In this document: positions 1 through 38,406 of the stretch, piece by piece | Numbering within the stretch: position 1 is the stretch's first letter | Layout of the letters: each line of letters starts with the position of its first letter | Source of the DNA: Balneolaceae bacterium | GTDB taxonomy: Bacteria; Bacteroidota; Rhodothermia; Balneolales; Balneolaceae | DNA length: 38,406 nt | Reading direction: 5' to 3' | NCBI GenBank assembly: GCA_007118695.1 | Contig: SKRC01000196.1 | Span: 1-38,406, forward strand | Program-made: the position numbers and the translations under genes | The notes under the pieces: generated by a model | Told to the model about the DNA's origin: nothing | The model's input: the letters and a program-made list of their open reading frames with translations, nothing else | Database searches by the model: none

Positions 1-274
1 CAAGTTTATTCATAATAGCAGTATTTGGAATGGAATCTATTCGGTTGTACCCTTTCAAGTCGCAAGAACTGCAGAGCCCGGGGATTATTGCAACCGGCCA
101 CGCCGGCACGCCGGGCTGTGATGATTCATCAATAACAATGGCAGACCTGATACGGCCTTTGGTTTGATATTAAACTATATTCCCAATGTTTGTGTTTACC
201 CATTATCAAATGAATATTCTCAGCAATAGTAAGACTTTGAATCTTTATAATCGACAGGAAATCCCGGAGATTAA
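1..274. other. Left-edge stretch without a convincing gene
   Basis: No gene can be supported here. A 45-codon ORF runs 30-167 on the plus strand, and an open frame without an early start codon runs off the left edge on the minus strand. Neither shows a recognisable motif or ribosome binding site. The stretch leads into the glyoxalase remnant and may itself be decayed sequence. Confidence 0.4.
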
Positions 275-520
275 ATAATAGCGGAAAGCATACAGGGGAT
301 TCATCATATTACGGCGGTTTCCGGTCTCCCACAGTAGAATTATGATTTTGATGTAAACAAACTCGGGTTGCGGTTTATCAAAAAGACGGTAAACTTCGAC
401 GGTCCGGGCTTTACCCACGACGAACCGCTAGAGAGCCTCGGGGAAGAGCTCACGCTCCCACCCTGGTATGCGAGGCACAGAGACCGGATCGAAGTATCCC
501 TACCCGGACTAAAAGAATGA
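275..520 (+). pseudogene. Glyoxalase-fold ring-cleaving dioxygenase (MhqO/LinE-like), internally deleted remnant
   Basis: Reading in frame from 281 gives a start typical of the VOC ring-cleaving dioxygenase family (GIHHITAVSG, then LGLRFIKKTVNFD). It then jumps without a frameshift into the C-terminal end of the same family (GPGFTHDEPLESLGEEL, then LPPWYARHRDRIE) and stops at 518-520. Family members are about 310 residues long, so roughly 230 central residues are missing. The junction lies at NFD/GPGFT. Two further lesions are visible: an in-frame amber stop (TAG 335-337) after GLPQ, and ATA (275-280) where an ATG would be expected just after a GGAG at 265-268. In Firmicutes the intact gene lies in mhq operons with the esterase MhqD, and here an MhqD-like esterase follows directly. 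The family assignment rests on recalled consensus motifs. Confidence 0.75.
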
Positions 521-566
521 ATATCCTGAATCTTTGGAATGATTTTCTGGTATGAATGATTTTTAA

Positions 567-592
567 ACTCAATACTCAATACTCAATACTCA
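567..592. repeat. Period-7 tandem repeat (ACTCAAT x3.7)
   Basis: Three full copies and one partial copy of ACTCAAT end only eight bases before the esterase ATG at 600. It is one member of a family of locus-specific heptamer repeats that recur beside many genes in this window (for example 27401-27428, 33283-33297, 34719-34807 and 36298-36318). Confidence 0.85.
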
Positions 593-599
593 AAAAAAA

Positions 600-1268
600 A
601 TGTTCCGCATCGATCCAAAAAACCCATTCAAAGGCCCTCATCAGGGCCTTGACCCGGCAACGGCCGGAGCAGATCCCGGGGAAGCCGAAGCAGCGATGAT
701 CCTGGTGCACGGCCGGGGAGCCTCCGCCCAGAGCATCCTCATGCTGGCCGATGAGCTCAATGAGCCGCAAGTTCATTATGTTGCCCCTCAAGCCTCACAA
801 TTTACCTGGTATCCGCAATCCTTCCTGGCGCCGACCGAGAGGAATCAGCCGGGGCTTAACTCCGGGCTTCAGACGATTCATGACCTGATTGAGGAGCTGG
901 CAGAAAGGGGCTTCAAACGAGAAAAAATCATCCTTACCGGATTCTCACAAGGGGCCTGCCTGGCCTCGGAATTTGCAGCCCGGCATCCGGCCCGGTACGG
1001 CGCCGTCGTTGCCCTGAGCGGCGGGTTGATCGGAGATGCCGTATCCGACGAAAACTACAGCGGATCGATGGAAGGTACACCGGTATTCCTCGGCTGCAGT
1101 GACATTGACCCGCACATCCCGGTAGAACGGGTTTATGATACCGAACGTGTATTCAGGAAACTGGAGGCTGAAGTCAGCAGAAAAATCTATCCCGGCATGG
1201 GGCACACGGTGAACGAGGAGGAATTGAATCACATGAAAAACCTGGTTCAAACCGTGCGATCGGGTTGA
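600..1268 (+). CDS. Alpha/beta-hydrolase carboxylesterase (phospholipase/carboxylesterase family, MhqD-like)
   Basis: This is a 222-residue soluble serine hydrolase, probably a carboxylesterase. The oxyanion segment HGRG is at about 37-40 and the nucleophile elbow GFSQG carries Ser116. An Asp in GCSDIDPHIP (about D170) and the His of GMGHTVN (about H202) complete the catalytic triad. The length fits the family. There is no signal peptide, so it is likely cytosolic. The ATG at 600 lies inside a poly-A run with no Shine-Dalgarno sequence; the reading frame before it is heptamer repeat, so no better start is available. The decayed dioxygenase gene just upstream is the usual partner of MhqD-type esterases in quinone and aromatic-electrophile stress operons. 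A role in handling such compounds is inferred from that context only. Confidence 0.85.
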   Translation: MFRIDPKNPFKGPHQGLDPATAGADPGEAEAAMILVHGRGASAQSILMLADELNEPQVHYVAPQASQFTWYPQSFLAPTERNQPGLNSGLQTIHDLIEELAERGFKREKIILTGFSQGACLASEFAARHPARYGAVVALSGGLIGDAVSDENYSGSMEGTPVFLGCSDIDPHIPVERVYDTERVFRKLEAEVSRKIYPGMGHTVNEEELNHMKNLVQTVRSG

Positions 1269-1276
1269 ACTTTACA

Positions 1277-1284
1277 TACATTTG
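1277..1284 (+). promoter_or_regulatory. Bacteroidota-type -7 element before the DUF1538/PII operon
   Basis: TACATTTG matches the Bacteroidota -7 consensus TAnnTTTG exactly and lies 37 bases upstream of the ATG at 1321. No good -33 TTTG is seen 19-21 bases upstream, so this is a candidate only. Confidence 0.35.
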
Positions 1285-1320
1285 GAGCTGAATTTCTGAC
1301 TAACACGACATTCATGCATC

Positions 1321-2019
1321 ATGCAAACAGTTAAAGAGACAATTTGGGAAGTCATTTATGCAGTGATGCCCATAACGGTTCTGGTAATATTGCTGCAATA
1401 TACACTGATATGGCTGCCGTTCGAATCACTTGTACAGTTTCTGATCGGGGTTGTTTTTGTCTCCGGCGGTTTGATTTTGTTTCTGCTTGGGGTGCATATT
1501 GGATTGCTGCCGGTCGGAGAGATGATCGGGTCCGCACTGCCCAAAACCGGTAAGGTTTGGCTGATCGTTATCTTCAGCTTTGTACTCGGTTTTGCCGTTA
1601 CCGTTGCCGAACCGGATGTTCATGTCCTCTCGCAATATGTGGATGAGGTATCCGGTGGCGAAATCGGGAAATGGCAGCTGATTATTCCTGTTGCCCTCGG
1701 TCTTGGTATTTTTGTAGCTCTGTCGATGATCAGAATTGTATACAGCATCTCCATCAAATGGATTTTACTGGGAGGCTATTCGCTGGTCATGATCCTGGCT
1801 TTCTCATCGTGGGTGCCCGACACTTTTATTCCGATCTCGTTTGATGCCGGCGGCGTAACCACGGGACCGATGGCTGTGCCTTTTATCCTGGCATTCGGAG
1901 TTGGTGTGGCCACGGTGTTAAGAACCGACGACAAGGCCGCCGACGGGTTCGGCCTGGTTGCCCTTGCCTCCATTGGCCCGCTGCTGGCCGTGTTAATCCT
2001 TGGAATGATTTTCGCATAG
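1321..2019 (+). CDS. DUF1538 family membrane protein, first copy
   Basis: This is a very hydrophobic 232-residue protein with about six or seven membrane segments, spread over residues 12-32, 38-60, 78-96, 118-140, 146-165, 185-200 and 212-231. Hallmarks shared with the next gene are GVHIGLLPVGEMIG (57-70), AEPDV (96-100) followed by the YVDEVSGG stretch, FDAGGVTTGPM (174-184) and DGFGLVAL (208-215). These match the uncharacterised DUF1538 family, whose molecular function I do not know. The conserved polar AEP and DAGGxxTGPM stretches within membrane segments look like a transport path. The next gene, a paralogue, starts 10 bases downstream. This suggests that the two form one heterodimeric membrane unit, as halves that are sometimes joined in one chain. 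Confidence 0.8.
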   Translation: MQTVKETIWEVIYAVMPITVLVILLQYTLIWLPFESLVQFLIGVVFVSGGLILFLLGVHIGLLPVGEMIGSALPKTGKVWLIVIFSFVLGFAVTVAEPDVHVLSQYVDEVSGGEIGKWQLIIPVALGLGIFVALSMIRIVYSISIKWILLGGYSLVMILAFSSWVPDTFIPISFDAGGVTTGPMAVPFILAFGVGVATVLRTDDKAADGFGLVALASIGPLLAVLILGMIFA

Positions 2020-2029
2020 AGCACAAACT

Positions 2030-2761
2030 ATGGATGTAAAAATATTTTATGGATTCGGAGATGTATTAGGCGAGGTGGCCATAGCCCTGATACCGCTGAT
2101 TCTGTTTTTTCTTTTTTTCCAGATCTGGATGCTGAAACTACCCTGGAAGAAAGTCAGAGATATCGTCGTCGGGCTGGTACTGGCCTTTATGGGACTGGCA
2201 TTATTCCTGCAGGGAGTCCATGTCGGGTTTCTTCCCGTTGGCCGTGAAATCGGAGATATAGTCGGGGACTGGGATCACCAATGGATTCTGATTCCTGTCG
2301 GTTTTCTGCTTGGTTTTGTAGCCACATTTGCCGAACCGGCCGTAAAAGTGCTTAATCATGAGGTGGACAAGGTATCGGGTGGTTACATACCCAAGAAATT
2401 GATGCTCTATACGTTATCCATAGGTGTGGCCATTTCCATTGCCCTGGCCATGGCCCGTATCATCTATGGAATACCCCTTTGGTATTTCATAGGGCCCGGC
2501 TATGCACTTGCATTGTTTTTAACCATTTTTTCAACAGAAACCTTTACGTCGATCGCATTCGATGCCGGAGGGGTTGCAACCGGCCCGATGACCGTTACAT
2601 TTATCCTGGCTATCGCCCTGGGTTTTGCCGAAACCCTTGAAGGACGGGACCCGCTGCTCGACGGGTTCGGCATGATTGCACTTGTGGCCCTGGCCCCTAT
2701 ATTAACCGTATTGACACTCGGGCTGCTTTACAAACTAAAAGAATCCCAAACCGATGATTGA
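2030..2761 (+). CDS. DUF1538 family membrane protein, second copy
   Basis: This is a 243-residue polytopic membrane protein paralogous to its upstream neighbour. GVHVGFLPVGREIG lies at about 62-75, AEPAV at 101-105, VDKVSGG at about 112-118, FDAGGVATGPM at 187-197 and DGFGMIAL at about 211-218. All of these line up with the first copy. The two copies are clearly divergent, so this is not a recent duplication. Its last eight bases overlap the PII-like gene, which implies translational coupling between the membrane protein and its presumed regulator. The most likely role is one half of an unidentified transporter or channel. The substrate cannot be read from the sequence. Confidence 0.8.
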   Translation: MDVKIFYGFGDVLGEVAIALIPLILFFLFFQIWMLKLPWKKVRDIVVGLVLAFMGLALFLQGVHVGFLPVGREIGDIVGDWDHQWILIPVGFLLGFVATFAEPAVKVLNHEVDKVSGGYIPKKLMLYTLSIGVAISIALAMARIIYGIPLWYFIGPGYALALFLTIFSTETFTSIAFDAGGVATGPMTVTFILAIALGFAETLEGRDPLLDGFGMIALVALAPILTVLTLGLLYKLKESQTDD

Positions 2762-3095
2762 AAAAGTAGGTGACCATTTCAAGCTAATTGTCATTATCGT
2801 GAAAAAAGATCTTTCACGGGAGGTGATAAAAAGTTGTATTGAGGCGGGTGCTGAAGGCGGAACGGTTCTTCATGGCAAGGGAACCGGCAGGCATGAAACC
2901 GGTTCGGTGCTCGGAATCAAAATTGAACCTGAAAAAGATGTAATTCTTTGCCTGGCCGCTGATGACATTGTAGATGATGTACTGAAACAGGTCACGGCTG
3001 CTGTAAAACTGGATGTGCCGGATACCGGTATTGCATTTGTCATCAACAGCAAGAGTGTTACCGGTATTGCGCACTTGCTGGAAAAAGATTTTTAA
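2754..3095 (+). CDS. PII-like signalling protein, first copy
   Basis: This 113-residue protein has the PII (GlnB/GlnK) fold pattern. An N-terminal strand (FKLIVIIV) leads to GAEGGTVLHGKGTG (about 32-45, equivalent to MTVTEVKGFG of GlnB). Then comes a strand after IEPEKD, a DDIVDDVLKQVTAA helix, and the B-loop-like segment DTGIAFVIN. Compared with GlnB, the T-loop is about six residues shorter and has no tyrosine at the uridylylated Tyr51 position, so UMP modification is unlikely. PII proteins are trimers that sense adenine nucleotides, often with 2-oxoglutarate, and commonly gate a membrane transporter. The overlap with a DUF1538 gene suggests that this is its partner here. Confidence 0.75.
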   Translation: MIEKVGDHFKLIVIIVKKDLSREVIKSCIEAGAEGGTVLHGKGTGRHETGSVLGIKIEPEKDVILCLAADDIVDDVLKQVTAAVKLDVPDTGIAFVINSKSVTGIAHLLEKDF

Positions 3096-3115
3096 CCGTT
3101 AACAACCAACCGATT

Positions 3116-3463
3116 ATGGAACATAAAATCGAATTCAGCCTGATTGTCAGCATCGTCAATAAAGGCCACTGTGGCACGGTGATGGATGCATCACGCCAAG
3201 CCGGTGCGGATGGAGGTACATTTATCAAGGGCCGCGGTTCCGGCATCCATGAAAAAGCAAAACTCTTTACCTTCACGATTGAACCGGAAAAGGATATTGT
3301 TCTGACGCTCGTTCCGAAGAAAATCGCAGATGATGTCCTGGAGGCCATCGTGACTGCCGCTGAACTGAATAAACCGGGAAAAGGAATCGCATTTATTCTG
3401 GATGTGGAAAAAACGGCCGGGATTAATCATCCGGTCGATCCCGAAAAAAAAGAACATGAATAA
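3116..3463 (+). CDS. PII-like signalling protein, second copy
   Basis: This 115-residue paralogue of the preceding gene has the same order of elements. GADGGTFIKGRGSG replaces the GKGTG stretch, IEPEKDIVLTL follows, and the B-loop-like segment is NKPGKGIAFILDV, which is closer to classical PII than in copy one. The T-loop is again short and lacks tyrosine. It begins 20 bases after copy one, and its end overlaps the DsbA-like gene by eight bases. Two PII copies beside two DUF1538 copies suggest a mixed trimer or one regulator per membrane subunit. That is inference; only the gene pairing is seen. Confidence 0.75.
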   Translation: MEHKIEFSLIVSIVNKGHCGTVMDASRQAGADGGTFIKGRGSGIHEKAKLFTFTIEPEKDIVLTLVPKKIADDVLEAIVTAAELNKPGKGIAFILDVEKTAGINHPVDPEKKEHE

Positions 3464-4106
3464 ACCCACCTTTGTTTACATTTACGACCCGCTTTGCGGA
3501 TGGTGTTTTGGGTTCATTCCGGTGCTCGAGCGGCTCCGAAAACGGTTTGAAGGCCGACTTGAATTTGAGATTGTCTGTGGGGGACTTGCTGTAGGCGACA
3601 ACGCCCAGCCGATTGGTGAAGGATACGCCTATATCCGGGATGCCTTGAAACAGACAGAGGAAGTAACCGGTGTAAGATTTGGGGAGAATTTCAAACTGCT
3701 GGCTGAAGAAGGCAGCTACCTGTACGATTCAATGCCTCCTTGCAAGGCCCAGATTGCGGTCAGGGAGCTCGCCCCGGCCGAAGCGATCGATTTTGGCACC
3801 GCCATGCAGAAAGCCCTGTTTTTGGATGGCAAAGACCTGAACCTGCCGGATACCTATAAAGAGATACTGGAAGATTTTGAACCGGATTATGATTCCTTTT
3901 CGGCTCGTTATGAAAGCAAAGAATTAATACAGAAGACCCGGGAGGAGTTCGAATGGTCCAGAAAGGCCGGGGCAACCGGTTTTCCGACGATACTGCTGCG
4001 TTTGGATCGGGAATACGGTATTGTGACGAAAGGATACAGGCCCTATGATGCCCTGGAATCGCACCTGCATCACCTGTTGAATAACATTGAAAAAATCAGA
4101 AACTGA
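3456..4106 (+). CDS. DsbA-family thioredoxin-fold oxidoreductase
   Basis: The 216-residue protein starts with a thioredoxin-fold strand and a CxxC active site (YIYDPLCGWCFGF, Cys at about 12 and 15). A long helical insertion follows, then the cis-Pro loop region (GATGFPTILL), the layout of DsbA/FrnE-type proteins. I chose the ATG at 3456 over an in-frame ATG at 3402. The first 18 residues from 3402 are read from inside the PII gene, and homologous starts lie just before the first strand. There is no signal peptide, so it is probably cytosolic. It is translationally coupled to the second PII gene. A functional link to the transporter module is possible but unproven. Confidence 0.8.
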   Translation: MNKPTFVYIYDPLCGWCFGFIPVLERLRKRFEGRLEFEIVCGGLAVGDNAQPIGEGYAYIRDALKQTEEVTGVRFGENFKLLAEEGSYLYDSMPPCKAQIAVRELAPAEAIDFGTAMQKALFLDGKDLNLPDTYKEILEDFEPDYDSFSARYESKELIQKTREEFEWSRKAGATGFPTILLRLDREYGIVTKGYRPYDALESHLHHLLNNIEKIRN

Positions 4107-4120
4107 ATTAAATAACCGTT

Positions 4121-4987
4121 TTGACTTTCAACAATTCCGTTGTCGTAATAGGGGCTACCGGTATGATTGGGGCACCGGTCACCAACCGCCTGGTGGATCA
4201 GGGGTGGCAGGTGACAGCTATTGTACGGGATATCGATAAAGCAAAAGTCAAACTGAATGCCGGTATCCAGCTTATAAAAGGGGATTTGAAGGATCCGGAC
4301 GGCTTGATTGAAGCTTTTGCCGGCAATGATGTCGTATACCTGAGCCTTAACACCGGCCCGTTTGAAAAAGATGCCGCCTTTAAAACGGAGATCGACGGCG
4401 TATACAATGTCATCGAGGCTGCAAAACAAACCGGCATCAAAAGAATCGGCTTCCTTTCGTCCATTATCAAGGATTACCAGGGAATTGACTGGTGGGTGTT
4501 TGATGTCAAACGGGAAGCGTGTCGCATCTTGCTCGACTCGGATCTGCCGGTAACCATTTTTTATCCGTCCAATTTTTTTGAAAATTTCCCCGGGTTGCAG
4601 ATGATGGGAAGCCGTGTAGTGCTTGTGGGTGAACAAAAGACAAAAAGCTGGTGGGTCGGCACCAAAGATTACGCCCGTCAATTGACTGCGGCCCTGCAGC
4701 AGACACACTCCGAGGACAGGGAATACCCCGTACAGGGACATGAACCCATGAATTTTGATGAAGCAGCCGAGGTATTTATCAGTCATTATTCCTACAAAAA
4801 ACTGAAAAAAACGAGGATTCCCATTGGCATGCTGGGAATTTTTAGAAAATTTTCAGTAAAAATTGACTATAATTACAGCATCGTTTATGCAATTAACCAT
4901 TATGACGAGCAGTTTCAATCGGAAAAAACCTGGCGGGATTTAGGGAATCCCCAACAGCGGCTGGCGGAATTTACCCGTTCTTTATAA
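4121..4987 (+). CDS. NmrA-like / atypical SDR NAD(P)-binding protein
   Basis: This 288-residue Rossmann-fold protein has the nucleotide motif GATGMIG at residues 11-17 right after the first strand, and AIVRD at the end of the second. This is the pattern of atypical SDRs (NmrA/NAD-dependent epimerase-like). The classical YxxxK catalytic pair is not evident, which is common in NmrA-like sensors and some reductases. The start is TTG at 4121; an in-frame stop at 4109-4111 excludes anything longer. It follows the DsbA-like gene by 14 bases and closes this gene run. The substrate is unknown. Confidence 0.75.
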   Translation: MTFNNSVVVIGATGMIGAPVTNRLVDQGWQVTAIVRDIDKAKVKLNAGIQLIKGDLKDPDGLIEAFAGNDVVYLSLNTGPFEKDAAFKTEIDGVYNVIEAAKQTGIKRIGFLSSIIKDYQGIDWWVFDVKREACRILLDSDLPVTIFYPSNFFENFPGLQMMGSRVVLVGEQKTKSWWVGTKDYARQLTAALQQTHSEDREYPVQGHEPMNFDEAAEVFISHYSYKKLKKTRIPIGMLGIFRKFSVKIDYNYSIVYAINHYDEQFQSEKTWRDLGNPQQRLAEFTRSL

Positions 4988-5111
4988 AACTCTAATCGGA
5001 AAAATATTAAGATCTGCTAACTACGAAGGATTCCTCTGTCTTGATTGGTATTATGTAATAAATATTATCTAATAAGGGCTAAAAAGGGATTGTTAAAGCC
5101 ATATGTATGAC

Positions 5112-5133
5112 GGATTCAAAATACTGTGAATCC
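5112..5133. promoter_or_regulatory. Small inverted repeat upstream of the receiver gene
   Basis: GGATTCA (5112-5118) pairs perfectly with TGAATCC (5127-5133), with an eight-base loop and no following T-tract. It lies in the 221-base gap before the receiver/HEAT/GT2 operon and could be an operator or a leader hairpin. Confidence 0.3.
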
Positions 5134-5208
5134 AAATCATAGCCGGCGATTCTTTCTATTTTACCCGGATGACGGTTCCATAATCGACTTTCTCATTAGT
5201 ACAACTTC

Positions 5209-5655
5209 ATGAAAAGCTATCAATTATCATTTAAAATCAATGAAGATGAAGCACCTGCACCCGATTCCAGCCGTATAGAGCTGGCTGGCCGGGACCCTTT
5301 AATTCTCATGATTGAGGATAATGAGATTCTTCTGGAGCTATTTAACTATAAATTCAAATCAATGCCGTATACATTTGCTACCAGCAACAACGGCTGGGAA
5401 GGCTTAAAAACCGCTAAAACCCTGCTGCCGGATGTCATATTGCTCGATTTAATGCTGCCCGGGTTGCCGGGTCTCAGTGTGCTGAAAAGTATCCGGGAGT
5501 CGGACCTCCCAAAACAGCCAAAAATTATTATCCTGTCATCCAAAAACCGGGAAAAAGATATCGAGGACGGCTTTAAGTTGGGGGCTGACGATTATATGAC
5601 CAAACCATTTTTGATGAAAGAGGTGTTGATTAGAGTACGCAGGTTATTGAATTAA
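5209..5655 (+). CDS. Stand-alone response regulator receiver domain protein
   Basis: The 148-residue protein has a roughly 28-residue polar N-terminal extension and then a complete receiver domain. The acidic pair is E36-D37, the phospho-acceptor is D80 (VILLDLMLPG), and the switch Ser is about 110 with the conserved Lys about 132 (TKPF). There is no DNA-binding or enzymatic output domain, so it must act by protein-protein contact. It is the first gene of a run with a HEAT-like membrane protein 16 bases downstream and a processive glycosyltransferase beyond that. The natural inference is that phosphorylation controls glycan synthesis. No cognate histidine kinase is adjacent. Confidence 0.85.
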   Translation: MKSYQLSFKINEDEAPAPDSSRIELAGRDPLILMIEDNEILLELFNYKFKSMPYTFATSNNGWEGLKTAKTLLPDVILLDLMLPGLPGLSVLKSIRESDLPKQPKIIILSSKNREKDIEDGFKLGADDYMTKPFLMKEVLIRVRRLLN

Positions 5656-5671
5656 CAGACCGGTCTGATCT

Positions 5672-6796
5672 ATGGTTTCACAAGCAATTGAATTACTATG
5701 GGCAGGAATCTATTTGCTTGGTGGAATCACCCTTCTTCTGCTGACAATTGCAGTTTTTACAAGGACAGTAAAAAAATGGTACAGGGAGCACAGGGAAAAT
5801 AAAAAAAAGGAGTACTCTACCATTCTGATAGGCTATCTGACGAGAAATATTACACTCGACAAGTTTGAAATATTTATCAAAAACCATCCCGACTCCATCA
5901 CTGCCCTGTTCAAAGTCAGCAATGATCTCCAGAAAAATTTAAAAGGCACCGATAAAAAACTGATTCAACGACTGCTGTCACTCGAACCCTTTACAAACTA
6001 CTATCTGAATCTGTTGGAGAGCGGGAAAGAACGCAAAATTATGGAGGCTCTCATCTTTTTGAGAGAGCTTGAAACGATGACCTCCGAACAGATCAGCCGG
6101 ATTCAAACCCTTCTTGGACACCGGGAAAGATACATCGTTCATGCGGCAGCTGTGGCTATCATGGCAAGCGAAGATGTCAAAGAACGGGCCTATGCATTGA
6201 AAGCACTTTGTCGGGATGAACAGATTACACGCCTGGCCCTGTATGAAGTGCTCTACCGGTTCCGCAAAAGAGACAGGGAACAGTGGCTGGAGGAGGGAAC
6301 AGAGCTGACCCTCATCATTACGGACCCGGCTATTCCATTGAATCACAGGGCATCCATTGCCATTGCCATGGGTGGCATGGGATATTACTACCATTCCCGT
6401 TACTTGCTGGACCTGCTGAAAAATATTCCGGTTGAAGAGAAGAATATCCCTTTCCTGGCTGCTCTGATTGAAGGCCTGGGCATGCTTCACTATCCGGAAG
6501 CGATCGTGGAAATTCAACGGTTATTGTTGCTTACAAATTCACTTTTAATTACCCGGGCTTCTATACGTGCACTGAGCCGGATTGACGGCAAGGATGGCCT
6601 TGAGATCCTTTTCCAGTTTTTAAGCCAAAAGTACGACCTCCAGATACAGGTTGAGACAGCCATTCAAATTATCAATGTCGATGTACTCTATTATGAATGG
6701 ATTTCGGACAAATTTTTCCCGGAAGATGCCAATCCCATTATCGTAGAACAGATCGTGGCCGAAATAGGAATGGATAATTTTGTTGCCGGGATATGA
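5672..6796 (+). CDS. Membrane-anchored HEAT-like repeat protein
   Basis: This 374-residue protein has one N-terminal transmembrane helix (about 10-30) and a basic stretch after it. The rest is a long helical domain of degenerate HEAT/Armadillo-type repeats from about residue 110 on. Segments such as HAAAVAIMASEDVKERAYAL, IALAMGG-type helix pairs and SIRALSRIDGKDGLEIL repeat every 30-40 residues. No catalytic motif is seen. The stop codon overlaps the ATG of the GT2 gene (ATGA, 6793-6796), so the two are translationally coupled. It is probably a cytosolic-facing scaffold that links the receiver protein to the glycosyltransferase. Confidence 0.75.
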   Translation: MVSQAIELLWAGIYLLGGITLLLLTIAVFTRTVKKWYREHRENKKKEYSTILIGYLTRNITLDKFEIFIKNHPDSITALFKVSNDLQKNLKGTDKKLIQRLLSLEPFTNYYLNLLESGKERKIMEALIFLRELETMTSEQISRIQTLLGHRERYIVHAAAVAIMASEDVKERAYALKALCRDEQITRLALYEVLYRFRKRDREQWLEEGTELTLIITDPAIPLNHRASIAIAMGGMGYYYHSRYLLDLLKNIPVEEKNIPFLAALIEGLGMLHYPEAIVEIQRLLLLTNSLLITRASIRALSRIDGKDGLEILFQFLSQKYDLQIQVETAIQIINVDVLYYEWISDKFFPEDANPIIVEQIVAEIGMDNFVAGI

Positions 6797-8277
6797 GCAT
6801 AGCAATCTCAATGATACTGGTAGATCTCCTCACCTATCTGATCCTCGCTTATTTTGTGGTGATCAATACTGTTTACCTGGTATTGCTGGTCATTTCCTTT
6901 TTTGCTACCCGGCAGCTCAATAAATCCCGTGAAGCCTATAAGATTACCGGCCTGTTCGATTCCGATCTCTATAAATCGGTAAGTGTGCTGCTGCCCGTTT
7001 TTAACGAGGAAAATACCATCAAGTCCACGGTATATTCACTTATCCAGCTGGATTTTAATGATTTTGAAATCATCATCATCAATGACGGAAGCACAGATGA
7101 GACATTCGAGGTATTGGAGAGGGAGTTCGAACTCTTTCCGTCGGAAAGGTTTTTGCCCGAAATTCTACCTCACAAACCCGTTCAGGGCATTTACAGATCC
7201 AATCTTTTTCCAAACCTGCTGGTACTCGACAAAGAAAACGGGAAAAAAGCAGATGCATTGAATGCCGGGGTGAACGCGTCCAGAAAAGATGTGATTTGCA
7301 ATGTGGATTCCGACTCATGGCTCGAACCCAATATCCTTCAGCAGATGCTCCGGGCATTTGTGGAAGATGAGAAAACGATCGCCGTTGGCGGCATCGTACG
7401 GATTGCCAATGGGTCGATTTTCGACAGGGGTCAGTTAAAACAGACGCTGGCACCAAAAACATTTCTTGGCAAAATTCAGGTCGTGGAATACCTGCGTTCA
7501 TTTCTATTCGGCCGGATCGGTTGGTCGTCGGTCGACGGCCTGATCATTATTTCCGGCGCTTTTGCCGTATTCGACCGCGCTGCGCTTATCGAAACAGGCG
7601 GCTATAAACGGGAATCCATCGGGGAGGATATCGAGGTTATCGTTAATATGCACCAGCATTTCACCGATAAAGGCAAGCCCTATTCGATGCGATACCTGCC
7701 CGAACCGGTATGCTGGACGATGGTTCCGGAAAACTGGCATCAGCTCTCTGCACAACGCAACCGGTGGCAGCGCGGACTTGCCGACACCCTGTTCAATCAT
7801 AAGAAGATGATCGGTAATCCGAAATATGGCTGGCTTGGCATGTTTTCCCTTCCATTTCACCTGGTTTTTGAATTGCTCGGGCCATTACTGGAACTGATGA
7901 GTTATCTTTTGTTTTTCCTGCTGATGATAACGGGGTTACTCGATCCTGCATTTGCAATCCTTTTTATTCTGTTTGCCGTTCTATTCGGGGTAATTTTATC
8001 GATCGGTTCTGTTTTGCTCGACGAATTGACCTACAAACCTTATACACGGCTCAGTGATGTGTTTTCCATTACGATTCATGCCGTTTTCGAAAACTTCGGG
8101 TTCAGACAGCTCCACTTTTGGTGGCGACTCCGCGGGCTTCTCGACTATCTGAGAAAGAATAAGGAATGGAACATCGAAGATCGAAATCCAAAACTTACAA
8201 ATACCTTTCACTGGTTATGGTTTGGCTCGATCAATCTGTTTTTTGCTGCACTTCTTGTTTACGGCCTGGTATTATAA
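6793..8277 (+). CDS. Membrane glycosyltransferase family 2, processive type (BcsA/PgaC-like)
   Basis: The 494-residue protein has an N-terminal membrane segment (about 7-38) and then a GT-A domain. D98 lies in IINDGSTD, the metal-binding DxD is D172-S-D174, E278-D279 is in GEDIE, and the QxxRW motif is Q321-R324-W325. Several membrane helices follow from about 350 on. The combination of D, DxD, (T)ED and QxxRW marks processive inverting synthases such as those for cellulose, poly-GlcNAc and hyaluronan. It could export a polysaccharide or glycosylate a lipid. There is no PilZ domain, so if it is controlled, the receiver and HEAT proteins encoded upstream are the candidates. Confidence 0.88.
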   Translation: MSIAISMILVDLLTYLILAYFVVINTVYLVLLVISFFATRQLNKSREAYKITGLFDSDLYKSVSVLLPVFNEENTIKSTVYSLIQLDFNDFEIIIINDGSTDETFEVLEREFELFPSERFLPEILPHKPVQGIYRSNLFPNLLVLDKENGKKADALNAGVNASRKDVICNVDSDSWLEPNILQQMLRAFVEDEKTIAVGGIVRIANGSIFDRGQLKQTLAPKTFLGKIQVVEYLRSFLFGRIGWSSVDGLIIISGAFAVFDRAALIETGGYKRESIGEDIEVIVNMHQHFTDKGKPYSMRYLPEPVCWTMVPENWHQLSAQRNRWQRGLADTLFNHKKMIGNPKYGWLGMFSLPFHLVFELLGPLLELMSYLLFFLLMITGLLDPAFAILFILFAVLFGVILSIGSVLLDELTYKPYTRLSDVFSITIHAVFENFGFRQLHFWWRLRGLLDYLRKNKEWNIEDRNPKLTNTFHWLWFGSINLFFAALLVYGLVL

Positions 8278-8327
8278 TGCGAATGCCGGATGAGCGCTTC
8301 CTATTTTCATACTTTTTTAGTATTAAC

Positions 8328-9230
8328 ATGGGCATGAAAAAAAATGATAAGGGGATCTGTTTTATTTATAACCCGTCGGCGGGTCGCGGCCGGACCGGTC
8401 AATACCTGGACCGGATCCGAAGCAAGGCGGAAGAATACTGGGAAAATCCAGTATTCCGGGTTACCCAAAAGGAGAGTGATATCGAAGAGTTTGCCCGTTC
8501 AGCGGCGCAGGATTTCGGCCTGGTGGTAGGATGCGGCGGTGACGGAACCATGAATCTGGTGATAAACGGAATAGCCGGATCGAACGCCCACCTGGGGGTT
8601 TTGCCGCTGGGAAACGGCAATGATTTTGCAAATGCCCTGGGCCTGCCCAGGGATCCCTTCAAAGCACTGGAACTGATCTACAAAGGCAAGCGGGGGCCAT
8701 TGGACCTGATCAGATGCAAGGGAGACACCGAGACCTGGTGCGTCAACACGCTTGGAGCCGGGCTCGACGGCTGGGCCAATTATTATGCCTCAGAGTTTAC
8801 GAAAGTTCGCGGCCAGGCGGTATATGTGTTGGGAATCCTTAAAGCCGTCTACTATTTCCGGGGAAGCAACATGAGGCTGTTCATTGATGAGGAAAAAATT
8901 GAAAAGGAACTCCTGATGGTAACCGTATGCAATGGCCCGGAAGAAGGGGGAGGGTTTAAAGTATCCCCTGGCGCTTCAAATTCTGATGGGCTGATCGATT
9001 TGCTGACCATTGAGAAGATGTCGGTCGCCCGAATCTTGTGGTACCTTCCCAAATTTTTGTTTCAACCCGGGAAAAAATTAAAAGGTGTAAAGAGGGTCAG
9101 GTGTAAAAAAGTTACCATTGAGAGCGATACGCCCTTAGCCGTTCATTGCGACGGGCAGGGCCTTGGAACGGAAATCGAAACACTGTCTGCCGAAATTCAC
9201 CCGGGAATGCTTCAGGTTATTGTCCCATAG
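8328..9230 (+). CDS. Diacylglycerol/lipid kinase family protein (YegS/DagK-like)
   Basis: The roughly 300-residue protein has the lipid kinase signature IYNPSAGRGR at the N-terminus, the GCGGDGTMNLVING nucleotide-binding loop, and LPLGNGNDFANALG, which are typical of DAGK_cat. The C-terminal half carries the family pattern ending in VHCDGQ. It phosphorylates a lipid with ATP at the inner membrane face; diacylglycerol or a sphingoid lipid is plausible because the region also encodes serine palmitoyltransferase. Starts at 8328 or 8334 fit the family. An ATG at 8277 overlapping the GT2 stop is in frame and would add 17 residues. None has a clear ribosome binding site. Confidence 0.85.
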   Translation: MGMKKNDKGICFIYNPSAGRGRTGQYLDRIRSKAEEYWENPVFRVTQKESDIEEFARSAAQDFGLVVGCGGDGTMNLVINGIAGSNAHLGVLPLGNGNDFANALGLPRDPFKALELIYKGKRGPLDLIRCKGDTETWCVNTLGAGLDGWANYYASEFTKVRGQAVYVLGILKAVYYFRGSNMRLFIDEEKIEKELLMVTVCNGPEEGGGFKVSPGASNSDGLIDLLTIEKMSVARILWYLPKFLFQPGKKLKGVKRVRCKKVTIESDTPLAVHCDGQGLGTEIETLSAEIHPGMLQVIVP

Positions 9231-9239
9231 GGCTTCTTT

Positions 9240-9431
9240 TTACTGAATATCATAATACTGCTCATAGATGTAATCCCAAAAATCCGCCAGGTCAGAACCG
9301 GTGTTGTGGGGGTTTTTGGACTTGGTCGATTTCATGGCATCTTTACAAGCTTTTTCCTTGGCATCATAAAATGCCTTCAGCTGATGCTTGGTCGGATTGT
9401 CAATCATCTTTTCAAATTTTTCTTCCACCAT
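9240..9431 (-). CDS. Small hypothetical protein, 63 residues
   Basis: This small, highly charged protein is not recognised. It begins MVEEKFEKMIDNPTKHQ and ends WDYIYEQYYDIQ. The amino-acid composition (many K, E and D, helical, no membrane segment) looks like a real protein rather than a shadow frame, and no other gene occupies the site. It is convergent with the lipid kinase gene, with nine bases between their ends. The function is unknown. Confidence 0.5.
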   Translation of the reverse strand: MVEEKFEKMIDNPTKHQLKAFYDAKEKACKDAMKSTKSKNPHNTGSDLADFWDYIYEQYYDIQ

Positions 9432-9640
9432 ATCAAATTGAATCTATTTGTTAATCTCTCCTTATAAAATGTAATTAAAGCTCAAATAATTCAAATTGGC
9501 AGGTTTTCTCATGAAAAAAACACCCAAAACAGCTGAATTTCCCCTCCCGGGACTCCTTGTTTTTATGATTTCAATAAACTATATAGCCGATTAACCGCAT
9601 TTTTCAACAAAATAACTGTGAGCTTCGAGCGTACGATTCC

Positions 9641-9658
9641 CTCCGACAGCGGTCGGGG
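9641..9658. repeat. Solo copy of the palindromic CTCCGAC/GTCGGGG element
   Basis: CTCCGACAGCGGTCGGGG is an imperfect palindrome similar to the units tandemly repeated at 15507-15640. It lies between the GTG at 9618 and the ATG at 9687 and argues that the aldo/keto reductase start is downstream of it. Confidence 0.5.
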
Positions 9659-9686
9659 AAATACGGGGTTACCGGCAAATCAACCT

Positions 9687-10592
9687 ATGAATATGCAACA
9701 ACCCATACATGCATCCGGATTGAAGTTAAGTAGAATTTCTGCAGGAATGTGGAGATTGGGGGAGTGGAATAAATCTGTAAACGATTTAATCGGCTGGATT
9801 GAGGAATGCATAGACATCGGGGTCACCACCTTTGACCATGCCGACATCTATGGAGATTATGAATGTGAAAAAATCTTCGGAGAAGTCCTGGCCCGTCGAC
9901 CGGAGCTTCGCAGCAAAATGGAACTGGTTACCAAATGCGGAATCTGCCTGATTTCGGACAAAAAACAGAAACACAGGATTACACATTATGACCTCTCGGC
10001 CGATCATGTCATAAATTCCGTTAATCAATCACTGAGAAATCTCCATACCGACTATCTGGACCTGTTATTGATTCACAGGCCAAGTCCACTGATGGATGCC
10101 GATGCAACTGCAGCCGGCCTGAAAAAAGTTATAGACTCCGGCAAGGTACGATTTGCGGGGGTCTCGAACTTTACCCCCTCACAGATGAATCTGCTGCAAT
10201 CCAGATTGGAATTTCCGCTCGTGACCAACCAGATTGAGTTTTCCCTGCTTCATACGGCCCCGCTTTTTGATGGCACCCTGGATCATTTGCAGACATCCAG
10301 AACGCGCCCCATGGTTTGGTCACCCTATGGTGGGGGAAAAATATTTACAGGCACAGGATCACGGGAATCCAGGATTCAACAATCGTTGCAAAAATTTTCG
10401 GTTAAATACGACGTAGCTCCCGATGCCATTGCACTTGCCTGGATTTTAAAACATCCATCAAAGCCGTTTCCGGCCCTGGGAACAGGTAAAATGGACCGTG
10501 TCAAACGGGCTCTTGACGGATACTCTTTGGATCTTGAACTGCAGGACTGGTTTGAACTGCTTGAAGCCTCCATGGGTGAACCGGTTCCCTGA
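9687..10592 (+). CDS. Aldo/keto reductase (YdhF-like)
   Basis: This roughly 301-residue NADPH-dependent oxidoreductase keeps the AKR tetrad: D50 and Y55 (TTFDHADIYG), K83 (VTKCG) and H130 (LLIHRP). GVSNFTP and TNQIEFS follow in the expected order, and the C-terminal ALGTGKMDRVK resembles the cofactor-binding end of E. coli YdhF. I prefer the ATG at 9687 (or 9693) to the longer GTG at 9618. Family members begin a few residues before the first strand, and the extra segment reads through a palindromic repeat. It is monocistronic and the physiological substrate is unknown. Confidence 0.88.
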   Translation: MNMQQPIHASGLKLSRISAGMWRLGEWNKSVNDLIGWIEECIDIGVTTFDHADIYGDYECEKIFGEVLARRPELRSKMELVTKCGICLISDKKQKHRITHYDLSADHVINSVNQSLRNLHTDYLDLLLIHRPSPLMDADATAAGLKKVIDSGKVRFAGVSNFTPSQMNLLQSRLEFPLVTNQIEFSLLHTAPLFDGTLDHLQTSRTRPMVWSPYGGGKIFTGTGSRESRIQQSLQKFSVKYDVAPDAIALAWILKHPSKPFPALGTGKMDRVKRALDGYSLDLELQDWFELLEASMGEPVP

Positions 10593-10658
10593 GCTCAATG
10601 TCAGCCCGGGAATGTTTCACTTGAAACTGACATTTATCAGAATAAAATTAATGCGCCG

Positions 10659-11312
10659 TTGAGTTCACCAGCTATTATTTATGCCCGAAGATTGAGGCTG
10701 TTGTTGTCTCTGGAACTGCTGCTGATATTTTTCGGGATGCCGTTGTTCTATTACCTGGGCCTGGTAACCATCCCTGCTATTCCTGCCCTGTTAGGGCTGG
10801 CCCTTATATGCCTGATCGTTTTATGGTACGATACCGGATTTCATTTCACCGATGAGCTGAATTTTCATCTGCCTCCAGGTAAGACAGGGTTGATCATTGT
10901 TCGGTTTTTGATATTGGGAAGTTTGCTTGCCCTGGCCGTCTGGCGGGTCTTTCCCGACCGTTTTCTGGATATGCCCCTGAACAACACCGCTTTTTGGCTT
11001 CTGCTGATGGTAGTATATCCGGTCTTCTCGGCATTTCCCCAGGAGCTGATTTATCGCTCGTTTTTGTTTCACCGGTATAAACTGGTCTTGCAGAATCGCT
11101 GGGTGATGATGGGATTCAGTGTGATTGCATTCGCTTTTCTTCATATCATCTACGAAAACTGGATTGCAATAGTTTTAACGCTTGCAGGAGGCTATCTTTT
11201 TACAAAAACCTATATCGATACCGGTTCAATATGGCTGACAACACTTGAACATACCATGTATGGGTGCCTTATATTCACACTTGGACTCGGCTCATTCTTC
11301 TATATTGGTTGA
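10659..11312 (+). CDS. CPBP-family intramembrane protease (CAAX/Abi-like)
   Basis: The 217-residue protein has about seven hydrophobic segments and the CPBP signatures. Motif 1 reads FPQELIYRSF (E129, R133), motif 2 FAFLHIIYENW (H162), and a late His follows in TLEHTMYG (H198). In the usual EExxxR motif the first Glu is Gln here; this QExxxR form should be checked before proteolytic activity is assumed. The start is TTG at 10659, since a nearby ATG at 10651 stops after three codons. Family members process membrane proteins or peptides; the role here is unknown. Confidence 0.75.
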   Translation: MSSPAIIYARRLRLLLSLELLLIFFGMPLFYYLGLVTIPAIPALLGLALICLIVLWYDTGFHFTDELNFHLPPGKTGLIIVRFLILGSLLALAVWRVFPDRFLDMPLNNTAFWLLLMVVYPVFSAFPQELIYRSFLFHRYKLVLQNRWVMMGFSVIAFAFLHIIYENWIAIVLTLAGGYLFTKTYIDTGSIWLTTLEHTMYGCLIFTLGLGSFFYIG

Positions 11313-11341
11313 TCATCGGCATAGTTCAATAGATTCACAAC

Positions 11342-11373
11342 TTTGAGTTTAGGGTGCTTTTTGCGTACATTTT
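11342..11373 (+). promoter_or_regulatory. Bacteroidota-type promoter before serine palmitoyltransferase
   Basis: TTTG (11342-11345) is followed after exactly 20 bases by TACATTTT (11366-11373). This closely fits the Bacteroidota promoter pattern TTTG-N19-21-TAnnTTTG. Transcription would begin about 75 bases upstream of the ATG at 11456. Confidence 0.4.
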
Positions 11374-11455
11374 CGCTGTTTTTGAACAACGCTAAATCAA
11401 CTGGAAATTACGGGTACATTGCTAACTATTTGAACAGCAAAGCTTTTACACTTCT

Positions 11456-12688
11456 ATGGATTTATTTGATAAATTGAAAGACCGACCGAGTCCACTTGGA
11501 AAATTTACGTCAGACGGATACGGATACTATACTTTTCCCAGGCTTGAGGGGCCGATCGGCCCGGAAATGAAATTTAACGGCAAAAATGTAATCGTATGGA
11601 GCGTCAACGACTACCTGGGAATTGCCAACCATCCGGAAATCCGGAAAGTCGATGTGGATGCCGCCGAAGAATATGGGTTCAGCGCTCCAATGGGAGCGCG
11701 GCTGATGACCGGCAATTCCGTTGAACATGAAGCCCTGGAAAAAGAACTGGCTGATTTTGAACACAAAGAAGATGCCCTTCTGCTCAACTACGGCTACCAG
11801 GGGATCATGAGTATCATACATGCACTGGTGGACCGGAACGACTATCTGATTTATGATGAATTGAGTCATGCCTGTATCGTCGACGGAAAACAGCTTGCGA
11901 TGAGTGATACAGCGGTTTTCAAGCACAACGATATGGAAAGCCTTGAAAAACAGCTGGAAAGAGCATCAAAAAAGATGAAACCGGGCTCTTCAATCCTGGT
12001 GGTGACCGAAGGGGTTTTCGGGATGACCGGCGACCTCGGCAAGCTGAAGGAAATCATTGCACTCAAAGAAAAATATCCGTTCCGGCTGCTGGTGGACGAT
12101 GCGCATGGATTCGGGACCCTGGGCAAGGATGGCTCCGGCGCGGGGACGCAACTGGGATGCCAGGATGGAATTGATATTTACTTCGGTACCTTTGCCAAAG
12201 CAGTTGCCCTGATCGGCGCTTTTGTTGCAACCGAAACCCGGGTTGTTGAGTTTTTGAGGGCAAACGTCCGGAGTCAGATTTTTGCCAAATCCCTGCCGAT
12301 GCCCATTGTCGTCTCTGCCCGGGAACGACTTCGGTTAATAAAAGAGAATCCACAGTGGAGAGACAATCTGTGGGACAATACGCTTAAGCTCCGGGATGGC
12401 CTTCGCAAACTTGGCTACAATGTTTTGCCCTCGGAAAGTCCGGTTACACCGGTCCTAACCAAAGGAAGCACCGATCTGTGCACGACCATTATGCGGATTA
12501 TGCGTGATGATCACGGAATATTTGTGAGCGGGGTATCCTACCCGGTTGTCCCGAAAGGCATTGTTTTGCTTCGCCTGATTCCAACAGCCTCGCATACCGA
12601 CGAACATATCGAGAAGACACTGGCAGCATTTGAGGCGATCAGGGATGTTGCACTCCGGCACCAGGAAGAAGTTGCTGTCGGTAATTAA
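11456..12688 (+). CDS. spt: Serine palmitoyltransferase (alpha-oxoamine synthase family)
   Basis: This 410-residue PLP enzyme condenses L-serine with a fatty acyl thioester to 3-ketosphinganine, the first step of sphingolipid synthesis. The family residues are H138 (DELSHACIVDG, stacking on PLP), D214 and H217 (VDDAHG), and the Schiff-base Lys K248 (GTFAKAV). The N-terminus (MDLFDKL, then GYGYYTFPRLEGPIGPEM) and NDYLGIANHPE closely resemble bacterial Spt rather than BioF or Kbl, which rules against biotin or threonine catabolism. Sphingolipid synthesis is typical of Bacteroidota-related clades. Alternatives such as another 2-amino-3-ketoacid synthase are less likely. It stands alone, convergent with the next gene. 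Confidence 0.85.
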   Translation: MDLFDKLKDRPSPLGKFTSDGYGYYTFPRLEGPIGPEMKFNGKNVIVWSVNDYLGIANHPEIRKVDVDAAEEYGFSAPMGARLMTGNSVEHEALEKELADFEHKEDALLLNYGYQGIMSIIHALVDRNDYLIYDELSHACIVDGKQLAMSDTAVFKHNDMESLEKQLERASKKMKPGSSILVVTEGVFGMTGDLGKLKEIIALKEKYPFRLLVDDAHGFGTLGKDGSGAGTQLGCQDGIDIYFGTFAKAVALIGAFVATETRVVEFLRANVRSQIFAKSLPMPIVVSARERLRLIKENPQWRDNLWDNTLKLRDGLRKLGYNVLPSESPVTPVLTKGSTDLCTTIMRIMRDDHGIFVSGVSYPVVPKGIVLLRLIPTASHTDEHIEKTLAAFEAIRDVALRHQEEVAVGN

Positions 12689-12703
12689 AATTTTTCACAT
12701 AGC

Positions 12704-12782
12704 CACCAGGTGAAGCCACGAAGGCACAAGGTACAAGGTACCATTTCCTGGTGAACCTTTGTGCCTTCGCGCCTTTGTGGCT
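12704..12782. terminator. Large hairpin repeat between convergent genes
   Basis: The arm at 12714-12731 (AGCCACGAAGGCACAAGG) pairs with the complement within 12756-12782 (CCTTTGTGCCTTCG, then TTTGTGGCT). An inner pair CACCAGG (12704-12710) / CCTGGTG (about 12747-12753) competes with it. It fills the gap between two convergent genes, so it probably ends transcription from both sides. Closely similar gene-end repeats are, from memory, common in Bacteroidota genomes. Confidence 0.6.
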
Positions 12783-12801
12783 CCGTCCTTGCGCCTTCCC
12801 A

Positions 12802-14205
12802 TCACGAGAAGAGCTTCTTTATAAACCCCAAAATCCCTTTTTCCTGTTTCTTCTTTTTACCGCTGCGACCGCCGCTTAACTTATCATAACTGGGCCGTGG
12901 CAATCCTATCGGCTCATCTTCGCTGGATCCGGGCCGCCGTGGCTTTTTCGATGGCCGGGACTGTTTTTTGCCGGCCGCCTGTTTCCTGTCGCCCCTGCCG
13001 TTTCCTTTCCCCTTTTTTTTCTGTTTTCCTTTGGCTGTTTTCTGTTTTTTATCCTTTTTAACACTCTCTGGCAACGGAATTTCTTCAGGAGCATAACCGA
13101 GTTCCTCAATGATCTCTTTAATATCCTTTCGATCCTGTTTCGATACGAGAGATACAATTCGGGTAGCCCGGCCATTGCCCACCAGATCAGCCCGGAACTT
13201 ATATTCGGCTACCTCCTCCGGCACATCATAGTTGATCACCTGAGTAACCCCGCTGATATCGAGTTCTGCGGCAGATATTTCCCCGGCGATCAGATGCTGA
13301 ACATTTCCACTGGTAAAGCGTTCGAATCGATCGCTGAAAGTTGCCTCATCAAGTTTATCGTGTATACTTACCGCCCGTTTGCCGCTTTTGCGGAATACAC
13401 GATAGAGACGATCGGCAGTTCGGCGTGAAGCAGTGAAAATCAGTACGATATCGGAAGGAGTATTGTCCAAATGGGCCATCAGGGTTGAAATTTTCTTCCT
13501 TGGCGGCACATTTATGTAATACTGTGTCAGGTCCTTCGGGATATTGACCCCGTTTTCTCCGGAAGCAACTGCTTTTTTCTTTTCCGCTTTCTTTTCAAAA
13601 CCAAGCGTTTCCGGATCGACGAGAACGCCATCCAGATGGTTGACAATCTCTTCATTGGTTTGTTTGACAGTTGCAATCTTCTGACACTTGCCAATAATTC
13701 TTTTTGTGATCACATCAATATTATCCCAGGATGAGAAAGTTTCGGCAAGATCCAGAATCAGGTACTGGGTTTCCCTGAAAACCATGCGGTATTTATCCAT
13801 CAATTCCGACAAACGTTCCGGATTGGCCACAATAATAGCAGGGCCTGCATAGAGAACGGATTTCTGTTCAGCTTCCACTCCTGAATTTTCAATCGGAGCA
13901 CTTTCAATACCGGCATGATAGCCCACTCCCCAAATCCATTTGTCAAGCTCGGCAACACGTTCCGGGGTATTAGCCAAAATAATGGCTTTTGTCCCCTGTC
14001 TGCGATCCTGTTTTGCAATTTGATCTAAAACCGGTATCAGATAGCCCGTCTCCGGTTGATCCTCTTCAGAGACGTTTACCAGTAAATCGCCTCCTTCCTT
14101 CATCGAGTTAATTATTTTTTTCTGCAGAGGTGACGGGCTTTCAATTTTTACATCTTTTAAACCTTTTAAAATATCAGAACTAATTCTTAGTTGACTAAAC
14201 GACAA
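12802..14205 (-). CDS. Degenerate DEAD-box protein (pseudo-helicase) with basic tail
   Basis: The 467-residue protein keeps the two-RecA layout of DEAD-box RNA helicases, but the catalytic motifs are gone. The Q motif is present (SPSPLQ, Gln28). Walker A AxTGxGKT is replaced by SEEDQPETG (about 46-54). DEAD reads DLAE (about 152-155), SAT reads ATV, motif V reads AAELDISGVTQVINYDVPE, and the arginines of HRxGRxGR are replaced in YKFRADLVGNGR. A long Lys/Arg-rich tail (about 382-460) follows and ends in ILGFIKKLFS, like helicase tails in related bacteria. It probably binds RNA but does not hydrolyse ATP. The start is TTG at 14205, preceded by the SD-like AGAGGTGAA. The frame is intact, so it is a maintained protein and not decay. 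Confidence 0.8.
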   Translation of the reverse strand: MSFSQLRISSDILKGLKDVKIESPSPLQKKIINSMKEGGDLLVNVSEEDQPETGYLIPVLDQIAKQDRRQGTKAIILANTPERVAELDKWIWGVGYHAGIESAPIENSGVEAEQKSVLYAGPAIIVANPERLSELMDKYRMVFRETQYLILDLAETFSSWDNIDVITKRIIGKCQKIATVKQTNEEIVNHLDGVLVDPETLGFEKKAEKKKAVASGENGVNIPKDLTQYYINVPPRKKISTLMAHLDNTPSDIVLIFTASRRTADRLYRVFRKSGKRAVSIHDKLDEATFSDRFERFTSGNVQHLIAGEISAAELDISGVTQVINYDVPEEVAEYKFRADLVGNGRATRIVSLVSKQDRKDIKEIIEELGYAPEEIPLPESVKKDKKQKTAKGKQKKKGKGNGRGDRKQAAGKKQSRPSKKPRRPGSSEDEPIGLPRPSYDKLSGGRSGKKKKQEKGILGFIKKLFS

Positions 14206-14683
14206 TGTTCTTCACCTCTTTGTCTTATTTCAGCATTTCAATTAACAAAATATATTATTGGAGCAAATATAATAAAAAACTACAAGTTGCTCGATGTTTC
14301 AATAACTTCAATATCCTATAAACGGATCTTATATAAACATCTTGCCAAAGCGACTCGAACCTGCAATATTCACCCAGCCCCATCAGATGTCCGGGGTGGG
14401 CAAGGCTGAGTTGAAAGAATTCCGGTGAACAGAAAAACAATTGATTTATCTGAATTCTTCAACGATACTACCGGCAACAGTGTTACCAATCTGGTTGTGT
14501 CAGGCTGAGAGTTTGTCAGCCTCTGTTTGATTTTGTGTCAATCGCATCATATTCAATACATGAATACTTCGCTCACTGCTCTTGAATTTCAAGATTTATA
14601 TCTTGCTCTCTAATCCCGGGATGCCGGAATTGTGAAAAATGTGAGCAGGGCAAAAAAACAGTAATAATCTAACGGAATATTTT
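14206..14683. other. 478-base gap, no gene
   Basis: No gene is supported. It holds the upstream regions of two divergent genes. An imperfect stem joins CCCAGCCCC to GGGGTGGG (about 14372-14400), flanked by CTTGCC/GGCAAG. A compact hairpin AGGCTGA/TCAGCCT is followed by a T-rich run (about 14503-14535). A GGTTCGAGTC-like string on the minus strand near 14350-14360 resembles a tRNA T-arm but has no complementary stem. Confidence 0.4.
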
Positions 14684-15337
14684 ATGAGTAATCGAATTGC
14701 GCTTTTTGCTGAAAAAGAGGACATCGAAAAATTTTTCCAATTTCATACTGATAGAGAGTCGATTTTTGAACCTCATTATAATATTGCACCTGCCCAGCAT
14801 ATCGCTGTCATTTCCAAAGACGATGGGTCAACCGATATAGGCCGTGCCAGATGGGGGCTTGGAAACGAGGATGAAAAGGAATTAAAGCACAATATCGGTA
14901 TTGAGGAAGCCTCTCAGGGAATCGAAAAAGGAGTATTCAGCAGATGCATCGTACCGGTCAGTGGCTATTACAAATGGAAGAATGTAGGAAAAAGAGCAAA
15001 TAACCCTTTCTTTATCAGGATGATTGAGGAACCGATTATGGCACTATGCGGTATCTTACAGACGAAATCTGCCGATGACAGCAGGGAGCTGCGCAGTTGT
15101 GCGATCATTAATACGGAAGCCAATGCCCTTGTCCAGCCGCTGGACCCGGAAATGCCATTGCAGCTCGACAGGGAATTGTCATTGAAATGGCTGGATGAAA
15201 AAACAGACCATAAAAAGGTCATAGAGGATGCAAAGAAGCTTTTTTTACTTACCGATATGTCGGCCATGCGCGTCAGTGCAAAAGTAAATGATCTGTCAGT
15301 CAATTCCCCGAAATTGATTCAGCCCCTGCCCAAATAA
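14684..15337 (+). CDS. SRAP/YedK-family protein lacking the catalytic residues
   Basis: The 217-residue protein clearly has the SRAP (HMCES/YedK) fold. PHYNIAPAQ (about 30-38), ARWGLG (55-60), CIVPVSGYYKW (about 88-98) and IINTEAN (141-147) fall in family order. HMCES/YedK proteins crosslink abasic sites in single-stranded DNA through Cys2. Here MCGR is replaced by MSNR (Cys2 to Ser, codon AGT). The Glu of GFYEW is Lys97, and the HDRMP His position reads Asp in LDPEMP. The NARAE region keeps only the Asn (N70). The frame is intact. This looks like a non-crosslinking paralogue that may still bind DNA. A sequencing error at Cys2 would not explain the other changes. Confidence 0.82.
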   Translation: MSNRIALFAEKEDIEKFFQFHTDRESIFEPHYNIAPAQHIAVISKDDGSTDIGRARWGLGNEDEKELKHNIGIEEASQGIEKGVFSRCIVPVSGYYKWKNVGKRANNPFFIRMIEEPIMALCGILQTKSADDSRELRSCAIINTEANALVQPLDPEMPLQLDRELSLKWLDEKTDHKKVIEDAKKLFLLTDMSAMRVSAKVNDLSVNSPKLIQPLPK

Positions 15338-15797
15338 ATAATTGTGAACCTGCTGCGAACCACTTCTCCGCGAATATTCCATGCTGAATTTGCAACCATA
15401 TTTTCTTGCGCGGCCTGAAAGAACAGTTCACTCACTTTTCTCAAACCCGGACTGCCCGGGACAAATGACATACCCGCATCCCTCATTTCAGACGGCTAGT
15501 CTGCATTTCCCCGACCGCTGTCGGGGTACAAAAGATGATCGCTCCGTGGAGAAAACATGAGCTCCGACAACTGTCGGAGTACAAAAAATGAGTCCCGACT
15601 GCCATCGAGGTACAAAAAATAAGCCCCGACTGCTGGGGAGATTCGCTCTGCTCTGTGATCACATATAAGAAGTAATAAATGTTATAACCTGTTGAGCTAC
15701 AATTCGGTACATCTATTTAAGTACCTCGTCAAAAATGACACCCTGTTGTAAGCTTCAAAATTTTACCGTGGGCTGTATTGTAGGACAAGACGGTTAT
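15338..15797. other. 460-base gap holding the tandem palindromic repeat
   Basis: There is no gene in this gap between two convergent genes. A 31-base palindromic repeat occupies its centre (15507-15640). The rest is AT-rich, without a recognisable signal apart from an in-frame shadow of the MscS gene. Confidence 0.5.
15507..15640. repeat. 31-bp tandem palindromic repeat, about four units
   Basis: Units begin near 15507, 15559, 15590 and 15621. Each has an imperfect palindrome (for example CTCCGACAACTGTCGGAG) followed by TACAAAAAAT. The second and third units are exactly 31 bases apart. The first is separated by an extra 21 or so bases, and the fourth is truncated after CCCCGACTGCTGGGG. Related single copies occur at 9641-9658 and 23830-23847. 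This looks like a REP-type element amplified at one site. Confidence 0.7.
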
Positions 15798-16754
15798 TTA
15801 TTCAGGTTTCAGCCCTTTTTTGCCTTCTATCTGGTTTTGATAGACGCGGAGGGTCTCGTAGGCAAAACCTATATCGTCCTCTCCGGCAAACCTGTCCAGG
15901 ATATCCTCCCAGATGACCATGGACGTTTTTCGTCGTTTCCGCGGGTCGCACAAATGCCGGAGTGTCAGCCGAATGCCGTAGCCTGCCACCTCCGAGTAGA
16001 CAATAGGTGTTAGATATTTGTAGTGTATCAGGTAAGATTGTGATGCTTTCTGCACCTGTTTGTCGGCATCTTTGACAAAATCCTCCAGATGTTCATTGGC
16101 GACTTCATCCATAATTTTTTTCGCCTTATTCCAATTGCTCTCAAAGGTTACGGTCAATTCTATCTCATTCCAAATGAATTGAATATCGCGCGTGTAATTG
16201 GCAATCGGGGTATCGAATACTTCATGGTTGGGGATGTGCATGACCCGTCCGGTACTCTGATCGGCATGTACCCAGTTGCCAATTTCCAGGATGCTGAACT
16301 TAAACAGTCGTATATCGATCACATCCCCGCGGTTATCACCGATCTGGATTCGGTCGCCGACATCAAATGGTTTGCGCCAGATGAGGAAAGCCCACCCTGC
16401 CATATCCACCAACGGATCCCGGAGCGCAATCGCAATTCCCGCCGAAAGGAGCCCTAAAAAAGTAGCAAGGGGGGCGATGCCTTCAAACCAAATGCGTCCT
16501 ATCACTAAAAACCCGATAAAACTCAACGCATAGACCAGGTTTTTCCGCCATTTATAGCGAATAGCGGGATCCTCGGAGCGGCGGTTTACGATTCTGAGGA
16601 TAATAAACCGCAATAATATCAGAATGAGGATAATAATAGCCGACTCAATAAAATTGGAATAATAGCCGGGCATCTGTTCAAACCATTGAAACCACCTGTC
16701 GCTGTATTCCTCTATTTGATTGTCTGTTACCTGGTTGTCTGTCTGAGTATCCAA
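15798..16754 (-). CDS. MscS-family mechanosensitive ion channel
   Basis: This 318-residue inner-membrane channel has three N-terminal helices (about 35-54, 73-90 and 93-120). The third is the Gly/Ala-rich pore helix (FLGLLSAGIAIALRDPL), followed by WAFLIWRKPFDVGDRIQIG, the beta-domain hallmark of MscS. A soluble vestibule domain ends near residue 318. Such channels open under membrane tension and release solutes during osmotic downshock. The ATG at 16754 fits the family length. It is divergent from secG, with 136 bases between them. Confidence 0.9.
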   Translation of the reverse strand: MDTQTDNQVTDNQIEEYSDRWFQWFEQMPGYYSNFIESAIIILILILLRFIILRIVNRRSEDPAIRYKWRKNLVYALSFIGFLVIGRIWFEGIAPLATFLGLLSAGIAIALRDPLVDMAGWAFLIWRKPFDVGDRIQIGDNRGDVIDIRLFKFSILEIGNWVHADQSTGRVMHIPNHEVFDTPIANYTRDIQFIWNEIELTVTFESNWNKAKKIMDEVANEHLEDFVKDADKQVQKASQSYLIHYKYLTPIVYSEVAGYGIRLTLRHLCDPRKRRKTSMVIWEDILDRFAGEDDIGFAYETLRVYQNQIEGKKGLKPE

Positions 16755-16890
16755 ATCAAAACAATAATTTCAGGGTGAAACGTTAATTAATAAAATGACT
16801 TGCAGTAAAAAAAGTGTGTCGACTCTTTTGGGTTAAAGTGTCAATTTGAGTATTTTACCGGTCTTAACAAAACTCTGATTTAAAGTAAAC

Positions 16891-17256
16891 ATGCTGTACG
16901 GAATTATCATATCAATTATTGTACTGATCAGTGTCCTGCTGATCATTGTCGTTTTGCTGCAACCAGGCCAAAAAGAGGGGTTATCAGGAGGACTTGCAGC
17001 TGGAATGATGGGAAGCTCGGGAATGGGTGCGCGCAGAACTGCCGATCTTCTGTCGACAACCACAGCGGTTCTGGCAACCGTTTTTCTGCTTTTGAGTTTG
17101 CTTGCCAACTTTGCCATTGATGCCGGAGGCACTCCGGGCAGTGCTGTCCAGCAACAAGGACTCCAGCCGATGGAACAACAGGATTTTCAAGCCCCGGCCG
17201 AAACCCAGGCGCCGCTGCCACAACAAAGTGAACCGGTAGAAGATCCGGAAAACTAA
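16891..17256 (+). CDS. secG: Preprotein translocase subunit SecG
   Basis: The 121-residue protein has two membrane helices (about 2-22 and 50-70) joined by the SecG loop QPGQKEGLSGGLAAGMMGSSG, which is diagnostic. It supports SecYE in protein export at the inner membrane. The C-terminal 45 residues are a Gln/Pro-rich extension (QQQGLQPMEQQDFQ), longer than in E. coli, as is common in Bacteroidota-like lineages. It is a single gene, followed by a compact structured terminator region. Confidence 0.92.
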   Translation: MLYGIIISIIVLISVLLIIVVLLQPGQKEGLSGGLAAGMMGSSGMGARRTADLLSTTTAVLATVFLLLSLLANFAIDAGGTPGSAVQQQGLQPMEQQDFQAPAETQAPLPQQSEPVEDPEN

Positions 17257-17305
17257 GCGCGGCCAGTGTTGCAACCACTAACTTCGTTTAGTGCCAATAA
17301 TCCTG

Positions 17306-17369
17306 GTCAGTAAGCAGGTAATGCCTCTAAACCCCTTTCAAAGGGGATATTTTACTGACGATGGCATTA
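17306..17369 (+). terminator. secG 3' hairpin with crossing flanking pairs (possible pseudoknot)
   Basis: The central stem CCCCTTT/AAAGGGG (17332-17346) lies between two perfect complementary pairs. GTCAGTAA (17306-17313) pairs with TTACTGAC (17352-17359), and TAATGCC (17319-17325) with GGCATTA (17363-17369). The two outer pairs cross, so they could form a pseudoknot or alternative states. The element sits between convergent genes and probably ends secG transcription. Confidence 0.5.
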
Positions 17370-17407
17370 TTTTCACTGTACTCATTAACTGGTTACGACA
17401 CTAACGT

Positions 17408-18304
17408 TTACCAGAGCAGCAGTTTCAGGCAAAAGACACTACCACCGCTTTTGAGGAATTCGTATGTACTGAATTCATGAACGTGAAAGCCGTGGTCCCG
17501 GAGTTTTTTATTTACATCGGTGCTTCCTTGTTGAATCAACACATTTTTCCCGTCAGGACAAACGGCATTTACGGCAAACAACTTTTCAGCTTCATAGCTG
17601 GAAGCTTCAATCACATTGTCATACATGCGGTGAATCATCTGCAGCCCCTCGTCACTAAATGCTGAGGGATAAATCAATACACTATCCTCGTTAAGCGAAC
17701 AGAAGCAGGTATCGAGGTGGTAGAACCGTTCGTCGGTCAACTCCAGGGTAAAGACCGGGACATTGAAAATGTCGGAAATCTGCTCATAAGCATTCCGCGA
17801 GGTTCTAAATCCGTAGCCGCCCCACAAAATCTGTCGTTTGTAATGCCAGATACCGTCGCCCATCCCCTCAAAATCATTGACTTTTTGGGGATCGAGATGA
17901 TAGATTTCATAGCCGTTTTGCCGGAACCACTGCTCGATATAAGGAACTTCCTCCTTGCGCTGTTCCGTATGCATGATACTCATAATGACTTTTCTGTTTT
18001 CCTGTTCATCACAGAAAGGCAGGCTCTGATTGGCACAGAATACCATATCGGGCAGATCTCGTTCGCCATCGAGAATAAGCACTTCCAGGCCCAACTCCCG
18101 GAAACCGTCTGCCAGATGCTCCCACTCATTTTTGGCCTGTATCGTATCGACAGCCCCGACCTGATTGACCATGTGCGGGTTGATCACATATTTGACATCA
18201 AAATAGGTTGGTTTTACCATCAGTACCCGCCTGGGAACCGGCATGGGTTTGACCTCTTCAATGCTGAAATCGATCTGGTCTGCAGATGTATATACATTTG
18301 CCAT
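17408..18304 (-). CDS. Guanidino-group-modifying hydrolase/amidinotransferase family protein (DDAH-like)
   Basis: The 298-residue pentein-fold enzyme has the expected active-site set: D86 (LPDMVFCANQ), E146 (FEGMGDG), H196 with D198 (FYHLDTCF) and the nucleophile C292 in the C-terminal SGGSVFCLKLLLW. Family members hydrolyse or transfer from arginine derivatives (arginine deiminase, DDAH, ornithine-producing enzymes). The substrate cannot be told apart here. It is convergent with secG and divergent from the DUF58 gene. A second, different DDAH-family gene lies at the right edge of the window. Confidence 0.8.
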   Translation of the reverse strand: MANVYTSADQIDFSIEEVKPMPVPRRVLMVKPTYFDVKYVINPHMVNQVGAVDTIQAKNEWEHLADGFRELGLEVLILDGERDLPDMVFCANQSLPFCDEQENRKVIMSIMHTEQRKEEVPYIEQWFRQNGYEIYHLDPQKVNDFEGMGDGIWHYKRQILWGGYGFRTSRNAYEQISDIFNVPVFTLELTDERFYHLDTCFCSLNEDSVLIYPSAFSDEGLQMIHRMYDNVIEASSYEAEKLFAVNAVCPDGKNVLIQQGSTDVNKKLRDHGFHVHEFSTYEFLKSGGSVFCLKLLLW

Positions 18305-18459
18305 AAGTGCTCTGTATCTGAATAATTGTTGACTATCTAACTAACACATGATTGAATAGAGAGAGTTGACTGAATTTCAGAATTCTCAAAATACGGAAGT
18401 GACAACAAATTGTTATTGCTAAAAATTTACTTTTATTCGGCCCGTTGCACTGGTAGATT

Positions 18460-19386
18460 ATGGCCATGCTACTAAATCCGGACATACTAACACAGTTGGC
18501 TCCCCTGGAGCTGAAAGCCAGGACGATCATCGAGGGTTTCATATCGGGCCTGCACCGGAGCCCGTACCACGGGTTCAGTGTGGAGTTTGCCGAACACAGG
18601 CCTTACAATCCCGGTGACGATTTCAAGCATATCGACTGGAAAGCATACGGAAAAACGGGCAAGTTCTACGTCAAACAATACGAAGAAGAGACCAACCTGA
18701 GAGCTCATATCGTGTTGGATGTGAGCAGTTCCATGTACTTCAGCCATTTCGCCGACTGGAGCAAACTTCGTTATGCAATCCATTATGCCGCTTCGCTGAT
18801 GTACCTGATGAACCGGCAGCGTGATGCATGCGGGCTGGTAACTTTCGACCAGGAAATTGGCCTGAAATATCCACCGAAGTCGTCCTACAACCATTTGAGG
18901 TTGTTGTTCGGTGAACTGGAAAAAATCCTGGAACAAGAGGAGGAAAGATCAAAAGAGCAGCGTGAATCCGCTTCGGCGGATGCTCTGCACGAACTGGCCG
19001 AACAGTTGAAGCACAGAAGCCTGGTTGTGATTCTCAGTGATCTTTTTGAAAATGTATCGGACCATGACGCATTGATCTCTGCGTTGAAGCATTTGCGGCA
19101 CCGCAAGCACGAGGTCCTTCTGCTCAACGTTCTGGAACACAAAAGTGAACGGCTGCTTGATTTTCCCGACGGGACTTTCCTTTTCGAGGATATGGAGACC
19201 GGATCGGAAGTGGAAGTGGTGCCGGCCCAGCTAAAAGAGAGCTACCGTAAAAAAATCAAGGAGTTCACCTACAAGTTTAAACTCGCCTGTAGCGAATCAA
19301 AAATTGATTTCCAGGAAATCGACACTCAAAGCCCGTTCGACCTGGCCCTTCTCGCCTACCTGAACAAGAGGAAACGCCTGGGTTGA
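18460..19386 (+). CDS. DUF58 (von Willebrand factor A-like) protein
   Basis: The 308-residue soluble protein carries the DUF58 signature FAEHRPYNPGDDFKHIDWKA (about 43-62). A vWA-like domain follows with the metal-ion-dependent adhesion motif DxSxS intact (D87-V-S89-S-S91) and ILSDLFE near 190. DUF58 proteins usually accompany MoxR AAA+ ATPases and membrane vWA proteins in operons that handle protein maturation. None of those partners is adjacent here, so this copy works alone or with partners elsewhere. It ends one repeat unit before the heptamer array at 19391. Confidence 0.85.
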   Translation: MAMLLNPDILTQLAPLELKARTIIEGFISGLHRSPYHGFSVEFAEHRPYNPGDDFKHIDWKAYGKTGKFYVKQYEEETNLRAHIVLDVSSSMYFSHFADWSKLRYAIHYAASLMYLMNRQRDACGLVTFDQEIGLKYPPKSSYNHLRLLFGELEKILEQEEERSKEQRESASADALHELAEQLKHRSLVVILSDLFENVSDHDALISALKHLRHRKHEVLLLNVLEHKSERLLDFPDGTFLFEDMETGSEVEVVPAQLKESYRKKIKEFTYKFKLACSESKIDFQEIDTQSPFDLALLAYLNKRKRLG

Positions 19387-19390
19387 TTTT

Positions 19391-19558
19391 CAGTTATCAG
19401 TTATCAGTAAACAGTAAGCTGTGTCAGTGCTACAGTGTGTCAGTTGTTTAACTGCAACTGTCAACTGCTACTTCCCCCTGCTACTGCGACTGCTCCCTGC
19501 TACTGGCTACTGCTAACTGCAACTTGCCAACTGTTCACTGTTCACTGTTTACTGTTAA
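19391..19558. repeat. Period-7 tandem repeat array between convergent genes
   Basis: The left end reads CAGTTAT twice, then CAGTAAA and CAGTAAG (19391-19418). The right end reads CTGTTCA twice, then CTGTTTA and CTGTTAA (19531-19558). The two ends are inverted relative to each other, since CAGTAAACAGT is the complement of ACTGTTTACTG. The middle holds CTGCTAC-type heptamers. The right end runs into the SDR stop codon, which is itself part of the repeat. Confidence 0.75.
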
Positions 19559-20349
19559 GTGACTTTCGATCTTCTCAGTACCCAGTCGAGCAGGCGCGGG
19601 AAGAATCGCTTGATGTATACAGCCACCACTTCACGGCCGCCAATATAGATTTCGTTCTTCCTTTTGGCTAACCTGGGCAGCAGTTTTTTGGTGAATTGCT
19701 CCGGGGTCATCCCATGCATCTGCCCGGAACCCATCTTACCGAGGATGGACCCGTCGGCAAGCAGGGCGTTCAGGGTTACATTTGTCTTAACAAAACCGGG
19801 ACAAACCAGGCTGACATCAATATTGTGAACTTTCACTTCCTGCCTAAGTGAATCAAACCACCCGTGAAGGGCATGCTTGGAGGCGGCATAGGTCGAGCGC
19901 AGGCGTGTGCCGAATTTACCGACCACACTGCTCATAACTACGATATGCCCCCGTTTCTTTTCCATCATATGAGGGAGCAGCTGGCGCGTCAGATGGATGG
20001 TTCCAAAAAAATTAATCTCCATCACATTGCGAATCACTTCCATCTGTGTCTCATGGGCAAGTCCCCGCTGGCTGATTCCGCCGTTGTTGATAAGCATATC
20101 AACCTGGCCATACAATTCCAGGGCATGTTCCGTTACATCAGCATGAGAATCGATATCGGTCAGATCGAGCGGCAGTATATGTATATGTGATTTATCACCT
20201 TTGCACTGTTCTCTGACTCGGCCAAGTTCTTCGGGACGCCGGGAAGAAAGGATCAGCCGGGCTCCGGCTTCATGGAAGGCATAGGCCATGGCTTCACCTA
20301 TGCCGGAAGAGGCTCCGGTGATCCAAATTACCTGGTTTTTAAAGGACAT
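19555..20349 (-). CDS. SDR family NAD(P)-dependent oxidoreductase (DHRS7-like)
   Basis: This 264-residue classical short-chain dehydrogenase has the cofactor motif TGASSGIGEA (11-20), NNGG (88-91), catalytic Ser at about 140-141 (VVMSSVVGKFG), and Y154/K158 (STYAASKHA). The overall pattern resembles the DHRS7B/YqjQ-like group, which acts on lipid or steroid-like carbonyls. The substrate is unknown. Its stop codon lies inside the period-7 repeat. The start faces the two-component operon, with a 249-base shared upstream region. Confidence 0.87.
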   Translation of the reverse strand: MSFKNQVIWITGASSGIGEAMAYAFHEAGARLILSSRRPEELGRVREQCKGDKSHIHILPLDLTDIDSHADVTEHALELYGQVDMLINNGGISQRGLAHETQMEVIRNVMEINFFGTIHLTRQLLPHMMEKKRGHIVVMSSVVGKFGTRLRSTYAASKHALHGWFDSLRQEVKVHNIDVSLVCPGFVKTNVTLNALLADGSILGKMGSGQMHGMTPEQFTKKLLPRLAKRKNEIYIGGREVVAVYIKRFFPRLLDWVLRRSKVT

Positions 20350-20417
20350 GCTTCATGTTTCATTAGTAATTAAACCGCATAAAATATAGTTTTTACAGAT
20401 TAATATTCAGGCAAAGA

Positions 20418-20466
20418 TCGATATAATTCCGAATCATGGCAGCAAAAAATCGATATACTTCCGGAT
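20418..20466. promoter_or_regulatory. Direct repeat 32 bp apart, candidate regulator operator
   Basis: TCGATATAATTCCGAAT (20418-20434) recurs as TCGATATACTTCCGGAT (20450-20466), with two mismatches in 17 and a 32-base period, close to three helical turns. It lies between the divergent SDR and OmpR-type regulator genes, suiting a winged-helix regulator that binds direct repeats. Confidence 0.45.
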
Positions 20467-20536
20467 CCTGTAGCAATCGGAACCGGACACCTGTTTGATT
20501 CGGTCCGAGACTCTTATATTAACCTGGTGGTATGAC

Positions 20537-20580
20537 ACCCATTCAAGCCTGTCCGGTAAAGGTTTATGCACTGAATGGGT
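20537..20580 (+). promoter_or_regulatory. Leader inverted repeat before the response regulator
   Basis: ACCCATTCA (20537-20545) pairs perfectly with TGAATGGGT (20572-20580). The hairpin ends 18 bases before the ATG at 20599, so it could shape translation of the regulator or mark an operator. Confidence 0.35.
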
Positions 20581-20598
20581 TGTACAACACCGGTATAA

Positions 20599-21321
20599 AT
20601 GTTAAATAAAACGGCAAAAGTGGCACCTAAACATACAATATTGCTGGTTGAAGATGAAGTTGAGCCGGCCGAGATGATGGCAAACTTTCTCAGCATGAAC
20701 AACTATGAAGTTTTGGTTGCTCATGACGGACAGAAAGCGCTGGAGATTATCGAAAATCAGGCGAGCAGCATTCACCTGGCTTTGCTGGATATCATGGTAC
20801 CCGGTGTGGATGGATGGGAGATTTGCAAAATTATCCGAAACCATCCGGTAATCAGTGATATCCCGGTCATTTTTCTTACGGCAAAAGACCAGGAAAAAGA
20901 TGAAATTGAAGGCCTGGAGCTGGGGGCCGACGATTATATATCAAAACCGGCAAGCCTTCAGCTGGTGAAAACACGCATTGAATCCCTGCTCCGCCGGAGG
21001 AATCCGCAGACCAGCAACTGGATCCAGTATGGCGATATTTACCTGGATACGGAGGGCAAGGAACTCTTCTGTAATAATGATCGCATCGAACTCACATCCA
21101 CCGAGTACACGATTGCAGAACTGTTTTTTAAAAACCCGAAGAGAGTGTATACACGCCAGGAGATCCTCGAGCAAATATCCGATGATGAACGTTATGTCTT
21201 TGACCGTACCGTGGATGTACACATCAAAAATCTGCGGTTAAAAATGGGAGATGCCGCTCGCATTATTAAAACCTACCGGGGGCTGGGGTATGGCCTCAAC
21301 CGGGAAGCAGTTACATTATGA
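20599..21321 (+). CDS. OmpR/PhoB-family response regulator
   Basis: The 240-residue protein has a receiver domain with the acidic pair E18-D19, phospho-acceptor D64 (ALLDIMVPG), T94 and K116 (ISKP). A winged-helix DNA-binding domain (about 138-236) follows with ELTSTEYTIAELFFKNP, VFDRTVDVHIKNLRLKMG and IIKTYRGLGYGL, which are classic for PhoB-like regulators. The histidine kinase gene overlaps by four bases (ATGA). It probably activates or represses genes in response to an envelope signal sensed by the kinase, and it may autoregulate through the direct repeat upstream. Confidence 0.93.
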   Translation: MLNKTAKVAPKHTILLVEDEVEPAEMMANFLSMNNYEVLVAHDGQKALEIIENQASSIHLALLDIMVPGVDGWEICKIIRNHPVISDIPVIFLTAKDQEKDEIEGLELGADDYISKPASLQLVKTRIESLLRRRNPQTSNWIQYGDIYLDTEGKELFCNNDRIELTSTEYTIAELFFKNPKRVYTRQEILEQISDDERYVFDRTVDVHIKNLRLKMGDAARIIKTYRGLGYGLNREAVTL

Positions 21322-22736
21322 GTATCCGATCCAAACTGGCATGGACGTTTATATTGCTGCTGATTTTCGGCATCACAGCAATCAGCAGTTACTCCATCCT
21401 TTTTATCAGGAATTACCTGCTTGATGAAGGTATCCATCAGATTGAAAGTGATGCGCAATGGCTTGCTATCACCATACAAAATCTGCCGGGCGACGACCGT
21501 TTCGAGACCCGGCTTAACGAAACCGCCGTTATTTCGGGATACAGAATTGCCGTCTACGACTCCGATGGCATTCTGTTTGCCTCGGTTCCCTTTGATGATG
21601 AGTTTGAAGCTCCGCAATACCTGAATAATACCCTGCACGACACCCTGGACGTACATACCGGAGCTGTTGTCGATAACCGGGCGGAATCGGATTGGCTGGT
21701 TGCATACGTTGCTACCCTGGGGGAAGAGAATCCGGTTCGGTATTTACAGATCAGCCAGTTAAAGGATGAGATATACGCCCCCATTCGAACCATACGCTGG
21801 ATCATCTATACAGGTATGTTTATATCGATTGGCATTGTTTTGCTCGTAAGCATCTGGTTTTCCCGCTATATGTCGAGACCGATACTTCAGCTTGAAGAAA
21901 CCGCACGGTTGATTGCCGAGGGAGACGTGGACAAAACCCTTCACCTGAACAGGAAAGATGAATTCGGAACACTGGCGGAGTCCCTGAACAGAATGGCCTC
22001 GAGGCTCCGGCAGGATAACGAGGAATTGAAACGAATTTACGACAAACAGGGCCAGTTTTTTGCCGATATCACCCATGAACTGCGCAATCCGCTGCATACC
22101 ATTTCCGGGGCTCTTGAGATGCTTCAGATGGACGATCTGCCGGAAGGAAAACGCAAGCACTACATTGCGACTGCCAGCAAGCAGACCGAACGGATTCACC
22201 GGCTGTTTAAAGACCTGGTTACCCTGCAAAGGTATGATTCGGACACTCATTTTCTGGAAAAAAAGGAGTTTAACCTGGCTGGAGTACTTCTGTCGGTCTA
22301 CGAGCTCTATTACCCGGTTGCACGGGCAAAAGGAATCGAGCTGGACGTACAAACCGATTCCTTTAGCGTATATGGCGATCCCAATAAGATCGAGCAGGTC
22401 ATTGAAAACCTGGTCTCGAATGCGATTAAATACACCAACAAGGGATCCATTATCATCCGGTCAAAACAAGCAGGCAATCAAATAAAGGTGGAAATAAGTG
22501 ATACGGGCATCGGTATATCCGAAGAACACCTGGACCGGCTCTTCGACCGGTTTTATCGAACTGACAAAGCACGCTCGCGGGATAAAGGGGGAACCGGGCT
22601 GGGCCTGTCGGTCGTTAAAACAATACTGGATGCCCACGGAACTCAAATCAGGGTAGACAGCCGGGTCGGAGAAGGGACCGTTTTTTCCTTCACTTTGCCC
22701 CTTGCGAGCCGGGTTCCTGCTTCAACAGATAATTGA
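21318..22736 (+). CDS. Sensor histidine kinase
   Basis: The 472-residue inner-membrane kinase has TM1 at about 8-31, an extracytoplasmic sensor of about 130 residues, and TM2 at about 160-182. HAMP (about 183-235) is followed by HisKA with phospho-accepting H253 (FFADITHELRNPL), then the N box (VIENLVSNAIKYT), the DTGIGI box and the GGTGLGLSVVK box. It is the partner of the upstream regulator. The last 47 bases overlap the end of the aquaporin-like gene on the other strand, so convergent transcription there would make complementary mRNA ends. The ligand is unknown. Confidence 0.92.
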   Translation: MSIRSKLAWTFILLLIFGITAISSYSILFIRNYLLDEGIHQIESDAQWLAITIQNLPGDDRFETRLNETAVISGYRIAVYDSDGILFASVPFDDEFEAPQYLNNTLHDTLDVHTGAVVDNRAESDWLVAYVATLGEENPVRYLQISQLKDEIYAPIRTIRWIIYTGMFISIGIVLLVSIWFSRYMSRPILQLEETARLIAEGDVDKTLHLNRKDEFGTLAESLNRMASRLRQDNEELKRIYDKQGQFFADITHELRNPLHTISGALEMLQMDDLPEGKRKHYIATASKQTERIHRLFKDLVTLQRYDSDTHFLEKKEFNLAGVLLSVYELYYPVARAKGIELDVQTDSFSVYGDPNKIEQVIENLVSNAIKYTNKGSIIIRSKQAGNQIKVEISDTGIGISEEHLDRLFDRFYRTDKARSRDKGGTGLGLSVVKTILDAHGTQIRVDSRVGEGTVFSFTLPLASRVPASTDN

Positions 22737-23328
22737 ATAAATGTCCGGCCAGGATTCCCCCCACGGCAGGAGCCAATACAAAAACAGGCAGGTAGAGATA
22801 CGATTCTCCGAAATCAAAATAATCGACGGCAGAAGCTGCAATTGTAACAGAAGGGTTGAAGGCACCACCGGAAACCGGCTCACCTATCAACAAAATACCG
22901 GCATAAGAAAGTCCGATAGCGACGCCATAGATCCGGTTCTCCTTGAACTGTTCGGTCAGAAACAGCGTCAGATAGAGCATGCAGAGCAACAGCACAAAGA
23001 TCAGTTCAGCTATGCCATACTGCAGCGGGGTGACAGCAGATGAGGGAACCGTTTGAAAGGCGGAACCTGCCATGTAATAGATCATCAGGCAGCCGGCAAA
23101 CGCCCCGGTCGTCTGGATGCCGATATACCCCCACATCGTTTTTTGAGGCATATTACCGGTAGCCCAGAATGAAAGGGAAATCGCCGGATTGTAATGAGCC
23201 CCGGAAATATGTGCTCCCATATAAATGATTGGTATAATCAGAAGGCCGGACGCAAGAGCATTGCCGGTCATCCCGAGGGCCAGAACCAGGAAAAAACTAC
23301 CGATCAGTTCGGCAATGTATTTTTTCAT
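22690..23328 (-). CDS. MIP-family channel (aquaporin-like) with atypical second NPA box
   Basis: The 212-residue protein has six hydrophobic helices. The first half-helix box is SGAHYNPAIS, with the canonical NPA. The second box is SGGAFNPSVT: NPA is NPS, and the Arg that normally follows (NPAR, part of the ar/R selectivity filter) is Val. Loss of this Arg usually widens or alters selectivity, so the channel may pass solutes other than water, such as glycerol, ammonia or gases. It overlaps the histidine kinase gene tail to tail by 47 bases. The ATG at 23328 fits the usual MKKYIAEL start. Confidence 0.8.
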   Translation of the reverse strand: MKKYIAELIGSFFLVLALGMTGNALASGLLIIPIIYMGAHISGAHYNPAISLSFWATGNMPQKTMWGYIGIQTTGAFAGCLMIYYMAGSAFQTVPSSAVTPLQYGIAELIFVLLLCMLYLTLFLTEQFKENRIYGVAIGLSYAGILLIGEPVSGGAFNPSVTIAASAVDYFDFGESYLYLPVFVLAPAVGGILAGHLFNYLLKQEPGSQGAK

Positions 23329-23727
23329 AAATGAGAACGTAGTATAGTTAGGTTGCAGGAAACTATTTTATCCTGCATTATACATCCCTAAAGCTCTCGG
23401 GATGCATGACTTTAACCATTTGTGTGCCAGTAATTTACACCCAATCAAGCTTACTTATTTTACAGCACTTTGTCAAACGCTGCGAAAAATGAGCCTGGTG
23501 AATAATGCAGGTTATGGAATTTTTATGAGCAAATCTAAAGAACGGCAAATATTCCTATTTCTCATAAAAAAGGTTAGCTGTGTCTGATTCTTAACCAAAA
23601 TATTGTCATTGGCCGTTAATTCCGACTCTTAATAAAAGACATTGTATGGATTAACATGAATGATACGGTGGTGTATAAGCCTGCTGACTATTTCAGAATT
23701 AATGCGACATTTTCACTGCTTGCAGAA

Positions 23728-23802
23728 TTATTTAATCCCGACATTGAACCCGTCAGGATCTTTTACTTTGAATAAGGCTCATAAACCTATGTGTTTCCCG
23801 TC
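23728..23802 (-). pseudogene. C-terminal remnant of a VOC (glyoxalase/bleomycin-resistance fold) protein
   Basis: On the minus strand the frame ending at 23728 reads DGKHIGL, stop, ALFKVKDPDGFNVGIK, stop. The segment FKVKDPDG-N-GI is the typical last strand of VOC-superfamily proteins. Upstream it is cut by a TGA stop (23779-23781) and then by the palindromic repeat at about 23813-23847, so only a fragment of about 25 codons survives. The call rests on a short motif and is tentative. Confidence 0.4.
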
Positions 23803-23829
23803 ACATCGAGCATTCGGGGTCGGGATCGA

Positions 23830-23847
23830 CTCCGAAACCTTTCGGAG
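23830..23847. repeat. Solo palindromic element beside the VOC remnant
   Basis: CTCCGAAACCTTTCGGAG, followed by CAAAAAAAT, resembles the 31-base repeat unit at 15559-15589 (palindrome plus TACAAAAAAT). It abuts the broken VOC gene. Confidence 0.5.
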
Positions 23848-24009
23848 CAAAAAAATCTCACGACTGTTTTGGGTTTAAGACAAAAAAAACCGGGACCGGT
23901 GGCTTATTTGAAACGTGTCTAAATATCATATCGAATCATCTCTTCACGTTCCCTTCATAAAAAAACCGTTTTTTCAGGTTGTGTTGAACTGCAGCTAACA
24001 AATGAAACC

Positions 24010-25128
24010 ATGCGTATTGGCGTTGTACTTATGAACCTGGGCGGCCCAACCCATGAAGAGAATGTCAGGGATTTCCTTTACAATCTCTTCAGTGACGAAG
24101 ATATCATCAAAATGGGGGGCGGAAGAATCCAGAACCTTTTTGCAAAAATTATTGCAAAATTCCGTGCACCCAACGTGGCAAAAGATTACAAGGAAATTAA
24201 CGGCTGCCCGAAAGGATGTACCGGTAACAATCACTGCCTGAACAAACAGAATAAAGTGGTATCGGAATGCTGCTCACCCATCAACAGTTTGACTGAAGCT
24301 CAGCGCAGAGCACTGGCAAAGCATTTCAAAAACCGGTTTCCGGATCATGAATTCAACGTTTACACCTGCATGAGGTATTGGCTTCCGTTTGCCGATACCA
24401 TTATGGACGATATGGTCGATGATGGCATTACACATACCGTTTTGATGCCGCTCTACCCGCAGTTTTCCTGGACGACAACCGGCAGCAGCTTCCGGGACTG
24501 GGAGACTGTACGGAAGGAGAAATTCGGCGACAAGGCCCCATGGAAGGAATTTCATGTTAAGAATTATCACAGAAATGAAGATTACCTGGCCTCGGTCAAC
24601 GACCGGATCGACCAGGCCCTGGAAGAAATGGATGAAGAGACACGGAATAAGACCCATTTTATCTTCAGCGCACACGGCACGCCCCTGCTGGAGGTAAAAA
24701 GCGGCGATCCGTACACGGTAGAGATCAAAGAGACAGTGGAAGCGGTGATGGAGCGCAGGGAGGTGAAAAACTCCTATTGGCTGAGCTTCCAGTCGAGAGT
24801 GGGCCCGCAAAAATGGACCCAGCCGAACACGGCAGATCTCGTGCAGCGACACCTGGAATATGGAATTAAAAATTTCCTGATGATTCCGATCGCTTTTGTG
24901 ACCGATCATATCGAGACCCTGTACGAACTTCAGGTCGAGCTCGTTGAGGAGATGGAAGAAGAAGGGTTCGAATTTGAAAATTATGTTGTGATGGATGGAA
25001 TTAATGAACACCCTTCTTACATCAAGGCACTGGCTGATGAGGCGCTGCAGATGCTCTCGGGTGTGATTGACATGGACGGCAGAAAAGAGAAACCGGAAGG
25101 GACGGAAGAAAAAATATCAACGGTATAG
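24010..25128 (+). CDS. hemH: Ferrochelatase
   Basis: The 372-residue protein inserts Fe2+ into protoporphyrin IX, the last step of heme synthesis. Diagnostic parts are the start MRIGVVLMNLGGPT, MRYWLPFADT (121-130), the catalytic H212 (FSAHGTPL) and E292 (FVTDHIETLYEL). An unusual Cys-rich insertion of about 24 residues (65-88, with C66, C70, C76, C87 and C88) replaces the usual short GGG of the IGGGSPLN loop just before SPINSLTEAQ. Such cysteines could bind an iron-sulfur cluster, as known in some microbial and animal ferrochelatases at other positions. It is the first gene of the heme run, with hemA six bases downstream. Confidence 0.93.
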   Translation: MRIGVVLMNLGGPTHEENVRDFLYNLFSDEDIIKMGGGRIQNLFAKIIAKFRAPNVAKDYKEINGCPKGCTGNNHCLNKQNKVVSECCSPINSLTEAQRRALAKHFKNRFPDHEFNVYTCMRYWLPFADTIMDDMVDDGITHTVLMPLYPQFSWTTTGSSFRDWETVRKEKFGDKAPWKEFHVKNYHRNEDYLASVNDRIDQALEEMDEETRNKTHFIFSAHGTPLLEVKSGDPYTVEIKETVEAVMERREVKNSYWLSFQSRVGPQKWTQPNTADLVQRHLEYGIKNFLMIPIAFVTDHIETLYELQVELVEEMEEEGFEFENYVVMDGINEHPSYIKALADEALQMLSGVIDMDGRKEKPEGTEEKISTV

Positions 25129-25134
25129 ACCGGG

Positions 25135-26394
25135 ATGGTAAATTCAACTTATAACAATTTTACGGTTATCGGGATCAATCACTGGGATGCCCCCGTGGAT
25201 TTGCGCGAGAAGTTCAGCCTGGATGACCAGAATAAGAAGGCCCTGCTCGATGGCGCCCGCCGGGAAGGCATCGACAGCCTGTTTGTGGTCTCCACCTGCA
25301 ACCGGACAGAGATTGTTGCCCAAAACACAACCCCTCACGAGCTGATCCGGCTGCTGACGACCTACTCCAACGGCTCGCTGGATGAGTTTCACAAATACGG
25401 CTTTGAGCACGAAGGATACCGGGCGGCAGAGCACCTATTTAAAGTGGCGACCGGACTGGATTCGCAGATTCTCGGGGACCTGCAGATCATCAAACAGGTC
25501 AAGGAGGGCTATGAACTCTCCTCGGCCGTAGGGATGGTCGACGGGCAGATGCACCGGCTGATGCAGCATGTTTTCCGGGCTCACAAGCGCTCGCGCAACG
25601 AGACCTCACTGGGCAACGGGGCGGCAACGGTTGCCTACGCGGCCGTCAAGTTTGCCAGCCGGACCTTCGATAACCTTCTCAATAAAAACATCCTGCTGGT
25701 CGGGACCGGGAAAATCGGCAAGGTCACCTGCAAGAACCTGGTGAACCTGGGCGCAAGCAAGCTCACTCTGATCAATCGCACCCGCGACCGCGCCGAATTT
25801 GTCGCCGGCCGGTTCAACCTGGAGGTGGCCGACATGGAGCACCTGCCGGAGCAGATTGCCGCCGCCGACCTGGTGATCGTGGCCACCGGGGCAAGCGACC
25901 CGGTGATTACCATGGATCATATGGAAGCCTCTGTTAAAAGTCCGAAATTCAAGGTGATGCTCGACCTTTCGGTGCCGCGCAACATCGACCCGGACGTTGG
26001 GGCCCTGCACTTCGTGGATGTGGCCAATATGGATATGCTCAGCGATGTAACCGATGAGGCCTACCGGCGGCGTGAAAAAGAGGTACCCCGAGTTAAAAAG
26101 ATTATTGAAGAGGAACTGGGCCAGTTCGGGGAGTGGCTGCGCGAGCAGCGGGTGGTTCCGACAATCAAAGCCCTGATTGAGAAACTCGATACAATCCGCG
26201 ATGATGAGATGGATTTTTTCCGTCATAAAATATCCGGGGCTGATGTCGAGAAAGTCGAGAACCTGACCCGGAGAATTGTCAATAAAATCGCTGCCTACAG
26301 CATCGAACATCTTCGCGATCACCACCAATCCGATGAGGTGACCAAAGTGGTGGAAGATATGTTCAAACTGAAGGCCGGAAAGTTGGATGAGTAG
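25135..26394 (+). CDS. hemA: Glutamyl-tRNA reductase
   Basis: The 419-residue NADPH enzyme reduces glutamyl-tRNA(Glu) to glutamate-1-semialdehyde, the committed step of the C5 heme pathway. The catalytic C55 lies in VVSTCNRTE. ATGLDSQILGDLQI (about 108) and the Rossmann segment LLVGTGKIGKVTCKNL follow, then ANMDMLSDV and the C-terminal dimerisation helices. It overlaps hemC by eight bases, consistent with translational coupling. With hemL farther downstream it supplies 5-aminolevulinate. Confidence 0.95.
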   Translation: MVNSTYNNFTVIGINHWDAPVDLREKFSLDDQNKKALLDGARREGIDSLFVVSTCNRTEIVAQNTTPHELIRLLTTYSNGSLDEFHKYGFEHEGYRAAEHLFKVATGLDSQILGDLQIIKQVKEGYELSSAVGMVDGQMHRLMQHVFRAHKRSRNETSLGNGAATVAYAAVKFASRTFDNLLNKNILLVGTGKIGKVTCKNLVNLGASKLTLINRTRDRAEFVAGRFNLEVADMEHLPEQIAAADLVIVATGASDPVITMDHMEASVKSPKFKVMLDLSVPRNIDPDVGALHFVDVANMDMLSDVTDEAYRRREKEVPRVKKIIEEELGQFGEWLREQRVVPTIKALIEKLDTIRDDEMDFFRHKISGADVEKVENLTRRIVNKIAAYSIEHLRDHHQSDEVTKVVEDMFKLKAGKLDE

Positions 26395-27307
26395 TACACT
26401 GCGGATCGGTACGAGAGACAGCAAGCTGGCCACCTGGCAGGCTGAACATGTGTCGGGCAAGCTGCGCGGCCTTGGCATTGATACGGAACTCGTGTTTGTA
26501 AAATCCGAGGGTGATCTCGACCTGAACACGCCGCTGACTGAAATGGGTGGCAAAGGGGTCTTTACCAAAGCTCTCGACGATGCCTTGCTGAATGACGAAA
26601 TCGATCTGGCCGTTCACTCCTTTAAGGATCTGCCCACAGAAAATCCCCTTCCGCTGAAAGTAGCTGCCGTGCTCGAGCGCGAGGATCCCCGCGATTCCCT
26701 GGTCGCTCCCCGTGGAACCGGCTTTCTGGATGATGCATCCGTGAAAGCGGTCATCGCTACCAGCAGCAACCGCCGCAGGGCCCAGTGGCTTCACCGTTAC
26801 CCCGGCCATGAGATCACCAATATACGCGGCAATGTGCAAACACGGCTTCGGAAAGTCGATGAAAACGGCTGGGAGGGAGCAATTTTTGCCGCGGCCGGCC
26901 TGAAGCGGATCAACCTTGACCATCATATCGCTGAATACCTGGACTGGATGGTTCCCGCCCCGGCCCAGGGAGCCGTTGCCGTGATGATCCGGGAAAAGGA
27001 TATAGAGCTTGAAAAGAAAATATCGCAGATTGAACATGCCGAGTCGGCCCTCTGCACCGGCATCGAGCGGGAATTGTTGAACAAAATGGAGGCCGGGTGC
27101 AGCGCACCGGTCGGCGCTTTCGCCTGGATTGAAAAAGGGGTGCTGATTCTGCATGCCGTTGCCCTCACCCTCGACGGATCCCTGCAGTACGATGTGGAGC
27201 TGACAGCGCCGGTTGACAAAGCGCAAGGCCTGGGGATCAAGGCCGCACAAACGTTGTTGGATAAAGGAGCCGATTCGGTTATTGACGAGATTAGTCGTGA
27301 GTCGTGA
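26387..27307 (+). CDS. hemC: Hydroxymethylbilane synthase (porphobilinogen deaminase)
   Basis: The 306-residue enzyme polymerises four porphobilinogens on its dipyrromethane cofactor. The N-terminal RIGTRDSKLATWQA, GGKGVFTKALDDALL, HSFKDLPT (77-84) and the cofactor-binding C238 (MEAGCSAPVGAF) are all present. The ATG at 26387 overlaps the hemA end by eight bases. The last residues (SRES) and the stop codon are encoded by GTCGTGA heptamer repeat units (27294-27314), so the repeat has shaped the C-terminus. Confidence 0.95.
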   Translation: MSSTLRIGTRDSKLATWQAEHVSGKLRGLGIDTELVFVKSEGDLDLNTPLTEMGGKGVFTKALDDALLNDEIDLAVHSFKDLPTENPLPLKVAAVLEREDPRDSLVAPRGTGFLDDASVKAVIATSSNRRRAQWLHRYPGHEITNIRGNVQTRLRKVDENGWEGAIFAAAGLKRINLDHHIAEYLDWMVPAPAQGAVAVMIREKDIELEKKISQIEHAESALCTGIERELLNKMEAGCSAPVGAFAWIEKGVLILHAVALTLDGSLQYDVELTAPVDKAQGLGIKAAQTLLDKGADSVIDEISRES

Positions 27308-27428
27308 GTCTTGAGTGAGTCATTTCCCCTTGAGGGGAAACGGCGGAGCGAAGCGACGCCATGGGGTGTTCGATGATATTGGCACTGGACCATAAAGATT
27401 CTCATGACTCATGACTAACTTCTCATGA
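27294..27428. repeat. Heptamer repeats and hairpin between hemC and hemD
   Basis: GTCGTGA-type heptamers (27294-27314) overlap the hemC stop. A strong hairpin TTTCCCCT/AGGGGAAA with a TG loop (27323-27340) follows, then GGGGTGTTCGATGA (about 27363), then CTCATGA heptamers (27401-27428) in the opposite sense, which contain the hemD ATG at 27425. The two heptamer sets are inverted relative to each other. Confidence 0.7.
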
Positions 27429-28321
27429 CTAAAAATATGACCCGAACAACCCATAAAAACATCCTTGTTACCCGTCCTCTTTCGGAGGAGCAGGTGGAGT
27501 ATGCGCGCCGGCTGGGGCTGAATCCGCTGGTTGCTCCGGCGCTTAGGGTGGAATTTCCCCGGAACTGGAACAAGGTATTGAAAAAGCTGGATCAGTATCC
27601 GGAAGCAGCCTGGGTGTTTACAAGCCGGAACGGCGTAGAGGCGCTGGGCAGGATTCTGGACAAAGGTGGAGTTCAGCAACATCCCGGCTCTCGGGAATAC
27701 GGGTTGCAGAATATTCCTGATGTTTATGCAGTGGGTAAAAAAACAGCCGATGCCCTCGAGGAACTGGGTGTAGAAGCACTCTTTCCCGAACAACAGGATG
27801 CCGCTGGACTGGCAAAGCTGATTATCGGCAGGTACAATAAAGACAGATTCAATCAATCAGAAACATTGCAATCAAAATCAGCCGGATCTGAATCAACCGG
27901 GACAGAGGCAGAGGCAGAGTTCCCGCATCCAGAGCAAGCATCGAGACCTGTGTTCCCGAGAGCCGGGCTATCGCTGCGCTCCATCTGCATACATTGGTGT
28001 GGCAACCGCCGCCGCGATGAACTTGGCCGTGAACTGAAAGAGGCCGGTTTCGAATATGTCGACCTGGAGGTTTATCAAACCGAATTAAACGCGATTCCGC
28101 TGCCGGACGAAATGCCCGATGCGATCCTGTTTTTCAGTCCGAGCGCTGTGGAGGCGTTCCGTAAAAGTGATGGATTCAAACGGCCGCTGCCGGAACTCTT
28201 TGCCATCGGCAACACCACCGGGGAGGCGCTGAGCCTGGAGTCGGGGCAGAATGTGCATATTCCGGCTGAGCCGTCAACCGAAGCCTTGTTGGAATTGATA
28301 GCGGAGATTTTTAATGAATAA
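27425..28321 (+). CDS. hemD: Uroporphyrinogen-III synthase
   Basis: The 298-residue protein is assigned to HemD, which closes and inverts ring D of hydroxymethylbilane. ILVTRPLSEEQ (13-23), WVFTSRNGVEAL (63-74), AVGKKTADALEELG (102-115), GNRRRDELGRELKEAGFEYVDLEVY and FFSPSAVEAF follow the family order. Residues about 141-185 are an extra, low-complexity Ser/Glu/Pro-rich stretch that lengthens it from the usual 250 or so. The ATG at 27425 lies in a heptamer repeat; the ATG at 27437 is an equally good start. HemD is poorly conserved, but the position between hemC and hemE supports the call. Confidence 0.87.
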   Translation: MTKNMTRTTHKNILVTRPLSEEQVEYARRLGLNPLVAPALRVEFPRNWNKVLKKLDQYPEAAWVFTSRNGVEALGRILDKGGVQQHPGSREYGLQNIPDVYAVGKKTADALEELGVEALFPEQQDAAGLAKLIIGRYNKDRFNQSETLQSKSAGSESTGTEAEAEFPHPEQASRPVFPRAGLSLRSICIHWCGNRRRDELGRELKEAGFEYVDLEVYQTELNAIPLPDEMPDAILFFSPSAVEAFRKSDGFKRPLPELFAIGNTTGEALSLESGQNVHIPAEPSTEALLELIAEIFNE

Positions 28322-28331
28322 CTATAGAATC

Positions 28332-28470
28332 CAGGAGTCAGAAATCAGAATTATAAGTCCACTCTTGAGAGGTGAGATCTGAAAGCAAACAGACGAAGCC
28401 TGATATGCTGAACGAGTGAACCTGCTACAGAGGGGTGTAGCCATTCTGAATTCTGACTACTGACTTCTGT
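28332..28470. repeat. Inverted heptamer pair with REP-like core between hemD and hemE
   Basis: Arms at about 28332-28353 and 28449-28470 are imperfect 22-base inverted repeats built of AGTCAGA-like heptamers. Between them lie CTCTTGAGAGGTGAGAT (28362-28378), GCTGAAC (about 28408) and GAGGGGTGT (28430-28438), modules shared with the elements at 29563 and 36155. Confidence 0.6.
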
Positions 28471-28512
28471 ATTTCTCAAAGTAAATATTCTAATTCATTA
28501 CAGAACCAAATT

Positions 28513-29556
28513 ATGAACAACGATTTCCCCCAATTAAAAAACGACCTTTTCCTTCGTGCTCTGCGTGGTGAAGAGGTGGAACGTCCGCCGGTCTGGATGA
28601 TGCGGCAGGCCGGACGGTATCTGCCCCAGTATATGGTGCTTCGAAAGAAATACACCTTTTTTGAACGGGTCGAAACCCCGGAACTGGCCTGCGAGATCAC
28701 CCTTCAGCCGATCGATGAGCTGGAGCCGGATGCCGCCATCATTTTTTCCGATATCCTGACGGTTCCTCAGGCCCTGGGAATCGATGTGCAGATGATCCAG
28801 GGGAAAGGCCCGGTGATGGGCAATCCGATCAAAACCGTAGATGATGCCTTCAGCATTCTGGCCGAAGATGTGCCGGGTAAATTGAGCCATGTGATGGAGG
28901 CGATCACCCTGACCCGGCAGGAGCTCAACGGGCGGGTTCCGCTGATCGGGTTTGCCGGGGCTCCGTGGACCCTGTTTTGCTATATGGTGCAGGGAGAAGG
29001 GTCGAAAGACTTCAACAAGGCGAAAGCGTTTTTGTACCAGCACCCGGAGGCATCGCGCCATGTAATTCGTGAACTCACCACCGCCACGATCGACTACCTG
29101 CAGGCACAGGTGGAGGCCGGAGCCCAGGCGGTGCAGCTGTTCGACTCGTGGGCGGGACTATTGAGTCCGGAAGACTTTAATGAATGGGCAATGCCTTCGC
29201 TTCTGGAGATCAGCAGTGCGATCAAAGATGTACCTGTGATCCTATTTGCCAAAGGCGCCTGGTACGCCCTGGAGCGGCTTAGCTTTAAAAGCAATGCAGC
29301 GGCGTTGGGGATCGATTGGACCATCACACCGGAATATGCCCGAGAGAAAACACGCAATGAGATCACCCTTCAGGGTAATTTCGATCCCAGCCGCCTGCTG
29401 GCCCCGATCCCGGAGATCGAAAAGCAAACCCGCCGGATGATCGACCGCTTCGGCACGCGCCGCTACATCGCCAACCTGGGCCACGGCATTTTGCCGCACG
29501 TGCCGGTCGATCACGCCCGGGCGTTTGTGGATACGGTGAAGGAGTATGGAACGTGA
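28513..29556 (+). CDS. hemE: Uroporphyrinogen decarboxylase
   Basis: The 347-residue enzyme removes four acetate carboxyls from uroporphyrinogen III. The N-terminal signature PPVWMMRQAGRYLPQY carries R31 and R35, the substrate-binding D80 lies in FSDIL, and GFAGAPWTLFCYMVQG and NLGHGILPHVPVDH are clear. It is a soluble protein of typical length. The ATG at 28513 follows a repeat-rich gap, so transcription from hemD may be interrupted or modulated there. Confidence 0.95.
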   Translation: MNNDFPQLKNDLFLRALRGEEVERPPVWMMRQAGRYLPQYMVLRKKYTFFERVETPELACEITLQPIDELEPDAAIIFSDILTVPQALGIDVQMIQGKGPVMGNPIKTVDDAFSILAEDVPGKLSHVMEAITLTRQELNGRVPLIGFAGAPWTLFCYMVQGEGSKDFNKAKAFLYQHPEASRHVIRELTTATIDYLQAQVEAGAQAVQLFDSWAGLLSPEDFNEWAMPSLLEISSAIKDVPVILFAKGAWYALERLSFKSNAAALGIDWTITPEYAREKTRNEITLQGNFDPSRLLAPIPEIEKQTRRMIDRFGTRRYIANLGHGILPHVPVDHARAFVDTVKEYGT

Positions 29557-29562
29557 ATTCCA

Positions 29563-29661
29563 GAACACCCCTCAGGATGTAACGCTGAACGCGCCACATC
29601 CATCTCCCCTTCGAGGGGAGATAAATAATGTGCGTTCAGCACATTGTTTTGAGGGGTGTTC
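29563..29661. repeat. REP/BIME-like nested hairpin between hemE and hemF
   Basis: This is a near-symmetric structure of about 99 bases. The outer pair is GAACACCCCTCA (29563-29574) with TGAGGGGTGTTC (29650-29661), the middle pair GCTGAACGC..ACAT with ATGTGCGTTCAGC, and the inner stem ATCTCCCCT/AGGGGAGAT with a TCG loop (29602-29622). The same modules recur at 36155-36262. It could end, weaken or stabilise transcripts inside the heme run. Confidence 0.75.
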
Positions 29662-29739
29662 AGAGAACTGCCTGTGCACTAAAAATTGGAGGAAAACACA
29701 ACAAAACCTCACAAAGGAAAGAAAACTGAGCCATGACCC

Positions 29740-30663
29740 ATGACTAACTCCACTCTTAAAAACCGCTTCACCGATTACATCCATAACCTCCAGGATGAGA
29801 TCTGCCGGGCCCTGGTAGAGCTGGATGGTAAGGCCGGCTTCAGAGAGGACCTCTGGGACAGAGATGGCGGAGGCGGTGGTCGCACCCGTGTGATTGAAAA
29901 AGGGGACGTTTTCGAAAAAGGAGGTGTGAACGTTTCCACGGTTTACGGCGAGTTGCCGGATCCCATTAAAACACATTTCAATGTGGATAAAGGCTGGTTT
30001 TATGCAGCCGGCATCTCGCTGGTTCTTCATCCGGAAAACCCGATGGTCCCGACGGTGCACGCCAATTTCCGGTTCTTTGAACTGTATGAAGATCCACAAA
30101 TGCAGCAGTCGGCCGACCGCTGGTTCGGTGGCGGGGCGGATTTAACGCCTTACTATCTGTGGGATGAAGACGCCGTTCACTTTCACCGGGTATTGAAAGA
30201 GGCATGTGATCGGCATGGTGAAGACCTTTACCCCCGGTTCAAAAAGGAGTGTGACGAGTACTTTTACAACGCCCACAGGGGGGAAGCCCGGGGAATCGGC
30301 GGGATCTTTTTCGACTATTTGCGGGGCGATGAAAACAGATCAGATGAAGATTGGTACGCCTTTACCACCGATGCCGGAAGCGTCTTTCTCGACTCTTACC
30401 TGCCGATTGTCCGCCGCCGGATGAGCGAACCCTATAATCGCTCCCAACGCTACTGGCAGGAGATCCGTCGCGGGCGTTACGTAGAGTTTAACCTGATTCA
30501 CGATCGCGGCACACTGTTCGGTCTCAAAACCAAAGGCCGCATCGAGTCCATTTTCATGAGTCTGCCTCCCAGAGTGCGCTGGGATTACAACCATCAACCG
30601 AAATCCGGAACCCGGGAAGCTTATGTGCTGGAACGGCTGAAAAAGCCGGTTGAGTGGGTTTGA
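29740..30663 (+). CDS. hemF: Coproporphyrinogen III oxidase, oxygen-dependent
   Basis: The 307-residue cofactor-free enzyme decarboxylates coproporphyrinogen III to protoporphyrinogen IX with O2. Hallmarks are FREDLWDRDGGGGGRTRV, PTVHANFRFFE, WFGGGADLTPYY, the ARGIGGIFFDYL stretch and SLPPRVRWDYNH near the end. It implies aerobic or at least oxygen-exposed growth. The anaerobic HemN is not in this window. The ATG at 29740 lies in a CCATGAC heptamer duplication (29731-29744). Confidence 0.95.
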   Translation: MTNSTLKNRFTDYIHNLQDEICRALVELDGKAGFREDLWDRDGGGGGRTRVIEKGDVFEKGGVNVSTVYGELPDPIKTHFNVDKGWFYAAGISLVLHPENPMVPTVHANFRFFELYEDPQMQQSADRWFGGGADLTPYYLWDEDAVHFHRVLKEACDRHGEDLYPRFKKECDEYFYNAHRGEARGIGGIFFDYLRGDENRSDEDWYAFTTDAGSVFLDSYLPIVRRRMSEPYNRSQRYWQEIRRGRYVEFNLIHDRGTLFGLKTKGRIESIFMSLPPRVRWDYNHQPKSGTREAYVLERLKKPVEWV

Positions 30664-30729
30664 AATTTAGAATTCTCCATTTCAATCCCTCCACCGAAAT
30701 CAGTAGTTTCCTTCAAAAACCTGAAAACA

Positions 30730-31716
30730 ATGTCTAACACAGGCTTCTTCCCATACACTCGAGGCCGGCGCTTGCGTCAAAGCGAAAACATCCGCCGGAT
30801 GGCGGCCGAGCACCATCTGCATCCGGAGGATTTCATCGCCCCGCTCTTTATCAAGGAAGGCAAAAATCAAAAAGAGGAGATCCCCTCCATGCCGGACTAT
30901 TACCGGTATACGCCCGATTTGCTGCTAAAGGAGGTGGAAGAGATCGTCTCGCTCGGAATCCCGTCGGTGCTGCTTTTTGTGAAAGTCCCGGAAGCGAAGA
31001 AAGACAATGAAGGCACCGAAGCCCTCAATCCGAAAGGATTGATGCAGAAGTCGGTCCGGGCCATCAAAAAAGAGTTTCCCGGGCTGGCGGTGATGACTGA
31101 TGTGGCACTGGACCCCTATTCAAGTTATGGCCATGACGGGATCGTCATTGATGGTGAGATTATCAATGACGAATCGGTAGACCTGTTGGCCAAAATGGCA
31201 GTCAGCCATGCCGAAGCAGGCGCCGATTTTGTCGCTCCATCCGATATGATGGACGGCCGGGTCGGGACGATGCGAAACGCACTGGAACGGGAAGGCTTCC
31301 GCCATACCGGCATCATGTCGTACAGCGCCAAATACGCCTCGGTCTTTTACGGGCCGTTCCGCGATGCCCTCGACTCGGCTCCCGGTTTCGGCGATAAAAA
31401 GACGTACCAGATGAACCCCCCGAACGTTAAAGAAGCGGTTCGTGAAGCGCTGCTGGACGAACGTCAGGGGGCCGATATTGTTATGGTTAAACCGGGCCTG
31501 CCGTATCTGGATGTGGTCCGGGCTGTCAGCGAGGCGGTATCCGTACCGGTATCGGTCTACAATGTGTCGGGAGAATACGCCATGATCAAGGCGGCGGCTG
31601 CCAACGGCTGGCTCGACGAAGAACAGGCAATGGCTGAGGCCCTGATTGCGTTCAAAAGAGCCGGCGCGGATCTGATTGCCACCTATTTTGCAAAGGATAT
31701 GGCACGGTTATTGTAG
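30730..31716 (+). CDS. hemB: Delta-aminolevulinic acid dehydratase (porphobilinogen synthase)
   Basis: The 328-residue enzyme joins two 5-aminolevulinates to porphobilinogen. The two active-site lysines are K201 (SAKYASVFYGPF) and K254 (MVKPGLPYLD). The metal site reads DVALDPYSSYGHDG (124-137), without the Cys triad of zinc-dependent forms, so it is probably a magnesium/potassium-type enzyme. Two GC-rich hairpins follow the stop (31740-31762 and 31770-31787). Confidence 0.95.
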   Translation: MSNTGFFPYTRGRRLRQSENIRRMAAEHHLHPEDFIAPLFIKEGKNQKEEIPSMPDYYRYTPDLLLKEVEEIVSLGIPSVLLFVKVPEAKKDNEGTEALNPKGLMQKSVRAIKKEFPGLAVMTDVALDPYSSYGHDGIVIDGEIINDESVDLLAKMAVSHAEAGADFVAPSDMMDGRVGTMRNALEREGFRHTGIMSYSAKYASVFYGPFRDALDSAPGFGDKKTYQMNPPNVKEAVREALLDERQGADIVMVKPGLPYLDVVRAVSEAVSVPVSVYNVSGEYAMIKAAAANGWLDEEQAMAEALIAFKRAGADLIATYFAKDMARLL

Positions 31717-32165
31717 GTATGATAGGTATAGGAAGGGTTCAGGTTCAGAGATGATGAACCTGCCGAAGTGCCCCGGGTATTCGGGGCTGTAGGTACTGTT
31801 TGTTTTGATGAACTTAAGTATTGTCTGAACATTTGCCAGTTGTGAAATAATATTGGCCTCTTATGTACTTCGAGAGCAAGTTTTTATCAAAAAAAGAGAA
31901 AATAAGCGGCTTAATTTGCAACAGAGATCCATTTTGGCATCACTTTCAGAAAAATTCAGACAATACTGGATGAACATAGGTACTTGATGATCAAGGACAG
32001 ATGGTTTTATGATTTTCACTTTTAGAACGAATTCCACACTGTGCCGGGCGCCGGACGTATCTACCAAGCTTTCACCGGCCAGGGCGATGGAGATTTTTTT
32101 TTACAAGAATTAAACGAGTATTTTAAAACAACAAAACAACAAATAAATTAAACTGAATTACTGAG
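31717..32165. other. 449-base gap: hairpins, a 13-bp inverted repeat, a coding-like fragment
   Basis: Hairpins CAGGTTCA/TGAACCTG (31740-31762) and GCCCCG/CGGGGC (31770-31787) follow hemB and may end its transcript, though no T-tract is present. AGTATTGTCTGAA (31817-31829) is repeated inverted at 31955-31967. The rest is AT-rich sequence plus the fragment at 32026-32151. Confidence 0.45.
32026..32151 (+). pseudogene. Coding-like fragment, possible C-terminal gene remnant
   Basis: Between a TAG (32023-32025) and a TAA (32149-32151) the frame reads VPGAGRIYQAFTGQGDG, then DFFLQELNEYF, which has protein-like composition. There is no start codon at a sensible place and no matching upstream part. 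I do not recognise the family. It may be the tail of a gene lost by deletion, and it could be chance. Confidence 0.25.
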
Positions 32166-33056
32166 ATGAAAAGAGTTGCATTATTTCTTGCTACCAACCT
32201 GGCAATTATCGTCGTTGCCGGAATCATGATGAACTTACTTGGGGTCGGTTCGTTCTTGGATGAAACCGGTACAGGTCTGAATCTCCAGGCCCTGCTGGTG
32301 TTCTGTTTTATATTCGGAATGGCCGGGTCCTTTATTTCCCTGCTGTTGTCGAAAAAAATTGTGAAATGGACCATGAAGCCGCGCATGATCGACAAGCCGC
32401 GTAATTCGCAGGAAGAGTGGCTGGTCCGTACCGTTGAGAAGCAGGCCAAGGAAGCCGGCATCGGAATGCCGGAAGTCGGCATATTTCCCGCGCCACAGGC
32501 AAATGCATTTGCAACCGGATGGAATCGGAATAAAGCCCTTGTCGCCGTCAGCGAAGGCATGCTTCAGCGCTTTACCAGGGATGAAGTAGAGGCGGTGATG
32601 GGCCACGAAGTGGGGCACGTGGCAAACGGCGATATGATCACTCTTGCGCTGATCCAGGGTGTCGTCAATACCTTTGTCATGTTCTTTGCCCGCATTATTG
32701 GCTTCACCGTTGACAAAGTAGTGTTCAGAAACGAGCAGGGAGTTGGAATCGGCTATTTTATCACTACGATCATTGCCGAAATTTTCCTGGCCATCCTGGC
32801 CTCAACCATCGTCTTCTGGTTCTCGCGCAGAAGGGAGTTTTATGCCGATGAAGCGGGAGCACGGCTTGGATCCCGCCTCGGTATGATCAACGCTCTTGAG
32901 CGATTGAAAAGAGATGCCCAGCAGCCGAGCCCGCTGCCAGAATCGATGCAGGCTTTCGGTATCACCGGCGGCAAAAAATCAGGATGGAAAAAACTGTTTA
33001 TGACCCATCCCCCGCTCGATGAGCGGATTGCCGCACTGCAGAATATGTCGGATTGA
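32166..33056 (+). CDS. htpX: Protease HtpX (zinc metalloprotease)
   Basis: This 296-residue M48 membrane protease has N-terminal helices at about 4-24 and 41-61. It also has the zinc site HEVGH (147-151) and the downstream Glu of EFYADEAGA, and further helices around 160-220. HtpX degrades misfolded inner-membrane proteins under heat or envelope stress, with its active site in the cytosol. It sits inside the heme cluster between hemB and hemL. That placement is notable but does not show a heme role. The ATG at 32166 matches the usual MKRVALFLATNLAI start. Confidence 0.95.
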   Translation: MKRVALFLATNLAIIVVAGIMMNLLGVGSFLDETGTGLNLQALLVFCFIFGMAGSFISLLLSKKIVKWTMKPRMIDKPRNSQEEWLVRTVEKQAKEAGIGMPEVGIFPAPQANAFATGWNRNKALVAVSEGMLQRFTRDEVEAVMGHEVGHVANGDMITLALIQGVVNTFVMFFARIIGFTVDKVVFRNEQGVGIGYFITTIIAEIFLAILASTIVFWFSRRREFYADEAGARLGSRLGMINALERLKRDAQQPSPLPESMQAFGITGGKKSGWKKLFMTHPPLDERIAALQNMSD

Positions 33057-33074
33057 GGAGTATCGAGTACTTGG

Positions 33075-33297
33075 TAGTGAGTATTGAGTGTGGATACCCA
33101 AGATCAATACTTGCTACTGAGTTTCAGTATGCTATTTCTGTTGAAGTCATTGTAAAAAATCAGTCTCTTTCAGGAATATAATATTCAATGCACTAATTTC
33201 ATGAATGTTGTTTGGATATAACTCTTTCAAAATAGGTAGTGACTTTATCATTCAAACCAATTTTTAGCACTAAAATCTCACTACTCAATACTCACTA
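33075..33297. repeat. Perfect 15-bp heptamer inverted repeat between htpX and hemL
   Basis: TAGTGAGTATTGAGT (33075-33089) is exactly complementary to ACTCAATACTCACTA (33283-33297). The arms are runs of period-7 repeats, and the right run continues as CTACTCATTACTA up to the hemL ATG. The roughly 190 bases between hold no gene. Confidence 0.8.
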
Positions 33298-33314
33298 CTC
33301 ATTACTAAAAAACC

Positions 33315-34616
33315 ATGCTCTCAAAAAGCCAGAAGCTGTTCGAACGTGCGCAATCTTTCATTCCCGGTGGAGTGAATTCCCCTGCCCGGGCTTTTAAATC
33401 GGTAGGCGGAACACCCGTTTTTTTCGAAAAAGCGAAAGGTTCACTGATTACCGATGCCGATGGTAATGAGTATATCGATTTCGTCGGTTCCTGGGGCCCT
33501 ATGATCATGGGGCATGCACACCCTGCCGTTATCAAAGCCGTGCAGGACGCCTCGTTCAACTCGACCTCTTTTGGCGCCCCGACCGAAGTTGAAATCAATA
33601 TGGCCGAGCTAGTCCAGACGATGGTCCCCAATGTGGAGAAAGTCCGCATGGTGAATTCCGGCACCGAAGCGTGTATGAGTGCCGTTCGCGTAGCCCGCGG
33701 GTACACCGGGAAGGAAAAAATCATCAAGTTCGAAGGCAACTACCACGGACATGCCGACACCTTTCTGATTAAGGCCGGCAGCGGTGCCCTGACGCTCGGC
33801 TCCCCGAGCAGTCCCGGTGTAACGGAAGGTACGGCCAAAGATACCCTGGTGGCCGATTATAACAACCTCAACAGTGTGGAGAAACTTTTAGAGAAGAATA
33901 AGGATGAAGTTGCGGCCATCATCCTGGAACCTGTCGCCGGAAATATGGGATGCATCCCGCCTGTGGAAGGATTCCTGGAAGGCCTGCGAGAATTGTGCGA
34001 CAAGCATGAGGCTGTTTTGATTTTTGATGAGGTGATGACCGGGTTCAGGCTGTCGCGCGGTGGTGCCCAGGAACGATACGATGTCTGGGCGGACCTGGTG
34101 ACATTCGGAAAAATTATCGGCGGAGGTTTACCGGTAGGTGCATTCGGCGGCAGGAAAGATGTGATGGCCGTGGTAGCTCCCGAAGGCCCTGTTTACCAGG
34201 CAGGCACGTTGTCGGGCAACCCGCTGGCCATGCACGCCGGGTTTACCCAGTTAAGCCTGCTCGAACGCCATCCGGAATACTATGTTGACCTTGAAGAAAA
34301 ATCGGAATATCTGGCAAAACGGCTAAGAGCCGTGTTAAATCAGCATGGGGTGGATCATCATATCAACCGGGTTGGGTCGATGGTCAGTATTTTCTTTACC
34401 GATGCCGTCGTAACCGATTTCAACACGGCCAACCAGACCGACCAGTCTATTTTCCGTCTCTTTTTTCACGAAATGCTCAAACATGGGATCTATTTGCCCC
34501 CTTCCCCATTCGAGAGCTGGTTCCTGGCCACAACACATACCCATGAGATGCTTGACAAAACCATTCTCGCCGCCGATGAAGCCCTCGGTGTCGTCAAATT
34601 AAAGATGGATTCCTGA
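33315..34616 (+). CDS. hemL: Glutamate-1-semialdehyde 2,1-aminomutase
   Basis: The 433-residue PLP enzyme converts glutamate-1-semialdehyde to 5-aminolevulinate, acting after Hem[42 protein letters not shown] and the PLP Lys K266 ([17 protein letters not shown]) are diagnostic. There is no signal peptide. It is the last heme gene of the cluster and is preceded by a heptamer repeat array rather than a ribosome binding site. Confidence 0.95.
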
Positions 34617-34718
34617 GTACGCAGGTTGCAAAATGAGACTTTGCGTAGTGTATACACGGAAGATTGTATAAATCCCCTCTTCACATTGGAAGTAGTCCAG
34701 GAGGTAGATTTGGCTCAT

Positions 34719-34809
34719 AGTCAGAAGTCAGAACTCAGTAGTCAGGACTTGATGATGAACTCACGACTCAGGACTCAGGACTACTCACATACTCACTACT
34801 CACTACTAA
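34719..34809. repeat. Heptamer repeat array between hemL and the MFS gene
   Basis: AGTCAGA, AGTCAGA, ACTCAGT, AGTCAGG (34719-34746) is followed by ACTCACG, ACTCAGG, ACTCAGG and then ACTCACT-type units to about 34809. The period stays at seven bases while the unit changes, as at the other arrays. No gene is present in the 235-base gap. Confidence 0.8.
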
Positions 34810-34851
34810 AATTCATGAAAAGTTTACTTTAGCGGCTTATCTTCTCGCTGC

Positions 34852-36105
34852 ATGAAAAAATCTGCTCTCGCAACTGTTTTCCTGGTAGTGGTCATCGACC
34901 TGATGGGGTTTGGTATTGTCCTGCCATTGCTGCCTTTCTACGCCCAGGAGTTTAAAGCTTCAGCGGTGACGATCGGGCTGCTCTATAGCGTATACTCCTT
35001 TATGCAGCTCATTTTTTCCCCTATCTGGGGGAGCCTGTCCGACCGGATCGGACGGCGGCCCATTATGCTGCTCAGCACATTCGGAGCAGTCATAGCCTAT
35101 ATCATCTTCGGGCTGGCTGAAACGCTGTTCGTCCTCTTTCTCTCGCGTGTGGTAGCCGGAATCATGGGCGGAAATATCTCCACAGCACAAGCCTATATCG
35201 CCGATGTAACCACTACTGCCGATCGCGCCAAGGGGATGGGGCTGATTGGCGCCGCTTTCGGTATCGGGTTTGTGGTTGGACCGGCCACGGCCACCCTTCT
35301 GATTCACGAGTCCTTCCACAACTTTGTTGCCAACATCGGAATGGCCGATTTTGCCGACTGGATGCGGACCAACAAGTACGCTCTGCCCGGTTTCTTTGCC
35401 GCCTTTCTCTCCTTCTGCAGTTTTCTGATGGTTTATTTCAGGCTTGAAGAGACGGTGGATACCAGCAAAGAGCGCCCCCCGGCCACCGTTCGCCGGCCGA
35501 GCGTCTTCTCTCCTACCTTCTGGCGGCGGCTGTCGGTTCAAAAAGGACAGAACGCACGCGGTTTTCTAATTCCGCTGGTGATCGGATTTTTCCTTCTCTC
35601 CTTTGGAGAGTCCAGTCTCTACAGTGCATTTCCGCTTTTTGCCGAGGCAGAATTGTCGATGTCGGCCGAAGAGGTAGGCATTCAATTCTTTTATATCGGC
35701 ATCATTGTGGTGATTGTGCAGGGATTTCTGATCAAACCGCTCACAAACCGCTTCAGCGAGGAGAAACTCTTTATAACAGGCAATGTGTTGATGGTAGCCG
35801 GCCTGGCCATGATTCCACTGGCCACATCCATGCTCACCCTCGCCCTTTACCTGGGCCTGATGGCTCTCGGCAAAAGCCTCAATACACCCACCATTACCAG
35901 CCTGATTTCCCAGGAGGCCGATGAAGAACATGTTGGCGCCGTAATGGGGACTGCACAGGGGCTTTCCGGACTCGGCCGCATGATCGGCCCCACATGGGGC
36001 GGGGCACTCTTTGCGATCTATTTCGGTGTTCCTTTTGTCGCCACGGCCCTTGTCGTTGCTGCAACCATCTGGATTGGCTGGCGGTTGTTAGGTAGTAGTG
36101 AGTAG
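34852..36105 (+). CDS. MFS transporter, TCR/Tet (drug:H+ antiporter-1) type
   Basis: The 417-residue inner-membrane transporter has about 12 helices. Helix 1 reads LMGFGIVLPLLPFYAQEF, as in TetA-like exporters, and motif A is GSLSDRIGRRP (about 60-70). GFVVGPATATLL corresponds to the antiporter motif C region. It most likely exports a drug or metabolite in exchange for protons; resistance cannot be claimed from the sequence. The last codons (GSSE, stop) are formed by GTAGTGA heptamer repeats. Confidence 0.85.
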   Translation: MKKSALATVFLVVVIDLMGFGIVLPLLPFYAQEFKASAVTIGLLYSVYSFMQLIFSPIWGSLSDRIGRRPIMLLSTFGAVIAYIIFGLAETLFVLFLSRVVAGIMGGNISTAQAYIADVTTTADRAKGMGLIGAAFGIGFVVGPATATLLIHESFHNFVANIGMADFADWMRTNKYALPGFFAAFLSFCSFLMVYFRLEETVDTSKERPPATVRRPSVFSPTFWRRLSVQKGQNARGFLIPLVIGFFLLSFGESSLYSAFPLFAEAELSMSAEEVGIQFFYIGIIVVIVQGFLIKPLTNRFSEEKLFITGNVLMVAGLAMIPLATSMLTLALYLGLMALGKSLNTPTITSLISQEADEEHVGAVMGTAQGLSGLGRMIGPTWGGALFAIYFGVPFVATALVVAATIWIGWRLLGSSE

Positions 36106-36318
36106 TGAGATATGAGTAGTGAGAAAAAAGTGAAAAGTGAGTTCAACCTGCTACATTTGAGTGGGGAGTTCGTGGAGGCTTTGTCAATCATATTTGTCCA
36201 CGAACACCCCTCAAATTAAAGTGCTGAACGCACTTTAATTCTCTCCCCTCGCAGGGGAGATTTCACAAAATACTTATATCTCACTTCTCACAGACAATAC
36301 TCACTACTCACTACTCAA
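36095..36318. repeat. Composite repeat: inverted heptamer arrays around a REP/BIME-like core
   Basis: GTAGTGA units (36095-36122) overlap the MFS stop. CTCACTACT units close the other side (36298-36318). Between them an inverted repeat (about 36155-36176 with 36197-36214) flanks GAACACCCCTCAAAT. A hairpin ATTAAAGTGC/GCACTTTAAT and a stem TCTCCCCT/AGGGGAGA follow (to about 36262). The order of modules matches the element at 29563-29661. The 303-base gap holds no gene. Confidence 0.75.
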
Positions 36319-36408
36319 GACTACAAGAAGTTTGCCTTTTATTCCATTCTTCGGTTATTTAAGCCCCAATAAACCGCTGCATAACAACTAACCAGTTCTG
36401 AATTTACC

Positions 36409-37761
36409 ATGTCCGCTACTTTTCTGATTGGCCTGACCGTTTTAAGCATTATCGTTCTGCTTTTGTTAATCATTGTATTCCGGATGCAGGCGTTTATTGC
36501 CCTGTTGCTGGTCAGCCTCATAGCTGCTGTAATCGGAGGCGTTCCGGTCGGTGATGTAATCGATACGGTTCAGGATGGCATGGGAAGTACTCTTGGGTAT
36601 ATTGCGGTAGTAATCGGCATCGGTACCATGATCGGGGAGATGCTCCAGGTATCGGGCGGGGCCAAACAGATTGCAAACACGATCATTAAAGGGTTCGGAG
36701 AAAAAAAAGCTCCCTGGGCACTCTCCCTGATAGGCCTGATTGTAGCGATTCCGGTTTTCTTTGAAGTGGCATTGATCCTGTTCATTCCACTGGTTTATGA
36801 TATCACGCGCCGGACCGGCAAGTCGCTGCTCGTCTATGGCATCCCCCTGGCGGGTGGAATCGCTGTTGCCCATGCTTTTATTCCTCCCACGCCCGGGCCG
36901 GTTGCTGTAGCTGCACTGATCGGTGCCGACCTGGGATGGGTCATATTCATCGGCCTGGTCGCCGGAATACCGTCCGCAATAGTCGGCGGGGTTTACTTTG
37001 GCCGGTATATCGGCAGCCGGATCAGAATTGAAGTGCCTGAGTATATGATCCCCGAAGTACCGGGGGAAGATGAAGGAATTGAACGCAGAAAACCGGGTTT
37101 TTGGCTGGCGATTACTGTCATTATCGTTCCGCTCGCTTTGATTCTGACGAATACCGCTTCAAATGTCTGGCTGGGTGAAGAACATCAGATCAGCCAATGG
37201 ATGTCGTTTATCGGCCATCCGTTTACCGCACTGCTGATCTCCATCTTGATGGCGTTCTATTTTCTCGGCACCCGGCTGGGGTTTACACGCGAAGAAGTGC
37301 AGCGCGTGGCAACCAAGTCGATGGAACCGGTGGGGATGATCATCCTGCTGACCGGTGCCGGCGGAGTGTTTGGGAAGGTACTGGTGGAAACCGGTGTCGG
37401 GGATGTGCTCGTAGATATCATGAGCCAGACCAATCTTCCGGTCGTTCTTTTTGCCTTCCTGGTAGCTACGGTGATCCGGGTCTCGCAGGGTTCGGCAACT
37501 GTTGCCATGGTTACAGCGGCAGGCCTGATGGCTCCGATTGTCAATACCGGCGACTTCTCCGCTCCCCTGATCGGGGCTATTACCATCGCCATCGCCTGCG
37601 GGGCGACGGTACTCTCACACGTAAACGACTCCGGATTCTGGCTGGTGAAAGAATTTATGGGTATGACCGAGAAACAAACGCTACTTTCCTGGACCATCAT
37701 GGAAACCATCATCGGAGTAACGGGTTTGATCGTTGTACTCATACTCAGTCTCTTCCTGTAA
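36409..37761 (+). CDS. GntP-family permease (gluconate/sugar-acid:H+ symporter)
   Basis: The 450-residue protein has about 12-14 membrane helices and GntP signatures: LLLVSLIAAVIGGVP near the start, IGIGTMIGEMLQVSGGAKQIA, HAFIPPTPGPVAVA, LTGAGGVFGKVLVETGVG, RVSQGSATVAMVTAAGLMAP and SHVNDSGFWLVKEFMGMTEKQT. Family members import gluconate or related sugar acids and hydroxy acids with protons. No gluconate kinase or catabolic gene is adjacent, so the substrate stays open. Confidence 0.92.
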   Translation: MSATFLIGLTVLSIIVLLLLIIVFRMQAFIALLLVSLIAAVIGGVPVGDVIDTVQDGMGSTLGYIAVVIGIGTMIGEMLQVSGGAKQIANTIIKGFGEKKAPWALSLIGLIVAIPVFFEVALILFIPLVYDITRRTGKSLLVYGIPLAGGIAVAHAFIPPTPGPVAVAALIGADLGWVIFIGLVAGIPSAIVGGVYFGRYIGSRIRIEVPEYMIPEVPGEDEGIERRKPGFWLAITVIIVPLALILTNTASNVWLGEEHQISQWMSFIGHPFTALLISILMAFYFLGTRLGFTREEVQRVATKSMEPVGMIILLTGAGGVFGKVLVETGVGDVLVDIMSQTNLPVVLFAFLVATVIRVSQGSATVAMVTAAGLMAPIVNTGDFSAPLIGAITIAIACGATVLSHVNDSGFWLVKEFMGMTEKQTLLSWTIMETIIGVTGLIVVLILSLFL

Positions 37762-37883
37762 GAAACAGAAGTTTTACTGATCGTAGCAGAAAGCCGGCAT
37801 GCGGATGATTTATCGCACTTCATGGATTTGACTGCCGGAGTAGTCACTATGCGAATTTAATAATCGCGACATTAGCAATTGAT

Positions 37884-38406
37884 TTACCATCTCAGTGACA
37901 GGCATCCGAGACCGCCGTCGAGTTTCAGGTATTCCGAGAAGGGAACTTCAGTGACCGGGTATCCCAGGGCCTCAATCTTCTCTTTGGTCTCAGGTATGCC
38001 TTCGATGACAAGCACCCTTCCGTTTATCCAGAGGCAGTTGGCCTTTTCAACCTCAATTTTATCAAACGATTCAAATTCCGGGTGCCCGGCAAATGGCCCG
38101 GTCACAACCAGGTGGTTGTTGTCCAGGTACGTGAGGCCTGTTTTCAGGTGCAGAATATCTTTCACCTGTATCACAGAACCACTCATGCCATATTTCTGCA
38201 CTGTCTGAATCAACTGATAAACCCCTTCCCGGTTTGTGCGCCCCGACAGGCCGATAAAACAGTGACGGCCGACAGTCATCACGTCTCCTCCCTCCAGTGT
38301 GCCGGGAGCCGAAATCCGTTCAATGGCTTCGTTGGGAAAAAAACGGGTCAGTGCATCATGCATTCCTGCGGTTTCTCCCTGACGGGATTTGGCCCCCGGA
38401 TTAGTA
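37884..38406 (-). CDS. DDAH/arginine deiminase-family hydrolase, C-terminal part (runs off the right edge)
   Basis: About 174 C-terminal residues are visible. The frame stays open to base 38406, so the N-terminus is outside the window; the ATG at 38363 is internal. AKSRQGETAGMHDAL, APGTLEGGDVMTVGRHCFIG, the catalytic His in DILHLKTGLTYL and the nucleophile Cys in DGGLGCLSLRW are the DDAH signatures. DDAH hydrolyses methylated arginines to citrulline. It differs from the DDAH-like gene at 17408-18304 and is the more canonical of the two. It is convergent with the GntP gene. Confidence 0.87.
   Translation of the reverse strand, partial: TNPGAKSRQGETAGMHDALTRFFPNEAIERISAPGTLEGGDVMTVGRHCFIGLSGRTNREGVYQLIQTVQKYGMSGSVIQVKDILHLKTGLTYLDNNHLVVTGPFAGHPEFESFDKIEVEKANCLWINGRVLVIEGIPETKEKIEALGYPVTEVPFSEYLKLDGGLGCLSLRW

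Follow-up and report, generated by a model that had tools for sequence, protein, structure and literature searches.

Four consecutive genes near the start of a 38,406-nucleotide stretch of DNA (hereafter the window; contig SKRC01000196.1 of assembly GCA_007118695.1, from a Balneolaceae bacterium) probably encode a PII-controlled monovalent cation/proton antiporter unit, in which a UmpAB-type pair of membrane proteins is accompanied by two dedicated PII-fold regulators. The genes belong to two families that stand in a conserved order and co-occur almost perfectly across genomes, and the PII proteins fall on a branch of their own. The signalling fold of nitrogen control would then probably also switch salt and pH pumps. 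We found no link between DUF1538 and PII in the open literature and no description there of a PII-like protein/antiporter pairing of this kind; the reports on UmpAB concerned antiporter work, cable-bacteria genomics or unrelated matters. The DUF1538-PII pairing is thus new to the accessible literature, with a description elsewhere being possible, and the component families are known.

The sequence-only reading of the window had recognised two paralogous DUF1538 membrane proteins sharing AEP and FDAGG motifs, followed with overlap or at close spacing by two paralogous PII-fold proteins, and profile searches confirmed both pairs (Table 1). The two DUF1538 proteins match PF07556 with 248 and 262 bits against a cut-off of 22.6 (positions 1-211 and 2-211 of 211), are 41% identical to each other and both contain AEP and FDAGGVxTGPM. 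PII-a and PII-b, which are 40% identical, match PF00543 with 37.1 and 37.0 bits against a cut-off of 25, and score 161 and 171 bits with a profile of DUF1538-linked PII proteins. The DUF1538 genes are separated by 10 nt, subunit B overlaps PII-a by 8 nt and a gap of 20 nt lies between the PII genes. An esterase-like gene (600-1268) is found upstream and a DsbA-like gene (3402-4106), the likely ATG of which overlaps the PII-b stop, downstream; these neighbours accompany the unit in Balneolaceae only. No cation or c-di-AMP riboswitch was detected upstream of the unit in the window or in 18 related loci, and the Cobalamin and c-di-GMP riboswitch matches in the 18 loci have no tie to DUF1538. The host genome contains a single DUF1538 pair. 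Apart from the window pair, it has a single PII gene, located on a different contig (L211; G000:C229:20160-20408), which is short, lies near efflux-type genes and is probably a PII-NG; no clear GlnB or GlnK was found in the host assembly, which is 94% complete.

Table 1. Genes of the candidate antiporter unit in the window
Feature	Position	Strand	Pfam match
DUF1538 subunit A, UmpA-like membrane protein, 232 aa	1321..2019	+	PF07556, E=6.1e-74
DUF1538 subunit B, UmpB-like membrane protein, 243 aa	2030..2761	+	PF07556, E=4.6e-78
PII-like protein a (PII-a), 113 aa	2754..3095	+	PF00543, E=4.2e-9
PII-like protein b (PII-b), 115 aa	3116..3463	+	PF00543, E=4.6e-9

The earlier statement that the substrate of DUF1538 is unknown is out of date. 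The UmpAB proteins of Halomonas zhaodongensis are a DUF1538 pair that was shown experimentally in 2017 to be a Na+(Li+,K+)/H+ antiporter, which restored growth in salt and alkali to E. coli KNabc, had an antiport optimum of pH 9 and was found to be a heterodimer by co-immunoprecipitation (PMC5484666), and NCBIfam names the family in the same way. The best NCBIfam models for both window proteins are the UmpA/UmpB subunits of the Na,Li,K/H+ antiporter, with E values of about 1e-36 (for subunit A, 1.8e-36 with the UmpB and 9.5e-35 with the UmpA model). The scores of 120-128 bits (126 and 128 being the best for each protein) do not reach the cut-offs of 490-500 bits of the UmpA/UmpB equivalogs (NF041627, NF041628), and because they lie so far below, it is by analogy that we infer the same substrate for the window pair; the transporter class is known for the DUF1538 family, and the substrate class of the window subfamily would follow it. 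UmpAB and the window pair share the Pfam family, the tandem arrangement of homologous membrane genes, about 7 membrane segments and conserved acidic residues. The window proteins are shorter (232 and 243 versus 254 and 271 aa), and the account of UmpAB notes additional loops and a hydrophilic tail and does not mention PII (PMC5484666). Since Halomonas UmpAB was active in E. coli with no PII expressed alongside it (PMC5484666), PII is dispensable for transport as such. A machine-learning study also counted DUF1538 among its predictors of growth pH (PMC13255231).

An AlphaFold2 model of subunit B, built from 25 sequences (pLDDT 81.9), is all helical, and its helices are broken at AEP and TGP. 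Two acidic residues adjoin the helix breaks, E102 in AEP and D178 in FDAGG, and interrupted helices with acidic residues are a common property of ion-coupled carriers. Both positions, which correspond to E97 and D175 of subunit A, are acidic in 99-100% of the subunit A and B domains; the position of R143 is mostly basic. The placement of E102 and D178 at the breaks of two membrane helices in the model makes them a likely, putative cation/proton site. The model had no match among solved structures in the PDB (best E 0.6, TM <=0.3), so that no known transporter fold was recognised for DUF1538, and a profile comparison of the two halves of the protein gave no signal of an internal repeat.

The predicted structure of PII-b, in which the T-loop and C-terminus are of low confidence, has a PII fold, with GlnK/PII structures matched at E 4e-6 to 6e-5 and probability 1.00 among the best 50 matches. 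No SbtB was present among those 50, and an SbtB-like class is not favoured, as no SbtB came ahead of GlnK/GlnB in the sequence search. Comparison with E. coli GlnK showed that the window proteins and most of about 220 relatives have replaced or lost the residues that contact the phosphates of ATP (K90 to I, R101 to G, R103 lost) and those for 2-oxoglutarate (K58 to E, Q39 to H). Six positions of the T-loop (GlnK 37-55, the region of Y51) are absent in nearly all relatives, namely GlnK 41 and 46-50. Conserved His and Glu residues take the place of the canonical nucleotide residues, and an alternative set of motifs (RG[ST]G[IV]HE, IEPEK[DE], PGxGIAF and GIxH) shows its strongest conservation in PII-b and in PIIs that occur singly, PII-a being the more diverged of the two. 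In their ligand residues, in the lack of a long T-loop and in their placement in the tree described below, these proteins are not canonical GlnB/GlnK. The replaced ligand residues and missing T-loop positions disfavour GlnK-type ATP/2-oxoglutarate chemistry. The suggestion that the unit is a PII-gated transporter or channel is supported by gene association. A T-loop shorter by about 6 residues and the replaced GlnK ligand residues make a deep plug of the GlnK type unlikely. From their sequences, PII-a and PII-b may form a mixed oligomer in which a single ligand site is conserved.

The association of the two families was upheld in a survey of genomes. The sequence-only reading would have been undermined by DUF1538 occurring mostly without PII genes, and the opposite was found in Bacteroidota (9/9), Bacillota (137/139) and plasmids (9/9). 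In the sample of 296 Bacteroidota genomes, DUF1538 was above the cut-off in 9 and the DUF1538-linked PII (>41 bits) was present in exactly those 9; the next PII matches, at 36 bits, lie beside RND pumps, and the remainder resemble GlnK, GlnB, NifI or the RND-linked PII. Among 398 Bacillota genomes, 139 contain DUF1538, and the two of these without the PII have a gene broken by six stops in one case and a contig end in the other. Eight Bacillota genomes have such a PII and no DUF1538. The Fisher p-values of 2e-17 (Bacteroidota) and 4e-94 (Bacillota) treat genomes as independent and are overstated; the breadth of the association over three phyla is independent of them. Searches of plasmids with the DUF1538 and the PII-b proteins, run independently, returned the same nine records, Alphaproteobacteria included. 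Named genomes were scanned with weak patterns that brought in hardly any group besides Balneolaceae, so that named proteobacterial chromosomes, Halomonas included, lie outside the survey.

The genes are also closely linked. Of the Bacillota clusters that could be read, 107 of 109 have a PII within 1 kb downstream, and the PII gene adjoins DUF1538 in all 9 Bacteroidota and in all 9 plasmids. When all sampled loci are counted, a PII domain follows on the same strand at <=1 kb in 132 DUF1538 clusters; in 124 of these the genes overlap or are <=30 nt apart, a count in which overlaps are somewhat overstated because ORF starts were set mechanically. DUF1538 is encoded either by a gene pair or by one fused gene, and for PII paired, fused and single genes all occur. 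The surveyed loci contained no protein in which DUF1538 and PII are fused, and no viral copies of DUF1538 were found. A single intact DUF1538 locus (L095) stands without PII, and its genome has a PII doublet elsewhere (L174:4392-6897), opposite a 455-aa ORF without Pfam or NCBIfam match. The other DUF1538 loci without PII comprise a sub-threshold match (L011) and contig ends (L122, L145, L147 and L049). At L149 (G353:C1:2161174-2161630) the DUF1538 gene is decayed, with six in-frame stops, and the genome contains no PII of the subfamily. Several loci have unusual forms. In one distant Bacteroidota genome (G087; L010:1390-3270 and L178) a fused 626-aa DUF1538 with a long insert precedes a PII protein of three domains and 380 aa. 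In a small Clostridia MAG (L032:6772-7383) the first half of the PII is too diverged for the profile and the second half is normal. On a Chelativorans conjugative plasmid (L039:4345-4893) subunit A is truncated at its N-terminus, with subunit B and PII intact.

Related PII proteins adjoin other transporters. A PII of the DUF1538-linked subfamily is found beside a CitMHS/ArsB-type permease at three loci, as the PII of genome G664 and as extra copies in G643 and G614; at these loci (L171:5658-7592, L172:5494-7358 and L173:3828-5705) the permease matches PF03600 at about 1e-90 and no DUF1538 adjoins. The best NCBIfam model for the permease is MamN, below its cut-off, and NhaB/NhaD match weakly. 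In other genomes with a PII but no DUF1538, more distant PII relatives adjoin Na+/H+ exchangers, five of which were confirmed as PF00999. A profile of these PF00999-linked PIIs finds relatives in 85 of the 398 Bacillota genomes (E 1e-9), about ten of them only in the weak score range in which DUF1538-linked PIIs match too. All of 30 sampled Bacillota loci (L214-L243) have an exchanger-like neighbour, which Pfam assigns to PF00999 in 29. An unrooted tree of 74 PII domains (125 alignment columns, after 12 long or odd rows had been dropped following a first tree) separates 58 antiporter-linked domains from 16 of GlnB, GlnK, NifI and PII-NG with support 100/99, and within it the DUF1538/permease-linked PIIs (95/97) and the PF00999-linked PIIs (97/88) form clades. 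A common origin of the antiporter-linked PIIs is likely from this tree. On balance, and with less assurance than for the window unit itself, we favour the view that a separate PII branch is dedicated to monovalent cation/proton antiporters, pairs with DUF1538/UmpAB, the CitMHS/ArsB-type permease and PF00999, has a ligand site that differs from the one in GlnK and serves partners that are non-trimeric.

A simple alternate explanation is that the PIIs are ordinary nitrogen regulators that happen to be transcribed in the same operon, since Pfam names both proteins nitrogen regulatory protein P-II. This is very improbable: the genes co-occur in two phyla and on plasmids, the PIIs branch apart from GlnB/GlnK with the support given above, and K90, R101, R103, K58 and Q39 are lost. 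As far as genomes can show, the survey refutes it. A more serious concern is that the PII-linked DUF1538 subfamily moves some other solute, through K+ release or as an ammonium or organic solute transporter for example, with UmpAB being unrepresentative and the PIIs gating that transport instead. The scores far below the UmpA/UmpB cut-offs would fit this, as would the many Clostridia among the hosts, some of them gut or soil non-halophiles, and the three related PIIs beside CitMHS/ArsB-type permeases, whose substrate is open. We nevertheless regard it as unlikely, given that a second and separate PII branch adjoins Na+/H+ exchangers of PF00999 at 29 of the 30 loci sampled, that the acidic motif residues are invariant, that close named relatives come from saline alkaline lakes and that DUF1538 is among the growth-pH predictors (PMC13255231).

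It could also be proposed that the PIIs, instead of gating the antiporter, act at the membrane as sensors of cations, pH or energy that inform some other partner, or that the antiporter is a mere membrane anchor for them. In E. coli, AmtB also sequesters GlnK at the membrane, and the exchange of canonical nucleotide residues for conserved His/Glu would fit this reading. This explanation is rather improbable, because no further gene accompanies the unit outside Balneolaceae, to which the esterase and DsbA-like neighbours are confined, and the examined PIIs of the branch all adjoin transporters, except for the L174 doublet, whose neighbour has no family match. In favour of gating, AmtB and SbtA are established cases of transporters under PII control (PMC10710835). 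The known PII-gated transporters are trimers (PMC10710835), which counts against a PII-gated unit here, as UmpAB is reported to be heterodimeric; the lack of a DUF1538-PII fusion in the surveyed loci and the PII-independent activity of UmpAB in E. coli (PMC5484666) count against it too.

In the PII-controlled antiporter unit that we favour, DUF1538 A and B would form a heterodimer, as in Halomonas UmpAB, and export Na+ (Li+, K+) against H+, with E102 and D178 serving as the presumed cation/proton site. PII-a and PII-b would come together, probably in a mixed trimer, that docks on the cytoplasmic side of the antiporter and, in response to a small ligand, switches it on or off, both the gating and its direction being conjectural. 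Because the ATP/2-oxoglutarate residues of GlnK are gone, the ligand would be bound otherwise than these are in GlnK. The arrangement resembles GlnK-AmtB in that a PII-fold gene adjoins the transporter that it presumably controls; it differs in having two PIIs with a shorter T-loop and without the GlnK ligand residues, and in that the partner is an antiporter from a family unrelated to AmtB. Like SbtB with SbtA, the window PIIs would be dedicated partners of one ion transporter family with a ligand use unlike that of GlnK, whereas SbtA is a trimeric bicarbonate transporter. NifI1/NifI2 are likewise two tandem, diverged PII-family genes for one target, yet they lie beside nitrogenase genes and group in the tree with GlnB/GlnK, away from the antiporter-linked PIIs. 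PII-NG, found beside RND metal pumps, is also a PII relative adjoining a membrane pump; it belongs to a different branch and scores <=36 bits with the DUF1538-linked PII profile.

The nearest named relatives are Balneolaceae genomes, several of which have the CSSed label that denotes metagenomes of Siberian soda-lake sediments at pH 10 (PMC6146748). An antiporter with an alkaline optimum suits a soda-lake setting, a fit that is only circumstantial because many other carriers of the unit are not known as haloalkaliphiles. If the proposal is true, many bacteria, among them roughly one in three of the Bacillota sampled, would possess a dedicated soluble switch for the Na+/H+ and K+/H+ antiporters that are central to salt and pH tolerance. 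The claim that PII control is restricted to trimeric transporters (PMC10710835) becomes directly testable. The genes annotated as 'P-II family nitrogen regulator' in carrier genomes, where that name is probably wrong, would gain a role, and PII control, so far a matter of nitrogen and carbon, would extend to the balance of cations and pH.
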